Below are positions 1-64,000 of a stretch of 64,000 nucleotides of DNA, piece after piece. Below the pieces are notes generated by a model. It was not told where the DNA came from and searched no databases. It saw only the letters and a list, made by a program, of their open reading frames with translations. This stretch comes from Sphingobacterium sp. (lineage in GTDB: Bacteria; Bacteroidota; Bacteroidia; Sphingobacteriales; Sphingobacteriaceae). The stretch lies in contig JALAGS010000028.1 in NCBI GenBank assembly GCA_022712315.1, positions 1 to 64,000 of the forward strand, given 5' to 3'. The stretch's first letter is position 1. Each line of letters begins with the position of its first letter. A program made the translations under genes and the position numbers.

Positions 1-58
1 TCTCCTTCTCCTTCTCCTTCTCCTTCTCCTTCTCCTTCTCCTTCTCCTTCTCCTTCTC
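1..58. repeat. Hexanucleotide microsatellite (TTCTCC)n, running off the left edge; encodes an (Glu-Lys)n tail of UreD on the minus strand
   Basis: Uninterrupted tctcct repetition from base 1 to about 58; in frame with the ureD reading frame (codons GAG AAG repeated). Confidence 0.95.
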
Positions 59-880
59 TATTGACCTTACCATGCTATTTTCTTTCTTTTCAGCAAGCTT
101 GTGCTGCGTAAAATCCCAGCAAAGCTGTCCTAGCATATGTAAAAAGTCGTATAATAGCTCGCCATCAGTCCCCAATGCACGCAAGATAACCACATCTGTC
201 GATGCCTGTGTAAATCCATAAGAGATATCGCTGTATTCGACAGTTAAGATCTCATCAAGTTCCTGTTTCAGTTCTTGCGCAAAAAGTGCAGAAAATAAAA
301 ATGTCGCCTGATGGGTATAACCTTCAAAAAATAACATTTTTTGGATCGGTTGACTTTTAGGGCACATGAGCTGATTATCAATAAATGACAGCTTACTATT
401 TCTAAAAATCTTCGTTTTTGTATGCAGCCTGTCAAACTCAAAAGCTTCTTTCATGTGAATTCTCCCCACACTGATAATATCCCCCCACATCAAAACCGCA
501 TCATCTGCTAAATGAATATGATTGCTGGCTTTGAAAATGGAATCTTTAAACGGAGTTACAGGGTGTGGAATATAATGAAACACGCCTCCAGCATCAACAT
601 GCACATCCGTATGTTGCCTCGCTCCAGTTTTCATTGGATGCAGCTTATTGAATGACTGCGTGAAAAGCTTCAATTGTGCTTCCTCTTTCACATGAACATC
701 AATATGCAGATAATCGGTATCCATGATCCCTGGAGAAGCACTCATAATGATCATTTCCAAATGATCTGTCAATCCAGCCGCCCCATAGTGCGTCAATTTA
801 TAGGGAGCATTATGATAACTTTCTTTCAATCTGCTCCTACCTTCTTCCCGGGCAACATTTAATACGATTTTACTATCCAT
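1..880 (-). CDS. ureD: Urease accessory protein UreD (partial, truncated by the left window edge)
   Basis: Not in the ORF track because it has no stop inside the window. Reverse strand from ATG at 880 reads MDSKIVLNVAREEGRSRLKESYHNAPYKLTHYGAAGLTDHLEMIIMSASPGIMDTDYLHIDVHV... and stays open to base 1, ending ...ENSMVRSIEKEKEKEK. Adjacent to ureG. Confidence 0.85.
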   Translation of the reverse strand, partial: MDSKIVLNVAREEGRSRLKESYHNAPYKLTHYGAAGLTDHLEMIIMSASPGIMDTDYLHIDVHVKEEAQLKLFTQSFNKLHPMKTGARQHTDVHVDAGGVFHYIPHPVTPFKDSIFKASNHIHLADDAVLMWGDIISVGRIHMKEAFEFDRLHTKTKIFRNSKLSFIDNQLMCPKSQPIQKMLFFEGYTHQATFLFSALFAQELKQELDEILTVEYSDISYGFTQASTDVVILRALGTDGELLYDFLHMLGQLCWDFTQHKLAEKKENSMVRSIEKEKEKEKEKEKEKEKEKE

Positions 881-892
881 ATATGATCATTT

Positions 893-1513
893 TTAACCTA
901 CCGGCTCCAACAGAGCATATTTTTTGATCCATGTTTTGACATCTTCCAGGCCTTCAAGTGTCATTAGATTTGTAAAAATAAATGGCCGTTCACCACGCAT
1001 GCGAATTGTATCCTGACGCATCACTTCCAGATCAGCATGCACATAAGGCGCAAGATCAATCTTATTGATCAGCAACAGATCTGAACGTGTAATACCAGGA
1101 CCTCCTTTACGTGGCATTTTTTCACCTTCAGCGACATCAAGAACGAAGATGGTCAAATCTGCTAGATCCGGGCTGAAAGTTGCTGTCAGATTATCACCGC
1201 CACTTTCAACAAAAATTAGCTCTACATCTTCAAAACGATGAGCCAGTTCTTCAACGGCTTCAATATTCATCGAGGCATCTTCACGAATAGCTGTATGGGG
1301 GCAACCGCCAGTTTCAACTCCAATAATCCGCTCCGCAGGTAAAGCCGAGTTCTGCTGTAAGTACATCGCATCTTCCCGGGTATAAATATCATTCGTAACC
1401 ACACAGATACTATAGTTTTTCGACATTGAGCGTGTCAATCGTTCAATGAGCGCCGTTTTGCCCGATCCAACAGGACCTGCAACACCAATTTTCACGTAAT
1501 TTCTCTTGGACAT
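893..1513 (-). CDS. ureG: Urease accessory GTPase UreG
   Basis: 206 aa; P-loop GPVGSGKT, ...[12 protein letters not shown]..., [15 protein letters not shown], typical of UreG. Confidence 0.97.
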
Positions 1514-1537
1514 CTTTTATTTCTCCTTTTCCAATTT

Positions 1538-2224
1538 TTAAGAGATGTAAATTCTTGTATATAATTTCTCATGTTGCATGCATCGAATATCTTGCGCAAT
1601 ACAACAATTTCCAATCAGGTCATCATCCAATTCAGGTTGTAAAGCCACCAGTTTATTAATTAAAGGCTGCAGCTTAAACAAAATTTGCTGTGCATCCATT
1701 TGGCTAATAGGGACTAGTTTTGCACAATTTGTCATAATGCCATTCAATGAATTATAATAAAAAGCACTCAGTGCATCTGTATAACTAATTTGCTGTGCAT
1801 GAGCAAACATGGCAAATGCCATCGCATAATGACCATGAAGCTCCTGTGTATTGATTGCCTTGAGATAGGTCGAGCAACGCTTGACGGGATTTAACTTTTC
1901 CGTCAATTTTAAGAACCTTATGCCTAATTTCTTGCTGGCATCCCTAATCTCATAAGGGGCTTTAAATGCTGTAATCAAAGCATCGAGTTCCGCTATCTTC
2001 TTTTTTGTCGCCCTTGATTCACACAATTGCCAAGCCTTATGGAAAAAAGCGGCGTCGTTGTAATAAAAGCTATGTTCCAATAAGGTCTGTGCATATTCTT
2101 TTGCTGTTTTAGCATCATGTACAATCTCCTTATTAATATAAGTTTCCAATCCATAGGAATGGGTAAAACCTCCAATCGGAAATACAGAATCATTGATTTG
2201 CATCAATGTCAACAATGGATTCAT
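1538..2224 (-). CDS. ureF: Urease accessory protein UreF
   Basis: Start chosen at internal Met (MNPLLTLMQINDSVFPIGGFTHSYGLETYI), which removes the overlap with ureE implied by the 2284 start. UreF-like N-terminus. Confidence 0.9.
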   Translation of the reverse strand: MNPLLTLMQINDSVFPIGGFTHSYGLETYINKEIVHDAKTAKEYAQTLLEHSFYYNDAAFFHKAWQLCESRATKKKIAELDALITAFKAPYEIRDASKKLGIRFLKLTEKLNPVKRCSTYLKAINTQELHGHYAMAFAMFAHAQQISYTDALSAFYYNSLNGIMTNCAKLVPISQMDAQQILFKLQPLINKLVALQPELDDDLIGNCCIAQDIRCMQHEKLYTRIYIS

Positions 2225-2240
2225 ATCTAGTTTTATTAAT

Positions 2241-2735
2241 TTACATCCCTTTTGCCAGTGTAATTTTATTTTGAGCCACCGCATACTGATGGATCCGTAA
2301 TGTATGGGTTCTTTCGATTACCCGAAGTTCCTTAGCCGGTGAGAAACCTGCCCTCTCCAGTGTTTCCCATAGTGGATTTTCATATGCAGCAATGATCTCA
2401 TGAGCTGCGTTAATGAAAACAGGAATGTGTTTATTGCCAATTTCAAGACATATCCGAGCCATATCCAGCGCGTTCTTAGGCCGCACAACAAGGCAAGGAC
2501 AGGGTAATATCCGGACAACAATACGCAGCTCTTCTGTTTCAAACAGAATATCACCATCAAACAAGGACTCCTCCCCTAGATTTTTGAAACCTATTTCTCG
2601 CCCCAGAACAGTGAACCCGCGGATCACACGTTTTTCGGTATCGAACCATTCCAGCTCTAAAAAATCCAGCTCTACAGTATCCTGTTCCAAACCATCCGTC
2701 CAAATATTACCCTTAACGTCACTTGCTAATAACAT
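2241..2735 (-). CDS. ureE: Urease accessory protein UreE (nickel chaperone), no His-rich C-terminal tail
   Basis: 164 aa in the urease operon; RVLPCPCLVVRPKNALDMARICLEIGNKHIPVFI region resembles UreE. Confidence 0.85.
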   Translation of the reverse strand: MLLASDVKGNIWTDGLEQDTVELDFLELEWFDTEKRVIRGFTVLGREIGFKNLGEESLFDGDILFETEELRIVVRILPCPCLVVRPKNALDMARICLEIGNKHIPVFINAAHEIIAAYENPLWETLERAGFSPAKELRVIERTHTLRIHQYAVAQNKITLAKGM

Positions 2736-2745
2736 AAATACCTCA

Positions 2746-4596
2746 TTAGAATAAGAAGTAACGTTGTGCCATTGGAAGTTCTTTCAATGGTTCACAAGTC
2801 GCCAATACGCCATCTACAGTTACCTCATATGTTTCCGGATTAACCACGATATTTGGTGTTGCATGATTGTGTACCATATCCTTTTTCATCACGGTACGGC
2901 ATCCCACTACCGGCAGGCACTTCCGTGACAAGTTTAATTTTTGGATATTTCCATTCTCTAAAGACACTTTCGAAACAAAGTTGAAACACAGTTTTGAAAC
3001 GGCTTTACCATAATTCCCAAACATCGGTCTATAGATAATTGGCTGTGGCGTAGGAATTGATGCATTGGCATCTCCCATTTTAGCTCCTAAAATCATACCT
3101 CCTTTAATGACCAGTTCGGGTTTTACACCAAACAGTTCCGGCTTCCAAAGAATCAAATCCGCATACTTTCCCTTTTCAATTGAACCGATATATTGATCAA
3201 TACCATGTGCTTTCGCTGGATTTATGGTGAATTTGGATACATAACGTTTGACACGGAAATTATCATTTCCTTTCCCTTGATCCTCAGCCAAAGGACCGCG
3301 CTGGATCTTCATCTTATGCGCAGTTTGGAATGTACGAGAGATCACCTCACCTACACGTCCCATGGCTTGACTATCCGAACTCATAATCGAAAATACCCCC
3401 ATGTCCTGTAAGATATCTTCGGCAGCAATTGTCTGCGGACGGATGCGTGAATCTGCAAATGCCACATCTTCTTTCACATTTTTATCCAAATGGTGACACA
3501 CCATCAACATGTCCAAGTGTTCCTCAGCAGTATTGACGGTAAAAGGTTTTGTAGGGTTGGTAGATGCAGGGAGAATGTTTGGATACATGGCGATCTTAAT
3601 GATATCCGGTGCGTGCCCTCCACCAGCACCCTCTGTATGGAAGGTATGGATAACACGGCCATCTATCGCGGCAACTGTATCCTCCAGGAAACCTGCTTCA
3701 TTCAGTGTATCTGTGTGGATGGCGACCTGTACATCGTATTTATCGGCCACTTTCAATGCCGCATCAATAGTAGCCGGAGTCGCCCCCCAGTCTTCATGAA
3801 TTTTTACGCCAAGCGCCCCTGCCTCAATCTGCTCCTCAATTGGTTTTGTGGTAGAAACATTTCCCTTACCAAAAAAGCCAACATTGATAGGTAAGTTTTC
3901 AAAAGCTTCAAACATGCGTTCGATGTACCATTTCCCAGAAGTCACTGTTGTTGCCAGTGTTCCATCTGCAGGTCCTGCACCACCGCCGATAAAGGTCGTT
4001 ACACCAGAATATAGAGCAGTTTCGATTTGCTGTGGTGAGATAAAGTGAATATGTGTATCGATACCTCCAGCAGTCAAGATGTATCCGGCACCACCATGTA
4101 CTTCTGTAGAAGCACCGATTACCATACCTTTGGTTACGCCATCCTGAACATCAGGATTTCCCGCTTTACCAATACCCACAATTTTACCATCCTTAATACC
4201 AATATCGCCCTTTACAATCCCCCAGTGATCGATGATAATAACATTGGTGATACAGAAATCCAGCACGTCTTCATCTCGCAAGGCTCGCGCGGACTGTCCC
4301 ATACCATCACGGATGGTCTTACCCCCGCCGAATTTATTCTCCTCACCATAAACATTAAAATCTTTTTCAATCTCGATAAACAACTCTGTATCGGCCAAGC
4401 GGACCTTATCTCCTGTAGTAGGGCCAAAAAGTGCAGCGTATTTGTCCCGAGGGATATAAAGTTCCCCATCGATATATTTTACTGATGATTTATCTAAACC
4501 TAGTTTATCTAAACCAAGCGCATGTAGACCAACGGTAGAACCCAATGTCGTGAGTCCTACAACCTTAATCCATTCGCGTCTATTCCATCCTCCCAT
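2746..4596 (-). CDS. ureC: Urease subunit alpha with N-terminal twin-arginine-like extension
   Basis: 616 aa; core [37 protein letters not shown] (carbamylated Lys region), [20 protein letters not shown]-terminal AQRYFLF. Preceded by about 45 extra residues [28 protein letters not shown]... Confidence 0.97.
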
Positions 4597-4598
4597 AG

Positions 4599-4970
4599 TT
4601 ACTTAGATTGTCTGAATTTTAATTTTTTCATTTTATCAATGGCCCTCGTTTTCACAGACTGATCTGTGTATTTTCCGTTTGTCAAGCCATTAAAACCGTG
4701 AATTTCCTTACTTCCTCCAAATTCAACTAGAACAACTGATTTCTGTTCTCCCGGTTCGAAACGGACTGCTGTACTTGCAGGAATATTTAAACGCATCCCA
4801 AAAGCTCTCTCTCTGTCGAACGAAAGCAACTTGTTCGCTTCAAAAAAATGATAATGCGAGCCGACCTGAATCGGTCTATCACCTTCATTTTTCACAACAA
4901 TGCTTGTGGTTCTATGCCCAACATTAGCCTTGATTTCTTCTTTTTTTAAAATGTATTCTCCTGGAATCAT
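4599..4970 (-). CDS. ureB: Urease subunit beta
   Basis: 123 aa; [18 protein letters not shown]..., [18 protein letters not shown], typical UreB. Confidence 0.96.
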
Positions 4971-4985
4971 ATCATTTAATATTTA

Positions 4986-5288
4986 TTAACGAATAGGATC
5001 ATGGACAGTCACTAGTTTGGTTCCGTCCGGGAAAGTAACTTCGATCTGTACATCATGAATCATTTCGGGCACCCCCTCCATAACCTGACTTCTTTTCAAC
5101 AAAGTGGTACCATACGACATGAGGTCGGCCACTGACCTACCGTCCCTGGCTTCCTCCATAATTTGGGCGCTGATATAAGCAATGCACTCGGGATAATTTA
5201 ATTTCACCCCACGCTTCAATCTCTTGGCGGCCAATTCACCCGCCAAATGCAATAGCAGCTTTTCTGTTTCTCTCGGTGTTAAACGCAT
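4986..5288 (-). CDS. ureA: Urease subunit gamma
   Basis: 100 aa; [34 protein letters not shown]..., typical UreA. Confidence 0.97.
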
Positions 5289-5324
5289 AAAAAATAAGTA
5301 TTTGTTATTTTGTTAAAGGAATTC

Positions 5325-6515
5325 TTACAAGACTGGAATGGTAAAATAGGCTCCAAAAGCAAGACGATTATATTGACTTTTAGGCATATTCATAGCATCC
5401 TTATAATTGACAGTATTACCTACATAACCGAGATAAAACCGCAGATCCTGATTATGAAATGGCTTATGCTGCAAAGCGGCAAAATAGGTCCAGTTTTGGC
5501 GAAAATTCTTCCCCAATTGATCGTCATTCCTTGCTCCCGCAATCTCATAGGCACCTTTCAAAGCGATTTCCCATTTTCTAGTTAAGAATTGGTCATAGCG
5601 CAATATCGCAGAGCCATAATTAACGTCTTTAGCCAACACCCGCTGATCACCTGTTCTGTCATAAAACTCATTGATCGCAGAAGATGCAATCATTGCATGA
5701 TCAACACCGAGATAAGAATACTGTAAGTCCAGATACACCATCTGCCGGGAAGTTTTGAACTTATTCGCCAAGGAGACTGAATGATTCGTATGCCCCTTTG
5801 CAAACTGTGAAATATTATAGGACCATTTGGTATTAATCTGCTTATTCATAAATGCGCCCACCCAGGTGAAATATGCCCCCATAGGCACGTTGGATCGTTC
5901 TAAATCCCCTACGGCAAAGCCATTTTTTGCATGAAGATCCATAAAACTGTCATTCGTCGTGTTATATACCTGTGCATGAAACGAATGATTTGGATTAACT
6001 TCATAAGAGATCATCCCCCCCACAACAAAAAGGTTTAATATACGGTCGACATAGTCGGTAAACTTATATTCGTAAATGGGATTATTTTCAAACTCATAAC
6101 TTCCAACCATTGCACTTTGCTTACCGGCTGTAACAGACCATTTCAGATCTTTTCCAAACTTGTACTTGATCAATGCCATATCCAAAGCCCGAGATCCATT
6201 ATCTTGGCTCGTTGGCGCAAATGACCTATTCAAACGAAAACGCACTTTATAAGAAAGTCGATCATTGTAATCTCCACTCATCAAAATACGGGCGTCATCA
6301 AGATTTGCTTTTGCCTGTGATGAACCATCTCCATTGTCTGTTTGCAACCCTGCTCTTAATAGGACATCCAGTTGAAATGATTTTGCTCTTGCGGGTTCAT
6401 TCAGCAGCAAACTGCTTCTCTTCGCTGGAATAGAGTCTGTGTGAGCGTGCTCCTGTGCATGTAAGGAAGCTATGCAAAGCCCCAGTGTTGTAAAAAGTGA
6501 AAGTGTTTTTTTCAT
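5325..6515 (-). CDS. Outer-membrane porin, OprO/OprP-like, probably co-transcribed with the urease genes
   Basis: Start set at internal Met MKKTLSLFTTLGLCIASLHAQ (signal peptide). Beta-barrel-like sequence (LRAGLQTDNGDGSSQAKANLDDARILMSGDYNDRLSYKVRFRLNRSF). Stop is 36 nt from ureA. Confidence 0.75.
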   Translation of the reverse strand: MKKTLSLFTTLGLCIASLHAQEHAHTDSIPAKRSSLLLNEPARAKSFQLDVLLRAGLQTDNGDGSSQAKANLDDARILMSGDYNDRLSYKVRFRLNRSFAPTSQDNGSRALDMALIKYKFGKDLKWSVTAGKQSAMVGSYEFENNPIYEYKFTDYVDRILNLFVVGGMISYEVNPNHSFHAQVYNTTNDSFMDLHAKNGFAVGDLERSNVPMGAYFTWVGAFMNKQINTKWSYNISQFAKGHTNHSVSLANKFKTSRQMVYLDLQYSYLGVDHAMIASSAINEFYDRTGDQRVLAKDVNYGSAILRYDQFLTRKWEIALKGAYEIAGARNDDQLGKNFRQNWTYFAALQHKPFHNQDLRFYLGYVGNTVNYKDAMNMPKSQYNRLAFGAYFTIPVL

Positions 6516-6538
6516 CCTTATGTTTTGTTCCAATATGG

Positions 6539-6633
6539 TCGGGAAGCGATCCCGATTTTTCAAATCATCATTCAATTTGAAAAATCAAGAAATTCCCTGT
6601 GATATACCTGTATCTGGCACAAGTATATCACAG
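6539..6633 (-). promoter_or_regulatory. Stacked inverted repeats in the leader upstream of the porin-urease genes
   Basis: ctgtgatatac (6597-6607)/gtatatcacag (6623-6633), 11 bp; gatttttcaaat (6554-6565)/atttgaaaaatc (6575-6586), 12 bp; tcggga (6539-6544)/tcccga (6550-6555), 6 bp. All perfect. Confidence 0.6.
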
Positions 6634-6671
6634 CCACCTAAAAATGGAATAAGGATGAGATTAAAATGAAA

Positions 6672-8054
6672 TTAGAAAGGTATTTTTGGGATTGTAACCA
6701 CCACTAAAGTACCCTGCCCTTCGGTAGAACGCAATACTAATTCTGCACCATGAAGGTCAAAAATATTCTTGGCTAAAACAAGGCCCAAGCCATTTCCATA
6801 GATATCACCGACATTAGACGCGCGGTAAAAAGAGGTAAAAATATGCGGCTGGTCTTTTTGAGGAATACCTATCCCTTGATCGAATACTTTTATCGTCATA
6901 TTTTTGCTATCGCTACTGATTGCGACAACAATCTGCTGTCCGTTACCGTACTTAAATGCATTTGAAATAATATTGCTAAAGGCAATAAAAAACAGATCTG
7001 GATTGGCTAAAACGGTAAGTTCATCACTATCTTCCGGGATTTCTGTGAGATCAAAAGAAAGTTTTAACTCCTTGTGAATACTCTTTTCAGCTTTATGGAT
7101 TTCATAAAGCAGCTCATCAATTCGAATGGTTATTTTATTGTCCACCTCGCCCTTAAAACCCATCCGGGATAGTTGCAAAAGATTATTGATGATAAGCTCC
7201 ATTTTATCCGCGTATTTCGCGATAGTCTGCAATGAATAGTAGGCTTCATGTTCCCTTGACAAAAGCTGCTGGGCCAATTCGGCCTCCCCTCCAATAATTG
7301 TCAGTGGGGTTTTCAGAGAATGAGAGGCATTTCCGATAAAACTCTGTTGAGATTGGACCGAAATATCCAATCGGTTAAGCATTGAATTTAAGTTCGCAAT
7401 CAAAACACCCAATTCATCTTTACCATTACTAAATTTACTGAACAAGCGATGGTCCAAATGTGCGATATCAACTTTATCTAAATCATTGTTGATATCCTTG
7501 ATGGGTTTCAACAACCGATCAGCAAAGTAAAAAGACATCAGTACGATTAAAAAAATGGCCAAAATGCCGCCTGTAATCAATGTGCGATCCAATTGGCGCT
7601 GTTCTTCATGACCATAATCATCGATCCCCTCCGATATCACAATCAAATTTTCGCGATGAAGATGATCTTGAAAGAATACAGCTACAAAAGCAGTCTTCCC
7701 GTTCATATACCTTCCCTTGCCATGATGGATTACATCGGTATAGAATGTCTTTGGCATCGGTAGCTCGGGTCTAAATTGAACACTGTCACTTCCCTTACTA
7801 ACACGAATAAGATGGTCGGTTCCCTCAGATAACTGTTTCAGGTATTTACGTTTTACCTGAATATAAAGTTCTTTATTTTCATCCTTCTGATGAACGATAT
7901 GGTCTCCGACAATCACGGCATTCTCTTCTAGCCGATGAAAAAATTTGGTCTGCAGGCTGTCGTAAGTGAAATAAGATACATAAATGGCAAAAACAACAAG
8001 CAGCAACGTACTGATGATAGAAAAGAGGAGAACTATTTTGGTCCTAATTTTCAT
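6672..8054 (-). CDS. Two-component sensor histidine kinase
   Basis: 460 aa; two TM segments, HAMP-like region, H-box NASHSLKTPLTIIGGEAEL, N-box NIISNAFKYGNG, GNGLGLVLAKNI. Confidence 0.95.
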   Translation of the reverse strand: MKIRTKIVLLFSIISTLLLVVFAIYVSYFTYDSLQTKFFHRLEENAVIVGDHIVHQKDENKELYIQVKRKYLKQLSEGTDHLIRVSKGSDSVQFRPELPMPKTFYTDVIHHGKGRYMNGKTAFVAVFFQDHLHRENLIVISEGIDDYGHEEQRQLDRTLITGGILAIFLIVLMSFYFADRLLKPIKDINNDLDKVDIAHLDHRLFSKFSNGKDELGVLIANLNSMLNRLDISVQSQQSFIGNASHSLKTPLTIIGGEAELAQQLLSREHEAYYSLQTIAKYADKMELIINNLLQLSRMGFKGEVDNKITIRIDELLYEIHKAEKSIHKELKLSFDLTEIPEDSDELTVLANPDLFFIAFSNIISNAFKYGNGQQIVVAISSDSKNMTIKVFDQGIGIPQKDQPHIFTSFYRASNVGDIYGNGLGLVLAKNIFDLHGAELVLRSTEGQGTLVVVTIPKIPF

Positions 8055-8724
8055 GACGGATTACATATCCCATACCGATCACGGTATGGATAAGTTTACG
8101 TGAAAACTGTTTATCGATCTTTTTCCGCAGATAATTCACATACACATCAACGACATTGGTACTTAAATCGACATCCATCCCCCACACTTCTTCTAAAATA
8201 TCGATCCGACTCAATACCTTATTTCGATTGAGCATTAAGAATTCAAGTAAACGAAATTCGGTGGCGGTAAGAATAATAGGAGAATTGGCACGTTGAACCG
8301 ATTTACTATCTCTATCCAATTGAAGATCATCAAACACCAATATATTTTTCTGCTCAGTAACTGTTTTTGATTTACGGCTATAGCGACTGATTCGAGCCTT
8401 TAACTCCTCCAGGCGAAATGGTTTTGTCAAGTAATCATCCGCATCTCTGGCAAAGGCCTCAACGATATCCTCCGTTTGGTTTAAAGCTGTGAGGATAATA
8501 ATGGGAACCTCATTATTCGACATTCGAATATTTTTACAGACATCTAAACCATTCATACCGGGCAGCATCACATCCAATAGGATGAGGTCATAATGATTGA
8601 GTCCAGCCATTTTTAAACCAGTATACCCATCCATGGCAATACTGATGTGATAGCCCTCTTCTTTTAAGCCTCTTTCGATCAATGATATGACGGATGGTTC
8701 ATCCTCTATAAGCAACAGTTCCAC
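8044..8724 (-). CDS. OmpR-family response regulator
   Basis: 226 aa; receiver (LILLDVMLPGMNG) and winged-helix domain (ATEFRLLEFLMLNRNKVLSR...VVDVYVNYLRKKID). Overlaps the kinase gene by 11 nt. Confidence 0.96.
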   Translation of the reverse strand: MELLLIEDEPSVISLIERGLKEEGYHISIAMDGYTGLKMAGLNHYDLILLDVMLPGMNGLDVCKNIRMSNNEVPIIILTALNQTEDIVEAFARDADDYLTKPFRLEELKARISRYSRKSKTVTEQKNILVFDDLQLDRDSKSVQRANSPIILTATEFRLLEFLMLNRNKVLSRIDILEEVWGMDVDLSTNVVDVYVNYLRKKIDKQFSRKLIHTVIGMGYVIRHEN

Positions 8725-9131
8725 AGATATCTTTTTTAAGCAGTAAAAAATTCGAGGTTTGTAAAATACAAAATTAATAATTCACTTTTCCCTTAAAAGC
8801 CACATTCCTAAATTATTTCGTTTTTTCTTGACGGTTATATGATAGTAAGACTTTGCAATTCCTTTGGAGTGGACTGCTTATGCTCTGCTTTTGGGACTAC
8901 CCTACCAAATACCGATGAGCTCCCTAGTTCCGATCTAGTTCAATAGGTCGACACTAGGTTTTAGCAAGGAAATTACTCAGAATAAGGGCTAATAAGACGT
9001 ATAACAGGAGCGAACAAAGGCATAAGCACAAGCGAAGCGAAAATCATTTTTGAAATCCCCCCTCTCAAATAACGAAATATTATTTCAAAAATCCACCGAA
9101 ATTCGATATTTTTGCAGTTTAAAATCGCACA

Positions 9132-10532
9132 ATGAAGCAATTTCTTATTTGTTTATCACTGGTATTCTCACTTTTTATAGAAAAAGGATTCACTCAGCAG
9201 AAGCTTTATAAAATTTCTTACCAATTTGCAGATCCTGAAACCGGTACCGATACTTCAGCTTCTGAGTTTATTAAAATATTAGCTGGAAATGGCGATGCAT
9301 TAATGCATGCCTTTATTTCGAAAGATCAGATGAGAATTGAGAATCTGCTTTTCGGAAAATCGGTACAAATAAGTAATATTTCTAAGGGTACATCCTATCT
9401 ATTAGATGAAACAAACAAAACTTATTCTCCTACAGATTTAGCATCAGGCCAGCTTATTGAGACTTCGAATGAAGGTGATAATTATGCCTATTCCAGCGAT
9501 TTTGAGATCAGTTTGGTTCCCAACGAGAAAAAAAACATAGCTGGTGTTACTTGTCAAAAAGCACTATTCAACATCGCCGGAAGCAAAGACAAACAAACCG
9601 AAATTACCGTTTGGTATGCACCACAATTACCGAAGCTATACTGGGGTACTTACGATTATCTTGAAAAAGTGCCGGGTGCGGCATTATATATCGGATCCGC
9701 AGGACTGGGCATTGAAGCCAGCAAAGTTGAGGAAATTAATTTTGATCAGTCACTCTTCGAAATTCCTGAGGGCTATGAAGAGGGAGAAGCTGAAGCAACT
9801 GTTGCCGACTCTACATTAAACGACTACTTATCATGGTATCAGGATCCCAGTACAGAATATTTCGGCGTACAAGACAGCGTTGGGAACAAATTAACACCGG
9901 CTAAATATACTGCAATCTATAGTTTCATAGGAGATTACGCCATCGTAAACGATGCTGCACAAATGTTTGGCCTAATAAACCTGCATGGTAAAGAAGTTAT
10001 CCCATGTCAATATGAATCGCTAAGTCTAGAAACTGAAGGTGGCCCCGTGGTTTACATGAAGGATCTTAAGTATGGTCTATTGGAAACAAATGGCAAAATA
10101 TTACTGCAGGCCAAATATGACTTTATTTCAGTTCCTAGCTCGGAATATGTACTTTTCACGGAAGGAGAACATGTTGGTGTCATGGATAAAAAAGGCACTG
10201 TTTTGCTTCCAGCAAAATACGAAACCATAGCAGATTTTAAAGATAATCTAGCACTAATTATTGCCAATCAGTCTTATCAGCTCATCAATAAAACAGGTAT
10301 TAACCTACTCAAATCCGAGTATGAATTCCTATCCTTTGCCGGAGAGAAACTCTTGTTAGCATTCAAAGACGATAAATATGGATACATAGATTACAGCGGA
10401 AATATTGTCGTACCTTTTAAATTGCAAAATGCGCAAGCCTTTGAAAACGGACTAGCGCTTGTAACTGAGGACTTCGAGAATTTTTATTATATTGACGCAA
10501 AAGGGAAGTATATCAAGAAATATGAAGAGTAA
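9132..10532 (+). CDS. Secreted WG-repeat protein with an N-terminal DUF4412/GLPGLI-like region
   Basis: 466 aa; signal peptide; repeats such as YGLLETNGKILLQAKYDFI, VGVMDKKGTVLLPAKYETI, YGYIDYSGNIVVPFKLQNA. Confidence 0.75.
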   Translation: MKQFLICLSLVFSLFIEKGFTQQKLYKISYQFADPETGTDTSASEFIKILAGNGDALMHAFISKDQMRIENLLFGKSVQISNISKGTSYLLDETNKTYSPTDLASGQLIETSNEGDNYAYSSDFEISLVPNEKKNIAGVTCQKALFNIAGSKDKQTEITVWYAPQLPKLYWGTYDYLEKVPGAALYIGSAGLGIEASKVEEINFDQSLFEIPEGYEEGEAEATVADSTLNDYLSWYQDPSTEYFGVQDSVGNKLTPAKYTAIYSFIGDYAIVNDAAQMFGLINLHGKEVIPCQYESLSLETEGGPVVYMKDLKYGLLETNGKILLQAKYDFISVPSSEYVLFTEGEHVGVMDKKGTVLLPAKYETIADFKDNLALIIANQSYQLINKTGINLLKSEYEFLSFAGEKLLLAFKDDKYGYIDYSGNIVVPFKLQNAQAFENGLALVTEDFENFYYIDAKGKYIKKYEE

Positions 10533-10962
10533 TCCACAGACATTCCACTTATCAACATTACATCGTGGAAAATATATGTTAATCTTGTTGACTTCGATCT
10601 TATTCATCGGAATGGGCATGTCTAAAGTTCCCGTCCAAGAAATCCTCAAGATTATCATCGCTCTTTTAATGGTTCCTTTAGCTTTGTATGTCGCCATAAA
10701 ATGTTCGACCTTGTCTTCCGTCTGGGTTCTTGACGATAATACGCTACAGATTAGCAATGTGAAGAAAACGATTGTTTTCCCATTGAATCATATTTCCCAC
10801 ATTCGCAATCTAAAACGATCTGGGGGAAATTTGATTATTATTAACCAGAATAAAGGTCCTGCCTTTCGGACCTGGCGCAATAAATTATTTCAAAAAGAAG
10901 ACGATCTTCCCCTGCTAACAGAGGCACTAAAAGCAGCGAACATTGAATATTATGATATGTAA
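10522..10962 (+). CDS. Small membrane protein of unknown function, PH-like
   Basis: Start set at MKSNPQTF, overlapping the previous stop by 11 nt. Two hydrophobic segments, then WVLDDNTLQISNVKKTIVFPLNHISHI. Confidence 0.6.
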   Translation: MKSNPQTFHLSTLHRGKYMLILLTSILFIGMGMSKVPVQEILKIIIALLMVPLALYVAIKCSTLSSVWVLDDNTLQISNVKKTIVFPLNHISHIRNLKRSGGNLIIINQNKGPAFRTWRNKLFQKEDDLPLLTEALKAANIEYYDM

Positions 10963-11038
10963 TCCCCCTCGGTAACATTTGTTACAGGCTTTTGCAGACA
11001 CAGTATGTACCTTTGTAACATAACTTAAGAAAATTGTT

Positions 11039-11599
11039 ATGCTATTGGAATACATCAAACAACCATGGCCCTGGTATATCTCGGGACCCTTAATTGCACT
11101 GGTCATGTACCTCCTATTGAAACAGGGAAAGGATTTTGGCATGTCCAATAATCTACGTACCATGTGTACGGTATTAGGTGCCGGTAAATCATCTTCATTT
11201 TTCCGCTTCGACTGGAAAACCCAAGCCTGGAATTTATTGGTGGTTCTTGGAACAGTGATCGGTGGTTTTATTGCCCACTATTTTCTGAGCGATGGTACGC
11301 CTACCCAAATCAACGAAAAAAGTATCGCAGACCTCAAAGAGCTTGGCATCATCGACCATATACAGGGCTACCTCCCTGAATCTATTTTCATTTTTAATGG
11401 CTCCCTGTTTCAGTTTCTAATTCTAAGCATCGGTGGAATATTAATTGGATTTGGAACACGTTACGCAGGTGGATGTTCATCAGGTCATGCTATTTCAGGC
11501 TTAAGCAATTTTCAGCTTCCCTCCTTGATCGCTGTCATCGGTTTTTTCCTAGGTGGAATCATCATGGTTCATTTCTTATTTCCTCTAATTTTTGCATAA
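11039..11599 (+). CDS. YeeE/YedE-family membrane protein (sulfur transport-like), half 1
   Basis: 186 aa; GTRYAGGCSSGHAISGLSNFQLPSLIAVIGFFLGG, characteristic YeeE/YedE Cys motif. Confidence 0.9.
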   Translation: MLLEYIKQPWPWYISGPLIALVMYLLLKQGKDFGMSNNLRTMCTVLGAGKSSSFFRFDWKTQAWNLLVVLGTVIGGFIAHYFLSDGTPTQINEKSIADLKELGIIDHIQGYLPESIFIFNGSLFQFLILSIGGILIGFGTRYAGGCSSGHAISGLSNFQLPSLIAVIGFFLGGIIMVHFLFPLIFA

Positions 11600-12013
11600 A
11601 TGAAAGCACTAAAATTTATACTCATTGGCATACTGTTCGGGATCATCTTGTACAAGTCGGAGGCCGCATCATGGTACAGAATCTACGAAATGTTCCAATT
11701 TAGATCCTTTCATATGTATGGAATAATTGGAACAGCCCTAACAACCGCCATTATTATCGTACAAATAATCAAAAGGAAACGACTCAAAGATAACAAGGGG
11801 GAACAAATAGTTTTCCATGACAAAGACAAAAGTATTACGCGATACCTGGTCGGAGGAACAATATTTGGTTTAGGATGGGCATTAACAGGCGCTTGCCCCG
11901 GACCTCTATTTGCCTTAATTGGTGCCGGTTACTGGACACTGGGAATTGTGCTCTTTTTTGCCTTATTGGGTACTTGGCTTTATGGCATATTACGAAATAA
12001 GTTACCCCATTAG
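11600..12013 (+). CDS. YeeE/YedE-family (DUF6691-like) membrane protein, half 2
   Basis: 137 aa; GGTIFGLGWALTGACPGPLFALIGAG motif; starts immediately after half 1. Confidence 0.9.
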   Translation: MKALKFILIGILFGIILYKSEAASWYRIYEMFQFRSFHMYGIIGTALTTAIIIVQIIKRKRLKDNKGEQIVFHDKDKSITRYLVGGTIFGLGWALTGACPGPLFALIGAGYWTLGIVLFFALLGTWLYGILRNKLPH

Positions 12014-12095
12014 CCGTCAACTGCTTTATAACAAAACATCCTAGATGTCGCGAATCTAACACCTGTACCCATATTCAAAATTTGAAGAACAGAAA

Positions 12096-12911
12096 ATGGA
12101 ATTAATATTTATAGCTGGTTTTTTATTAGCTGTCCTAGTCGGGCTGTCAATGGGTTTGATGGGTAGCGGCGGAAGTATTCTAACATTGCCAATATTTGTT
12201 TATATTTTTCATATCGAACCGCAGTTTGCACTTGATTACTCTCTTTTTTGTATCGGGGTGCTAGCACTAGTCGGATCCATTTCTCCGCTCAAAAAACACG
12301 AAATTGATCTAAAAACTACGGCAATTTTTCTGATTCCATCATTAGTTTCGGTCTATTTCACTAAACGTTATCTTTTGGTGGCTATACCAGAATTATTCCA
12401 GGTTGGAGGTATAGAAATTTCCAGAAACCATATCATCATGTTATTATTCTCAATCGTGATTTTAATTTCTGCGACGGCAATGGTACGAGGAGGTAAACAA
12501 GTTCACATTAGTCCTTTCGTCGGCGGCCTGGGACAGATACTGAAAATCATATTGGTGGGGTTACTCGTTGGAATTATGACAGGCTTGGTCGGTGCAGGTG
12601 GCGGATTTATTATTGTACCAGCTTTAGTATTATTATTGGGAATCCCACTTAAACAGGCTATTGCCACATCGTTGTTTATCATCGGTCTAAACGCTTCATT
12701 TGGTTTGATCGCTAATTATCACTTTTTGGAGCATATGAATTGGGTTATATTAACTACCTTTACGTTAATCACTTTAATAGGCCTCCAAATTGGTTCCAAA
12801 TGGAAAGACAAGCTGGATGCAGCGAAATTGAAGAATATTTTTGGGTATTTTTTGATCAGCATTGGCATCCTAATCTTTGTCTTCGAAATCATTCAATTTG
12901 TAAATCATTAA
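12096..12911 (+). CDS. Sulfite exporter TauE/SafE family protein
   Basis: 271 aa; polytopic; GLSMGLMGSGGSILTLPIFVY and GIMTGLVGAGGGFIIVPALVLL repeat pair. Confidence 0.92.
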   Translation: MELIFIAGFLLAVLVGLSMGLMGSGGSILTLPIFVYIFHIEPQFALDYSLFCIGVLALVGSISPLKKHEIDLKTTAIFLIPSLVSVYFTKRYLLVAIPELFQVGGIEISRNHIIMLLFSIVILISATAMVRGGKQVHISPFVGGLGQILKIILVGLLVGIMTGLVGAGGGFIIVPALVLLLGIPLKQAIATSLFIIGLNASFGLIANYHFLEHMNWVILTTFTLITLIGLQIGSKWKDKLDAAKLKNIFGYFLISIGILIFVFEIIQFVNH

Positions 12912-12922
12912 AATCACACATT

Positions 12923-14323
12923 ATGTTTTTTCAACACATTTTCGAATCATCTTTAGCACATTCGAGTTATATCATTGGCTGTCAAGCCAAAGGTGTCGCT
13001 ATTGTTATTGATCCTAAAAGAGATGTAGACACCTATCTGGAGATAGCAAAAAAGAACAATCTAACCATAACACATATCGCTGAAACTCATATACATGCCG
13101 ACTATCTCTCAGGTACGCTAGAATTAATTGCATTAACAAGCGCCCAGCCCTATCTATCCGATGAGGGTGGAGAGGATTGGCAATATGAATTTCCACATAT
13201 CGGACTAAAGGATGATGATCAGTTTCAGGTTGGAAATCTAATTTTCAAAGTCGTTCATACGCCTGGGCACACACCCGAGAGTATTAGTTTTGTATTGATC
13301 GACACACCGGCAACCATGGAACCTGTCATGATCTTCACTGGGGATTTTGTATTTGTCGGTGATATAGGCCGCCCGGATCTACTGGAAAATGCTGCTGGAT
13401 TGGTTGGGACCAAAGAAATAGGTGCTCATCAGATGTTCCAGTCGCTACAGTACTTCCTGACGCTACCTGATCATATTCAGGTATGGCCAGCACATGGGGC
13501 AGGATCTGCCTGTGGAAAAGCATTAGGTGCCGTCCCCAGCTCAACGGTGGGTTATGAAAAAATTCGCAACTGGGCGCTCCAATATCAAAACGATGAGCCC
13601 GCTTTTGTGAAAGAACTATTGGAAGGACAGCCGGAGCCGCCAAGCTATTTTGCCATGATGAAAAAACTCAACAAAAAGGCTCGTCCTGTTCAGACCGAAG
13701 TGCCACAATACCGCAAACTAACGAAAGATACTTTTCTTCATTTATACGAAGCAGGAACGACATTAATAGATACTCGAAATAAGTTTGATTTCGCAAAAGG
13801 ATATCTTCCGAATAGCATCAATATTCAGAATAACAAGACATTCAACACCTGGGCAGGTTGGGTACTTAATTATACAGAACCTTTCATGCTCATTGTCGAC
13901 GAAAGTCAATTGGATGATGTTGCCCGTAAGCTTATGCGTATAGGATTGGATCATGTAGCAGGCTATATTACACCGGATACAATTGCACAGCTTGGAATTA
14001 CCTTGGCGCATCAGCAACTGATCGATTTTGAGGAAATGAATGCAGCATTGGAGAAACCCAACACGCAAATACTCGATGTGCGCAATACAAATGAATTTGC
14101 AGAAGGGCACTTACCCCATGCAACACATCTCTTTGTTGGAACACTTGTAGACAATCTCCATAAAATTGACCCAAGCAAAAAACTGTACTTACATTGTCAA
14201 TCTGGAGATCGGGCAACTATAGCGGCTTCCCTATTAGCAAAAAATGGGATCAAAGAGGTCAAAGTCTATAGTCCTTCAATTAACGAATGGAAAGCAAAGG
14301 GCGGGGTGCTGGTTCAGTACTAA
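12923..14323 (+). CDS. CstB-like persulfide dioxygenase with two rhodanese-homology domains
   Basis: Start set at MFFQHIFESSLAHSSYIIGC (the ORF-track start at 12740 lies inside tauE). MBL motif THIHADYLSG, HTPGHTPES, GDFVFVGDIGRPDL, AHGAGSACGKALG; first rhodanese domain lacks the Cys loop, second has HCQSGDRA. Confidence 0.9.
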   Translation: MFFQHIFESSLAHSSYIIGCQAKGVAIVIDPKRDVDTYLEIAKKNNLTITHIAETHIHADYLSGTLELIALTSAQPYLSDEGGEDWQYEFPHIGLKDDDQFQVGNLIFKVVHTPGHTPESISFVLIDTPATMEPVMIFTGDFVFVGDIGRPDLLENAAGLVGTKEIGAHQMFQSLQYFLTLPDHIQVWPAHGAGSACGKALGAVPSSTVGYEKIRNWALQYQNDEPAFVKELLEGQPEPPSYFAMMKKLNKKARPVQTEVPQYRKLTKDTFLHLYEAGTTLIDTRNKFDFAKGYLPNSINIQNNKTFNTWAGWVLNYTEPFMLIVDESQLDDVARKLMRIGLDHVAGYITPDTIAQLGITLAHQQLIDFEEMNAALEKPNTQILDVRNTNEFAEGHLPHATHLFVGTLVDNLHKIDPSKKLYLHCQSGDRATIAASLLAKNGIKEVKVYSPSINEWKAKGGVLVQY

Positions 14324-14377
14324 TAGCACAGGTTCTTACTTTCCCCTCGGACGATTTTCAATACAGCTTCATAAGTT

Positions 14378-14529
14378 ATTCGTACCCGCTTCGTACCACG
14401 TTCGGAAATTCTCTTTCGATCCTCTACTTATTCTCTACTAATTCAGTAGAGGATCGGTAGAGAATCAGTAGAAAAAAAGAACAGATTTTCCGAAGCAGGT
14501 ACGAACAGGGGGCGAACAAAAGCCGAAGC
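14378..14529. repeat. Imperfectly palindromic intergenic element
   Basis: Perfect 11-bp arms cgatcctctac (14417-14427)/gtagaggatcg (14446-14456); outer arms ttcgtacc (14379-14386)/ggtacgaa (14498-14505). Confidence 0.7.
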
Positions 14530-14561
14530 TAGCATGAAGAAATCGCCTTTAAAATTCCTCG

Positions 14562-15419
14562 TTACAAACTGTTTCTGCTGATGCGCAAAAATTCGATAAC
14601 CTCATCCTTCTTCTCTTCCATTTTGCCTTTCTTCTCGACAAATTGATGGTTATAGATAGTCAAATACTGATGATCGTCAGTATCCGACTCGTAAACTTCC
14701 GCCGTCGCGAACGAAAAATGCTCCTCCTCTTCAGAAAGATGATCATATACATAAGCAAAATCATGATTTCCCAACGAGCTCGCAACAGCTTCCTTATCAT
14801 CCACAAATTTTAACCTTCCTGGCAATGCTCGTTTAGTCATCCATACTTCATCTTTTTCGGAAAACGGATAGATGGTAATTCCACGCAATGCCGATATGAT
14901 CGGTGTAATCAGAATAATTCCCATCTCAATCGCCCAAACTGCCCATAATGCCCCGCCAGAAACCGGACTTTTTTTCAAGCTAAATGTCCCAACCTCATTC
15001 AAATCTTGCATTGCTTCCCAAATAAATGAAGGATGCAGAAAAAATGCTTTGAATCCCTCCAAATTAAAGGAAGATTTTACCCAAGTATCTCCCCCCATTG
15101 TTCCTTCAGCATTATACATCAATGACACAAATAAAGCCCATTGTGCATAAAAGCCTACGATCGCCACCAATAGCGTAATCAAAATGGCAACACCCCGATT
15201 TCTCAATTTCCATTGTTTGAAGCAGAAATTAAGCATCCAAAATATCCCTATACCAAACCCCAATGTGATAAATACATTAAAATAAACAATAGGAATAAAC
15301 CACTGTAAAGCGATATAAATAATTGCCAGGACCACTGCACCAATACTACCTAGCACAAAAGAGCCAATTAATGCCAATGCCGGAGCCTTTCCCGAGGGTT
15401 TATAATATAGATTTTCCAT
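14562..15419 (-). CDS. Polytopic membrane protein of unknown function
   Basis: 285 aa; several hydrophobic helices in the N-terminal two thirds and a soluble acidic C-terminus. Confidence 0.7.
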   Translation of the reverse strand: MENLYYKPSGKAPALALIGSFVLGSIGAVVLAIIYIALQWFIPIVYFNVFITLGFGIGIFWMLNFCFKQWKLRNRGVAILITLLVAIVGFYAQWALFVSLMYNAEGTMGGDTWVKSSFNLEGFKAFFLHPSFIWEAMQDLNEVGTFSLKKSPVSGGALWAVWAIEMGIILITPIISALRGITIYPFSEKDEVWMTKRALPGRLKFVDDKEAVASSLGNHDFAYVYDHLSEEEEHFSFATAEVYESDTDDHQYLTIYNHQFVEKKGKMEEKKDEVIEFLRISRNSL

Positions 15420-15580
15420 AAAAAAAAGTAAAATTGATTTTTAACTCAACAGATAAATCCCCCAACCAAAACCAAGCCAATTCTTATTAAACAGGTAAAT
15501 TTTCGTCAAGATTTGATGACATTAACCACCGACATCTTGTTTAAGTGCCATTTATTGAGACAATTTTGTAAGTTTGGGGC

Positions 15581-17458
15581 ATGAAAATCAAAATTATATC
15601 CTTTTTTACACTTGCGTGTGTATTAAATATTTGGGGGGCAACAGTGAAGGCTCAAAGGAAAGGATTCTGGCAACAGAAAGTTGACTACAACATGGACGTC
15701 AACGTGGATGAAAAAGCATACCAGTATGATGGAAAAATGACCTTGAAGTATAGTAATAATTCAGGCCAACCGTTGAAGAAAGTATACTTTCACTTATATT
15801 TCAATGCTTTTCAACCAGGATCGATGATGGATTACCGCTTAAAAAACATCAGTGATCCCGACAAGCGGATGGTCACTAATTTAGGTACAAAAGAAAAACC
15901 AATATATCAGAGCCGTATCGGCGAGCTCAAGGCCAATCAAATTGGTTATCAAAAAATCAAGAGCCTGACAATGAACGGGGCCAACACCTCGTTTAAGGTA
16001 GATGGAACGATTTTAGAAGTCACTTTACCAACGGCGATCGAAGATGGTGAAACAGCCAGTTTCAACATGGAATGGACCGCCCAAGTTCCAGAGCAAATTA
16101 GACGCACTGGTCGAAATTCTGCGGAAGGAGTAGCACTTTCTATGGCACAATGGTATCCAAAAATGGCTCAATTTGATGAATTCGGGTGGCACTTAGACGA
16201 ATATACCGGTCGTGAATTCATTGCTCCTTTTGGCAATTTTGACGTTACCATACACCTTAACAAAAATTATGTAGTCGGCGCCTCAGGTGTTCTTCAAAAT
16301 CCATCGGATGTCAAAGGTTATCAACAGAAAGCGAAAGTAAAAGCAGTCGACAATAAAGCAACCTGGCACTATAAGGCTCAAAATATACATGATTTTGTAT
16401 GGGCTGCAGATCCAAAATTTATCGTAGATTCTGCTTCAAGTAAAAATGGTATAAAAGTCTATACAGTTTTTTTGCCAACAGATAAAGAAGTTATCTCAAA
16501 TTGGAAAACAGCGATAGGACTTTCTACCGAGTTCTTCGATTTCTGCAGCGCCAAATTTGGCAAGTACCCATGGCCTACCTATACCATTATCCAGGGGGGT
16601 GATGGAGGAATGGAATATGGCACTGCGACACTTATCACAGGTGGCCGTAATCTAAAAAGTCTTGTCGGGGTAATATTTCATGAATCTGCACATTCATGGT
16701 ATCAACAATTATTCGGTATCAATGAAACAGTCGACGAATGGTTTGATGAAGGTTTCACTTCTTATGTAGAAGAGCTAGCAATGCAACACATTTTTGAAAA
16801 AAGAGGCGCCATTGCGTCCAACCCACAAATTGCAGCTTATCGTGCATACTATAAATTGGCACTTTCAGGCAAAGAGGAGCCGATGAGCCTGCTTGCAGAT
16901 TACTACAATACTAACTATGGCTACAGCAACGAAGCCTACAATAAAGGCGCTGTACTTGCCGAACAGCTGGGCTACATTATTGGTCAGGAAAATTTAGAGA
17001 AAACGTTCCTGAAATTTTATGACAACTGGAAATTTAAACATCCGACCCCAAATGATTTCAAACGCGTTGCCGAAGAAGTGTCGGGCATGAACCTAAAATG
17101 GTATTTCAACTTATTTATCAATACAACACGTCAAATTGATTACGCAATTGAAAAAGTATCTGACACGGAAATTCAGCTGGCCAATAAATCAAACTTTGCC
17201 ATGCCTTTGGATGTTTTGGTCGAGTACACAGATGGAAGCAAGGAGCTATTCTATATTCCTTTACGTGAAATGCGCGGAGAAAAACCCGAAGAGCAATTTG
17301 ACATCTATAAAGGCGTTAAGCGAACTGTACTTGAGGATTGGTTCTGGACCAAACCTGATTATACCATCTATGTATCGAAAACGCCTAAACAGGTGACGAT
17401 TGATCCTTCATTGCGTTTAGCTGATGTAGAATCAGCAAATAACAGTTTTAGCAAATAA
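15581..17458 (+). CDS. M1-family (gluzincin) metallopeptidase, secreted
   Basis: 625 aa; signal peptide; GGMEYGTATLI (GxMEN-like) and zinc motif HESAHSWYQQLFGINETVDEWFDEGF. Confidence 0.9.
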   Translation: MKIKIISFFTLACVLNIWGATVKAQRKGFWQQKVDYNMDVNVDEKAYQYDGKMTLKYSNNSGQPLKKVYFHLYFNAFQPGSMMDYRLKNISDPDKRMVTNLGTKEKPIYQSRIGELKANQIGYQKIKSLTMNGANTSFKVDGTILEVTLPTAIEDGETASFNMEWTAQVPEQIRRTGRNSAEGVALSMAQWYPKMAQFDEFGWHLDEYTGREFIAPFGNFDVTIHLNKNYVVGASGVLQNPSDVKGYQQKAKVKAVDNKATWHYKAQNIHDFVWAADPKFIVDSASSKNGIKVYTVFLPTDKEVISNWKTAIGLSTEFFDFCSAKFGKYPWPTYTIIQGGDGGMEYGTATLITGGRNLKSLVGVIFHESAHSWYQQLFGINETVDEWFDEGFTSYVEELAMQHIFEKRGAIASNPQIAAYRAYYKLALSGKEEPMSLLADYYNTNYGYSNEAYNKGAVLAEQLGYIIGQENLEKTFLKFYDNWKFKHPTPNDFKRVAEEVSGMNLKWYFNLFINTTRQIDYAIEKVSDTEIQLANKSNFAMPLDVLVEYTDGSKELFYIPLREMRGEKPEEQFDIYKGVKRTVLEDWFWTKPDYTIYVSKTPKQVTIDPSLRLADVESANNSFSK

Positions 17459-17494
17459 GACAAGTATCGCTTATTCCTCTGAATGGATCGCTCC

Positions 17495-17549
17495 ATAAGA
17501 AACGGCCTCGAGTCTGGGCAGTATTTCTAGACTCGAGGCCGTTTCTTAT
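17495..17549. terminator. Bidirectional terminator between convergent genes
   Basis: Perfect 21-bp inverted repeat ataagaaacggcctcgagtct (17495-17515)/agactcgaggccgtttcttat (17529-17549), 13-nt loop. Confidence 0.85.
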
Positions 17550-17584
17550 TATTGAATGTTATAATCGCCATCTTGGCGGCCCAA

Positions 17585-18706
17585 TTATACACCCCTCAGG
17601 GGAATCACCATGTTCCATGTGCGCTCAAATTGATAGGGCTCTGAACCGTCTCCCGTTGCAGCAAATAAATGCGTAGGTTTCCCATTTTCAAAGAGTAAAA
17701 ATGGCCGTTCAAAATTGGCCTGATGACTCGTCGTGCCATCATCCCACTGAATTGTTTTAGAATACGCTTTTACAGCCTTCGAAAGACGCCAGTCTATACC
17801 ATCCTTGGAATACGCATGTATCCCGCCCCCTTCTTCGCCACAGATCTTTCCATAACGATCCTTCATAATCAGTTCAAACTGTTGCCCATTATGCCATACA
17901 AAGGGGTCTTCTACATCATTTTCATGGTTTAGGTCCGTATGGAAAGAAAAAATGGGTTTGTCCGATAAACGGTAATAAGGCCCAAGAAAGGAATCCGCTT
18001 GCGCCGCGCCCAATAAAAGTGGTGGATTATAATTGACAGGAGAAGATTTATAGACTAAATAAACCTTTCCATTAGGCAACACAACGGGAGAAGGATTGGA
18101 AGTAATGGAGGCGTCCCATTCTCCTAGCCTTGGATTCAGAATAGGCTGATCAACTCTTTTCCAAGGGCCTGCAATTGTCCTGGAGTAAGCCATCCCAATA
18201 CGTTTATGCATCCAGGCTTTCTGGCCGAGCCCTGATTCCCATACATTTTCTGTGAAAGGAGGATTCGGTTCTTCGTAATTGTTACCGAAATAATAAAGCA
18301 CGTAAAAGTCGCCATTTTTTACAATTCGGGGATTATGAGTGGTACAACCATCAAAATATTTTTTACCACGAGGGGACAGTACAACTTCAACAAATTCGTA
18401 GGGTCCCTCTGGGGTATCCGAGATAGCTCTGACGACCTCCGAATTTGTAACCCAATTGCCAAAACCATATTTCTTGCTCCAGCGTGAGGCAAACATATGA
18501 TATCTTCCATCCTCTCCTTTTATTACCGAAGGATCCCAGATCCAATAATCTTTCATAGCAAACCCTCCTCCTTTTGGTGCTGGTAATAATTTATCGATAA
18601 AGGATCCTTCCGGGCTGTCGGCCCTGACAATATCATGTGTTGAGAGCAAGAGCAAGCCGGAAGCTCCGGCTACATTTTTCAGAAAGGTGCGACGAGAGGT
18701 TTTCAT
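17585..18706 (-). CDS. Glycoside hydrolase-like (GH43-type five-bladed propeller) protein with Tat signal
   Basis: 373 aa; N-terminus MKTSRRTFLKNVAGASGLLLLS; DYWIWDPSVIKGEDGRYHMFASRW, NPRIVKNGDFYVLYYFG, ENDVEDPFVWHNGQQFELI. Confidence 0.8.
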   Translation of the reverse strand: MKTSRRTFLKNVAGASGLLLLSTHDIVRADSPEGSFIDKLLPAPKGGGFAMKDYWIWDPSVIKGEDGRYHMFASRWSKKYGFGNWVTNSEVVRAISDTPEGPYEFVEVVLSPRGKKYFDGCTTHNPRIVKNGDFYVLYYFGNNYEEPNPPFTENVWESGLGQKAWMHKRIGMAYSRTIAGPWKRVDQPILNPRLGEWDASITSNPSPVVLPNGKVYLVYKSSPVNYNPPLLLGAAQADSFLGPYYRLSDKPIFSFHTDLNHENDVEDPFVWHNGQQFELIMKDRYGKICGEEGGGIHAYSKDGIDWRLSKAVKAYSKTIQWDDGTTSHQANFERPFLLFENGKPTHLFAATGDGSEPYQFERTWNMVIPLRGV

Positions 18707-19055
18707 TCGTTTGATTTTTAGCAGAATAACATAATTTATTAATCTATTTGATAGGCTCCTATGAATAATCTATATTCAACCGAGCCCGATGCTTTTTGTA
18801 ATTTTTCCAGAAGGAGCAATCAGCTCCTCTGCCACATGAGGTTTTATCTATTGGTGCATTTTACAAATAAATCTTGACAGCAAGATAAAAAATAACTACC
18901 TTACTTTCAATCTCTTTGTGGATGATTTTTTCGATCAATAGCTTACTTTCCACTATCGTTATAAACGCTTGTACATGTTTCGGAGGACCTACCGCGAAAG
19001 AAGAAAAAATTCGATTAGGAGGTGAAGTTGAGATGGTCTTGGTATATTTGTCTCC

Positions 19056-20183
19056 ATGATTTATGTCCACATACCCTTCTGTAAACAGGCCTGTCATTAT
19101 TGTGACTTCCATTTCAGCACTTCACTGCAGTACAAAAGTGAAATGATCAATGCATTATTACAGGAAATTGAACTTAGGGCACCCTATCTGGAAGATAAAA
19201 AGATTGAATCAATTTATTTCGGCGGTGGCACTCCTTCTCTTCTGGAAGGGGACGAAATAGCACAAATCATTGATACTATAGCAAAACATTTTGATATCGC
19301 CAACAATGCCGAGATCACCCTGGAAGCAAATCCAGATGATCTGAATCAGGCAAAAGTAAAAAGCCTTAGGAATACCCCGATCAACCGATTCAGCATCGGG
19401 ATACAGTCTTTCTTTGAAGAAGACCTCAAGTGGATGAACAGAGCCCATAACCAACAAGAAGCCACCGCCTCAATTATGCGGGTGCAAGATGCAGGGTTTG
19501 AAAATATTACCTGTGATCTCATCTACGGCTTCCCACTATTAACTGATGAAAAATGGCGCCACAATATGCAGCAGCTAATTGACTTTGCAATTCCCCATAT
19601 TTCTTCTTATTCCATGACAGTGGAAAGTAAAACAGCATTGGATCACTTTATCAAAAAAGGCATAAGTCCCGCTATTGATTCAGATCAGGCCGCAGATCAA
19701 ATGCACCTGCTCATCAATACATTGAAAGCCGCAGGATACGAACAGTATGAAATTTCAAATTTTGCAAAAAATGGGCACTATGCGCGTCACAATACAAATT
19801 ACTGGAAAGGCAAACATTATCTTGGTATTGGCCCCTCAGCGCATTCTTTCAATGGTACCGCTAGATCCTGGAATATATCCAACAATTCAAAATACATCTC
19901 TTCCATTCATTCAAATCAGCTTCCTTTGGAAGTAGAACAGCTGTCGACCTTGGACCAGATCAATGAGTGTATCATGACATCACTTAGAACAATGTGGGGC
20001 CTTGATTTAACCGAGATGGAAAATAGATTTGGACAGTCTGTTAAAAATAACGTATTGGAAGATGCAGCCTTATTCATAGCTGAAAAAAATCTCGTTTTGG
20101 ATGACAACAAATTGTGTTTAACGGATACAGGGAAATTAATGGCAGATCATATTATGTCAGAGTTGTTTATTATAGAGGATTAG
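19056..20183 (+). CDS. hemW: Radical SAM heme chaperone HemW
   Basis: 375 aa; MIYVHIPFCKQACHYCDFHF (CxxxCxxC), YFGGGTPSLL, GIQSFFEEDL. Confidence 0.93.
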   Translation: MIYVHIPFCKQACHYCDFHFSTSLQYKSEMINALLQEIELRAPYLEDKKIESIYFGGGTPSLLEGDEIAQIIDTIAKHFDIANNAEITLEANPDDLNQAKVKSLRNTPINRFSIGIQSFFEEDLKWMNRAHNQQEATASIMRVQDAGFENITCDLIYGFPLLTDEKWRHNMQQLIDFAIPHISSYSMTVESKTALDHFIKKGISPAIDSDQAADQMHLLINTLKAAGYEQYEISNFAKNGHYARHNTNYWKGKHYLGIGPSAHSFNGTARSWNISNNSKYISSIHSNQLPLEVEQLSTLDQINECIMTSLRTMWGLDLTEMENRFGQSVKNNVLEDAALFIAEKNLVLDDNKLCLTDTGKLMADHIMSELFIIED

Positions 20184-20287
20184 CAATGAAACATACATAA
20201 TATTAATAAAAACACAATAACAAACACGTAATAACATAAAAAATTGCTAAAATGAAAATATAACTCATTTTTTCATACAGTTTGTGC

Positions 20288-20295
20288 TATGTTTG
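20288..20295 (+). promoter_or_regulatory. Bacteroidota -7 element (TATGTTTG) upstream of gap
   Basis: Matches TAnnTTTG, 25 bp before the chosen start; no convincing -33 element. Confidence 0.35.
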
Positions 20296-20320
20296 CAACA
20301 TAATCTATTATAAAATTATT

Positions 20321-21769
20321 ATGTCACACAAGCCATCTTTTGACGAGGAAATCAAAAGTTATCAAGCACAACAAAATGCTGCAGTAAGCTTAATCCAAAT
20401 TGTTAGCAACCTATGGTACAACCATGCTGTCGAACTTGTCTTTTTTAGAAATCAGCTCATTGATGTAAAATCCAGTTCAATTCTCAACTTACTCAGCGAA
20501 AGCACTGTTCTTGCTGAAAAACCATTAAACATATTTGAAACACTCCACGCCGCTCAGGCCTTGGAGAAATTACCACTTTCTCCCGCACGTATTGATATTG
20601 GAAAACTAGCATTGCAGGTCAAGAAATACCATGTTGACCATACACAGCTCGTCAATTTTATCAGAGACGAGTTAAAGGGCATTAACCAGCAGCCGGAGTT
20701 AAAACCGCGAGATGTTGTGCTCTATGGCTTTGGACGTATTGGTCGTTTACTTGCCCGTGAACTTATAAACAAAGCGGGCTCCGGCCAACAGCTCCGCCTG
20801 CGCGCTATTGTAACGCGGGATGCAAACGATGCCAAATCTCTCTTGAAACGGGCAACATTATTAAAAACTGATTCGATACACGGTGAATTTGAAGGAAAAG
20901 TACTGGTAGACGCAGAAAATCAATCACTTATTATTAATGGTATAACTGTTCATCTAATCTCAGCCAAACAACCCGAGGATATCGATTATACAGCGTACGA
21001 TATACAGGATGCCTTAGTCATTGATAATACCGGAGCGTTCCGAGATAAGCAGGAGCTCAGTCGTCACTTATTGTCTAAAGGCACCCTTCAAGTTCTATTA
21101 ACAGCTCCAGGAAAAGGAATTCCAAATATCGTTTATGCTGTCAACGAAAAAGATATTGATCTACAAGAAGAGCATATATTTTCTGCAGCTTCTTGTACCA
21201 CCAATGCAATTTCCCCTATTCTGGCGGTTCTGGAAAATAAAATAGGCATTGAAAAAGGCCATATTGAGACCATACATTCATACACAAATGATCAGAATCT
21301 TGTAGATAATATGCACAAGAAATCTAGACGTGGGCGTGCCGCTGCATTGAATATGGTGATTACAGAGACTGGCGCCGGCAGCGCTGTTTCAAAAGTACTC
21401 CCTTCATTGGCCGGTAAGCTGACCTCCAACGCCATTCGTGTCCCTGTCCCAAATGGATCATTGGCTATTTTAAATCTTGAAACAAAATCTAAAATAACTG
21501 TCGACGAGATAAATGAGCTTTTAAGAGAGGCTTCATTTCATGGCGAGCTCGTTGAACAGATTAAATTTTCAAAGGACAATGAGCTCGTTTCTTCAGATAT
21601 CATTGGCAGCACTGCTGCCTCAATCGTTGATGCCCCCGCTACTATTGTTTCTGCCGACGGCAGGAACGTCATTCTGTATGTTTGGTATGACAATGAGTAT
21701 GGATATTCACACCAAGTTATGCGTTTGTCACGCCATATCACAGGTGTAAGAAGATATACTTACTATTAA
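20321..21769 (+). CDS. gap: Glyceraldehyde-3-phosphate dehydrogenase, long form with N-terminal extension
   Basis: Start set at MSHKPSFDEE. GFGRIGRLLARELI, catalytic SAASCTTNAISPIL, WYDNEYGYSHQVMRL. Confidence 0.93.
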   Translation: MSHKPSFDEEIKSYQAQQNAAVSLIQIVSNLWYNHAVELVFFRNQLIDVKSSSILNLLSESTVLAEKPLNIFETLHAAQALEKLPLSPARIDIGKLALQVKKYHVDHTQLVNFIRDELKGINQQPELKPRDVVLYGFGRIGRLLARELINKAGSGQQLRLRAIVTRDANDAKSLLKRATLLKTDSIHGEFEGKVLVDAENQSLIINGITVHLISAKQPEDIDYTAYDIQDALVIDNTGAFRDKQELSRHLLSKGTLQVLLTAPGKGIPNIVYAVNEKDIDLQEEHIFSAASCTTNAISPILAVLENKIGIEKGHIETIHSYTNDQNLVDNMHKKSRRGRAAALNMVITETGAGSAVSKVLPSLAGKLTSNAIRVPVPNGSLAILNLETKSKITVDEINELLREASFHGELVEQIKFSKDNELVSSDIIGSTAASIVDAPATIVSADGRNVILYVWYDNEYGYSHQVMRLSRHITGVRRYTYY

Positions 21770-21806
21770 CAGGCAATGCTCAAAAATATAAAAGGCGGCA
21801 CCATAG

Positions 21807-23084
21807 CTAGTCATGGTCGGAAGATTCTTCTTCCGACTTTTTTATGTTTACACTAGCGCCCTTAAGATACTTCATAATGATCTGTGTCGCTCCAGCTTTC
21901 TGTAATACATACGCACGAGCCAATTTGCCTGCTTCTTGACAAATAGACTGATCCTGTAGTGTGCAAAATATGCGCTTCAGTTCTTTACTATTCGCAATAG
22001 AAAAACCCGAGCCATTTTCTACAAGATCTTTAGCTTCGTGAAATTTTTTGAAATTAGGACCAAAAAGAACGAGAATGCCATAAGTTGCCGCTTCAAGGGT
22101 GTTGTGTATACCTACACCAAATCCCCCCCCGATATAGGCCATTTGACCGTAACCATAAAGAGAAGATAACATGCCAATATTATCAATAACGAGCACATTT
22201 GATTCCGCTACTACTGCAGCACTATAAGTTGCCATTTTGGAAAAACGTAGTGCCGCTGGCCAAAGATTAAAAATACTGTTCAGGTGCGATTCATTAATTT
22301 CATGTGGCGCTAAGATCAATTTATAATTGGAATAATCCTGAAACAATTCCTGCAAAATCTGCTCGTCTTCTGGCCAAGTACTTCCTGCAACCAAAATAGG
22401 ACGATCTCCGATAAACTGTACTATTTCAGGAATCATCTGCCTATTTTTAGGAAGGTTGACAACACGGTCGAACCGGGTGTCTCCTGCGAGGCTCGCATTT
22501 CTTATCCCAAATTCCTTTAGTAGACGTACACTTTCCTCATTTTGGACAAAAAAATAGGTCACATAGCTTAAAATTTTTAGAAAGAAAGTTCCGTACGCTT
22601 GGAAGAAAATCTGTTCAGGTCGAAAAATAGCAGAAATTAAATAAAGTGGAATAGAGCGCTTATGTAGACCTTCAAAAAAGTAATACCAATATTCATACTT
22701 GGTAAACAGAACAAAACTAGGATTCACAAGATCTAAGAATAACCGAGCATTCTTCGCTGTATCATAAGGGAGATAAAAAACGTAATCTGCCAGATTTGTA
22801 TTTTTGCGGATCTCGTAGCCGGAAGGGGAGTAAAATGTTACAATAATTTTATGCTCCAAATAATTATTTTTTACCGCCTCCAGGACTGGTCGCCCTTGCT
22901 CAAATTCACCCAATGAAGCAAAATGAAACCAGATATGTTTTTGGGAAGAATCAACCGTTTGTTTCATCTTAGAATACCAGTCTTTTCGCCCCTGTACCAT
23001 CAGCCTTGCTTTGGCATGAAAAGGGGCCAAAATACGCAGTAAGAGTCTATAAAGAACGATTCCAATTGAATAAAGCAAACGCAT
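21807..23084 (-). CDS. waaA: 3-deoxy-D-manno-octulosonic acid (Kdo) transferase
   Basis: 425 aa; HFASLGEFEQGRPVLEAVK, LVAGSTWPEDEQIL, AYIGGGFGVGIHNTLEAATYGILVLFGPNF. Confidence 0.93.
   Translation of the reverse strand: MRLLYSIGIVLYRLLLRILAPFHAKARLMVQGRKDWYSKMKQTVDSSQKHIWFHFASLGEFEQGRPVLEAVKNNYLEHKIIVTFYSPSGYEIRKNTNLADYVFYLPYDTAKNARLFLDLVNPSFVLFTKYEYWYYFFEGLHKRSIPLYLISAIFRPEQIFFQAYGTFFLKILSYVTYFFVQNEESVRLLKEFGIRNASLAGDTRFDRVVNLPKNRQMIPEIVQFIGDRPILVAGSTWPEDEQILQELFQDYSNYKLILAPHEINESHLNSIFNLWPAALRFSKMATYSAAVVAESNVLVIDNIGMLSSLYGYGQMAYIGGGFGVGIHNTLEAATYGILVLFGPNFKKFHEAKDLVENGSGFSIANSKELKRIFCTLQDQSICQEAGKLARAYVLQKAGATQIIMKYLKGASVNIKKSEEESSDHD
21816..21843 (+). terminator. Rho-independent terminator for gap, embedded in the 3' end of convergent waaA
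   Basis: gtcggaag-attctt-cttccgac followed by TTTTTT; lies inside the last codons of the minus-strand waaA CDS (stop at 21807). Confidence 0.8.
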
Positions 23085-23149
23085 GTTTTTAAAATAATGT
23101 TTATCTTAGTCAAAGATATTAAACCCATTTCATTAAAAGGAACCATTGA

Positions 23150-24142
23150 GTGGAAAATAAACATCGCAAGCGAATTTTGATAACAGGTGCAGCAGGCTTC
23201 CTAGGTTCCCATCTTTGCGATCGCTTTATTGCAGAAGATTATGATGTCATTGGGATGGACAACCTGATTACCGGAGACCTACAGAACATTGCACATTTAT
23301 TCAAATTGGAAAATTTTGACTTCTATCATCACGATGTATCAAAATTTGTCCACATCCCTGGACATCTGGATTATATCTTACATTTTGCGTCGCCGGCAAG
23401 TCCTGTCGATTATCTTAAGATCCCAATACAAACACTGAAAGTTGGATCCTTAGGCACGCATAACCTCCTTGGATTAGCACGCGCAAAACAAGCGCGCATA
23501 TTGGTTGCATCTACTTCAGAAGTTTATGGCGACCCACTAGTTTCTCCTCAATCCGAAGACTACTGGGGCAATGTAAACCCTGTAGGACCTCGCGGAGTAT
23601 ATGATGAAGCTAAACGTTTCCAAGAGGCAATAACCATGGCTTATCACAACGCCCATGGTTTGGATACCCGTATTGTCAGAATATTTAACACCTTTGGTTC
23701 AAGAATGCGCCTCAGTGATGGTCGAGCTATCCCCACATTCATCGCTCAGGCCATACGTGGAGAGGATATCACCATTTTTGGAGACGGTTCACAGACACGA
23801 TCATTTTGCTATATCGATGATCAAATCGAAGGCATCTATCGAGTGTTGCATTCTGATTGTGTAAATCCCATCAATATTGGCAATCCCGACGAAATTACCT
23901 TGCTCCAGTTGGCCCAAGAAATCATAGCATTAACAGGAAGCTCAAGTAAAATTACATATGAAGCCTTGCCGGTCGACGATCCTAAACAACGGAAACCCGA
24001 TATCGGAATGGCCAGATTAAAATTAGCTTGGCAACCTGAGATAGACCGCAAAACAGGATTAAAAAAGACCATTGAATTTTACAAAGAAATTCCTTTGGAG
24101 AACTTATCACATAAAGACTTTACTTACTATAATCAACAATAA
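23150..24142 (+). CDS. NAD-dependent SDR, UDP-glucuronate decarboxylase (UDP-xylose synthase)-like, GTG start
   Basis: 330 aa; [75 protein letters not shown]. Confidence 0.88.
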
Positions 24143-25173
24143 TGAACAAAAAAATATTAGTCACAGGGGGAACGGGTTACATCGGTTCACACACAGTAGT
24201 TGAACTTCATCAAGCAGGATATGTTCCTGTTATTGTCGATGATCTATCGAATTCAAACATTAAAATTTTAGATCAGATCGAGAAGATCATTGGTGTTAGA
24301 CCCGAATTCCACCAATTCGATCTTTGTGACACAAACAAAGTCAATGATTTTGTAAAAAACAATACGGACATTTCAGGCATTATCCATTTTGCGGCATCTA
24401 AAGCTGTTGGTGAATCGGTGCAAAAACCATTAAAATATTACCACAACAATTTCTTTTCATTAATCAATTTGTTGGAAGCTTATCAAAATAAACCGATTAA
24501 TTTCGTATTCTCTTCAAGCTGTACTGTATACGGTGAACCCGACTACCTGCCTGTCGATGAAAGTGCTCCTGTAAAAAAGGCGACTTCCCCATACGGAAAC
24601 ACCAAACAAATCGCAGAAGAAATATTACAAGAAACTGCTTCGGCATATGACAATTATAATATTATTGCTTTACGTTACTTCAATCCAGTTGGAGCACATG
24701 AATCCGCTTTAATCGGCGAATTACCAAATGGTGTACCGCAAAATCTATTGCCTTTCATCACGCAGACCGCAATTGGAAAAAGAGAAAAACTAACCGTTTT
24801 TGGGTCAGATTATGATACCCCAGATGGCTCTTGCATCCGCGATTATATCCATGTAGTTGATTTAGCTAAAGCGCATGTTGCAGCTATCAAATTATTAGAA
24901 CAAGGTAACCCAAATGGAAAATACGACGTATTCAATGTGGGAACCGGAAATGGCTATTCTGTTCTTGAAGCGATTAAAGCATTTGAAAAGGCCTCTGGAC
25001 AGAAATTAAATTACGAATTTGGTCCTCGTCGTGATGGAGATATTATCAAAGTATACGGTGATGTCACTAAATCAGCCAATCAGCTGCATTGGAAAGCAGC
25101 TCTCGGCATAGACGAAATGATGGCCTCTGCTTGGGCTTGGGAAAAAAATCTACAGGAAAATCCCCTAGATTAA
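24142..25173 (+). CDS. galE: UDP-glucose 4-epimerase
   Basis: 343 aa; ILVTGGTGYIGSHTVVEL, SSSCTVYGEPDYLPVDE, SPYGNTKQIAEEI; overlaps the preceding stop by 1 nt. Confidence 0.93.
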   Translation: MNKKILVTGGTGYIGSHTVVELHQAGYVPVIVDDLSNSNIKILDQIEKIIGVRPEFHQFDLCDTNKVNDFVKNNTDISGIIHFAASKAVGESVQKPLKYYHNNFFSLINLLEAYQNKPINFVFSSSCTVYGEPDYLPVDESAPVKKATSPYGNTKQIAEEILQETASAYDNYNIIALRYFNPVGAHESALIGELPNGVPQNLLPFITQTAIGKREKLTVFGSDYDTPDGSCIRDYIHVVDLAKAHVAAIKLLEQGNPNGKYDVFNVGTGNGYSVLEAIKAFEKASGQKLNYEFGPRRDGDIIKVYGDVTKSANQLHWKAALGIDEMMASAWAWEKNLQENPLD

Positions 25174-25177
25174 AAAT

Positions 25178-25216
25178 AAAAAAACGTCCAATGTCGCTGA
25201 CATTGGACGTTTTTTT
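25178..25216. terminator. Rho-independent terminator (bidirectional)
   Basis: Perfect 18-bp stem aaaaaaacgtccaatgtc/gacattggacgttttttt with a gct loop, between convergent genes. Confidence 0.92.
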
Positions 25217-25263
25217 ATTGCGCATTTTCTATTGATACCCTCGATCACGGATAATTAAGATCC

Positions 25264-27006
25264 TTATACCAACTCCTTATCTGAAATATATTCCATCAGT
25301 ACACCAGCTTGGTCCCCAAGTTTCTTTTTCAGACGCTGCATTGATTTTTTTATTGCATCAGGAGTGACACCAAGGACATTGGCAACTTCCTTATTATTTA
25401 GCCCCAATTTCATAAGCACAATGACCCGCAGATTAGATTCGGTGATATCGGAAAATTTGGATTGTATATCCTGAAGTAAATTTGGGAATTCTTTTACAAT
25501 CAATAATTTAAATTCCTGCCATTTCTCTTCAGTGATAAGATGCGACTGTAGCAACGTTTTTAGTTCATCACGATCCTTTTCAACAACATTCCCTCTTTCC
25601 TCAAGCATCGCTGAAAGCACATTTATCTGTTCATTATTTCTCTTGAGGTAAGCGACATACTCTTCCACCTGACTTTTGGAACTTACCAATTCCCTATCCA
25701 ATTCCGCCTTTGTATATTTTAAATTAAGAAGCTGATATTCATAATCACGTATCCGTTTTTTTGCACGGGATCGTACAGCATTGTATATAAAAAAGAATAA
25801 CACCAGTACCAACAAACTTACGATCAGCCATAGTCGTCTTTCGGTTTGTTTTTTCTTAATAACAGCTTGTGCCAGCGATAATTTATCGGCATACTTTTGC
25901 TTATCAGCCATAAACTTCAATTGGGACAATACCGGATCGCCATCTAAAAAGCGTAAAGAATCCTGGAGGCGTTCAATTCTTCTTCGCGCATTCAGCTCAC
26001 GGCCCGTATCACGGCTTTGAATCGCTAAATTCAGCTTGTGGATCTCAAGTTCAAGTATCGTTTTCTTATCGTCCGAGCCAGACAAAAGAGATTCAGCCTC
26101 TGCTATCATTTGTCGGACATCTTTAGTTTCCTTACTCGCTATGTTTAAACGAATCCGCATCATTAAGGCAAAGATTGTGTTTCGGTCATTACCAAGAGAT
26201 CTCGAAATTTCAAGATCCTTATCCAGCAGCAATAAAGCCTTACGATAATCCTTCATGCCTTCAAATACCGCCGCCTGATTACCCAAAATCTTTGCATAAC
26301 GCAATGAATCATTTTCAGAAAGAGCCAAAGTTTGAGCCAGCTCAAAATTTTTCATTGCCTGCAGTGTATCACCACCGCTTTTTAACGTCAATACACCTAA
26401 ATTGTCTAAAATCTCGGCTTTTAATCCTGGTGAAATTTGTTCCTGTTGCTGCCCTAAATTTAGGTATTTGATTCCAGAGGTATAATCGCCTAAGGTTCCA
26501 AAAAAATAACCAAGCTTCTTATAGGTTTGTGTTAGGTCCAAAACAAGTTCTTTAGGGATATCTTCCAGCCCTTTTTCTCCTTCCAAGATAAAAGGTAATG
26601 CTTCAGAAGCTTTCAGACATCGATATAGATAAAACCCGTACATTACTTTAACCCAAGCTCGTACATTTTGGTAGCTATACCCCTCTTCAAGATCCAGGGC
26701 TTTCAAATAGTATTTGTCACTAAAACTATTTCTTGCACCCTCGTCATTAAAAGACTGATCCGCCAGTAGACAATAATAGATTGCCAAAAGTGCCTTATCA
26801 TTTTTTCGTACCGCTTGGCTAAAATATGGTGCAAGATATTTACTTAAGGTTAGACTAGAGGTTTGATACTTTTCTGACTCCTTGATAATTGTTTCGTAGA
26901 AGTTCTTCTCTTCAACCGAGGAATTGGAGTCCATTAGATCCATCCCACAGACAACATGACAAGGCATGATTGTTAGGAAAAGAAGAAATAGAAGAAATCG
27001 AAACAT
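25264..27006 (-). CDS. TPR-containing transmembrane regulator with C-terminal LuxR-like HTH
   Basis: 580 aa; signal-like N-terminus, TPR-type helices, TM segment RRLWLIVSLLVLVLFFFIYNAV, C-terminal LRVIVLMKLGLNNKEVANVLGVTPDAIKKSMQRLKKKLG. Confidence 0.85.
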   Translation of the reverse strand: MFRFLLFLLFLTIMPCHVVCGMDLMDSNSSVEEKNFYETIIKESEKYQTSSLTLSKYLAPYFSQAVRKNDKALLAIYYCLLADQSFNDEGARNSFSDKYYLKALDLEEGYSYQNVRAWVKVMYGFYLYRCLKASEALPFILEGEKGLEDIPKELVLDLTQTYKKLGYFFGTLGDYTSGIKYLNLGQQQEQISPGLKAEILDNLGVLTLKSGGDTLQAMKNFELAQTLALSENDSLRYAKILGNQAAVFEGMKDYRKALLLLDKDLEISRSLGNDRNTIFALMMRIRLNIASKETKDVRQMIAEAESLLSGSDDKKTILELEIHKLNLAIQSRDTGRELNARRRIERLQDSLRFLDGDPVLSQLKFMADKQKYADKLSLAQAVIKKKQTERRLWLIVSLLVLVLFFFIYNAVRSRAKKRIRDYEYQLLNLKYTKAELDRELVSSKSQVEEYVAYLKRNNEQINVLSAMLEERGNVVEKDRDELKTLLQSHLITEEKWQEFKLLIVKEFPNLLQDIQSKFSDITESNLRVIVLMKLGLNNKEVANVLGVTPDAIKKSMQRLKKKLGDQAGVLMEYISDKELV

Positions 27007-27258
27007 ATCGGTACCAGCATTGAATTTCGCAATAAAAATAAAAAATAATTTTAATTAAATCACCATAAGACAAAATCAACTCGCATAAGCCATCCTTAGG
27101 GTTAGAGCGCCAATTATTGACTTAAACTCTCTTCGCTTAATAAAAGAATACAGTTCCAACCACCCCGATGTTGTAGCAGCATCGAATGAAGCAGGCACAT
27201 ATTAAAAAAAACAGCACTCTATTCAAAAGGGAGCAAATTAGTCATTTCATATAGGTAA

Positions 27259-27840
27259 TTATTCCGCATCAAAATGATAAATGCGATTTGGTGTAATTGC
27301 CTGCGTTAATTGCACATCGTAATCATCTTTATCCCAGATGACATCAATTGGATCAAAAAACGATAATCCAACACGCTGTACATCGACTTTACAACCAGAG
27401 AAAAAGCGGTCATAAAATCCCTTCCCATACCCCACTCTATAACCAAAAAGATCAAAGATTAACAAAGGGGCTATAATCATATCAATAGCTGATGAAGCCA
27501 CCTGAACACCCGATATTGGCTCAGAAATACCCCATTTATTCGTTTCAAATATGGTATGTTCATCCAATATATAATGTTGCATCGAACAATCCTCAAAATT
27601 AGATCGGGAAACAACAATTTTTATTTGCGGAAAAACCTGCTGCACGTAATTTATGATTGGATAAGTGTTCGGTTCGTGGTATTTTTCTATGGGAATAAAA
27701 ATGTGTAGAAAGGCTATCTTTGAGAGGTCAAGCTTTGTAAATTGAGAAAGAAGAAGTTCATTAAGTGCAATTTCGACGTCCAATGACAGCTGACATCTTT
27801 TAATCTTATATTCTAATCTTAATTCCTTTTTTGATTTCAT
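27259..27840 (-). CDS. 5-formyltetrahydrofolate cyclo-ligase family protein
   Basis: 193 aa; IIAPLLIFDLFGYRVGYGKGFYDRFF motif. Confidence 0.9.
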   Translation of the reverse strand: MKSKKELRLEYKIKRCQLSLDVEIALNELLLSQFTKLDLSKIAFLHIFIPIEKYHEPNTYPIINYVQQVFPQIKIVVSRSNFEDCSMQHYILDEHTIFETNKWGISEPISGVQVASSAIDMIIAPLLIFDLFGYRVGYGKGFYDRFFSGCKVDVQRVGLSFFDPIDVIWDKDDYDVQLTQAITPNRIYHFDAE

Positions 27841-28021
27841 CTTTAAAATAATTATTTATTAAAATTAGTCTCAATACCATCCAAAGGATCCTTTAGAGGA
27901 TATCACTTATGTCAATATTAACCAAAAATAACATTCCTGACAATTCAATTGTATTTAAGGCAAAAAAATAAAAATTCTAGTTCGAAACCGAAAAACTGGC
28001 ACTCAAATCTATTCAAAACAC

Positions 28022-28058
28022 AAAAAAAACGGCCTTGTAGCGAGCGCTATCAAGACCG
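28022..28058 (-). terminator. Rho-independent terminator downstream of efp
   Basis: Minus strand reads cggtcttgatagcgctcgctacaaggccgttttttttg: GC-rich hairpin followed by 8 T. Confidence 0.85.
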
Positions 28059-28088
28059 AATAATCAACCTAAACCTAAAATCTTTATA

Positions 28089-28649
28089 TTATTTTACGCG
28101 CTCGATATAATTACCAGTTTGCGTATCAACTCTCACTTTCTCACCTTGATTAATGAACAACGGTACCATAATCTCAACACCAGTCTCTACAGTCGCCTTT
28201 TTCAATGCGTTTGTAGAAGTATCTCCTTTTACAGCCGGTTCAGTATATGTAATTTCCAACTCTACACTTTTTGGAGCTTCTGCCATAATAGGCTCATCGC
28301 TTTCAAAAGCAATAATTACAGTCATTCCCTCTTTCAAGAATCGTGCTGAATCACCAAACAAAAATTTAGGAATATTAAATTGCTCGTATGTATTATTATC
28401 CATTACCACGAAGAAGTCCCCATCTTCATATAAATATTGATAATCACTCGTTTCTACTCGTGCTATCTCTACAGACTCGTCAACTCTAAAACGGTATTCA
28501 ACTAACTTTCCAGTTTTAACATTACGCATTCTAGCTTGATAGAATGCACGTAAATTACCTGGTGTACGGTGTATATATTCTTCTACGGATACTAATTCTC
28601 CGTTAAATCTTAAGATATTTCCTGATTTTACCTCTGATGCCTTAGCCAT
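28089..28649 (-). CDS. efp: Translation elongation factor P
   Basis: 186 aa; MAKASEVKSGNILRFNGELVSVEEYIHRTPGNLRAFYQARMRNVKTGKLVEYRFR. Confidence 0.96.
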   Translation of the reverse strand: MAKASEVKSGNILRFNGELVSVEEYIHRTPGNLRAFYQARMRNVKTGKLVEYRFRVDESVEIARVETSDYQYLYEDGDFFVVMDNNTYEQFNIPKFLFGDSARFLKEGMTVIIAFESDEPIMAEAPKSVELEITYTEPAVKGDTSTNALKKATVETGVEIMVPLFINQGEKVRVDTQTGNYIERVK

Positions 28650-28733
28650 TCTTTGAATTGAACTTTAAACGGTTATCTCATTATTGAGTCGTCAAAAGTA
28701 CAAAAACTAATTGTGTTATTAAAATTTCATTCG

Positions 28734-29363
28734 CTACTTTTTAAAATCTACAATGGAAATAGTTTCATCGCAGAATTCATACTCTTTTTTTTGATTCGAG
28801 CAGACAATAAATAATCTGGATGGCAACTCTGTACGGTCTATCAAGCTAAGATACCATTGTTCACCCGCACTATCCAAATTACTTGTAGGTTCATCCAGTA
28901 AAACTAGGTCAGATGCGGAACAGCAAGCTAGCGCCAGTTTTACACGCTGCCGCATACCTGACGAAAAAAAACGTAGCTCTCTGTCCAGTGCATGCTCCAA
29001 TCCCAAAAGGTTGACGACAGTTTGTTTATCAAAAGAAGGAAGATAATTTTTAAATTTGAAATGAAAATCAATCAGCTCATTTAGGGTAAATTCCTCGATC
29101 AGCTCAACATAGGGAGCTGCAAGAGATAGTTGCTGATAGATATGATCTAAAGGAAGGACTTCGTCTCCATCTGTGTAGATTAGTTCACCCGATGAGGGTG
29201 CCAAACTACTTGAAAGCACTTTTAGAAAAGTAGATTTCCCTGAACCATTATGGCCGAGGATGGCATAACTCTTGCCGGACTCAAAGGTATAGTTTATATG
29301 CCTAAAAATCCATTCATTGTTATACCTCCTACCAATATCTTTTAATGTAATTTTCAAATTCAC
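28734..29363 (-). CDS. ABC transporter ATP-binding protein
   Basis: 209 aa; Walker A GHNGSGKS, signature FFSSGMRQRVKLALA, Walker B DLVLLDEPTSNLD. Confidence 0.92.
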   Translation of the reverse strand: MNLKITLKDIGRRYNNEWIFRHINYTFESGKSYAILGHNGSGKSTFLKVLSSSLAPSSGELIYTDGDEVLPLDHIYQQLSLAAPYVELIEEFTLNELIDFHFKFKNYLPSFDKQTVVNLLGLEHALDRELRFFSSGMRQRVKLALACCSASDLVLLDEPTSNLDSAGEQWYLSLIDRTELPSRLFIVCSNQKKEYEFCDETISIVDFKK

Positions 29364-29379
29364 TAGAATCGATACGCGA

Positions 29380-30168
29380 TTACATCGCTCTATTATTGAA
29401 TCCTTTCATAATACCCCGACCTGAATTCCGAATAAAATCCAAAATTTCATCACGGATTTCCGTTGCCTGATATTCCGCTTCTATAATTTCTATCGCTTTA
29501 GCCAGATTTCTATTTTGGACAAAAAGAATTCGATATAGGTTCTGAATCTCGGCGATTTGCTCTTCTGAAAACCCTCTTCTTCTCAATCCAACAGAATTAA
29601 TCCCCGCATAAGAAATCGGTTCACGCGCAGCTTTAACAAAAGGAGGAATATCCTTACGTACCAATGAACCACCGGTAACAAATGCATGCGAACCTATTTT
29701 GACAAACTGGTGCACAGCTACCATTCCAGCAAGTACAACATAATCACCCACCGTAATATGTCCAGCAAGTGTACTATTGTTTGAAAAAACACAGTTATCA
29801 CCTACTTCACAATCATGCGCAACATGACTATAAGCTTGGATCAAACAATTTTTCCCTATCACCGTTTTATACCTATCCTTTGTTCCACGATTGATTGTTA
29901 CACACTCACGAATGGTTGTATTATCACCAATTTCCGCTGTAGTGATCTCCCCATCAAATTTTAAATCTTGAGGTTCTCCAGAAATTACAGCACCGGGATA
30001 TATCTTACAGTTTTTTCCAATTCGAGCTCCATCCATAATGGTCACATTTGATCCTATCCAAGTGCCTTCACCAATGACGACATCTTTATAGATAGTTACA
30101 AATGGTTCGATGACCACATTTTTAGCAATTTTTGCCTCAGGATGAATATAAGCTAATGGCTGTATCAT
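29380..30168 (-). CDS. lpxA: Acyl-ACP--UDP-N-acetylglucosamine O-acyltransferase
   Basis: 262 aa; left-handed beta-helix hexapeptides; QAYSHVAHDCEVGDNCVFSNNSTLAGH. Confidence 0.95.
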   Translation of the reverse strand: MIQPLAYIHPEAKIAKNVVIEPFVTIYKDVVIGEGTWIGSNVTIMDGARIGKNCKIYPGAVISGEPQDLKFDGEITTAEIGDNTTIRECVTINRGTKDRYKTVIGKNCLIQAYSHVAHDCEVGDNCVFSNNSTLAGHITVGDYVVLAGMVAVHQFVKIGSHAFVTGGSLVRKDIPPFVKAAREPISYAGINSVGLRRRGFSEEQIAEIQNLYRILFVQNRNLAKAIEIIEAEYQATEIRDEILDFIRNSGRGIMKGFNNRAM

Positions 30169-30178
30169 CTATACTACT

Positions 30179-31591
30179 TTAGTTGTTATTTACTCTTACG
30201 ATCTGTGCCATAAGCTCTGCTTCACACACAATTTTTTCTCCTACCATCGCTACACCTTTCATTTTTGCAATACCTCTTCGAATTGGCTCCATCAGATCAC
30301 ATCTAAAAATAACCGAATCTCCGGGAGTTACCTGGGCTTTAAAACGTGCATTTTCAATTTTAAGGAACAAGGTTAACCAGTTCTCTGGATCAGGAACTGT
30401 CTTTAGAACCAAAATTCCACCTGTCTGCGCCATAGCCTCTACTTGCAAGACACCTGGAAATAATGGTGCTCCAGGAAAATGCCCCATAAATAAATCTTCA
30501 TTCATGGTTACATTCTTCAAACCTACAACATGCGTCTCTGTCAATTCGAGGATTTTATCCACCATAAGCATAGGCTGACGATGAGGTAAAATTTTCATAA
30601 TTTCTACCGTATCGTACAATGCCGGCATATTTGGATCGTAAACTTTAATTTTTTTACGCGTTTTATCTTTCTTGATCTGCTCTTTTATCTTTTTCGCAAA
30701 GGCAACGTTTGCAGCATGGCCTGGTCGAGCAGCCATAATATGTCCTTTCAGAGGTCTTCCGACGAGCGCTAAATCTCCAACCATGTCCAACAATTTATGC
30801 CGGGCAGGTTCATTTTGATAGCGCAATTGATTATTGTTTAATATTCCTTCTTTAGCAACTGCAACGGTTTCTTTATGGAAAAGATGCGCTAATTTTTGCA
30901 ACTCCTCAGGAGAAGTCTCCTTATCCACAATAACGATCGCATTACTCAGATCCCCCCCTTTAATAAGTCCATGATCGACCAACATTTCCAATTCGTGCAA
31001 GAAACAAAATGTGCGCGAAGAAGCTATTTCTGATTTAAAATCCTCAATTGATGTGATCGCAGCATGTTGGCTACCCAAGACAGGTGAGTTGAAATCGATC
31101 ATACAAGTCAACCGATATCCATCCATCGGCATGCCCAATATCTCAACTTTACGATCTGGCTCCGCATAATGAATATTATTGGATATCTCATAATAATCCC
31201 GATCAGCGTCCTGCTCTTCGAATCCGGCCTCCTCAAGCAATTTTACAAAAATCGCTGAACTCCCATCCAGGATGGGTATTTCAGGGCCATCAATATCAAT
31301 CAGCACATTATCAATCTGTAAACCAATTAAAGATGCCATCAAATGTTCAATTGTACTCACACTTGCCCCGTTCTGCGTAATTGTCGTCCCCCTAGAGGTA
31401 TCCGTAACGTTATCCGCATCAACCAAAATTTCTGGCTGCCCCTCCAAATCTACACGCCTGAACTTAAACCAGTGATTTTCCGGAGCTGGCTTAATCGTCA
31501 TCGATACAATTTTTCCTGTATGAAGACCTACCCCCGAAATTTCAACCTCGTTTTTGATGGTTCTCTGTTTTACATTCATTTCTAATAACAT
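30179..31591 (-). CDS. lpxC/fabZ: Bifunctional UDP-3-O-acyl-N-acetylglucosamine deacetylase / 3-hydroxyacyl-ACP dehydratase (fusion)
   Basis: 470 aa; LpxC part (SGVGLHTGK, STIEHLMASL, HKLLDMVGDLALVG) and FabZ part (ILPHRQPMLMVDKI, GHFPGAPLFPGVLQVEAMAQTGG). Confidence 0.96.
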   Translation of the reverse strand: MLLEMNVKQRTIKNEVEISGVGLHTGKIVSMTIKPAPENHWFKFRRVDLEGQPEILVDADNVTDTSRGTTITQNGASVSTIEHLMASLIGLQIDNVLIDIDGPEIPILDGSSAIFVKLLEEAGFEEQDADRDYYEISNNIHYAEPDRKVEILGMPMDGYRLTCMIDFNSPVLGSQHAAITSIEDFKSEIASSRTFCFLHELEMLVDHGLIKGGDLSNAIVIVDKETSPEELQKLAHLFHKETVAVAKEGILNNNQLRYQNEPARHKLLDMVGDLALVGRPLKGHIMAARPGHAANVAFAKKIKEQIKKDKTRKKIKVYDPNMPALYDTVEIMKILPHRQPMLMVDKILELTETHVVGLKNVTMNEDLFMGHFPGAPLFPGVLQVEAMAQTGGILVLKTVPDPENWLTLFLKIENARFKAQVTPGDSVIFRCDLMEPIRRGIAKMKGVAMVGEKIVCEAELMAQIVRVNNN

Positions 31592-31719
31592 ATTTTTAAA
31601 TCAAAACTTCTTTTGATAAAACATTCATGCGTTAAGCTATTTAGACCAATCTATAGAGCGAGGCTATGAATAATTGTTTCATCACAATTAAAGAACAGTT
31701 TATTTTCAATGAAAAATAA

Positions 31720-32760
31720 TTATTTCAATTTTTTTTCTACTAACTTTTCTAACTCTTGGATCCGTTTTTCTAATTCAGGAAGACGTGCAAAAATCACATT
31801 AGAACGCAATTGCGGTTGGTAAGGCATCACTGGGGTACCGCCCCACTTTTTACCTTCCTCTTTAATTGATCTATTCACCCCTGATTGTGCCTGAATTTGA
31901 GATCCCTTTGCAACAACAATATGCCCAACAACACCAACCTGGCCTCCCAAAACCACATGCTCTCCAATTTTTGAACTGCCAGAAATTCCTGTTTGTGCAG
32001 CGATAACCGTATTCTTTCCAATATCCACGTTATGGGCAATTTGGATCAAATTATCCAATTTAACACCATCACGTACTATTGTAGCACCCATTGTTGCCCG
32101 ATCGATTACTGTATTGGCACCAATCTCAACATTGTCCTCCACTTGAACATAACCAATCTGAGGGACTTTCTTATAGGTTCCGTCTTCTTGCGGTGCAAAT
32201 CCAAATCCATCTGATCCAATCACAACACCAGAATGTACTACCACATTTTTTCCAATCTTACAATCATGATAAATCTTTACTCCAGGATAAAGTGTTGTAT
32301 TATCTCCAATTGTCACTTTATCTCCAATATAGACCTGCGGGTAAATTTTCACATTGTCTCCAATAGAGGCACCTCTACCAATATAGACAAATGCACCTAT
32401 ATACCCACCTTGGCCAATCTCCGCCTCAGCATGTATAAAATGAGGTTCCTCACGTCCGCTTTTGTCAAGACGAAACTCATTATACATGTTCAGAATAGTA
32501 GAGAACGCCGCATAAGCATTCTTTACTCGTATGATAGTCAATGTCGGTTTGGTCTCCTGGATCAATTGTAAATCGTCGTTAACAATTACAATCGAGGCAT
32601 CGGTAGTATAAATAAAATGCTCGTATTTTGGATTTGACAAAAAAGAAAGATCGCCTTTTTTACCTTCCTCAATTTTGGCAAGGTTACCTACAGTAACTTC
32701 TGGATTTCCTTCAATCCGTCCTTCTAATAATGTCCCTATTTGTTGAGCAGTAAATTGCAT
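31720..32760 (-). CDS. lpxD: UDP-3-O-(3-hydroxymyristoyl)glucosamine N-acyltransferase
   Basis: 346 aa; hexapeptide repeats, HSGVVIGSDGFGFAPQEDGTYKKVPQIGYVQVEDNVEIGANTVIDRATMG. Confidence 0.96.
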   Translation of the reverse strand: MQFTAQQIGTLLEGRIEGNPEVTVGNLAKIEEGKKGDLSFLSNPKYEHFIYTTDASIVIVNDDLQLIQETKPTLTIIRVKNAYAAFSTILNMYNEFRLDKSGREEPHFIHAEAEIGQGGYIGAFVYIGRGASIGDNVKIYPQVYIGDKVTIGDNTTLYPGVKIYHDCKIGKNVVVHSGVVIGSDGFGFAPQEDGTYKKVPQIGYVQVEDNVEIGANTVIDRATMGATIVRDGVKLDNLIQIAHNVDIGKNTVIAAQTGISGSSKIGEHVVLGGQVGVVGHIVVAKGSQIQAQSGVNRSIKEEGKKWGGTPVMPYQPQLRSNVIFARLPELEKRIQELEKLVEKKLK

Positions 32761-32793
32761 GGTACAAATCTATGTTTTTTTATTAAAAAATAA

Positions 32794-34044
32794 CTACTTG
32801 CTAGAAGTAATTGCAACATATCCCACCTCTTTTGGATAACACAAAGCATATTTAGCCACATTTTTCGACAACGCCTCTAAATTTCCGAGATCAGAAGCTT
32901 CGGTGATATCGACAAGTTCACCTGATTTCAACAATATTTTAATCTGATCCTTGGAAGAGTTATAGGCACGGTTTTGAATTTCCTGCGTAAACACATAATA
33001 ATGAATATCCTCGTGAGCCACCCCCATTCTTTCCTGTACTTTCGCCTTCACCAAATCAATATATGCCGTTGTAAATGGTTTATCACTCATAATAGAACGA
33101 TAAAGGTTACGCTTCATAACCCGTTGGCACACCTCACATAAAATATGATCCTCATGGTGCTCCCATGTTTTTATGGCAGACATAATATCTGTATCATCTA
33201 GACGAGTAAACCAATCCAAATGTAACGGGTCATCCAAAAAATTACTTTTGTTGATCTGCTGATTTAAAAACCAATGAAACGCCGGTGTCGCAAAAAGCTT
33301 GCCGCCAGCAGCCGTCAAATATTTTGCCCGCTGCAAAATTTTAATTAGCAATTGTTCAGCACCAATAACGGTTTTGTGCAAATACACTTGCCAGTACATC
33401 AGCCTCCGTGCTATAAGAAATTTCTCAACAGAATAAAGCGCTTTATACTCCACCACAATCTCATCCTCTACTACATGGAGCATTTTTATGATACGATCAA
33501 ATGAGATGACCCCTTCTGATACGCCTGTAAAAAAGCTATCTCTATTGAGGTAGTCCATTCGATCAACATCCAATTGGCTCGATACCAATTGATGAAGGAA
33601 TTTCCGTTCGTATTTATTATTAAAGATTGTAATTGCAAGGCTTAATCTTCCTCCCAAATCACTGTTGATTCGATCCATTAAGAGGGAGGACAATAGCTCA
33701 TGAGAAACACCTTCAATCAAACTATGCTCCAAAGAATGAGAAAAAGGGCCATGACCTATATCATGGAGCAAAATTGCCGAAAGGACAGCCTCCTCTTCTT
33801 CCTCTGAAATTTTAACGCCTTTACTCTTCAGAGTTTCCAAAGCCATAGACATCAGATGCATCGCCCCTATTGCATGCTGGAAACGCGTATGCAAAGCTCC
33901 CGGATACACAAGATGTGTCATGCTCACCTGTTTAATATAACGGAGCCTTTGAAAATAAGGATGTTGTACTAGGTCAAAAACCAATCCCGTAGGAATCGCA
34001 ACAAATCCATATACCGGATCATTAATAATTTTATTTTTGTTCAA
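32794..34044 (-). CDS. HD-domain protein (dGTPase/SAMHD1-like phosphohydrolase family)
   Basis: 416 aa; GALHTRFQHAIGAMHL...AILLHDIGHGPFSHSLEHSL. Confidence 0.92.
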   Translation of the reverse strand: MNKNKIINDPVYGFVAIPTGLVFDLVQHPYFQRLRYIKQVSMTHLVYPGALHTRFQHAIGAMHLMSMALETLKSKGVKISEEEEEAVLSAILLHDIGHGPFSHSLEHSLIEGVSHELLSSLLMDRINSDLGGRLSLAITIFNNKYERKFLHQLVSSQLDVDRMDYLNRDSFFTGVSEGVISFDRIIKMLHVVEDEIVVEYKALYSVEKFLIARRLMYWQVYLHKTVIGAEQLLIKILQRAKYLTAAGGKLFATPAFHWFLNQQINKSNFLDDPLHLDWFTRLDDTDIMSAIKTWEHHEDHILCEVCQRVMKRNLYRSIMSDKPFTTAYIDLVKAKVQERMGVAHEDIHYYVFTQEIQNRAYNSSKDQIKILLKSGELVDITEASDLGNLEALSKNVAKYALCYPKEVGYVAITSSK

Positions 34045-34261
34045 TGTGGCGATAAATTAATACTATCATCAACACTATAAATATGAAACCGAGCCCTTTA
34101 ATCACGAACTCCTGGTTAACACTAGTATAAACTTAAAACAAAGATAGTTAGTTCATCGTTAAGAAATGTTAAAAATAAAATCTAAAGCACGATATTTGCT
34201 TATGTTAGCATTAGATCGTAAATCCGATCTCCCCCTACTAATAGACATATATAACAACACG

Positions 34262-35815
34262 ATGCAAAAAACACATATTCTTTGGGCTGACGATGAAATT
34301 GACTTTCTAAAACCACATATTTTATTTTTAGAAAGCAAGGGATACAAAGTTGACACAGTCAATAATGGGAATGATGCCGTTGAAGCCTTTAAAAATGGTT
34401 TTTTCCATCTCATTTTCTTAGACGAAAATATGCCTGGACTTACAGGTCTTGAAACACTTGCTATACTTAAATCGATCAATCCGACAGTCCCTATTGTTCT
34501 GGTCACAAAAAACGAAGAAGAACATGTCATGGAAGATGCTATAGGCTCCAAAATAGATGATTATCTCATTAAGCCCGTCAATCCCAAACAGATCTTGATG
34601 ACGATAAAAAAATTGACCGAGAACAAGCGTCTTGTGAATGAGAAAACATCTATGGCTTATCAACAAGACTTCCGCAACTTAGGAATGATCCTAAATGACA
34701 ATCTGGATTTCAATCAATGGTCGGAAGTCTACAAAAAACTTGTCTATTGGGAATTATCACTCGAAAAGCTGGAGGACAATAATATGCATGAAATTCTGAC
34801 GATGCAAAAGTCCGAAGCAAATATGCAATTTTCTAAATTTATAGAAAACAATTACATACAGTGGATCAATCGTCCTGAGCATGCCCCCATCCTCTCACAC
34901 CAACTATTCAAGAAAAAGGTATTTCCCACATTGGAGGATGAGATCCCTACATTTTTCTTTCTAATAGACAATTTGCGCTTCGATCAATGGAAAATTATAA
35001 ATGAGGTAATTACCGATTATTTTAGGCTTGAAGAGGAAATAAACTATTTCAGTATTTTACCGACAGCAACACAATACGCCAGAAATGCCATTTTTAGTGG
35101 TTTAACCCCGTTAGAAATGGAAAAACGCTTTCCAAAATTATGGCAAAACGACGAAGATGAAGGCGGCAAGAATTTATACGAGGATAAATTCTTGGAAGAT
35201 CAGGTTAAACGGTTATACCGCAAACCCATAAAGCACTCCTATACAAAAGTATTGACTCTAGAACAGGGAAAAGATGTTTTAGACAATCTCGGTAATTTGA
35301 TGCACAATCAACTCAATGTATTGGTGTATAACTTTGTTGATATGCTATCTCATGCGCGTACGGACAGTTCAATGATTCGCGAATTAGCAAACGACGAAGC
35401 AGCATACCGCTCACTCACTTTGTCGTGGTTTGAACATTCCCCGCTATTAGAGGCTATGAAATGGCTTTCACAAAAGAAAGTTCGTGTGATTGTTACAACC
35501 GACCACGGCACCATCCGTGTAAAAAAACCGAGTAAAATAGTAGGTGACCGAAACACAAATACAAATTTGAGATATAAACAAGGGAAAAACCTGAACTATA
35601 TCGACAAAGATGTTTTTGCCATCAAAAATCCCCATGACGCACAGCTACCTAAACTTCATGTTAGCTCGACATACGTTTTCGCCAAAGAAGATTCGTATTT
35701 TGTTTACCCCAACAATTACAATCAATTTGTAAATTACTTTAATGGAACGTTCCAGCATGGTGGAATCTCCTTGGAAGAAATGATTATCCCCTTTGCGACA
35801 TACTTACCGAAATAG
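34262..35815 (+). CDS. porX: PorX-like response regulator with PglZ domain
   Basis: Start set at MQKTHILWADDEIDFLKPHILFLESKGYKV. Receiver LIFLDENMPGLTG plus PglZ-type region (FFFLIDNLRFDQW, TDHGTIRVKKPSKI); about 517 aa. Confidence 0.93.
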   Translation: MQKTHILWADDEIDFLKPHILFLESKGYKVDTVNNGNDAVEAFKNGFFHLIFLDENMPGLTGLETLAILKSINPTVPIVLVTKNEEEHVMEDAIGSKIDDYLIKPVNPKQILMTIKKLTENKRLVNEKTSMAYQQDFRNLGMILNDNLDFNQWSEVYKKLVYWELSLEKLEDNNMHEILTMQKSEANMQFSKFIENNYIQWINRPEHAPILSHQLFKKKVFPTLEDEIPTFFFLIDNLRFDQWKIINEVITDYFRLEEEINYFSILPTATQYARNAIFSGLTPLEMEKRFPKLWQNDEDEGGKNLYEDKFLEDQVKRLYRKPIKHSYTKVLTLEQGKDVLDNLGNLMHNQLNVLVYNFVDMLSHARTDSSMIRELANDEAAYRSLTLSWFEHSPLLEAMKWLSQKKVRVIVTTDHGTIRVKKPSKIVGDRNTNTNLRYKQGKNLNYIDKDVFAIKNPHDAQLPKLHVSSTYVFAKEDSYFVYPNNYNQFVNYFNGTFQHGGISLEEMIIPFATYLPK

Positions 35816-35823
35816 TAATTTTG
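35792..35823 (+). promoter_or_regulatory. Candidate Bacteroidota promoter for tsaE
   Basis: TTTG (35792-35795) - 20 bp - TAATTTTG (35816-35823), overlapping the end of porX. Confidence 0.4.
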
Positions 35824-35827
35824 CAAC

Positions 35828-36238
35828 ATGGAAATTATCGTAAATACGACAGCAGGTCTATCACAAGCCGCGCAGACACTTTTAAATAGTTTTCCAAAGG
35901 ACCGAATTTTTCTATTATATGGTCCAATGGGAGCTGGAAAGACAACTTTTGTTAAACACCTGTGCACACAATTGAAGGTAAAGGATAGCACCTCTAGTCC
36001 AACATTCTCCATTGTTAATGAATACGAATCTCCCACCGGGCCAATATATCACTTTGATTTTTATCGTATTAAAGATGAACAAGAAGCATTCGATTTCGGC
36101 TATGAGGAATATTTCTATTCAGGTGCATACTGTTTTGTGGAGTGGCCGGAGAAAATCCCAAATTTACTTCCTGAAGAAGCAAAAGAAATACACATCAGCA
36201 TCATAGATGCAACAACACGGAAAATTTCGATTCGTTAA
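35828..36238 (+). CDS. tsaE: tRNA threonylcarbamoyladenosine biosynthesis ATPase TsaE
   Basis: 136 aa; LLYGPMGAGKTTFVKHLC, SPTFSIVNEY, YHFDFYRI, FVEWPEKI. Confidence 0.95.
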   Translation: MEIIVNTTAGLSQAAQTLLNSFPKDRIFLLYGPMGAGKTTFVKHLCTQLKVKDSTSSPTFSIVNEYESPTGPIYHFDFYRIKDEQEAFDFGYEEYFYSGAYCFVEWPEKIPNLLPEEAKEIHISIIDATTRKISIR

Positions 36239-36258
36239 CCCACCTTTTTACGCTTACT

Positions 36259-37302
36259 ATGGCTCACTCATCTTGTCAATATATTCCATCTGATATCCAT
36301 GTACCCGGATTAGCGGCCATACACGCCGAACACCTTAGCTTTTCCTTTCACGAAAACAATGTCCAATTCGCTGTTGAAAACAGTTCTTTCGATATCGAAG
36401 AAGGGAAAATAACGGCTATCATCGGCGAATCCGGCAGCGGAAAAAGCACATTGCTGAGACTTATTTATGGCTTATTGGAACCTACTGGCGGCATTGTACG
36501 CTACAAAGGCTGGCAAGTCCCCACACGTAAAGACAAGTTAATTCCGGGACATGATTCCATGAAATTAGTTTCACAAGGCTTCGACGATTTAAATACTTAT
36601 GCCAATGTATGGGATAATGTTGCTTCACAATTACCCAACACAGATATCAAACGCAAGCAAGACAAAACAGCGGAAATATTGCAACGCTTACGCATAGACC
36701 ACCTGGCACGAAAAAGAGTAGCAGACATCAGTGGTGGGGAGAAACAGCGCGTAGCAATCTGTCGGGCGCTAATCAACGAGCCTGAAGTTTTACTAATGGA
36801 TGAGCCATTTAATCAGGTAGACGCTTCTTTTCGCGATACCCTGCAACAGGATATAAAGGATATCGTTAAAGAAACTGGATTAACAGTCATTTTGGTTTCG
36901 CACGATCCAACCGAAGTACTTGCCTTGGCAGACAATCTGATTGTGATGAAAGCCGGTAAGATTTTGGATCAAAATAATCCGCATCTACTTTACAACCAAC
37001 CATCGCATCCTTATACCGCTCAATTATTGGCAAAAAGTAATATACTACAAGTTGAGCAGGCTCAAAATTTAGGCATAGCTAGCGAAAAACCAATCGCGAT
37101 TCATCAAGAATGGATTTCAATAAGTCCTTCAGAAGAGTCTACCTTTTTTGTAAAAGATGTGCGTTTCAGAGGCTTTTATTATGAAATCGTCGTCAGCAAT
37201 AATGAGATTAACTTACACGCGATTATCACGTCCCAAGTAATTCCACAAAAACAACAGACGGTTGATCTAACGATATCCCACTGGATTGCTTTTGACCATT
37301 AA
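36259..37302 (+). CDS. ABC transporter ATP-binding protein
   Basis: 347 aa; Walker A GESGSGKST, signature ISGGEKQRVAICRAL, Walker B VLLMDEPFNQVD. Confidence 0.93.
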   Translation: MAHSSCQYIPSDIHVPGLAAIHAEHLSFSFHENNVQFAVENSSFDIEEGKITAIIGESGSGKSTLLRLIYGLLEPTGGIVRYKGWQVPTRKDKLIPGHDSMKLVSQGFDDLNTYANVWDNVASQLPNTDIKRKQDKTAEILQRLRIDHLARKRVADISGGEKQRVAICRALINEPEVLLMDEPFNQVDASFRDTLQQDIKDIVKETGLTVILVSHDPTEVLALADNLIVMKAGKILDQNNPHLLYNQPSHPYTAQLLAKSNILQVEQAQNLGIASEKPIAIHQEWISISPSEESTFFVKDVRFRGFYYEIVVSNNEINLHAIITSQVIPQKQQTVDLTISHWIAFDH

Positions 37303-37311
37303 TTTGATATC

Positions 37312-38163
37312 TTACTCTTGTGTTTTTAGCCACGACAAGAATGCATCAAACCATAATTTATCTGAGGTTTTGTTAATTAATCCAAAACCGTGTCCGCCCT
37401 GCTCGAACGTATAAAGCTTATTCGGCACTTTTTCTTTATCTAGGGCAGCCATCATTCTATAGCTATTTTCTATAGGTACGGCCATATCATCTTTGGCATG
37501 CACAAAGAAAACGGGACAAACTTCAGGAGACACCTGTAAATTGGAAGAAAATAGTTTAATTAGGTCATCCGATGGGTTTTCTCCGATGAGATTAATACGG
37601 GACCCTTTATGTGTTATATCATTTTCCATGGAGATTACTGGATAAATTAACCCAGCAAAATCAGGTCTCAATGAAATATGGGAGGGGTTTGCAATGTAAT
37701 CTTTTTTAAACTTTGTAATTAAAGTAGATGCCAGATGCCCGCCCGCAGAAAAGCCAATCACCCCCACTTTTCGAAGTTCGGGATGTAAAGTCCTAATCAA
37801 TTGCATCGATCGTTGAGCATCTTGAAGTGGCCCGATTGATTTGTCGCGCATAATATTCGGTGAAGGCAATCTATACTGTAAAACAAATGCTGAATAACCA
37901 TTTTTTATGAGTTCTTTCGCAACAGCGTGCCCCTCGTGGTCCATCGCGATATGAGAATAACCTCCTCCAGGAATGATAAGTACAGCAATATTCTTATCGA
38001 TACCTTTATCTGGCGTGTAAGCGAACAGTCTAGGGACATTTTTTTCTAAATTTACAGCCTCTTTATCCGTGGCATTCGGAATGGAATCTGTATAAAGATT
38101 TATTGTTTCCTGCGCCTGAACGAAAGAAATCAACGAACATAAAATCATAAAAACTTTTTTCAT
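37312..38163 (-). CDS. Alpha/beta hydrolase (secreted esterase-like)
   Basis: 283 aa; signal peptide, VLIIPGGGYSHIAMDHEGHAVAKEL, nucleophile elbow GFSAGG, HAKDDMAVP, GGHGFG. Confidence 0.88.
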   Translation of the reverse strand: MKKVFMILCSLISFVQAQETINLYTDSIPNATDKEAVNLEKNVPRLFAYTPDKGIDKNIAVLIIPGGGYSHIAMDHEGHAVAKELIKNGYSAFVLQYRLPSPNIMRDKSIGPLQDAQRSMQLIRTLHPELRKVGVIGFSAGGHLASTLITKFKKDYIANPSHISLRPDFAGLIYPVISMENDITHKGSRINLIGENPSDDLIKLFSSNLQVSPEVCPVFFVHAKDDMAVPIENSYRMMAALDKEKVPNKLYTFEQGGHGFGLINKTSDKLWFDAFLSWLKTQE

Positions 38164-38242
38164 TAGAATAATAATTTATAAGGTATTTTTTAGCAGATCA
38201 GGTTCTAAAGATTGCCTGCCAGAAACCGTCGAGATTAATTAT

Positions 38243-39454
38243 TTATAAAGAGGACACAACTAAAAGATCCAGATCTTTAGCTGTCATATTAAACCTTGAG
38301 GCCATATCTATATTCGTAAGATTACCTTGATATAAATAAATAGAACTTCTGATACCGGGATTCTTCCAAATTGCATTTTTCAATCCTCCGAGTTCAGCAA
38401 AATCAAGTAAAATCGAAGTAAAAATATTGCTCATGGCGTACGTCGCCGTCCGCGCTACCCGAGAGGCGATATTGGGAACACAATAGTGAATAACATCAAA
38501 TTTCCGAAAAATAGGTTTATCGTGAGAAGTCACTTCCGAGGTCTCGAAATTGCCCCCTTGATCAATGCTTACATCTATTATAACGGAATTAGGCTTCATT
38601 TTAGAAACCGTCTCTTCCGAAATCACACAAGCGGAACGCCCGTTACGAGCTCGTAAAGCGCCGATAACTACATCTGAACTGATAACGGCCTTGTTTAAAA
38701 TAATAGGTTGGATAACGGAGGTAAATACACGACTACCCAGATTGTTTTGCAAGCGTCTAAGTTTATAAATCGAATTATCAAAAACCTTAACCTCTGCCCC
38801 CAGCGCCAAAGCCGTTCGGGCGGCCTGTTCTCCAACGGTCCCCGCTCCAATAATAACAACTTCTGTGGAAGCTACACCGGTAACACCTCCCAGCATCAGT
38901 CCTTTTCCTCCAAATGCATTGCTCAGATATTCTCCTGCAATTAAGGTTGCTGTCGCCCCCACAATTTCGCTCATTGCGCGAACCACAGCTAGGCAACCGC
39001 CTTCATCCCTCAAATATTCGTAAGAAATTGCTGTTATTTTTTTGTGCATTAATGCCTTTAGTACATCCAAGTTCATTAACGAGGGTTGCTGAGAGGACAA
39101 TAGGAGCTGCCGTTCTTTCATCAGCTTAACTTCACTGGTCGTAGGGCTACCAACCTTAATGATCAGATCTGCTTGGTATACTTCTTCCCTCGAAGAAACG
39201 ATACGAGCGCCCTGTTCGCTATAATGATGATCCAAAAAATTAGCTCCACTGCCCGCGCCAGTCTCTATGATTACCTCGTGCCCATTTTCTACCAATAATG
39301 CAACCGCTAAAGGTGTCAAACAAATCCGCTTTTCCTGAAGCGAGGTTTCTTTTGGAATGCCTATAAATAAACTTTTTGCATTCCTTTTCTTCTCAAACAG
39401 CATCTCTTTTGGAGAAATCATAGCCTGGCTCGCAAGCTTTCCTAACTCATTCAT
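38243..39454 (-). CDS. ald: Alanine dehydrogenase
   Basis: 403 aa; IGIPKETSLQEKRICLTP, IKVGSPT, GAGTVGEQAARTALALGAEVKVFDN, VIIDVSIDQGGNFETS. Confidence 0.9.
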   Translation of the reverse strand: MNELGKLASQAMISPKEMLFEKKRNAKSLFIGIPKETSLQEKRICLTPLAVALLVENGHEVIIETGAGSGANFLDHHYSEQGARIVSSREEVYQADLIIKVGSPTTSEVKLMKERQLLLSSQQPSLMNLDVLKALMHKKITAISYEYLRDEGGCLAVVRAMSEIVGATATLIAGEYLSNAFGGKGLMLGGVTGVASTEVVIIGAGTVGEQAARTALALGAEVKVFDNSIYKLRRLQNNLGSRVFTSVIQPIILNKAVISSDVVIGALRARNGRSACVISEETVSKMKPNSVIIDVSIDQGGNFETSEVTSHDKPIFRKFDVIHYCVPNIASRVARTATYAMSNIFTSILLDFAELGGLKNAIWKNPGIRSSIYLYQGNLTNIDMASRFNMTAKDLDLLVVSSL

Positions 39455-39533
39455 CTTTTAAAATTGATCGTTAGCTAAAATTACAATAAATAATCAATCT
39501 TATCAAACGAAGATAAATTTGGCACCGCCCAGC

Positions 39534-39563
39534 TTTGGAATGAGACAAATTTATCTACATTTG
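39534..39563 (+). promoter_or_regulatory. Candidate Bacteroidota promoter
   Basis: TTTG (39534-39537) - 18 bp - TACATTTG (39556-39563), 24 bp before the CDS at 39588. Confidence 0.6.
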
Positions 39564-39587
39564 TCTAAATTAATCAGATATAATACC

Positions 39588-41507
39588 ATGCTCAGCAAAG
39601 TGAATATAGTACCTCGATGGATCATTTTTTTATTGGACATCTTTAGTGTCTCCATTGCTTATCTGCTCGCAAATGTCATTTACTACGATTTTAACTTCGA
39701 TTTTCTACTCGACATTGATTTTAGTATTCGTTACATTTTATTTATAAGTGTATGCTCTCTGTCATTTTACCTCTTCAAGATGTATACCGGGATTGTTCGT
39801 TACACAAGCGCCATCGATTCCATACGTATATTATCAACCATAATATTTAGCGTTTTTGTTCTGTTAGTAATCAAATTAGTGATCCAGGCTAACGAGGTTG
39901 AAAGAAACATTCCAACTGCGCTCATTATCTTCTTTGCGCTCTTCTCTTTTCTTATTTTGACCGTATATAGAACAATTATTAAAATTTTCTTTTTATACAC
40001 AAAAAAAGTCAACGGCTCCAGAAAAAAAACCCTGATCTATGGTGCTGGTGATTTGGGGATCGCTGTAAAAAGAACGCTAGACCATGACGTACGCTCCAAA
40101 AATGCTATTGTAGGATTTTTAGATGATAATGAGCAAAAGATCAATAAAGTAATTGATGGGACCAAAATTTACGCTTCTCAAAAGTTTAGTCACCTCATTA
40201 ACACACTAAATATTGAAGAAGTCATCATCGCATCCCACAACATTCCGTCAGACCGCAAAAATGAGATCACAGACGTTGCACTTGAAAAAAATGTAAATAT
40301 CTTAACGCTACCACCGATTAAGAAGATTATGAATGGCGATCTTAACCCTAATCAGATTCAGAAAATAAGAATCGAAGATTTGCTAGAAAGGGATCCGATT
40401 AAGATTAACGACGACCATATACTAAGCCAGACAAAAGGCAAAAGGATATTAGTCACAGGAGCTGCTGGTTCAATAGGAAGTGAAATAGCTTCTCAATTGG
40501 GGAAATACGAACCTCAAATGATTATCCTTTGTGACCAAGCGGAGTCACCGCTGCATAACCTCCAACTAGACCTTCAAGACGAGTTCCCAAATCAGGTATA
40601 TCATACCTATATCGCGGATGTTCGAAGTACAAAACGCATGCATTTACTTTTTGAAACCTTCAAACCGCACTATGTATATCACGCAGCAGCCTACAAACAT
40701 GTACCAATGATGGAAAACCACCCGCTGGAAGCTGTACAGACCAACGTCATGGGGACGAAGAATCTAGCTGATTTAGCCGTAGAATTCCAAGTTGAAAAAT
40801 TTGTTTTTGTTTCCACAGATAAGGCGGTAAATCCGACAAATATCATGGGAGCAACCAAACGTATCGCAGAGATTTATGTACAATCATTAAACAATCATTT
40901 GGAACACGCATCAGGCGGAAATGTTCACACCAAATTTATAACAACCCGCTTTGGCAATGTCCTAGGCTCAAATGGATCAGTTATCCCCCGATTTAGAGAT
41001 CAGATTCAAAAAGGCGGCCCTGTAACAGTAACCCATCCCGAAATCACCCGCTATTTTATGACCATTCCTGAAGCATGTCGGTTAGTTCTTGAGGCCGGAA
41101 CAATGGGACAAGGCGGAGAGATCTTTGTTTTTGACATGGGGAAATCGGTAAAAATAGTTGAGCTCGCTAAAAAAATGATCCGTCTTTCAGGGTTTAAACC
41201 AAATGAAGATATTGAAATAAAATTCACTGGTTTGAGACCCGGAGAAAAATTATATGAGGAACTATTAAATGATTTAGAGAATACCATGCCCACTCACCAC
41301 GAGAAAATCATGATCGCCAAAGTCAGAGAAAATAATTATGATATCGTGTGTATAAAAATCAATGAATTGCAACAGCGCTTAGCGACACAAAACAAAAACG
41401 AAGTTGTCTATCAAATGAAAATTATTGTCCCGGAATTCAAAAGTAAAAATTCCATCTACGAACAACTGGACAAGGAAATTGAATTGTCAAACGGGTCGGA
41501 AAACTAA
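39588..41507 (+). CDS. Membrane-anchored polysaccharide biosynthesis nucleotide-sugar epimerase/dehydratase (CapD/WbpM/PglF-like)
   Basis: Start set at MLSKVNIVPRWIIFLLDI. N-terminal TM segments, then GKRILVTGAAGSIGSEIASQL, YHAAAYKHVPMMENHPLEAVQTNVMGT, FVSTDKAVNPTNIMGATKRIAE. Confidence 0.93.
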   Translation: MLSKVNIVPRWIIFLLDIFSVSIAYLLANVIYYDFNFDFLLDIDFSIRYILFISVCSLSFYLFKMYTGIVRYTSAIDSIRILSTIIFSVFVLLVIKLVIQANEVERNIPTALIIFFALFSFLILTVYRTIIKIFFLYTKKVNGSRKKTLIYGAGDLGIAVKRTLDHDVRSKNAIVGFLDDNEQKINKVIDGTKIYASQKFSHLINTLNIEEVIIASHNIPSDRKNEITDVALEKNVNILTLPPIKKIMNGDLNPNQIQKIRIEDLLERDPIKINDDHILSQTKGKRILVTGAAGSIGSEIASQLGKYEPQMIILCDQAESPLHNLQLDLQDEFPNQVYHTYIADVRSTKRMHLLFETFKPHYVYHAAAYKHVPMMENHPLEAVQTNVMGTKNLADLAVEFQVEKFVFVSTDKAVNPTNIMGATKRIAEIYVQSLNNHLEHASGGNVHTKFITTRFGNVLGSNGSVIPRFRDQIQKGGPVTVTHPEITRYFMTIPEACRLVLEAGTMGQGGEIFVFDMGKSVKIVELAKKMIRLSGFKPNEDIEIKFTGLRPGEKLYEELLNDLENTMPTHHEKIMIAKVRENNYDIVCIKINELQQRLATQNKNEVVYQMKIIVPEFKSKNSIYEQLDKEIELSNGSEN

Positions 41508-41537
41508 AGTTAATTCACTTTAAAATTTACAAAACAC

Positions 41538-41567
41538 TTGCAAATTTGCTCGAAAAGTGTATTTTTG
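41538..41567 (+). promoter_or_regulatory. Candidate Bacteroidota promoter
   Basis: TTG (41538-41540) - 19 bp - TATTTTTG (41560-41567), 24 bp before the start at 41592. Confidence 0.7.
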
Positions 41568-41591
41568 CAATCCATATTTTACTGATTAGTA

Positions 41592-42263
41592 ATGTCTAAA
41601 AACACAAATAATACAAATCAAGGTTTTAAACCTTCAAAAGGATCTTTTTTTCAAGATAACCAAAAAAGTGTAGTGTTCATTTTAGGTGGTATCGTTGTAT
41701 TGATCTTACTTTATTTTGGATATCAAAAGCTGTATCTAGATCCAAGAGCAGAAGAAGCTTCGAACCGTATGTACAAAGCAGAACAGCTTGCAACAATTGA
41801 TTCTTTGCAAAACAAAGCAGTCATGGGCGACGGTTCATTTCTTGGTTTTAAACAAATTGCCGACGAGTATTCAAATACAAAATCTGCAAATATTGCAAAT
41901 GCATATTTAGGTGGTTTATATTTACGTCAAGGCAAATTTGATGAAGCGGTGAAAGCACTCGAAAAATATTCTCCTACTGGAAGTCAAATTTTAGATCCTT
42001 TGGTAATCGGTTTAACAGGTGACGCTTACTCAGAATTAAAAGATTACAAAAAAGCGGCGGACTATTACAAGCAAGCATCTGAAAAATCAAGCAACTCCTA
42101 TACAACGCCACTCTTTTTGAAAAAATTAGGGCTTGTATACGAAGCACAAAATGATTACAAAAGTGCAGAGAACGCTTACAAAAAGATCAAAACAGATTTT
42201 CCAGAGAGCCAAGAGGCTTCTTCAATTGATGGCTTATTGGGCCGTGTGCAAGCACATCTGTAA
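41592..42263 (+). CDS. Tetratricopeptide-repeat membrane protein
   Basis: 223 aa; one TM helix (VVFILGGIVVLILLYFGYQKLYL), TPR repeats (AYLGGLYLRQGKFDEAVKALEKY; AYSELKDYKKAADYYKQA). Confidence 0.88.
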   Translation: MSKNTNNTNQGFKPSKGSFFQDNQKSVVFILGGIVVLILLYFGYQKLYLDPRAEEASNRMYKAEQLATIDSLQNKAVMGDGSFLGFKQIADEYSNTKSANIANAYLGGLYLRQGKFDEAVKALEKYSPTGSQILDPLVIGLTGDAYSELKDYKKAADYYKQASEKSSNSYTTPLFLKKLGLVYEAQNDYKSAENAYKKIKTDFPESQEASSIDGLLGRVQAHL

Positions 42264-42285
42264 TAGAATAAATCTAGAACATAAT

Positions 42286-42316
42286 AAAAAAGAGGCTATT
42301 TCATAGCCTCTTTTTT
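42286..42316 (+). terminator. Rho-independent terminator
   Basis: 14-bp stem aaaaaagaggctat/atagcctctttttt, loop ttc. Confidence 0.9.
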
Positions 42317-42343
42317 TGTGACCACCTAAAATCACTATCTTTG
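42315..42343 (+). promoter_or_regulatory. Candidate Bacteroidota promoter for ribH
   Basis: TTTG (42315-42318) - 17 bp - TATCTTTG (42336-42343), 8 bp before the ribH ATG at 42352. Confidence 0.55.
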
Positions 42344-42351
42344 TTACTATT

Positions 42352-42840
42352 ATGGCAAGTAGCATTAAAAATTTATCAGACTTTTCGCATATTCAGGTTG
42401 CGGATGCAAGTCCATTCAAATTTGCGATCGTTGTTGCACAGTGGAACGCAGAAATTACTGGTGCATTATTGAACGGCGCAATTACAGGATTAGAAAAGCA
42501 CGGCGCTAAGGAAAGCAATATACAGGTGATCGAGGTTCCTGGGAGTTTCGAGTTAATTTCTGGAGCAGACCTAGCGTTCAGAAATCAGAGTTTTGACGCC
42601 GTTATCTGCTTAGGTTGCGTCATTCAGGGAGAGACTAGACACTTCGATTTTATTTGTGACGCAGTTGCAAACGGCATTGCCAATGTGGGGCTCAAATACA
42701 ATAAACCTGCTATTTTTGGTGTGCTGACAACGGATAATCTACAGCAAGCATTGGATCGTGCGGGTGGCAAGCATGGCAATAAAGGTGAAGAGGCCGCTAT
42801 TACTGCTATACAAATGGCTCATATTGCCAAAAAATTCTAG
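42352..42840 (+). CDS. ribH: 6,7-dimethyl-8-ribityllumazine synthase
   Basis: 162 aa; VVAQWNAEITGALLNGA, VPGSFEL, VICLGCVIQGETRHFDFICDAVANGI, GVLTTDNLQQALDRAGGKHGNKGEEAA. Confidence 0.96.
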   Translation: MASSIKNLSDFSHIQVADASPFKFAIVVAQWNAEITGALLNGAITGLEKHGAKESNIQVIEVPGSFELISGADLAFRNQSFDAVICLGCVIQGETRHFDFICDAVANGIANVGLKYNKPAIFGVLTTDNLQQALDRAGGKHGNKGEEAAITAIQMAHIAKKF

Positions 42841-42924
42841 TTTGGTATTAATTTTGCCTACCATTCAATGATGAAAGGTATTTTTGAGCACAACGTAGAA
42901 ACTCAGATACTTCATATTTTGAAT

Positions 42925-42966
42925 AAATCGATTAATAAGATATTCACTTATTTTATTAATCGATTT
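42925..42966 (+). terminator. Likely terminator downstream of ribH
   Basis: Perfect 14-bp inverted repeat aaatcgattaataa (42925-42938)/ttattaatcgattt (42953-42966), AT-rich, followed by ttattttt. Confidence 0.6.
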
Positions 42967-43061
42967 TTATTTTTCACTAGCATAAAAATGCAATCATCAA
43001 GCTGAATGCACCCGATAATGGAGTCATTTTGCTTTGTGATTGCTTCTTTAAAAATAGGATT

Positions 43062-43799
43062 ATGAAAACATTATCGAATGTACTGTTGATATTTATTCTT
43101 ACTTTATGTCAGCTCGATGTTATAGCTCAAGGTGATAGTCTAAACAAACAGATATGGCAAAGTATCGGTGGCCAAGGTAAATGGGACTCTTTACAATTTC
43201 TAGCTTTCTCAGCAAAGGGAAATACGATTTCAGATCAACTCTCCAATGATGAGCGTAAATTCTTATTCAATCGCTCAACCGGAGAATGCAGATTTGACGG
43301 CTATAGTGGAACGGATCAGGTGACTTATCTGTTTAATTTTAAAAACAGCAGCGCGGATAAACTCTACATTGGGGGAAATTCGACGGCAGATGGTGCTGAA
43401 ATTAGAAAATCAATCCGAAGCCAGCTATTTTCCGATCTTAATCTCCTTCTTTTACCCACCTTAATTGGACAAAAGAATGTCACACTCAAAAGTCAAACCG
43501 ACCGTTTCATTGGTGGACAAAAATTAACAATAGCGAATATCAGTTCGTCTGGTTCTATTTTTGGTTTAAAGATAGATGGGTCTATTTATATAGACCAAAA
43601 TACCGGCGAGATCACTTATTACGAATACACCGATAAAGGGGAGAAAATTGCTTATGAAGTAAGCAAATACAAGGAAATCGGGGATGGCATACGGCTACCC
43701 AGTTTTTTTAACGCGACGAATAACGATAAGAAGACCTGCGTATTCTCCTCTATTTCTTCCTTTGTACAAGTAGAACAGAAAAAATTCACAGAACTATAA
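43062..43799 (+). CDS. Secreted protein of unknown function
   Basis: Start set at MKTLSNVLLIFILTLCQLDVIAQ (signal peptide); the remainder resembles Bacteroidota periplasmic/outer-membrane lipoprotein-like carrier folds but is not assigned. Confidence 0.7.
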   Translation: MKTLSNVLLIFILTLCQLDVIAQGDSLNKQIWQSIGGQGKWDSLQFLAFSAKGNTISDQLSNDERKFLFNRSTGECRFDGYSGTDQVTYLFNFKNSSADKLYIGGNSTADGAEIRKSIRSQLFSDLNLLLLPTLIGQKNVTLKSQTDRFIGGQKLTIANISSSGSIFGLKIDGSIYIDQNTGEITYYEYTDKGEKIAYEVSKYKEIGDGIRLPSFFNATNNDKKTCVFSSISSFVQVEQKKFTEL

Positions 43800-43800
43800 T

Positions 43801-44139
43801 ATGATTAATTGGATAGAATTAAATACAGAAGAACAGTTACAGGAACTTTACCAATCCGATAAAGTCGTGGCCATCTTTAAACATAGCACTACTTGTGGCA
43901 TAAGTAACATGGCCAAGCGTAGCCTGGAGCGAATGTCAGCTACTTCTGACCATGATTATGCTATTTATCTCTTAGACCTCTTACGCTACCGTTCACTATC
44001 GAATGAAATTGCTCAACGCTGGAACGTAGAACACCAGTCGCCACAAATACTGATCGTAGAAGGGAAAAATAACAGATACGATGCTTCTCATGGTGATATT
44101 CAATTTGACGAAATTGAAAAATACCTGACTGCACTTTAA
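43801..44139 (+). CDS. ytxJ: Bacillithiol-system redox protein YtxJ-like
   Basis: 112 aa; FKHSTTCGISNMAKRSLER and WNVEHQSPQILIVEGKNNRYDASHGDI, typical of YtxJ. Confidence 0.88.
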   Translation: MINWIELNTEEQLQELYQSDKVVAIFKHSTTCGISNMAKRSLERMSATSDHDYAIYLLDLLRYRSLSNEIAQRWNVEHQSPQILIVEGKNNRYDASHGDIQFDEIEKYLTAL

Positions 44140-44180
44140 GGTTACCACCTGTAAATGCTATAAAAACCACAAAACTTATC

Positions 44181-44213
44181 CCAAGTGATCAACTGGTTGT
44201 ATTGATCACTTGG
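44181..44213. terminator. Inverted repeat between convergent genes, likely bidirectional terminator
   Basis: 12-bp arms ccaagtgatcaa (44181-44192)/ttgatcacttgg (44202-44213). Confidence 0.6.
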
Positions 44214-44245
44214 AATATTTTATGGGCATGAAAGTAGTCAAGTGA

Positions 44246-45295
44246 CTATTTATAAATTTCTACGGTAATCTTACCATCTTTGGTCACAGTTCCCCTATAC
44301 ATGCCGGTGGTATTAAAAGGCATAGCGACGTGACCATTTTTATCCAAAACAACCATCCCTCCATTACCGCCCATCTTACCAATACCGTCGATCACTTCCT
44401 GACTTGCCTGAACAACATCTTTACCTTTATATTCCATTAATGCCGACACTTTATAGGCGGCTACATGACGAATATAAAACTCTCCCCACCCAGTACAAGA
44501 AACTGCACAGGTTTCGTTGTTAGCATAAGTTCCAGCGCCGATAATTGGCGAATCACCTACTCGCCCAAACTTCTTATTTGTCATCCCCCCTGTCGAAGTA
44601 CCCGCTGCCAAGTTACCGTATCCATCCAAAGCAACACAGCCCACTGTACCAAATTTTGCATCTTTATTAGTTACCCCCAAACGCGAGACCTGTTTTTGAT
44701 CATGATCCAATTGCGTTTTGGTACTGTCTTCTTTTTTAATTTTCTGTAGAGATTCCCAACGTGCTTCAGTCCAAAAATAGGAAGGATCTACGATTTCTAA
44801 TCCCGCTTGTTTAGCGAATTGCTCCGCACCGCTACCAACCATCATCACGTGTTCAGATTTCTCCATCACCGCTTTAGCTGCTGAGATCGGATTTTTGATA
44901 GTCGAAACCCCAGCAACGGCTCCAGCAGCCAAAGTCTTTCCGTCCATAATCGAGGCATCCAATTCATTTCTTCCATTGTGTGTAAAAACAGCACCCTTTC
45001 CAGCATTAAATAATGGTGAATCTTCCATGATGTGAATCACGGATTCAACCGCTTCCAAACTGCTGCCCCCTTGCTTAATTTTTTCATAACCGACTTGAAG
45101 AGCTTGCCCCAGTACAGTTTTATAAGCCCGCTCCATCGAATCTGTCATATTCTTTTTCAAGATCGTGCCAGCTCCGCCATGGATTGCTAAGATAAATTCA
45201 CCTTTAGCTAAGGTTGTGGACTTTTTATACGATTTGCAGGACATCGCCAACAGACTTCCCGCCATGATCATGACGCATATCTTCAGATTATTCAT
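44246..45295 (-). CDS. Isoaspartyl peptidase/L-asparaginase (Ntn hydrolase), lipoprotein
   Basis: Start set at MNNLKICVMIMAGSLLAMSCKS (lipobox). AIHGGAGTI, catalytic GTVGCVALDGYGNLAAGTSTGGMTNKKFGRVGDSPIIGAGTYA. Confidence 0.92.
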   Translation of the reverse strand: MNNLKICVMIMAGSLLAMSCKSYKKSTTLAKGEFILAIHGGAGTILKKNMTDSMERAYKTVLGQALQVGYEKIKQGGSSLEAVESVIHIMEDSPLFNAGKGAVFTHNGRNELDASIMDGKTLAAGAVAGVSTIKNPISAAKAVMEKSEHVMMVGSGAEQFAKQAGLEIVDPSYFWTEARWESLQKIKKEDSTKTQLDHDQKQVSRLGVTNKDAKFGTVGCVALDGYGNLAAGTSTGGMTNKKFGRVGDSPIIGAGTYANNETCAVSCTGWGEFYIRHVAAYKVSALMEYKGKDVVQASQEVIDGIGKMGGNGGMVVLDKNGHVAMPFNTTGMYRGTVTKDGKITVEIYK

Positions 45296-45698
45296 CTTCT
45301 TTCTCCCACCATTCTGAAGATTGTAACCCATCTATTTCACGACGGTCCTTTTTCGTAGGGCGTCCGGTACCACGATCGCGCTTTAGGACTGGAGCATGAA
45401 ACATGGATTTAAATCCTACTGTTTCTTCTACAGGCGTCTGATCTTCATAAAACTGAACTGCAGTCTTCGCATCAACACGACGTTCTAAAAGACCCGTAAC
45501 CTTTACAACTTTTTTCTCAATACCCTTTTGGACATGATATACATCACCGATCTTGACTTCGTAAGATGGTTTTATATTTTGGCCATTTAGTTTCACGCGC
45601 CCTGCCTTACAGGCTTCTGTTGCCAAAGTTCTTGTCTTAAATAACCGAATTGACCACAGATATTTATCAATTCTCAATTTTTCTGATGTTCCAGCCAT
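45288..45698 (-). CDS. S4-domain RNA-binding protein (Hsp15-like)
   Basis: 136 aa; LRIDKYLWSIRLFKTRTLATEACKAGRVKLNGQNIKPSYEVKIGD. Confidence 0.9.
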   Translation of the reverse strand: MAGTSEKLRIDKYLWSIRLFKTRTLATEACKAGRVKLNGQNIKPSYEVKIGDVYHVQKGIEKKVVKVTGLLERRVDAKTAVQFYEDQTPVEETVGFKSMFHAPVLKRDRGTGRPTKKDRREIDGLQSSEWWEKEDE

Positions 45699-46026
45699 AT
45701 GACAAAAATAATTATATTTTTAGAACCATTATAACCAAAAGCAATTATAGAAAATTCCAGTAAACCTGAGTTCAATTATTGAAACCACTTTAATTCGTTC
45801 GCATTAGGAGCTTAATAACTAATTGCAGGCAAGTTATCACCAAAGCCATGCCAACTCCCGACTGCAAGCGAATTGTTAAAACGGTGTATGCATAGTGAAT
45901 ACACCCTCTAAAGATGGAATCAACGTGGACTCACTGTGCACGCACTGTGGTTACAATTAGGAGTTGATCATAAGTTTGTACGGTGTTGGTATCAGGAAAG
46001 TCTATCGCAAGGAACAATGGATAAAG

Positions 46027-46057
46027 TTGTTTTTAAGTCCAACTTTATCTAAGTTTG
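46027..46057 (+). promoter_or_regulatory. Candidate Bacteroidota promoter for dapD
   Basis: TTG (46027-46029) - 20 bp - TAAGTTTG (46050-46057), 40 bp before dapD; second TAAGTTTGTAC copy at 45971-45981. Confidence 0.55.
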
Positions 46058-46097
46058 TACATCAAAATAAACTAATTCAAATAAGCAAACAAATAAT

Positions 46098-46916
46098 ATG
46101 GTAGAGCCACTAAAAAAATTGATTGAGGAAGCGTGGGAAGACAGACAATTATTAGAATATAAAGAATATACAGAAGCGATCCGCGCTGTTATCATGAAGT
46201 TAGATAGCGGGGAAATCCGTGTGGCTGAAATGATCGGTACAAGATGGCATGTAAATGATTGGATCAAAAAAGCCGTCATCTTATATTTCCCAATCAATGA
46301 TATGCGTGAAATGACTGCTGGTCCCTTTGTGTTTCATGACAAAATGAAATTAAAAACAGACTACAAACACACGGGCGTGCGTGTTGTACCAGGAGCTTCC
46401 GCTCGTTTAGGTGCCTATTTGGCTAAAGGAGTAATTATGATGCCTTCTTATGTGAATATTGGTGCTTATGTAGACGAAGGCACTATGGTAGATACATGGG
46501 CAACTGTCGGCTCTTGTGCACAAATTGGTAAACATGTACACTTAAGCGGTGGCGTCGGAATTGGTGGTGTATTGGAACCTGTACAAGCAGCCCCTGTTAT
46601 TATTGAAGACAATGTATTCATCGGATCAAGAGCGATTGTAGTCGAAGGTATTCGTGTAGAAAAAGAAGCCGTATTAGGCGCCAATGTTGTATTGACAGCA
46701 TCAACAAAAATTATTGACGTGACAGGCCCTGAGCCAGTTGAATATAAAGGTTATGTACCTGCCCGTTCAGTTGTGATTCCAGGATCTTATACGAAGAAAT
46801 TTGCAGCTGGAGAATATCAAGTTCCTTGTGCTTTGATCATTGGTCAACGTAAAGAGTCTACGGACAAAAAGACGTCATTAAATGACGCATTACGTGATCA
46901 CAATGTTGCTGTTTAA
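46098..46916 (+). CDS. dapD: 2,3,4,5-tetrahydropyridine-2,6-dicarboxylate N-succinyltransferase
   Basis: 272 aa; GVRVVPGASARLGAYLAKGVIMMPSYVNIGAYVDEGTMVDTWATVGSCAQIGKHVHLSGGVGIGGVLEP. Confidence 0.97.
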   Translation: MVEPLKKLIEEAWEDRQLLEYKEYTEAIRAVIMKLDSGEIRVAEMIGTRWHVNDWIKKAVILYFPINDMREMTAGPFVFHDKMKLKTDYKHTGVRVVPGASARLGAYLAKGVIMMPSYVNIGAYVDEGTMVDTWATVGSCAQIGKHVHLSGGVGIGGVLEPVQAAPVIIEDNVFIGSRAIVVEGIRVEKEAVLGANVVLTASTKIIDVTGPEPVEYKGYVPARSVVIPGSYTKKFAAGEYQVPCALIIGQRKESTDKKTSLNDALRDHNVAV

Positions 46917-46943
46917 CGTTAAAATTAGCATTAAAAAAATAAA

Positions 46944-47522
46944 ATGAGTGGATTCGTAGATCGAGAAGATTTGAATAAGGCCCTGGAGACGCTAAAAAAT
47001 GGCGGACTGATCTTATACCCCACGGATACAATTTGGGGAATAGGCTGTGATGCGACCAATCCAGAAGCAGTAGAAAAAGTCTTTCAGCTGAAAGGAAGAG
47101 ATAAATCCAAAAGTCTGATCGTCTTATTACATAACGACAATCAATTGGCGAGTTATGTCAATGAGATCCCAGAGGTTGCTTATCAACTTATTGAATACAC
47201 GGAAAAACCCTTGACAATTGTCTATTCGAATGCCAAAAATCTTGCTCCCAATGCAATAGCGGAAGACGGATCAATTGGCATTCGGATTGTCAAACATCCT
47301 TTTTGTGAACAGCTTTTACAACGGTTCCGCAAACCGATAATCTCCACTTCGGCAAATATCAGCGGTGCTCCCACAGCAAAAGATTTTGACGAAATAGCTG
47401 ATGCCATCAAAGAGGGAGTGGACTATATTGTCGCCTACGGCAGAGATGTAGCAACAGATGGAAAATCATCTACCATTATGAAACTGGACCCTAGTGGTAA
47501 ATTCGAATTTATTAGAAAATAG
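46944..47522 (+). CDS. L-threonylcarbamoyladenylate synthase (Sua5/YciO/YrdC family)
   Basis: 192 aa; GGLILYPTDTIWGIGCDATNPEAVEKVFQLKGRDKSKSLIVL, ISTSANISGAPTAKDF. Confidence 0.93.
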   Translation: MSGFVDREDLNKALETLKNGGLILYPTDTIWGIGCDATNPEAVEKVFQLKGRDKSKSLIVLLHNDNQLASYVNEIPEVAYQLIEYTEKPLTIVYSNAKNLAPNAIAEDGSIGIRIVKHPFCEQLLQRFRKPIISTSANISGAPTAKDFDEIADAIKEGVDYIVAYGRDVATDGKSSTIMKLDPSGKFEFIRK

Positions 47523-47523
47523 C

Positions 47524-48003
47524 ATGAAAAAGATTTTTTTAATTTTTGTATTAGGGATTGCCCTTGCCAACCTTTCTTCAGCACAGCAAAAGGACATTCC
47601 TTCAGCAAAGCCAGGTGTTAAATATGGAAAGGAAATCTCTGCTTCCAATGCAATATCAGTAGCAAAGCTTGAAAAAGAACTCAGCAAAAAAAATGCTTTC
47701 AACGGGAGAATAGAAGGCAAGGTTGTTGAAGTTTGTAAGAAAAAAGGTTGTTTCATGACACTGCAACGAGATGGTGAAGAGCCTATTACTGTGCGTTTCA
47801 AAGACTACGGTTTCTTTATGCCGGCAGATATTATTGGTAAAACAGTTGTCGTTGAGGGTATCGCAAAGAAAAAGGAAGTTTCTGTTGCTTCTTTACAACA
47901 CGCGGCCAAAGATCTTGGCAAATCGCAAACTGAAATAGATCAAATTACACAACCCAAGAAAGACATTAGTATTATAGCTGATGGAGTTCTGGTTGTAAAA
48001 TAA
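47524..48003 (+). CDS. Secreted DUF4920-like protein
   Basis: Start set at MKKIFLIFVLGIALANLSSAQ. GKVVEVCKKKGCFMTLQRDGEEPITVRFKDYGFFMPADI. Confidence 0.82.
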   Translation: MKKIFLIFVLGIALANLSSAQQKDIPSAKPGVKYGKEISASNAISVAKLEKELSKKNAFNGRIEGKVVEVCKKKGCFMTLQRDGEEPITVRFKDYGFFMPADIIGKTVVVEGIAKKKEVSVASLQHAAKDLGKSQTEIDQITQPKKDISIIADGVLVVK

Positions 48004-48034
48004 AATTTTCATACGCTTATCTACTGTTGCTCTA

Positions 48035-48877
48035 ATGAAAAGATTCCAAACGTCAGCTTGCCATTCCATACGAGTGGATGGGAATTTATTGACCTTCGAA
48101 AAACCTGTTATTATGGGGATACTCAATGTGACTCCGGATTCTTTTTATGATGGCGGTGACAATACAACAGTTGAATTAGCGGTCGAGAAAGCAAGAAAAC
48201 TGCTACTTGAAGGTGCGCAAATTCTTGATATTGGTGCCTATTCCTCCCGCCCAGGTGCCCCGCTGATCTCTTCACAAGAAGAAATGGATCGGGCTCTTCC
48301 CCCAATTCGCGCAATTAAGGAAGCATTTCCGGAAGCTGTTTTATCAATCGATACTTTCCGTGCTGATGTCGCGGCTTCAGCAATCGAAGCAGGGGTTCAT
48401 ATCGTTAATGATGTATCTGGCGGCACACTAGACGATGATATGTTTGCAACAGTAGCGAAATACCAAGTTCCTTATATTCTCATGCATATGCGCGGTATAC
48501 CTGAAAATATGCAAGAAAAAACCGAATATAAAGACATTGTAACAGATGTGGCGACCTTCCTGGGTGAACGTATCGCCAAATTGAGAAGTCTCGGGGTAAA
48601 GGATATTATTCTTGATCCGGGTTTTGGTTTTGCGAAGACAGTTGAACAGAACTATGAGTTGCTCTATCGTGTCAATGAGCTTCACTACTTCGAATTACCT
48701 ATACTGGGCGGAATCTCCCGTAAATCCATGATCTATAAAAAAATCGGAATCACAGCCCAAGATGCATTAAATGGTACAACTGCATTAAATACTCTATTGC
48801 TCGAAAGAGGTATACAGATACTTCGGGTACATGACGTAAAGGAAGCCAAACAATTAGTTGATCTCTTCTATTCGTAA
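48035..48877 (+). CDS. folP: Dihydropteroate synthase
   Basis: 280 aa; VIMGILNVTPDSFYDGG, ILDIGAYSSRPGA, VLSIDTFRADVA, ILMHMRG, ILDPGFGFAKT. Confidence 0.96.
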   Translation: MKRFQTSACHSIRVDGNLLTFEKPVIMGILNVTPDSFYDGGDNTTVELAVEKARKLLLEGAQILDIGAYSSRPGAPLISSQEEMDRALPPIRAIKEAFPEAVLSIDTFRADVAASAIEAGVHIVNDVSGGTLDDDMFATVAKYQVPYILMHMRGIPENMQEKTEYKDIVTDVATFLGERIAKLRSLGVKDIILDPGFGFAKTVEQNYELLYRVNELHYFELPILGGISRKSMIYKKIGITAQDALNGTTALNTLLLERGIQILRVHDVKEAKQLVDLFYS

Positions 48878-48883
48878 TTCCTA

Positions 48884-49906
48884 CTATCTCCCTACAAACG
48901 CCGCATCGCTTAATGTTTTAATAAAAGCGATAATATCCTCCTTTTCCGCTTCGGTCATAGCAATCCGATTGCCATTTTCTTTAAGCAAAGGATCTAAATT
49001 AGCTGCATCCAAAACGCCATGATCAAAATAATCCAAAACAGCTTTTAGCGTCGGAAACTGGCCAAAACTTCCATAAGGAGCCGTATATTCGGCATTCCTC
49101 AAAGACGGCACCCGAAAAGCCATATAATCTTCTTCCGCACCTGTGATGCGCGCCCTCCCCGCTTCGTCGGGATTTTTATTTAATGGGAACCCCACATTTC
49201 TAAAACTCTGATCGGTAAATAATTCTGTTGCATGGCAACTTTCACATTTTAACTTAAACACCTGGTACCCCCTTGCTTCCGAGATTGTAAATTGCTCTCC
49301 TTCACCTCGTTTTACCTTATCATATTTACTGTTGGCCGAAATTAAAGTATACTCATACTGTGCAATACTTTTATAAATACGATCCGGTGTTATGCGCTCA
49401 TCGCCGAAAACCCTCTTGAACAAATTTTTATAATCGACATCTGTACTGATTTTGCCGATAACTTCTACGATAGAAGAGTTCATCTCCTCATGCGTGATAA
49501 TTGGAACCAGAGGTTGTTTCTCCAGTTCAAGTATATTGCCATCCCAATTGTAGAATTTCATAAAAGCCAAATTCTGTAAGGGGGGCGTATTCCGAAATCC
49601 AACACGACCATATATACCTGTTGCTTGCATTTTTCCATCGGAAAAGGCAAGAGACGGGTTATGGCAGCTTGCACATGAGATCGTATTATTGCCACTAAAT
49701 CTCTTCTCATTAAATAGTTTTTCGCCTAATTCGACGCCATACTTCGTTGGCTTATTGCTATTAAATGAATTAGTTAAACTGGGGAAATCTGCCGGAATAT
49801 TGAAAGGGATTGTGGGGTTGTCTTCAATCGCATATTCAACGATGTCATCCCTGCTACAGGACAAAGCGATTACTATAACTGTTAGGATTAAGATGACTTT
49901 TTTCAT
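48884..49906 (-). CDS. Diheme cytochrome c peroxidase/MauG-family protein (MbnH-like candidate), lipoprotein
   Basis: 340 aa; lipobox IALSCSRD; two heme motifs CASCHNPSLAFSDG and CESCHATELFTDQSFRNVGFP. Confidence 0.92.
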   Translation of the reverse strand: MKKVILILTVIVIALSCSRDDIVEYAIEDNPTIPFNIPADFPSLTNSFNSNKPTKYGVELGEKLFNEKRFSGNNTISCASCHNPSLAFSDGKMQATGIYGRVGFRNTPPLQNLAFMKFYNWDGNILELEKQPLVPIITHEEMNSSIVEVIGKISTDVDYKNLFKRVFGDERITPDRIYKSIAQYEYTLISANSKYDKVKRGEGEQFTISEARGYQVFKLKCESCHATELFTDQSFRNVGFPLNKNPDEAGRARITGAEEDYMAFRVPSLRNAEYTAPYGSFGQFPTLKAVLDYFDHGVLDAANLDPLLKENGNRIAMTEAEKEDIIAFIKTLSDAAFVGR

Positions 49907-50053
49907 CCTTCTATTTTTATCAATGGTTGACGATTATCCAAAACACATGTTCCGAAGGCATGATGCCAGCAGAATGGTCACATTTGTTTATGCATGACTT
50001 ATTTAAATAAACGGCTACAACCTAATTCAAGATTATAGCCGTTTACTTACTAT

Positions 50054-50902
50054 TTAGTTGGAAACACTCTCAACAGCAAACATACCGGCGGTATCGCTAG
50101 TTCCATTTCCACCGAGGTTATCAACAAACTTCACCATTTCCACGGCCGAATGAATACTAGGCACGGCATTATTCGCGCCCAAAGTGATCGTATTGGTTTT
50201 TCCGCTTAGAAGCTTATCGAAATCTGCTCTGATATTAATTTGTGGCACACTTTTGCCTACATTCATTAAAGATGGTAGACTTAATGTGATATCCCGATAA
50301 GCATCTACACCTTGTTTATAAGTAGATTCATCGCCATTTGTTCCATTAACCGTACTTCCTGTATGGATAGATAGTTCCTTATGGTCTACACCATAAAAGC
50401 CTTCCAGTTTTGTAAACCTGTACCCAGTTCCCCATTCCCAATGCATTTGGGTATCGTTTGCACCTGCAGCCGCATAAAAAGCTGGAAATCTAAGTTGGTC
50501 CAAGGTATTTATCTCCTGCTTAACACCCAAACCAAATTTAATCTGTTTGTATTCGCCAACAGGTATATTACTCAGCACATAATTTAAACTTGCCGCTTTC
50601 GCCTGATCGATTACTGTCGCCCCCCTATCCAAGTCATTTACATGATAAGGGACTTCAGTCCCATCGGATTTAATAAGCCTGATATTGCTAATCACATACT
50701 TGAGCTCCGAAAATTGATGCACTTGTCCATTCGCCGAGGTATTTGTTGCAGCTGCGGGAGATTCAGCTCCACCTAAAACAATTGTTGTATTTTTAAACGT
50801 ATTGTTGAAATGCAAATTAACACTATTGGCAACATCTTCACTTTTACTGCATGAAATCATGACCAGCGAGATCATCATAAGTTTGATTGTATTTGTTTTC
50901 AT
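50054..50902 (-). CDS. MbnP-family copper-associated lipoprotein
   Basis: 282 aa; lipobox VMISCSKS; FSELKYVISNIRLIKSDG, MHWEWGTGYRFTKLEGFYG. Confidence 0.88.
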   Translation of the reverse strand: MKTNTIKLMMISLVMISCSKSEDVANSVNLHFNNTFKNTTIVLGGAESPAAATNTSANGQVHQFSELKYVISNIRLIKSDGTEVPYHVNDLDRGATVIDQAKAASLNYVLSNIPVGEYKQIKFGLGVKQEINTLDQLRFPAFYAAAGANDTQMHWEWGTGYRFTKLEGFYGVDHKELSIHTGSTVNGTNGDESTYKQGVDAYRDITLSLPSLMNVGKSVPQINIRADFDKLLSGKTNTITLGANNAVPSIHSAVEMVKFVDNLGGNGTSDTAGMFAVESVSN

Positions 50903-50924
50903 TTTATGTTAAGTTTTAAATTAT

Positions 50925-52913
50925 TTAAAAATTGATTTTTAAGGATATAAATATATTTCTACCCATACGGGGTATATTTCCCCAATCCGCATAGGTACTA
51001 TAGTATTCATTGAAGATATTTTCCGCACCGACCTGAAATACTGCTGTCAATTTTCTTATCTTGAAATTATAGTCAGCAGAGGCATTCCAGATCTTATAAG
51101 ATGCCGTTTTGTCTTCTCCATATTCGGGACTGTAGTTGACCTGACTAAAGTCTCCGTTGATGGAAGTCTGCACACCGATCATTTTATACCGGTAATGCAA
51201 TGATGTCTGGTAGCTTAATGGACGTATAAAAGGTAGATTTCCGCCCATATTGTCCTTCCCTTTGGCATAAGTAAGTACAGCTTTCCAATCCAGATCCGGC
51301 AAGATCTGGTACTGCGCATCAAGCGCGAGATTAAACAATGTCGCATGATCTAAGGAGGTATACCCTTTCACACCTACAGACTGATAGTTCATCGGGCTAC
51401 CCAAACTCAAAATTCGTCCAATAATGTAATCTTGGATAAAGAAATAGTTTGCCTTAGCACCAATGCTCAACTTCTCCGTCTTAAATCCGGCACTGGCATT
51501 GGCTTCGTAAGAAACCTCATTTTTTAAATCCGGGTTTCCGATATAATCATAGCGATCGAAACTATTATACATGTAATAACCATAAGCTTCCGAAACGGAA
51601 GGCGCCCGGTGTCCAAATCCTGTACCTACAGAAAAGTCAAACGGACCAATATTTAATTGATAGCTGGCATGTAGGCTCGGAAGAACTCTATTTTTCTTTT
51701 GCGGGGAACCGGGATGAAAAATCCAGTTAAATTCGACGTATTTCGAATAATTATAGTTCAAACCCAATGAGCCCCCAAAGACAACTCTGCTGATATCGGA
51801 AAGATCCAGTGTGTTATTCATCGCTACACTCGCAAAACGCGTGGTCACCCATGGCCAGCTATAGGCAAACATGGTTTGCTTGGACCGGTCCTGAGGATAC
51901 ATACGCATTTCCGCGATAGATAGATTGTCGTAAGCATTTACCTGTATTTCAGAAGAATAACGATCTTTCTGCAGATTAATTTTGGACAAAAGACCGTAGG
52001 TTGTGCTCCAGCCAGGCATATCCATATGAACCAAATTTTCAGGACGCGTGGTGTCATCCATATAGTGTTCAATTGCATTAAAATAAACTTTGGTATCCCA
52101 TGCTTTTACCAAGCCTTCTTCAAACAGCTGTTTGTATGCCGCAGAAGTAATAATTGCTCTCGACAGCCACAGGTCCATTGGTAAGGCCGGAAAGCCTACA
52201 TCTTTAGCACGATCAAAAATAGCATCCACCCGAACCGCGGAAAGAGGACTTGTTTTATAAGCCAGACCTAACGATGCATTGAATTTATTATATTGAGAAT
52301 GCCGTACTTCATCGTCATTGCCATCATAATAATTCCCTGCTTTCCGGAAGGCAATACTTCCATCTGCCACAAATTTGTCGCTTGAATAATATAAATTTCC
52401 GAGATTAAAAGTCTGCTTATTATTGAATTCAAAACCTGTCTGATAGGCCCCGCCAAATTTTTTCTGCAGACCAAACGATGTATTTCTTCTTTTCAGATCT
52501 ATACTTCCTGCGACCGAAGCTCCATGTAAATTTCCCTCCTGTCCAGATTTAATAGCTATGGATGAAAGATTATTACTTTCGACATAGGAGGTTATCGGAT
52601 CCATCTTATCGGTACAGGCTCCAAAGACATGCATTCCATCGATCGTTATTGTAGAACGCTCACTACTCATGTTATTGAGCAGGGGCTCCCAAGCATATGC
52701 TCCACGTTTGATGAAACTAATATTACTTGCAGAGGCTAAGAATTCATCCACGGAGACTGCCATCTTCAGATCGTTCTCAATCTTCTTTTTGACTGCTGCA
52801 TTGACCGTCACCTCCTCAAGACGTCTCGTTGTATCGCGCGTAACAGCATTGCTTTGTCCATTAACATTCAATCCCAAGAGAAGCATCAAGAGACTAAAAC
52901 TTATCTTCTTCAT
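50925..52913 (-). CDS. TonB-dependent receptor, OprC/NosA-like copper receptor
   Basis: 662 aa; plug DGMHVFGACTDKMDPITSYVESNNLSSI with CxxxM (C100/M104), HxM at 283-285 (EHYMDD), C-terminal beta-barrel ending FISLKINF. Confidence 0.92.
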   Translation of the reverse strand: MKKISFSLLMLLLGLNVNGQSNAVTRDTTRRLEEVTVNAAVKKKIENDLKMAVSVDEFLASASNISFIKRGAYAWEPLLNNMSSERSTITIDGMHVFGACTDKMDPITSYVESNNLSSIAIKSGQEGNLHGASVAGSIDLKRRNTSFGLQKKFGGAYQTGFEFNNKQTFNLGNLYYSSDKFVADGSIAFRKAGNYYDGNDDEVRHSQYNKFNASLGLAYKTSPLSAVRVDAIFDRAKDVGFPALPMDLWLSRAIITSAAYKQLFEEGLVKAWDTKVYFNAIEHYMDDTTRPENLVHMDMPGWSTTYGLLSKINLQKDRYSSEIQVNAYDNLSIAEMRMYPQDRSKQTMFAYSWPWVTTRFASVAMNNTLDLSDISRVVFGGSLGLNYNYSKYVEFNWIFHPGSPQKKNRVLPSLHASYQLNIGPFDFSVGTGFGHRAPSVSEAYGYYMYNSFDRYDYIGNPDLKNEVSYEANASAGFKTEKLSIGAKANYFFIQDYIIGRILSLGSPMNYQSVGVKGYTSLDHATLFNLALDAQYQILPDLDWKAVLTYAKGKDNMGGNLPFIRPLSYQTSLHYRYKMIGVQTSINGDFSQVNYSPEYGEDKTASYKIWNASADYNFKIRKLTAVFQVGAENIFNEYYSTYADWGNIPRMGRNIFISLKINF

Positions 52914-52918
52914 AGCTA

Positions 52919-53824
52919 CTAGAACAGAATATCAATGTATAACTCACTTTTACGTCCTTCTACACCCGGTGTAAAATCTTTTGGCACCTCTGTCCCGGCT
53001 ATTACCCGTCCATTTTGGTTAACCAAAATAAAATTCAGCGTCCAATTGCCTGTCATTGTGTAATTCACAACACCTTGATACAATCCACCTCCCTGCTGTA
53101 CCAAGTCCTTGTTATTGGGCGAAGAATGGTTACCCATCGAAGGTTCCGGCATCCGTGGATCCAATTGCAGGACATATCCATTGACTGTGGCATAAGACAA
53201 TTGTGCGGCATCCAATTTATAAATCCCTGCAACCAATTTATTCTCAGAAACATTCGGCTTCCTTGGAGAAATCAACGCAATTATATATTGCTCATTATCT
53301 TTCCCTGTAAATGTGGTCATGTTAAGATTTTTGTTTGTCTGCGGCTTTACAGTTACATTTTGTATAGCCGAAAAATTCTGATCGCCAATTTTAAAATTGA
53401 TTTCCAAACTCCAGGTCGTTCCTTCAGAGCTCGTATTCATAAACACACTGTACCCCGAAAAATAGCGACCATCCAAGGTATAATCCAATACCGATTGGTG
53501 TGGACAGGAAATTTTCACTCCTTGAGCATCGGTCTGTATTGGTCGAAAGCCGACCGAAGAAACCTCCACGGGCTCATTTGTTTGCTGCTTATTAATTTTC
53601 ACCCGGATATCATTGTATCCCCGGTACAAAACTCCTCCTAAGGCCTCAATACGAATAGTAAAACCCGAAGAAACAAAACTCGAAACCTCTTTAAACTCCG
53701 GATTCTCCTCAACTGTATTTCCCCGTTCAGCCTCATAATCTGTTTTTTCCTTTGTACAGGATGTTAGGAAAAAGCATATAATCAAGATATAGAAACCAGC
53801 ACTTTTTAGATATAAATCTCTCAT
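52919..53824 (-). CDS. Lipoprotein with YtkA-like domain(s)
   Basis: 301 aa; lipobox FFLTSCTKE; GGVLYRGYNDIRVKI and MPEPSMGNHSSPNNKDLVQQGGGLYQGVVNYTMTGNWTLNFILV. Confidence 0.8.
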   Translation of the reverse strand: MRDLYLKSAGFYILIICFFLTSCTKEKTDYEAERGNTVEENPEFKEVSSFVSSGFTIRIEALGGVLYRGYNDIRVKINKQQTNEPVEVSSVGFRPIQTDAQGVKISCPHQSVLDYTLDGRYFSGYSVFMNTSSEGTTWSLEINFKIGDQNFSAIQNVTVKPQTNKNLNMTTFTGKDNEQYIIALISPRKPNVSENKLVAGIYKLDAAQLSYATVNGYVLQLDPRMPEPSMGNHSSPNNKDLVQQGGGLYQGVVNYTMTGNWTLNFILVNQNGRVIAGTEVPKDFTPGVEGRKSELYIDILF

Positions 53825-54238
53825 CTATAATTTTTCATTTGTGATGAAACTATCCGAATAATTCATTTCCTCATGTGATTATTCATGCGTAATTTTTATA
53901 CTCATGGATCCGTCGCACGCGGTTTAAATAAATCATAACGGTATCATCTGTTACGAATGGATCTATTTTATCGTATAGATGAATCTAGTATGCTCCATTC
54001 AATTTTAAGAGAATTGAAACCGCTAGATTGATTTTCAACAGATTAACACCTATTATTAAGGTTCGAAAATCCATTCAAAATGGCTTGGATCCACATAGCA
54101 ACATAGCCCAAACAATCAGGTCGGTTTCATTGAAATAACTAGTTATTGAATAAGGGTTCGCGACGATAAAAAAATCAACAGGACGTATCCTTCATGAAAG
54201 AACCGCTATTACTTATTCAAATAAAATGTTAGCTGGAT

Positions 54239-54616
54239 TTAAACCAAAGGGGGATGAAATATTGTAAAGATGGGGTTATAGGAATAATCTTCTTTATATA
54301 CTGGAAGCAGGCGCTCCACAGTGTCTTCATAAAGAGTTGCGCTCTTAAACGTAAAATCTTGCGTATTATTTATAAAAACGACATCAATAATGCGGAATTC
54401 AAGGTTTTTTTGTTCCTTTTCCTCATGTTCGCGCATCTTTTTCATCAAAATACATTGTCCTCTACAGGCCAATGCATTATCGTTAAAGCGATTGATACAT
54501 TCGTAACGTGCGATATAATCTCTATTCAATTCGAAGACCGTCCACAGCCATACCGTTGAGAAGCTCTGTAGGAGCATCAAGGGTAATAGAATCCATATAA
54601 ACAGTCTGACTTTCAT
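54239..54616 (-). CDS. Small membrane-anchored protein with CxxxC motif, unknown function
   Basis: 125 aa; N-terminal hydrophobic helix; ARYECINRFNDNALACRGQCILMKKM. Confidence 0.7.
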   Translation of the reverse strand: MKVRLFIWILLPLMLLQSFSTVWLWTVFELNRDYIARYECINRFNDNALACRGQCILMKKMREHEEKEQKNLEFRIIDVVFINNTQDFTFKSATLYEDTVERLLPVYKEDYSYNPIFTIFHPPLV

Positions 54617-54767
54617 TCGAATACTTTATTCTCAATAACATCTAACGTCATGAAGATAAATCACTTGTCTTGTAAATTTACAAAATCAAGCTGATGATAA
54701 CTCATCTCGAGAGCTGGGCAAATATAACAAATGAATCTTGGAATAAACAAATTCCATTAGAAAGAAA

Positions 54768-54797
54768 AAGTCCTAGGCAGAAAACTACCCAGGACTT
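54768..54797 (-). terminator. Rho-independent terminator downstream of the PUL operon
   Basis: Minus strand aagtcctgggtag-tttt-ctgcctaggactt followed by tttct; 13-bp stem with two wobble pairs. Confidence 0.7.
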
Positions 54798-54814
54798 AAA
54801 AAACTCAATTTTTA

Positions 54815-56152
54815 TTATTTTGCCGCAACCGTCAAGACAGCTTTCTTATTTCCGGCAGTTAAATCCAGTGTAAAGACATACGTTTTACCTGATTCTAATA
54901 CTTTACCGGTTTTTATACCAAGATTGCCCGAATCACGTCCATTATTTCCATCACCCACAAATACAATATCACTTGTAGTCGTCACGTCGGTACCTCCAAA
55001 TTCACCTCCCCATCCTTTTTGATGGAAAAATTTGAAGTTGATGTTATCCGTGTTTATAGATTCCCCGGCCTTAACAGTTACCTGATATTTCTTGTTGCCT
55101 AATGGGACCAAACAAAGGGCTTTATCCGTGTTCCATCCTACCTGATTACTCGATACTTTAGGTTTTCCGATTCCTTCGCCAATAATCCAGACAGCCCCGC
55201 TTCCGTCATCTTGCAATTTTGCTAAATCACTGCCTGTCATCGCTTCAACTACAAAGTATTTTAAGGCAAAGTCTGCTGTAACACGGTATTTCCCTGTCGT
55301 TCCATTAAAAGATAGGGTTCCATCAGCAGCTTTGGTAAAGAAATCGGGATCAATCCACCACTCTTGCAGATCTGCAATACCATCAAAGGTCGCTGTTTTT
55401 CCTTGGGCCAGTTCAATTTCGACTTTAGCATGCTTATCATCGATACGGCTAAACTGGGATCCATTAAGTAATACAACAATAAATGGCGATGCCTGAAATG
55501 TCAATGTATTAAATTGAATTGGATATACACCAGAGGTTGAATTTGAAAATGGAATTTCAACGGTAGAACCTAAGTTCACCATATTATTCACCCATCCAAA
55601 GTTCATCGAATTGCCTTGTGTACCTACTTTTGGCGCTTGGATATAACCCTTTACCTCTGCTGGAAAGTTTTCTTTTGCCGCATATTGGTTACGCCCTACC
55701 TTTTCCATTCGATAGGACTTGGATTCGGTGACCAGCGTTAGATATGGAAAGTCCGGCCTGCTGAGACTGATATCAAAAGACTGTTCGCTCGTCTTCTGGC
55801 TAATATTCTGTAAGACAAACTTTAGCGTTGCTTTCCCATCAGGAATATTTTTCAAGAAAGGAACATAAATCTTTCCTGTATAATCTCCATTTTCTTTCGT
55901 ACGGATCACGGTTTCGGTAACCTTATCGTCTGTAAAATATAATTGAGCCTTCACTGTCGACAGCGCAACTTTATTATCCGAAACGTGGACCTGAAATTCG
56001 AGGCTATCCCCAAAATTTGCTGTTGAAATAGGAACTTTCAACTCAATCTTAGGATCCCCTATTTGGTAGGTATATTTTTCATCCTTTTTACAGGAACTGA
56101 CCGCAGCAATAGCAGTGGTTCCCAATAGCATATTGATGAGATATCTTTTCAT
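54815..56152 (-). CDS. SusE/SusF-like (DUF5125-type) surface lipoprotein
   Basis: 445 aa; lipobox AAVSSCKKD; Ig-like/SusE-like repeats; position after SusCD and GH30. Confidence 0.75.
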   Translation of the reverse strand: MKRYLINMLLGTTAIAAVSSCKKDEKYTYQIGDPKIELKVPISTANFGDSLEFQVHVSDNKVALSTVKAQLYFTDDKVTETVIRTKENGDYTGKIYVPFLKNIPDGKATLKFVLQNISQKTSEQSFDISLSRPDFPYLTLVTESKSYRMEKVGRNQYAAKENFPAEVKGYIQAPKVGTQGNSMNFGWVNNMVNLGSTVEIPFSNSTSGVYPIQFNTLTFQASPFIVVLLNGSQFSRIDDKHAKVEIELAQGKTATFDGIADLQEWWIDPDFFTKAADGTLSFNGTTGKYRVTADFALKYFVVEAMTGSDLAKLQDDGSGAVWIIGEGIGKPKVSSNQVGWNTDKALCLVPLGNKKYQVTVKAGESINTDNINFKFFHQKGWGGEFGGTDVTTTSDIVFVGDGNNGRDSGNLGIKTGKVLESGKTYVFTLDLTAGNKKAVLTVAAK

Positions 56153-56208
56153 TTGTTCATAATTTATGCGCTATCGATGAGATAGCGCCAGGGTTCATCA
56201 TTCTCCAG

Positions 56209-57702
56209 TTAATATGTCCAGCGGTAAGAAACGACCGACTTGGCTGGTACATCATAGCTAAAATGATGTTTACCATCTGCCAACGTAATTTTACGGCTGT
56301 CGCCAGATTCGTTCAACAGAACAACAGCATAGGTTCCATCTGTATTTTGGAACGCAGTATAAACCAAACCTTCCGCTGTATAGCCAGACGCACCAATCCG
56401 CGTAGCTCCTGATTTGACCACCGAAGAAAGATGACCGACAATATAATAATGCGAATTGCGTGTTATATTCTTATAATTTGCCTTACTGATATCTACAGCT
56501 CCGTAACAAGTCTGGCAGCCCCCTTCGCGATTTGGTCCTTTGTCGGTATCTAACATCAAATTCCAAACAATAACGCCCTTGCTCCAGTTGTTTACGGTAC
56601 CAAGTGCCACTTCACGCATATCCTCCATCAACCGCTTTTCGAGATTCCGGCCATCATTCCATTCGCCAATGGATGTTTCTGTAAATACCAACTCCTTGTC
56701 TGGACGTTGATTATGAATATCAATTAACTCCGCTTTATCGCCACCATAGTTATGATATGCTGCACCCGCTATAAATGACGCCGCTCCCGCATCGTTGTAG
56801 ATCTTGACCGGATAATCCGTCTGATCGGCAATATTATCATAGTTATAATTATGGTCAAACGCATAGATTTTTGTTGACAGGTTTGCCGCTTTTAATTGAG
56901 GTCCCAAAGCTTGTTTGACGAAAGCTCGTTGTTCTTGCCAGGACATATAAAGCGAAGCGGAGTTTTTCCGGTTCAAAGGTTCATTTTGAACTGTAATCGA
57001 ATAAATATTAACGCCTTCTTTTTTCATTGCCTGAATCCATTGGACAAAATACCAACCGTAATCTTGATAATATTTTGGATTTAACTGACCACTGGTCCAT
57101 GAATCAAATGGTTTTAAATCGGTCAGGTTGTTCACTTTCATCCATTTGGGCGGAGTCCAGGGTGAACCCATGATTTTTATGGATGGGTTGATCGCAAGTA
57201 TTTCTTTCAGCACCGGAATGACATATTGCGTCTCTTCCGACTGTAGTCCAAAATTCTCCTTTCCTTCCTTATCCCAACAGGTATACTCACTCAGCGAAAA
57301 ATCAGAACATCCAATGGCAATACGGATATAATTCATGCCCATCCCATCCTTATCGGAAAATGTCTCTGTGAGGAATTTCGTCCGATCTTCCTTACTCATC
57401 TTCATTAGATTATAACAGGTAGAACCTGTAATTGCTGCACCGAATCCATCCATCGTCTGGAATTTTTGGGTAGGATCTATCGTAATCGTATTCGGAGACA
57501 TATTGAATTTGGAGCTGAAATCAACAAAGCGTTTACCAAAATCCAAAGACCGGCTACCGGTTGTTGTGTAGATAGTTACATCGCCACTTTTTTTAATATC
57601 TTCACCTTGTGAAGGTGTATAGCTGTCGCGGTTACAAGATGTTGCCGTTACCAAACAGGACAACAAGAATGTATATATCATAGTTGTATTATTATATTTC
57701 AT
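56209..57702 (-). CDS. Glycoside hydrolase family 30 (beta-1,6-glucanase/glucosylceramidase-like)
   Basis: 497 aa; QTMDGFGAAITGSTCYNL, YIRIAIGCSDFS, SPWTPPKWMK, acid/base ITVQNEPLN, nucleophile LVFTETSIGEW. Confidence 0.93.
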   Translation of the reverse strand: MKYNNTTMIYTFLLSCLVTATSCNRDSYTPSQGEDIKKSGDVTIYTTTGSRSLDFGKRFVDFSSKFNMSPNTITIDPTQKFQTMDGFGAAITGSTCYNLMKMSKEDRTKFLTETFSDKDGMGMNYIRIAIGCSDFSLSEYTCWDKEGKENFGLQSEETQYVIPVLKEILAINPSIKIMGSPWTPPKWMKVNNLTDLKPFDSWTSGQLNPKYYQDYGWYFVQWIQAMKKEGVNIYSITVQNEPLNRKNSASLYMSWQEQRAFVKQALGPQLKAANLSTKIYAFDHNYNYDNIADQTDYPVKIYNDAGAASFIAGAAYHNYGGDKAELIDIHNQRPDKELVFTETSIGEWNDGRNLEKRLMEDMREVALGTVNNWSKGVIVWNLMLDTDKGPNREGGCQTCYGAVDISKANYKNITRNSHYYIVGHLSSVVKSGATRIGASGYTAEGLVYTAFQNTDGTYAVVLLNESGDSRKITLADGKHHFSYDVPAKSVVSYRWTY

Positions 57703-57755
57703 CTGTTAATAATTTTTTCCCATCCATCGGACGGAACTTCCCATTTTTAAATCAA

Positions 57756-59273
57756 TTAATAGCCAGGATTCTGAACTAGATTAGGGTTCTGATCAATTTT
57801 TGGCTGCGGAATCGGCAGCCGGTAAGAGTTTTTCGTGAAGGGATACACCTGCGCTTTTCTCCCAGCGTCTTTTGCATAAACAGCATTCATAACGGGCTCC
57901 ACTTTGTCTAACCGCACCAAATCAAACCAGCGCTGCCCTTCAAACGCTAATTCCAAACGGCGCTCTTTCAAATATGCTTCGAATAAAGCGTCTTTATTTG
58001 AACGAACTGCAGTTGCCAATTTCGGCAATTTAACCCGAGTGCGAATTTTATCTATGATATCGGCAGCCCCCGATAAATCTGATCCTTGCTGAATTAATGC
58101 TTCTGCTTTTAATAACAATAGATCGGCATAACGAAGTTTAACGATACTATTAAATGCAGACCGTAGCTTAAACATGAATGGGTAATTATTTGAAGGATAA
58201 TAATTGCTCCAGGTTGTCGAATAATAGACGATCGATTGCCCCAAACGGATTTGATCACCTTCATTGCTATAAGCCTGTATCAAATCCCGGGAAGGAGTCA
58301 CCCATTTTGCCCATGTAAAGTTATTATCATAATTGGACAAATCCCTTCCAAACATCCAAGTCGCCCAATTGCCGCCCCCTGAGGTGAACTGCGCTTCCAA
58401 AATAGATTCCTTTGTATTACGTTGCGCAAGATCCGTATTACTTGCGTTCATCGCATATAAATCCGAATAATTAGGATTTAAGTCAAAACCATCCGCTGTC
58501 AATGCATCGACATACTGAATAACTTTAGCATAATCCCGAATTGGTTTTTCGGCATAGATCTTCGCTAACATCGCCCGTGCAACCGATTTGGTAAATAAGG
58601 TTTTATTCCCGTTATTGTTAGCAGGTGCATCAGCTAATCCATCCATCAGATCTTTTTCGATCTGCTTATAGGCCTCCTCTTCGGTCGCCTGCTTAGGGAA
58701 ATACTGCGGATAAACTTCTCCTACATTATCACCCGTAATATCGGGTGCAATTGTGGTAATGACAGGGACCGATCCAAAGATGCGGACCATATCAAACATC
58801 GCTAATGCGCGGAAAAGCTTAGCCTGTGCTTTATAGGTCCTAATTTCCGTATCGCTAACCGATTTATCGGCTACACTATCGACATAAATGATCAATCGAT
58901 TTGCCCGTCCAACATCTTCCAGATACCTTCCCCAATCCCGGTCAACAACAGAATTAGATCCCTCAATCGAATTATTCTCAAAGGGTACCACTTCTGCTCC
59001 GGTCGTTCCTGCATAGGAGTTATCGGCATGTGAATCGCCAATTAATAACAAATCAAGATACCAATGCTCCTGCCTGTCTTTCATCTGCTGGTAAATTCCA
59101 GCCAAATAGGTCTCAACCTCAGACTTATTCTTAAAAACCACCTGAGTCCCTGTTTCTGTCTTCCCCTGACTAACATCCGAATAATCTGAAAGCGGATCGC
59201 GGTTCAATGAGCAAGAAAGTAAAAACAAAGAACCAGTTAGCAGAAAAAGCGTGTTACTTATATATTTTTTCAT
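57756..59273 (-). CDS. SusD/RagB-family nutrient-binding lipoprotein
   Basis: 505 aa; lipobox FLLSCSLN; C-terminal LRYADLLLLKAEAL, LKERRLELAFEGQRWFDLVRL, YRLPIPQPKIDQNPNLVQNPGY. Confidence 0.95.
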   Translation of the reverse strand: MKKYISNTLFLLTGSLFLLSCSLNRDPLSDYSDVSQGKTETGTQVVFKNKSEVETYLAGIYQQMKDRQEHWYLDLLLIGDSHADNSYAGTTGAEVVPFENNSIEGSNSVVDRDWGRYLEDVGRANRLIIYVDSVADKSVSDTEIRTYKAQAKLFRALAMFDMVRIFGSVPVITTIAPDITGDNVGEVYPQYFPKQATEEEAYKQIEKDLMDGLADAPANNNGNKTLFTKSVARAMLAKIYAEKPIRDYAKVIQYVDALTADGFDLNPNYSDLYAMNASNTDLAQRNTKESILEAQFTSGGGNWATWMFGRDLSNYDNNFTWAKWVTPSRDLIQAYSNEGDQIRLGQSIVYYSTTWSNYYPSNNYPFMFKLRSAFNSIVKLRYADLLLLKAEALIQQGSDLSGAADIIDKIRTRVKLPKLATAVRSNKDALFEAYLKERRLELAFEGQRWFDLVRLDKVEPVMNAVYAKDAGRKAQVYPFTKNSYRLPIPQPKIDQNPNLVQNPGY

Positions 59274-59284
59274 GATACAGACAA

Positions 59285-62263
59285 TTAAAACTCAATATTA
59301 AGACCTAAAACAAATGAACGGTTCTGCGGATAGGTCCCCCAATCAATACCTTGGATTCTAGACTCAGATCCGCCAGAGAATTGGTTTACTTCCGGATCCA
59401 TACCTGAATATTTTGTCAACGTAAACAAATTACTTACAGATAGATAAGGCTGAATTTTATGGATACCGATACGTTTCAGTCTCTCCGGAGAAATGGAATA
59501 GCCCAAGGAAACATTTTTCATACGCAAATAACTTCCATCCTCAACAAAATAGGTTGAATTTTTCATGTCAAATCCAGCCTTAGGAACGTTGGTAATCTGT
59601 CCAGGTACTCTCCAGCGATCCAATACAACGGTCGTTTGATTTCGACCATCATACATACCTTCTGTTTCCATGCGGCTGGCATTGAAAATATCGTTTCCAT
59701 AAGTTCCCTGAATGAATATGCTCAGATCGAAATTTTTCCAGGAGAAACTATTTGTCATACCATACACAAACTTTGGTAGCGGATTGCCGATATAAGTACG
59801 GTCACTTGATGAGATCTTTCCATCGCCATTCAGATCACGATACATGAGCTCGCCGGTTTCAGGGTTTACACCATCTGATATATAACCGTAGAATCCTGCA
59901 AGCGATCTTCCCGGTTCATTCTTCACCACAAAATCATTGACGTAATCGTTGGTCTTGACATCGTAGTACACTTGTTGCAAATCCAGCTGTTTCAGTTTAT
60001 TTCTGTTAAAAGAAATATTAAAATCTGTATTCCAGGTAAAATTGCCGGTCAAATTTTTCGAATTTACGGCAAATTCAAAACCATGGTTGTTCAGCCGGCC
60101 ACCATTTCTTTGGATGGTGGTTGCTTGCTGTCCCGCAGGCAAACTTGCATTCATTAAAAGATCCCTGGTATCCTTGTTGTAATAATCGGCACTGACTGTT
60201 AACCTGTTGCTCAACATGGTGATATCAAAACCGATACTCGTTGTGCTTGTGGTTTCCCAAGTCAAGTCTTTAGCTCGTAAGATTGTTGGTTTATTGATAT
60301 TTGGCACAGCATTGTCCTTTCCCTCTACAAACCATTGTTGACGCTGAATACCGCTCAATTGCAGATAAGCGTAGTCACCTAATCCATATTGATTACCTGT
60401 CTGTCCCCATCCCCCACGGATTTTAAAGTCGTTTATCCAATCTACGTCTTTCATAAAATCTTCAGAAGAGACTCTCCAGGCAGCCGAGACAGAAGGAAAG
60501 TATCCCCAACGCCGCTCAGGACTCAGCTTCGAAGAACCATCGGCGCGCATATTCGCAGTCAACAAATACTTACCGTCGTAGTTATACATTGCACGGGCGA
60601 AATAGGACATAATTCCCCAATTGGATGCAGAGGATCCTGTTCTATCCCAAGAGATCTTATTTGCCGCGTTAAGTGTCTCAATGATTCCGTTCGCATAGTT
60701 TGAACCGTAGATATAGCTTCTAGAGTACTTAGAGTCTGTCCAGGAAGAACCACCCATTACTTCTAGATTATGTTTACCAAAGCTTTTGCTATACGTTAAG
60801 ATATTATCCCAGGTCAATACTGTATTTGTATTGCGAAGATCAGAGGCCTCCCCAAATTGATTTCTTCCCCATGCTGTCGTCCAAGGATCCAAGAAGGTGG
60901 TCATCACACCAGATCTTCTATCGAATGAAAACGAAGTTTTCCAAGTTAAATTGGGCATAAAAGAAACCAGTGCACTTCCTGTAGCTACGAGACGATTTTC
61001 CCGGTTATTATTATTTCTTGTCCTAGCTAAGTTTTCCAAAGGACTGGTAATGTTGTTGATACCATAATAATTGTTATAGAATCGGTCTGGATTTGCTGGA
61101 TCCCATACTGGGGCATAGGTAGGTGTTGTAATTACTGAGGTCACTACCCCGCCACGATTAGACCCCAACCCGGAGGTAATTCCATTGTCATTGTTATCGG
61201 AATAATTGATATTCGCATTGACCTTTAACCATTTTCGAACTTGGTTATCAATATTAGCACGGAAATTATATCTTCTAAAGAAGGAGCCTTGTAATGTCCC
61301 GTTTTCATTCAAATAACCGCCTCCCAAATAGTAACGAAGTTTCTCATTACCATCGGAAACTGATAGTTGATGATTTTGCTGAATACCTGTTTTGTAGGTC
61401 TCTTTAAACCAGTCTGTCTGATCCATCAATCCTTCCGGAAGGTTGACAAGACCTATCTCATCCTGTAAATCTTTGTATTGGCTAGTATTTAAAACTTTGA
61501 CAGTGTTATTGACAACATTGGCTGTCCATTGTGTTCCAAGTGTAATTTTTGCTTCACCGGCCTTACCTGATTTTGTCGTCACGAGGATTACACCGTTCGA
61601 ACCACGGGAACCGTAGATCGATGCAGATGATGCGTCCTTTAAAATTTGGATATCCGTAATATCATTAGGAGATAAGAATTTAATATCTTCTACAGGAACT
61701 CCATCAACGACATACAAAGGAGTTGTATTGCTATTGAAAGATGTTATTCCCCGGATTTGGATCTGCGGAGCAGCACCTGGCTGGCCATTTGGCTGAATAA
61801 CAGTTACCCCAGCAGCCTTACCCTGAATGGCTTGGCCAAAATTAGTAACAGGTCTCTTTTCCAGATCCTTGGTAGAGACAGAAGAAATTGCCGTCGTGAC
61901 ATCCTTTCTTTTTACGCTGCCATAACCTATGACAATGACATCTTCAAGCACATTAGTAGAAGAATTTAATTGCACAACCATGCTACTGCTGGCAGGTAAT
62001 TCTTTGTTGTTGTAACCAACAAATGTAAATTGAAGTATGCTGCCCACGCTTGCCGAAATTTGAAAACGCCCCTCCCCATTACTGGAGACAGCATTGTTAC
62101 TTCCTTTCTGCGTAATGGTCACCCCAGAAAGAGGTTTCTGATCTTGGGCGTCCAGCACTCGTCCACTGATTTGAATTCTGTCTTGTGCAAACACAAAATT
62201 CATCAAGGTAAACAAGAAAGCCAAGCCCATTGAAAAGGCTACTTTTCGAGTAAAGTAAATCAT
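59285..62263 (-). CDS. SusC/RagA-family TonB-linked outer-membrane protein
   Basis: 992 aa; ISGRVLDAQDQKPLSGVTI, VVIGYGSVKRKDVTTAISSV, DASSASIYGSRGSNGVILVTTKSG. Confidence 0.96.
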   Translation of the reverse strand: MIYFTRKVAFSMGLAFLFTLMNFVFAQDRIQISGRVLDAQDQKPLSGVTITQKGSNNAVSSNGEGRFQISASVGSILQFTFVGYNNKELPASSSMVVQLNSSTNVLEDVIVIGYGSVKRKDVTTAISSVSTKDLEKRPVTNFGQAIQGKAAGVTVIQPNGQPGAAPQIQIRGITSFNSNTTPLYVVDGVPVEDIKFLSPNDITDIQILKDASSASIYGSRGSNGVILVTTKSGKAGEAKITLGTQWTANVVNNTVKVLNTSQYKDLQDEIGLVNLPEGLMDQTDWFKETYKTGIQQNHQLSVSDGNEKLRYYLGGGYLNENGTLQGSFFRRYNFRANIDNQVRKWLKVNANINYSDNNDNGITSGLGSNRGGVVTSVITTPTYAPVWDPANPDRFYNNYYGINNITSPLENLARTRNNNNRENRLVATGSALVSFMPNLTWKTSFSFDRRSGVMTTFLDPWTTAWGRNQFGEASDLRNTNTVLTWDNILTYSKSFGKHNLEVMGGSSWTDSKYSRSYIYGSNYANGIIETLNAANKISWDRTGSSASNWGIMSYFARAMYNYDGKYLLTANMRADGSSKLSPERRWGYFPSVSAAWRVSSEDFMKDVDWINDFKIRGGWGQTGNQYGLGDYAYLQLSGIQRQQWFVEGKDNAVPNINKPTILRAKDLTWETTSTTSIGFDITMLSNRLTVSADYYNKDTRDLLMNASLPAGQQATTIQRNGGRLNNHGFEFAVNSKNLTGNFTWNTDFNISFNRNKLKQLDLQQVYYDVKTNDYVNDFVVKNEPGRSLAGFYGYISDGVNPETGELMYRDLNGDGKISSSDRTYIGNPLPKFVYGMTNSFSWKNFDLSIFIQGTYGNDIFNASRMETEGMYDGRNQTTVVLDRWRVPGQITNVPKAGFDMKNSTYFVEDGSYLRMKNVSLGYSISPERLKRIGIHKIQPYLSVSNLFTLTKYSGMDPEVNQFSGGSESRIQGIDWGTYPQNRSFVLGLNIEF

Positions 62264-62517
62264 ATGAAATAAAAAATTGGTTATTGTTTAATCTTTTGGT
62301 TATTCCAAAATGGCAATGAGTTTCCCCTCCTTCATTGCTCAAAACAAAACTAAGATCACCAAGACGGAGAAAAAAGGGCTAGTACTCAAAAAGTACCAGA
62401 CAAAAAACATAAAAATCTTACAATAAGTGAATTACAAAATAATACAACCTCTAAAAAGTACCTAAATGAGTGTATAATAGTCGCTAATAAAGTCAATTTA
62501 CACGTATAATCCAACGT

Positions 62518-64000
62518 TTATGGTCGATCAATTACTGCAATTTGACATACAGCAGCTTCAAAGGCATCGCGATTTCCTGCGGCTTTATTACGTACCTTTG
62601 TTCTGTAATTATAAACTGTCCGTAGCGAATAGCGAAGGAAGCTCGCAATCTTCACAGAGTCATCGATCCCCAATCGAATTAATGCAAAAATTCGAAGTTC
62701 TGTATTTAAAAGTTCTGTCTTTTTGGGATAAATCTTCTCATCATCCTGAAGCAGGGCATTGAATTCATCAACAAAGGTCGGATATAGGTTTAAGAAGATT
62801 CGATCAAAGTTAATATAAAGCTGCTGCACCTCTCTTTCCTCCATTTGCGTAGACTTCAGCTGCTCCCTCAATGCATCCCATTGTTGATTTGTAGCCTTTT
62901 TTAATAATACTTTTCTAATATCCTCCATTTTATCAATGTAACTCGAGCACATATCAAAAAATTGGGCGATATATTCTTCTTTAATATGGTTGGATTCCGA
63001 CAATTTAAAGTTAGTTTGATTGATCTCATTATTCAATGCGCGAAGCTGCTGATTGGTGGCCGATAATTCCGATCGTATTCGCCTCAAATGCTGTACTTGC
63101 CTATAAATAATGACGAGTCCAATAATAACACCAATTAATAAAATACTAACGACAACAACTAAGGCAACCAATTGCCTGTTCTGGCTACTGATTTTCTGCT
63201 GATAGGCCGCATTGATGATCGGATAAGAAGAAGTCCCTTCGATAATACGATAACGTACTTTACACAGCATGGCGTCGTCGATCGCTTTTTCAATAAATTG
63301 AAATGCGCGATCGAAATCCTGCTGATCATAATAAGTTAATGCCAGATCATGAAAGGAAGCGTTGTCGCGGTTTGCCATTTCGATATCCGCACTGGCCGAT
63401 ATGGAAAGATAATAAATTTGACTTTTCGTATCCTTTTCATATTTATAAATTAGCCCCAGAAAATAAGCGATCAGCGCTCTCTGCTCAATATCTTTTTTAT
63501 TCTCTTTCCAAAGAACCAAGAGTTGTTTTTTAGCATCCCCCCGATTACCGTTAAACAACGTTTTTATCGCAATCGCAGTACGGTACGCTAAGGAAGACTT
63601 AGGTAGAACTGTTAGCAATGAATCACGATACCGTTCACTCGCCTGATAATATTCGGGGCGATTATTGCTCTGACCATAATGGCTATAAAACGAACTATAA
63701 GTATCATAATACTTTGCTAAGAGGTTTTTCCCGAGCAGAGATGGTTCAATTTCCCCCAATAGCTCTGATGCCTCTATATACCGTCCGATAGTAGAATACA
63801 CCCAAGCTAAATCCAAATGGATCACGGTTTGCAATGAATCATTATTTAATGGAGCCAGCTTCTGGCATAGTAAAATATAAGAAAGCGCTGCGTCCGAATC
63901 AAACTTCTTATAATTTTCAAAAATTTCGTAATTCTTCTTCAAAAACTGAGCGGAATTGGCTTCCAGTGCCTTTGCCTCCTGTTTTAACTTTTCTAGCTTA
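62518..64000 (-). CDS. TPR-containing transmembrane transcriptional regulator (DUF6377-like, SusR-like position), partial at the right edge
   Basis: ORF-track start at 63942 is a TTG codon; the frame remains open to base 64000 (...KLEKLKQEAKALEANSAQFLKKNYEIF). TM helix LVALVVVVSILLIGVIIGLVIIY, C-terminal HTH IFALIRLGIDDSVKIASFLRYSLRTVYNYRTKVRNKA. Confidence 0.85.
   Translation of the reverse strand, partial: KLEKLKQEAKALEANSAQFLKKNYEIFENYKKFDSDAALSYILLCQKLAPLNNDSLQTVIHLDLAWVYSTIGRYIEASELLGEIEPSLLGKNLLAKYYDTYSSFYSHYGQSNNRPEYYQASERYRDSLLTVLPKSSLAYRTAIAIKTLFNGNRGDAKKQLLVLWKENKKDIEQRALIAYFLGLIYKYEKDTKSQIYYLSISASADIEMANRDNASFHDLALTYYDQQDFDRAFQFIEKAIDDAMLCKVRYRIIEGTSSYPIINAAYQQKISSQNRQLVALVVVVSILLIGVIIGLVIIYRQVQHLRRIRSELSATNQQLRALNNEINQTNFKLSESNHIKEEYIAQFFDMCSSYIDKMEDIRKVLLKKATNQQWDALREQLKSTQMEEREVQQLYINFDRIFLNLYPTFVDEFNALLQDDEKIYPKKTELLNTELRIFALIRLGIDDSVKIASFLRYSLRTVYNYRTKVRNKAAGNRDAFEAAVCQIAVIDRP

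Follow-up and report, generated by a model that had tools for sequence, protein, structure and literature searches.

Copper proteins that work with a dihaem partner are known from methanotrophs, where CorA and MopE (of the pairs CorA/CorB and MopE/SACCP) carry kynurenine at their copper sites and are repressed by copper (PMC3912023); the site reads Kyn-x-His, and no receptor or leader is named beside either pair in the cited papers. The MbnP/MbnH pair, with Methylosinus trichosporium OB3b as the reference organism, occurs far beyond methanobactin producers (PMC3621798). In Pseudomonas, the TonB-dependent receptor OprC has a copper site formed by CxxxM and HxM, and its ortholog NosA is copper-repressed (PMC8610252). 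Regulation by short leaders has been described twice. In Rhodobacter, CutF, which has a CxxxC motif itself, switches on a multicopper oxidase at high copper, and CutF-like proteins, recognised by a length below 150 residues, a signal, a Pro-Pro among the last 15 residues and a gene on the same strand no more than 1000 nt away, were also counted in Bacteroidota (PMC9973294). In Bordetella, cruR precedes the copper receptor gene crtA and a PepSY_TM gene, and CruR is characterised by CXXC and RAPP motifs, a conserved spacing of 45 residues, a gap of 162 nt, a C>G bubble and termination that depends on Rho (PMC9426467, PMC12914433).

The window, i.e., the whole stretch of 64,000 nucleotides of Sphingobacterium sp. 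that was analysed, contains five minus-strand genes in sequence between 48884 and 54616, as an earlier note on this DNA had claimed, and all five open reading frames were confirmed. They are transcribed in the order leader (the CxxxC protein), YtkA-like lipoprotein, TonB receptor, MbnP and MbnH, and we give a probability of about 0.75 to the reading that they constitute an operon for copper acquisition that carries a copper-sensing leader of its own. The basis for this reading is the identity of the genes, kinship at the level of folds, a conserved operon, invariant copper ligands and the hallmarks of the leader. Upstream, an intrinsic-terminator-like hairpin (54761..54797, minus strand; a perfect version occurs in relative L053) and a promoter-like TTTG-N21-TATATTTG (54719..54751, minus strand) set the operon apart from GH30/Sus-type genes; on its downstream side the neighbours are folP-like and DUF4920 genes of the opposite strand. 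Of 69 loci, 29 have the -7 box CAAATATA/TATATTTG ahead of the leader (2.9 expected) and 8 have TTTG-N18..22-TAnnTTTG there (0.3 in shuffled sequences); these sites resemble the Bacteroidota promoter consensus. Two palindromes upstream of the leader were rejected as candidates: TTGTAAATTTACAA is not found even in L052, a close relative, and AAATGAY-N-RTCATTT occurs in 6 of 69 loci only and without a copy in the window. The leader-upstream regions searched contained neither FNR-like nor CopY-like sites.

When contigs of one genome per species were queried with the MbnP subtype of the window, 74 loci were recovered from Sphingobacteriaceae, Flavobacteriaceae and Chitinophagaceae, among them loci of Sphingobacterium, Parapedobacter, Olivibacter, Pelobium, Flavobacterium, Winogradskyella, Formosa, Maribacter, Tamlana, Chitinophagaceae and others. 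The order leader-YtkA-receptor-(second leader)-MbnP-MbnH is kept in about 70 of the 74, and the gene set therefore recurs far beyond chance. An even sample of 396 Bacteroidota genomes yielded an MbnP gene in 97; receptor relatives of at least 63% identity numbered 10 (own genome included), each of them beside an MbnP match, and none of the five receptors at 34-43% identity had such a neighbour. Two architectures can be told apart. The type A cassette (leader-MbnP-MbnH-CDICGC barrel, often with SCO1) is the home of most MbnP genes in related genomes; type B, the arrangement of the window, has YtkA and the receptor upstream of MbnP-MbnH and lacks the barrel downstream. Type-B sequences are set apart by a well-supported branch in MbnP and in MbnH alike (SH-aLRT 99 and 100), and since the two clades match, the pair co-evolves. 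In Wenyingzhuangia (L104, L120) a type-A cassette replaces YtkA and the receptor ahead of a type-B MbnP-MbnH pair.

The subtype B MbnP-family lipoprotein (50054..50902, minus strand; 282 aa) matched Pfam PF20243 with 122.9 bits (cut-off 27, E 2e-35), and its score against TIGR04052, 60.5 bits, was below the cut-off of 140, as was that of the type-A relative tested. A phmmer search against the PDB returned chance matches only, and kinship had to be drawn from profile and fold searches: for the AlphaFold2 model (pLDDT 84) the sole significant PDB match was 7L6G (E 5.6e-10, TM 0.59), the MbnP of M. trichosporium OB3b, and MopE/CorA were not among the significant matches of this search. The Trp-rich MHWEWGTGYRF motif pointed out in the earlier note is present; its WEW (W155 and W157; 50432..50440, minus strand) is a candidate site of Trp-to-kynurenine conversion, aligns with MAWNW of 7L6G and belongs to a WxW kept in 75 of 75 sequences, in which M153, H180 (aligned with the His of HVGST) and M256 are likewise invariant. 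In the known MbnP, the first Trp of WxW is the residue that becomes kynurenine. Signal excluded, model pLDDT is lowest exactly at 156-158, so the local geometry of this site is uncertain. Type B also lacks the DHxHN C-terminus seen in most type-A MbnP, so the copper site need not be the same. In both MbnP and MbnH a lipobox is followed by acidic residues, presumably a surface-location signal, from which we infer a cell-surface location for the two proteins.

The partner gene (48884..49906, minus strand; 340 aa, subtype B) encodes an MbnH-like dihaem enzyme of the MauG/CCP kind. It matched CCP_MauG (PF03150, E 4e-49), scored 202 bits against TIGR04039, below the curated cut-off like the type-A MbnH tested, and its model (moderate pLDDT of 75) found as best PDB match the MbnH structure 6E1C (E 4e-16); the predicted fold thus places it in the superfamily. 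The HMM search that the earlier note had recommended for the pair was hence positive for both Pfam families and negative at the NCBIfam cut-offs, and the claim of an MbnP/MbnH pair holds by fold. Both CxxCH haem motifs (C78/C81/H82 and C221/C224/H225) occur in 74 of 74 MbnH, the inter-haem W121 in 73 of 74, and Q131 and E141, the distal residues of the peroxide pocket, in all 74. The six-coordinate haem of MauG has Y294 as its axial ligand, and the equivalent residue in BthA is Y463 (PMC6405878). When phmmer aligns the window enzyme with MauG, residue 294 of the one stands opposite residue 294 of the other at the end of the alignment, and the window has F294 there; over the 73 readable type-B sequences this position is F in 52, L in 18 and M in 3, preceded in every case by a Tyr (Y293 in the window). 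The type-A enzymes hold the axial Tyr in VLxHYxxG, with one exception (L041, QF), and have PYMHDG; type B shows VLDYFDxG and PYGSFG in these places. Ligation in type B may be shifted by one residue, or the second haem may be ligated differently. The earlier note had named the lack of residues needed for bis-Fe(IV) chemistry as evidence that would tell against its reading, and the outcome is mixed, with the axial Tyr absent at the aligned position and Trp121, Gln131 and Glu141 kept. Owing to the axial Tyr result we do not claim full MauG-like chemistry for this MbnH and have lowered our estimate for kynurenine formation on the MbnP Trp to about even odds. Overall, the window pair resembles MbnP/MbnH of OB3b in its adjoining genes, both folds, the WxW, the inter-haem Trp and the Gln/Glu pocket, and differs from it in its distinct clade, in the axial position, in scores below the NCBIfam cut-offs, in being joined to an OprC-type receptor, YtkA and a leader, and in having no methanobactin genes; their absence, noted earlier for the window, extends to the whole genome, in which no MbnB-family gene and hence no methanobactin biosynthesis was found. 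With MopE/SACCP and CorA/CorB the window shares a copper protein with a dihaem partner, but has WxW where these have Kyn-x-His.

The copper link proposed for the receptor (50925..52913, minus strand; 662 aa) is borne out by alignment with OprC from the PDB, in which C100, M104, H283 and M285 fall on OprC C143, M147, H323 and M325, i.e., CxxxM in the plug and HxM in the barrel at matching positions. All four ligands are present in each of the 70 relatives with residues at those positions, and so is a further H296-M297-x-M299 (HMxM), 11 residues after HxM. The receptor differs from OprC/NosA in this extra HMxM, in its operon context, in belonging to Bacteroidota, in weak overall similarity (phmmer E about 1e-6) and in a score of 72.7 bits against TIGR01778 (TonB-copper; cut-off 472). 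Because of the last two differences, we consider it OprC-type by its predicted site and not an OprC ortholog. The YtkA-like lipoprotein encoded upstream (52919..53824, minus strand; 301 aa; PF13115, E 4e-7) carries an invariant RMPxxSMGNHSSxN...YTMTGxW, and M225, M230, H233 and M257 are found in 71 of 71 relatives.

The earlier note had counted the CxxxC protein (54239..54616, minus strand; 125 aa) as a member of the acquisition locus; we read it differently, as probably a regulator of the operon, namely a CutF/CruR-like copper-sensing leader. Its N-terminal hydrophobic segment is followed by Cx10CxGxC (Cx10-11CxGxC), it ends in FHPPLV (FHPP-LV), and no credible name was obtained for it from Pfam or NCBIfam. 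In the leader family the three Cys and the PP are invariant and the C-terminal surroundings of PP otherwise variable; 124 of 128 members are shorter than 150 aa, and a Pro-Pro within the last 15 residues occurs in 125 of the 128, whereas among the other ORFs at the same loci with 150 aa or more it does so in 8 of 833. The spacing from Cys to PP is 62-70 with one outlier, mostly 66-69 before YtkA and exactly 63 in 23 of 30 copies before MbnP, a second copy often standing between receptor and MbnP. With PP at 122-123 and the next same-strand gene 414 nt away, the window leader falls within the limits of length, Pro-Pro position and gene distance given above for CutF-like proteins, and its hydrophobic N-terminus is a candidate signal. 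It shares with CutF and CruR a short, putatively exported chain with a Cys motif and a C-terminal Pro-Pro, encoded by a first gene with a same-strand copper gene downstream, and its family shares TBDT-PepSY_TM operons with CruR. It differs in having CxGxC with a third Cys in place of CXXC, [FL][HRV]PP in place of RAPP, a spacing of 62-70 in place of 45, no Pfam match to DUF2946, the CruR profile, and in also heading MbnP/MbnH operons. Given [FL][HRV]PP and the missing DUF2946 match, we claim at most, by analogy, that it works like CutF/CruR and not that it is CruR; that it controls the operon we hold to be quite probable.

The intergenic region between leader and YtkA genes (53825..54238, minus strand) measures 414 nt, against 21-577 nt in relatives, and is the candidate attenuation region. 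The RNA fold of this gap in the window was not significant (z -1.1), and Rfam gave no match there. In leaders that precede YtkA, the excess of C over G in the last 120 nt was +10.5 and +13.7 per cent, as compared to mostly negative values at the same place in other operon genes, and the window shows a C>G bubble over the end of the leader (20 C vs. 6 G at -66 to +12); since amino-acid composition explains part of it, the bubble is suggestive only as a sign of leader control. Pro codons at the putative stall site are used about as in the background, and codon rarity was rejected as a feature. The leader family is present in 36 of 41 genomes of the bacterial family, including genomes without MbnP, and was recognised in 17 of the 18 regions examined, each time as the first gene of an operon with TBDT-PepSY_TM, SCO1, YtkA or CDICGC barrel genes behind it. 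Three copies stand in the own genome: one is at the head of a receptor and PepSY_TM gene, an arrangement also found in relatives, and one at the head of a YtkA gene.

Taken together, these features suggest how the operon would work, and in this respect we infer copper binding, direction of regulation, Trp modification, the role of YtkA and surface exposure. The leader would be a short exported nascent chain whose three Cys sample copper while the C-terminal Pro-Pro sits in the ribosome; copper would alter the stall and so decide downstream expression, most likely switching it off as with CruR. When copper is scarce, the OprC-type receptor would be made and bind copper ions at the outer membrane through CxxxM-HxM, the MbnP lipoprotein would capture Cu(I), the dihaem MbnH would mature MbnP, most likely by converting W155 to kynurenine, and the Met/His-rich YtkA lipoprotein would probably accept copper or hand it on. 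Counting against this explanation are the sub-cut-off NCBIfam scores, the axial Tyr missing at the aligned position, the [FL][HRV]PP motif, the non-significant fold of the gap RNA in the window and the amino-acid composition that partly causes the C>G bubble.

Among the alternatives, the most serious, although we place it at clearly less than even odds, leaves copper acquisition as proposed and makes MbnH a peroxidase or an enzyme that oxidises another residue, with MbnP binding copper by His/Met or not at all. The F, L or M at the axial position of 73 of 73 readable type-B enzymes favours it, as do the loss of DHxHN from type-B MbnP and the MauG Y294H and BthA Y463H variants, in which the near-infrared bis-Fe(IV) signal is abolished and, in the case of BthA, peroxidase activity is kept (PMC6405878). 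What weighs on the other side is the complete or nearly complete conservation of W121, Q131, E141 and the two CxxCH in MbnH and of WxW in MbnP, the agreement between the single clades that the two proteins form, and an invariant Tyr one residue from the aligned axial position. Unlikely in our view is a CxxxC protein that works as a periplasmic or membrane copper chaperone and not as a leader: its hydrophobic N-terminus, its three invariant Cys and the frequent second copy between receptor and MbnP would suit such a role, but the position as first gene in all contexts examined, the PP fixed near a variable C-terminus and the near-fixed Cys-PP spacing are hallmarks of CutF/CruR.

The purpose of the operon could also be copper detoxification by surface sequestration instead of uptake, which we regard as improbable. 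CutF, a related kind of leader, turns on a multicopper oxidase at high copper (PMC9973294), and proteins of the YtkA and MbnP types could sequester copper; nevertheless, import is what a TonB receptor with an OprC site serves, copper represses CorA and MopE (PMC3912023) as well as NosA (PMC8610252), and the operon has no efflux gene. Least probable of all is a receptor for other cargo, such as haem or a metal chelate, a reading to which the haemoglobin/transferrin profile TIGR01786 lends something by scoring slightly above TIGR01778 (87 vs. 73 bits, neither of them near its cut-off) and which the four OprC ligands invariant in 70 relatives, together with the invariant HMxM, contradict.

The MbnP/MbnH pair, the OprC-type site and the CutF/CruR leaders were known before; for the Bacteroidota operon that joins them, a partial literature search found no description. 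Three copper devices known from elsewhere are here united in a single conserved operon, in a phylum for which little has been written on how copper passes the outer membrane; the papers on OprC and CrtA concern Proteobacteria. Tentatively, and with some doubt, we may see in it a module for copper import, spread over Bacteroidota, whose MauG-family enzyme, though lacking the canonical axial Tyr, would still modify the Trp of the MbnP WxW, or modify MbnP otherwise; control would lie with arrest leaders of a new copper-sensing subclass, which would also head other copper-type receptor operons in the family. A whole clade without Tyr at the aligned position and with the substrate motif kept offers a natural test of the need for the axial Tyr in Trp oxidation by MauG-family enzymes, and a copper-sensing leader is proposed for a large group of receptor operons.

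At one of the fetched loci (L176, 2541-6843), the leader and YtkA genes are followed by a receptor that is a weaker relative (404 bits). Next to it, where MbnP and MbnH would stand, is a gene for a lipoprotein-like protein of 272 aa that matches no Pfam family, an arrangement that may constitute a third version of the operon. A different replacement was observed in two Wenyingzhuangia loci (L104 and L120), where a complete type-A cassette (leader-MbnP-MbnH-barrel) takes the place of YtkA and the receptor, and is directly followed by a type-B leader-MbnP-MbnH cassette.

The MbnH gene of Sphingobacterium multivorum NCTC11343 (L113, 8861-10100) is broken by a frameshift located 3' of the second haem motif, while the accompanying MbnP is intact and 90% identical. 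The type-A MbnH of another locus of the same genus (L041, 5656-6678) lacks the axial Tyr, as type-B MbnH does at the aligned position; it reads VMQQFQSG, and its C-terminus is shortened.

Leaders of the same family head both operons of a divergent pair in the source genome of the window (L167, contig C24, 97000-110510), one comprising leader, 713-aa TonB receptor and PepSY_TM protein, and the other leader, YtkA lipoprotein, cytochrome c and AraC-type regulator. Within the window, the gene encoding a DUF4920 protein with a CKKKGCFM motif (47494-48003) adjoins folP on the strand opposite to the copper operon, and lies outside it.

Upstream of the leader, the palindrome AAATGAY-N-RTCATTT, absent from the window, is common to loci of some Sphingobacteriaceae (L054, L059, L067, L101, and L117). 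It lies roughly 45-80 nt from the start of the leader and is a possible regulator site.
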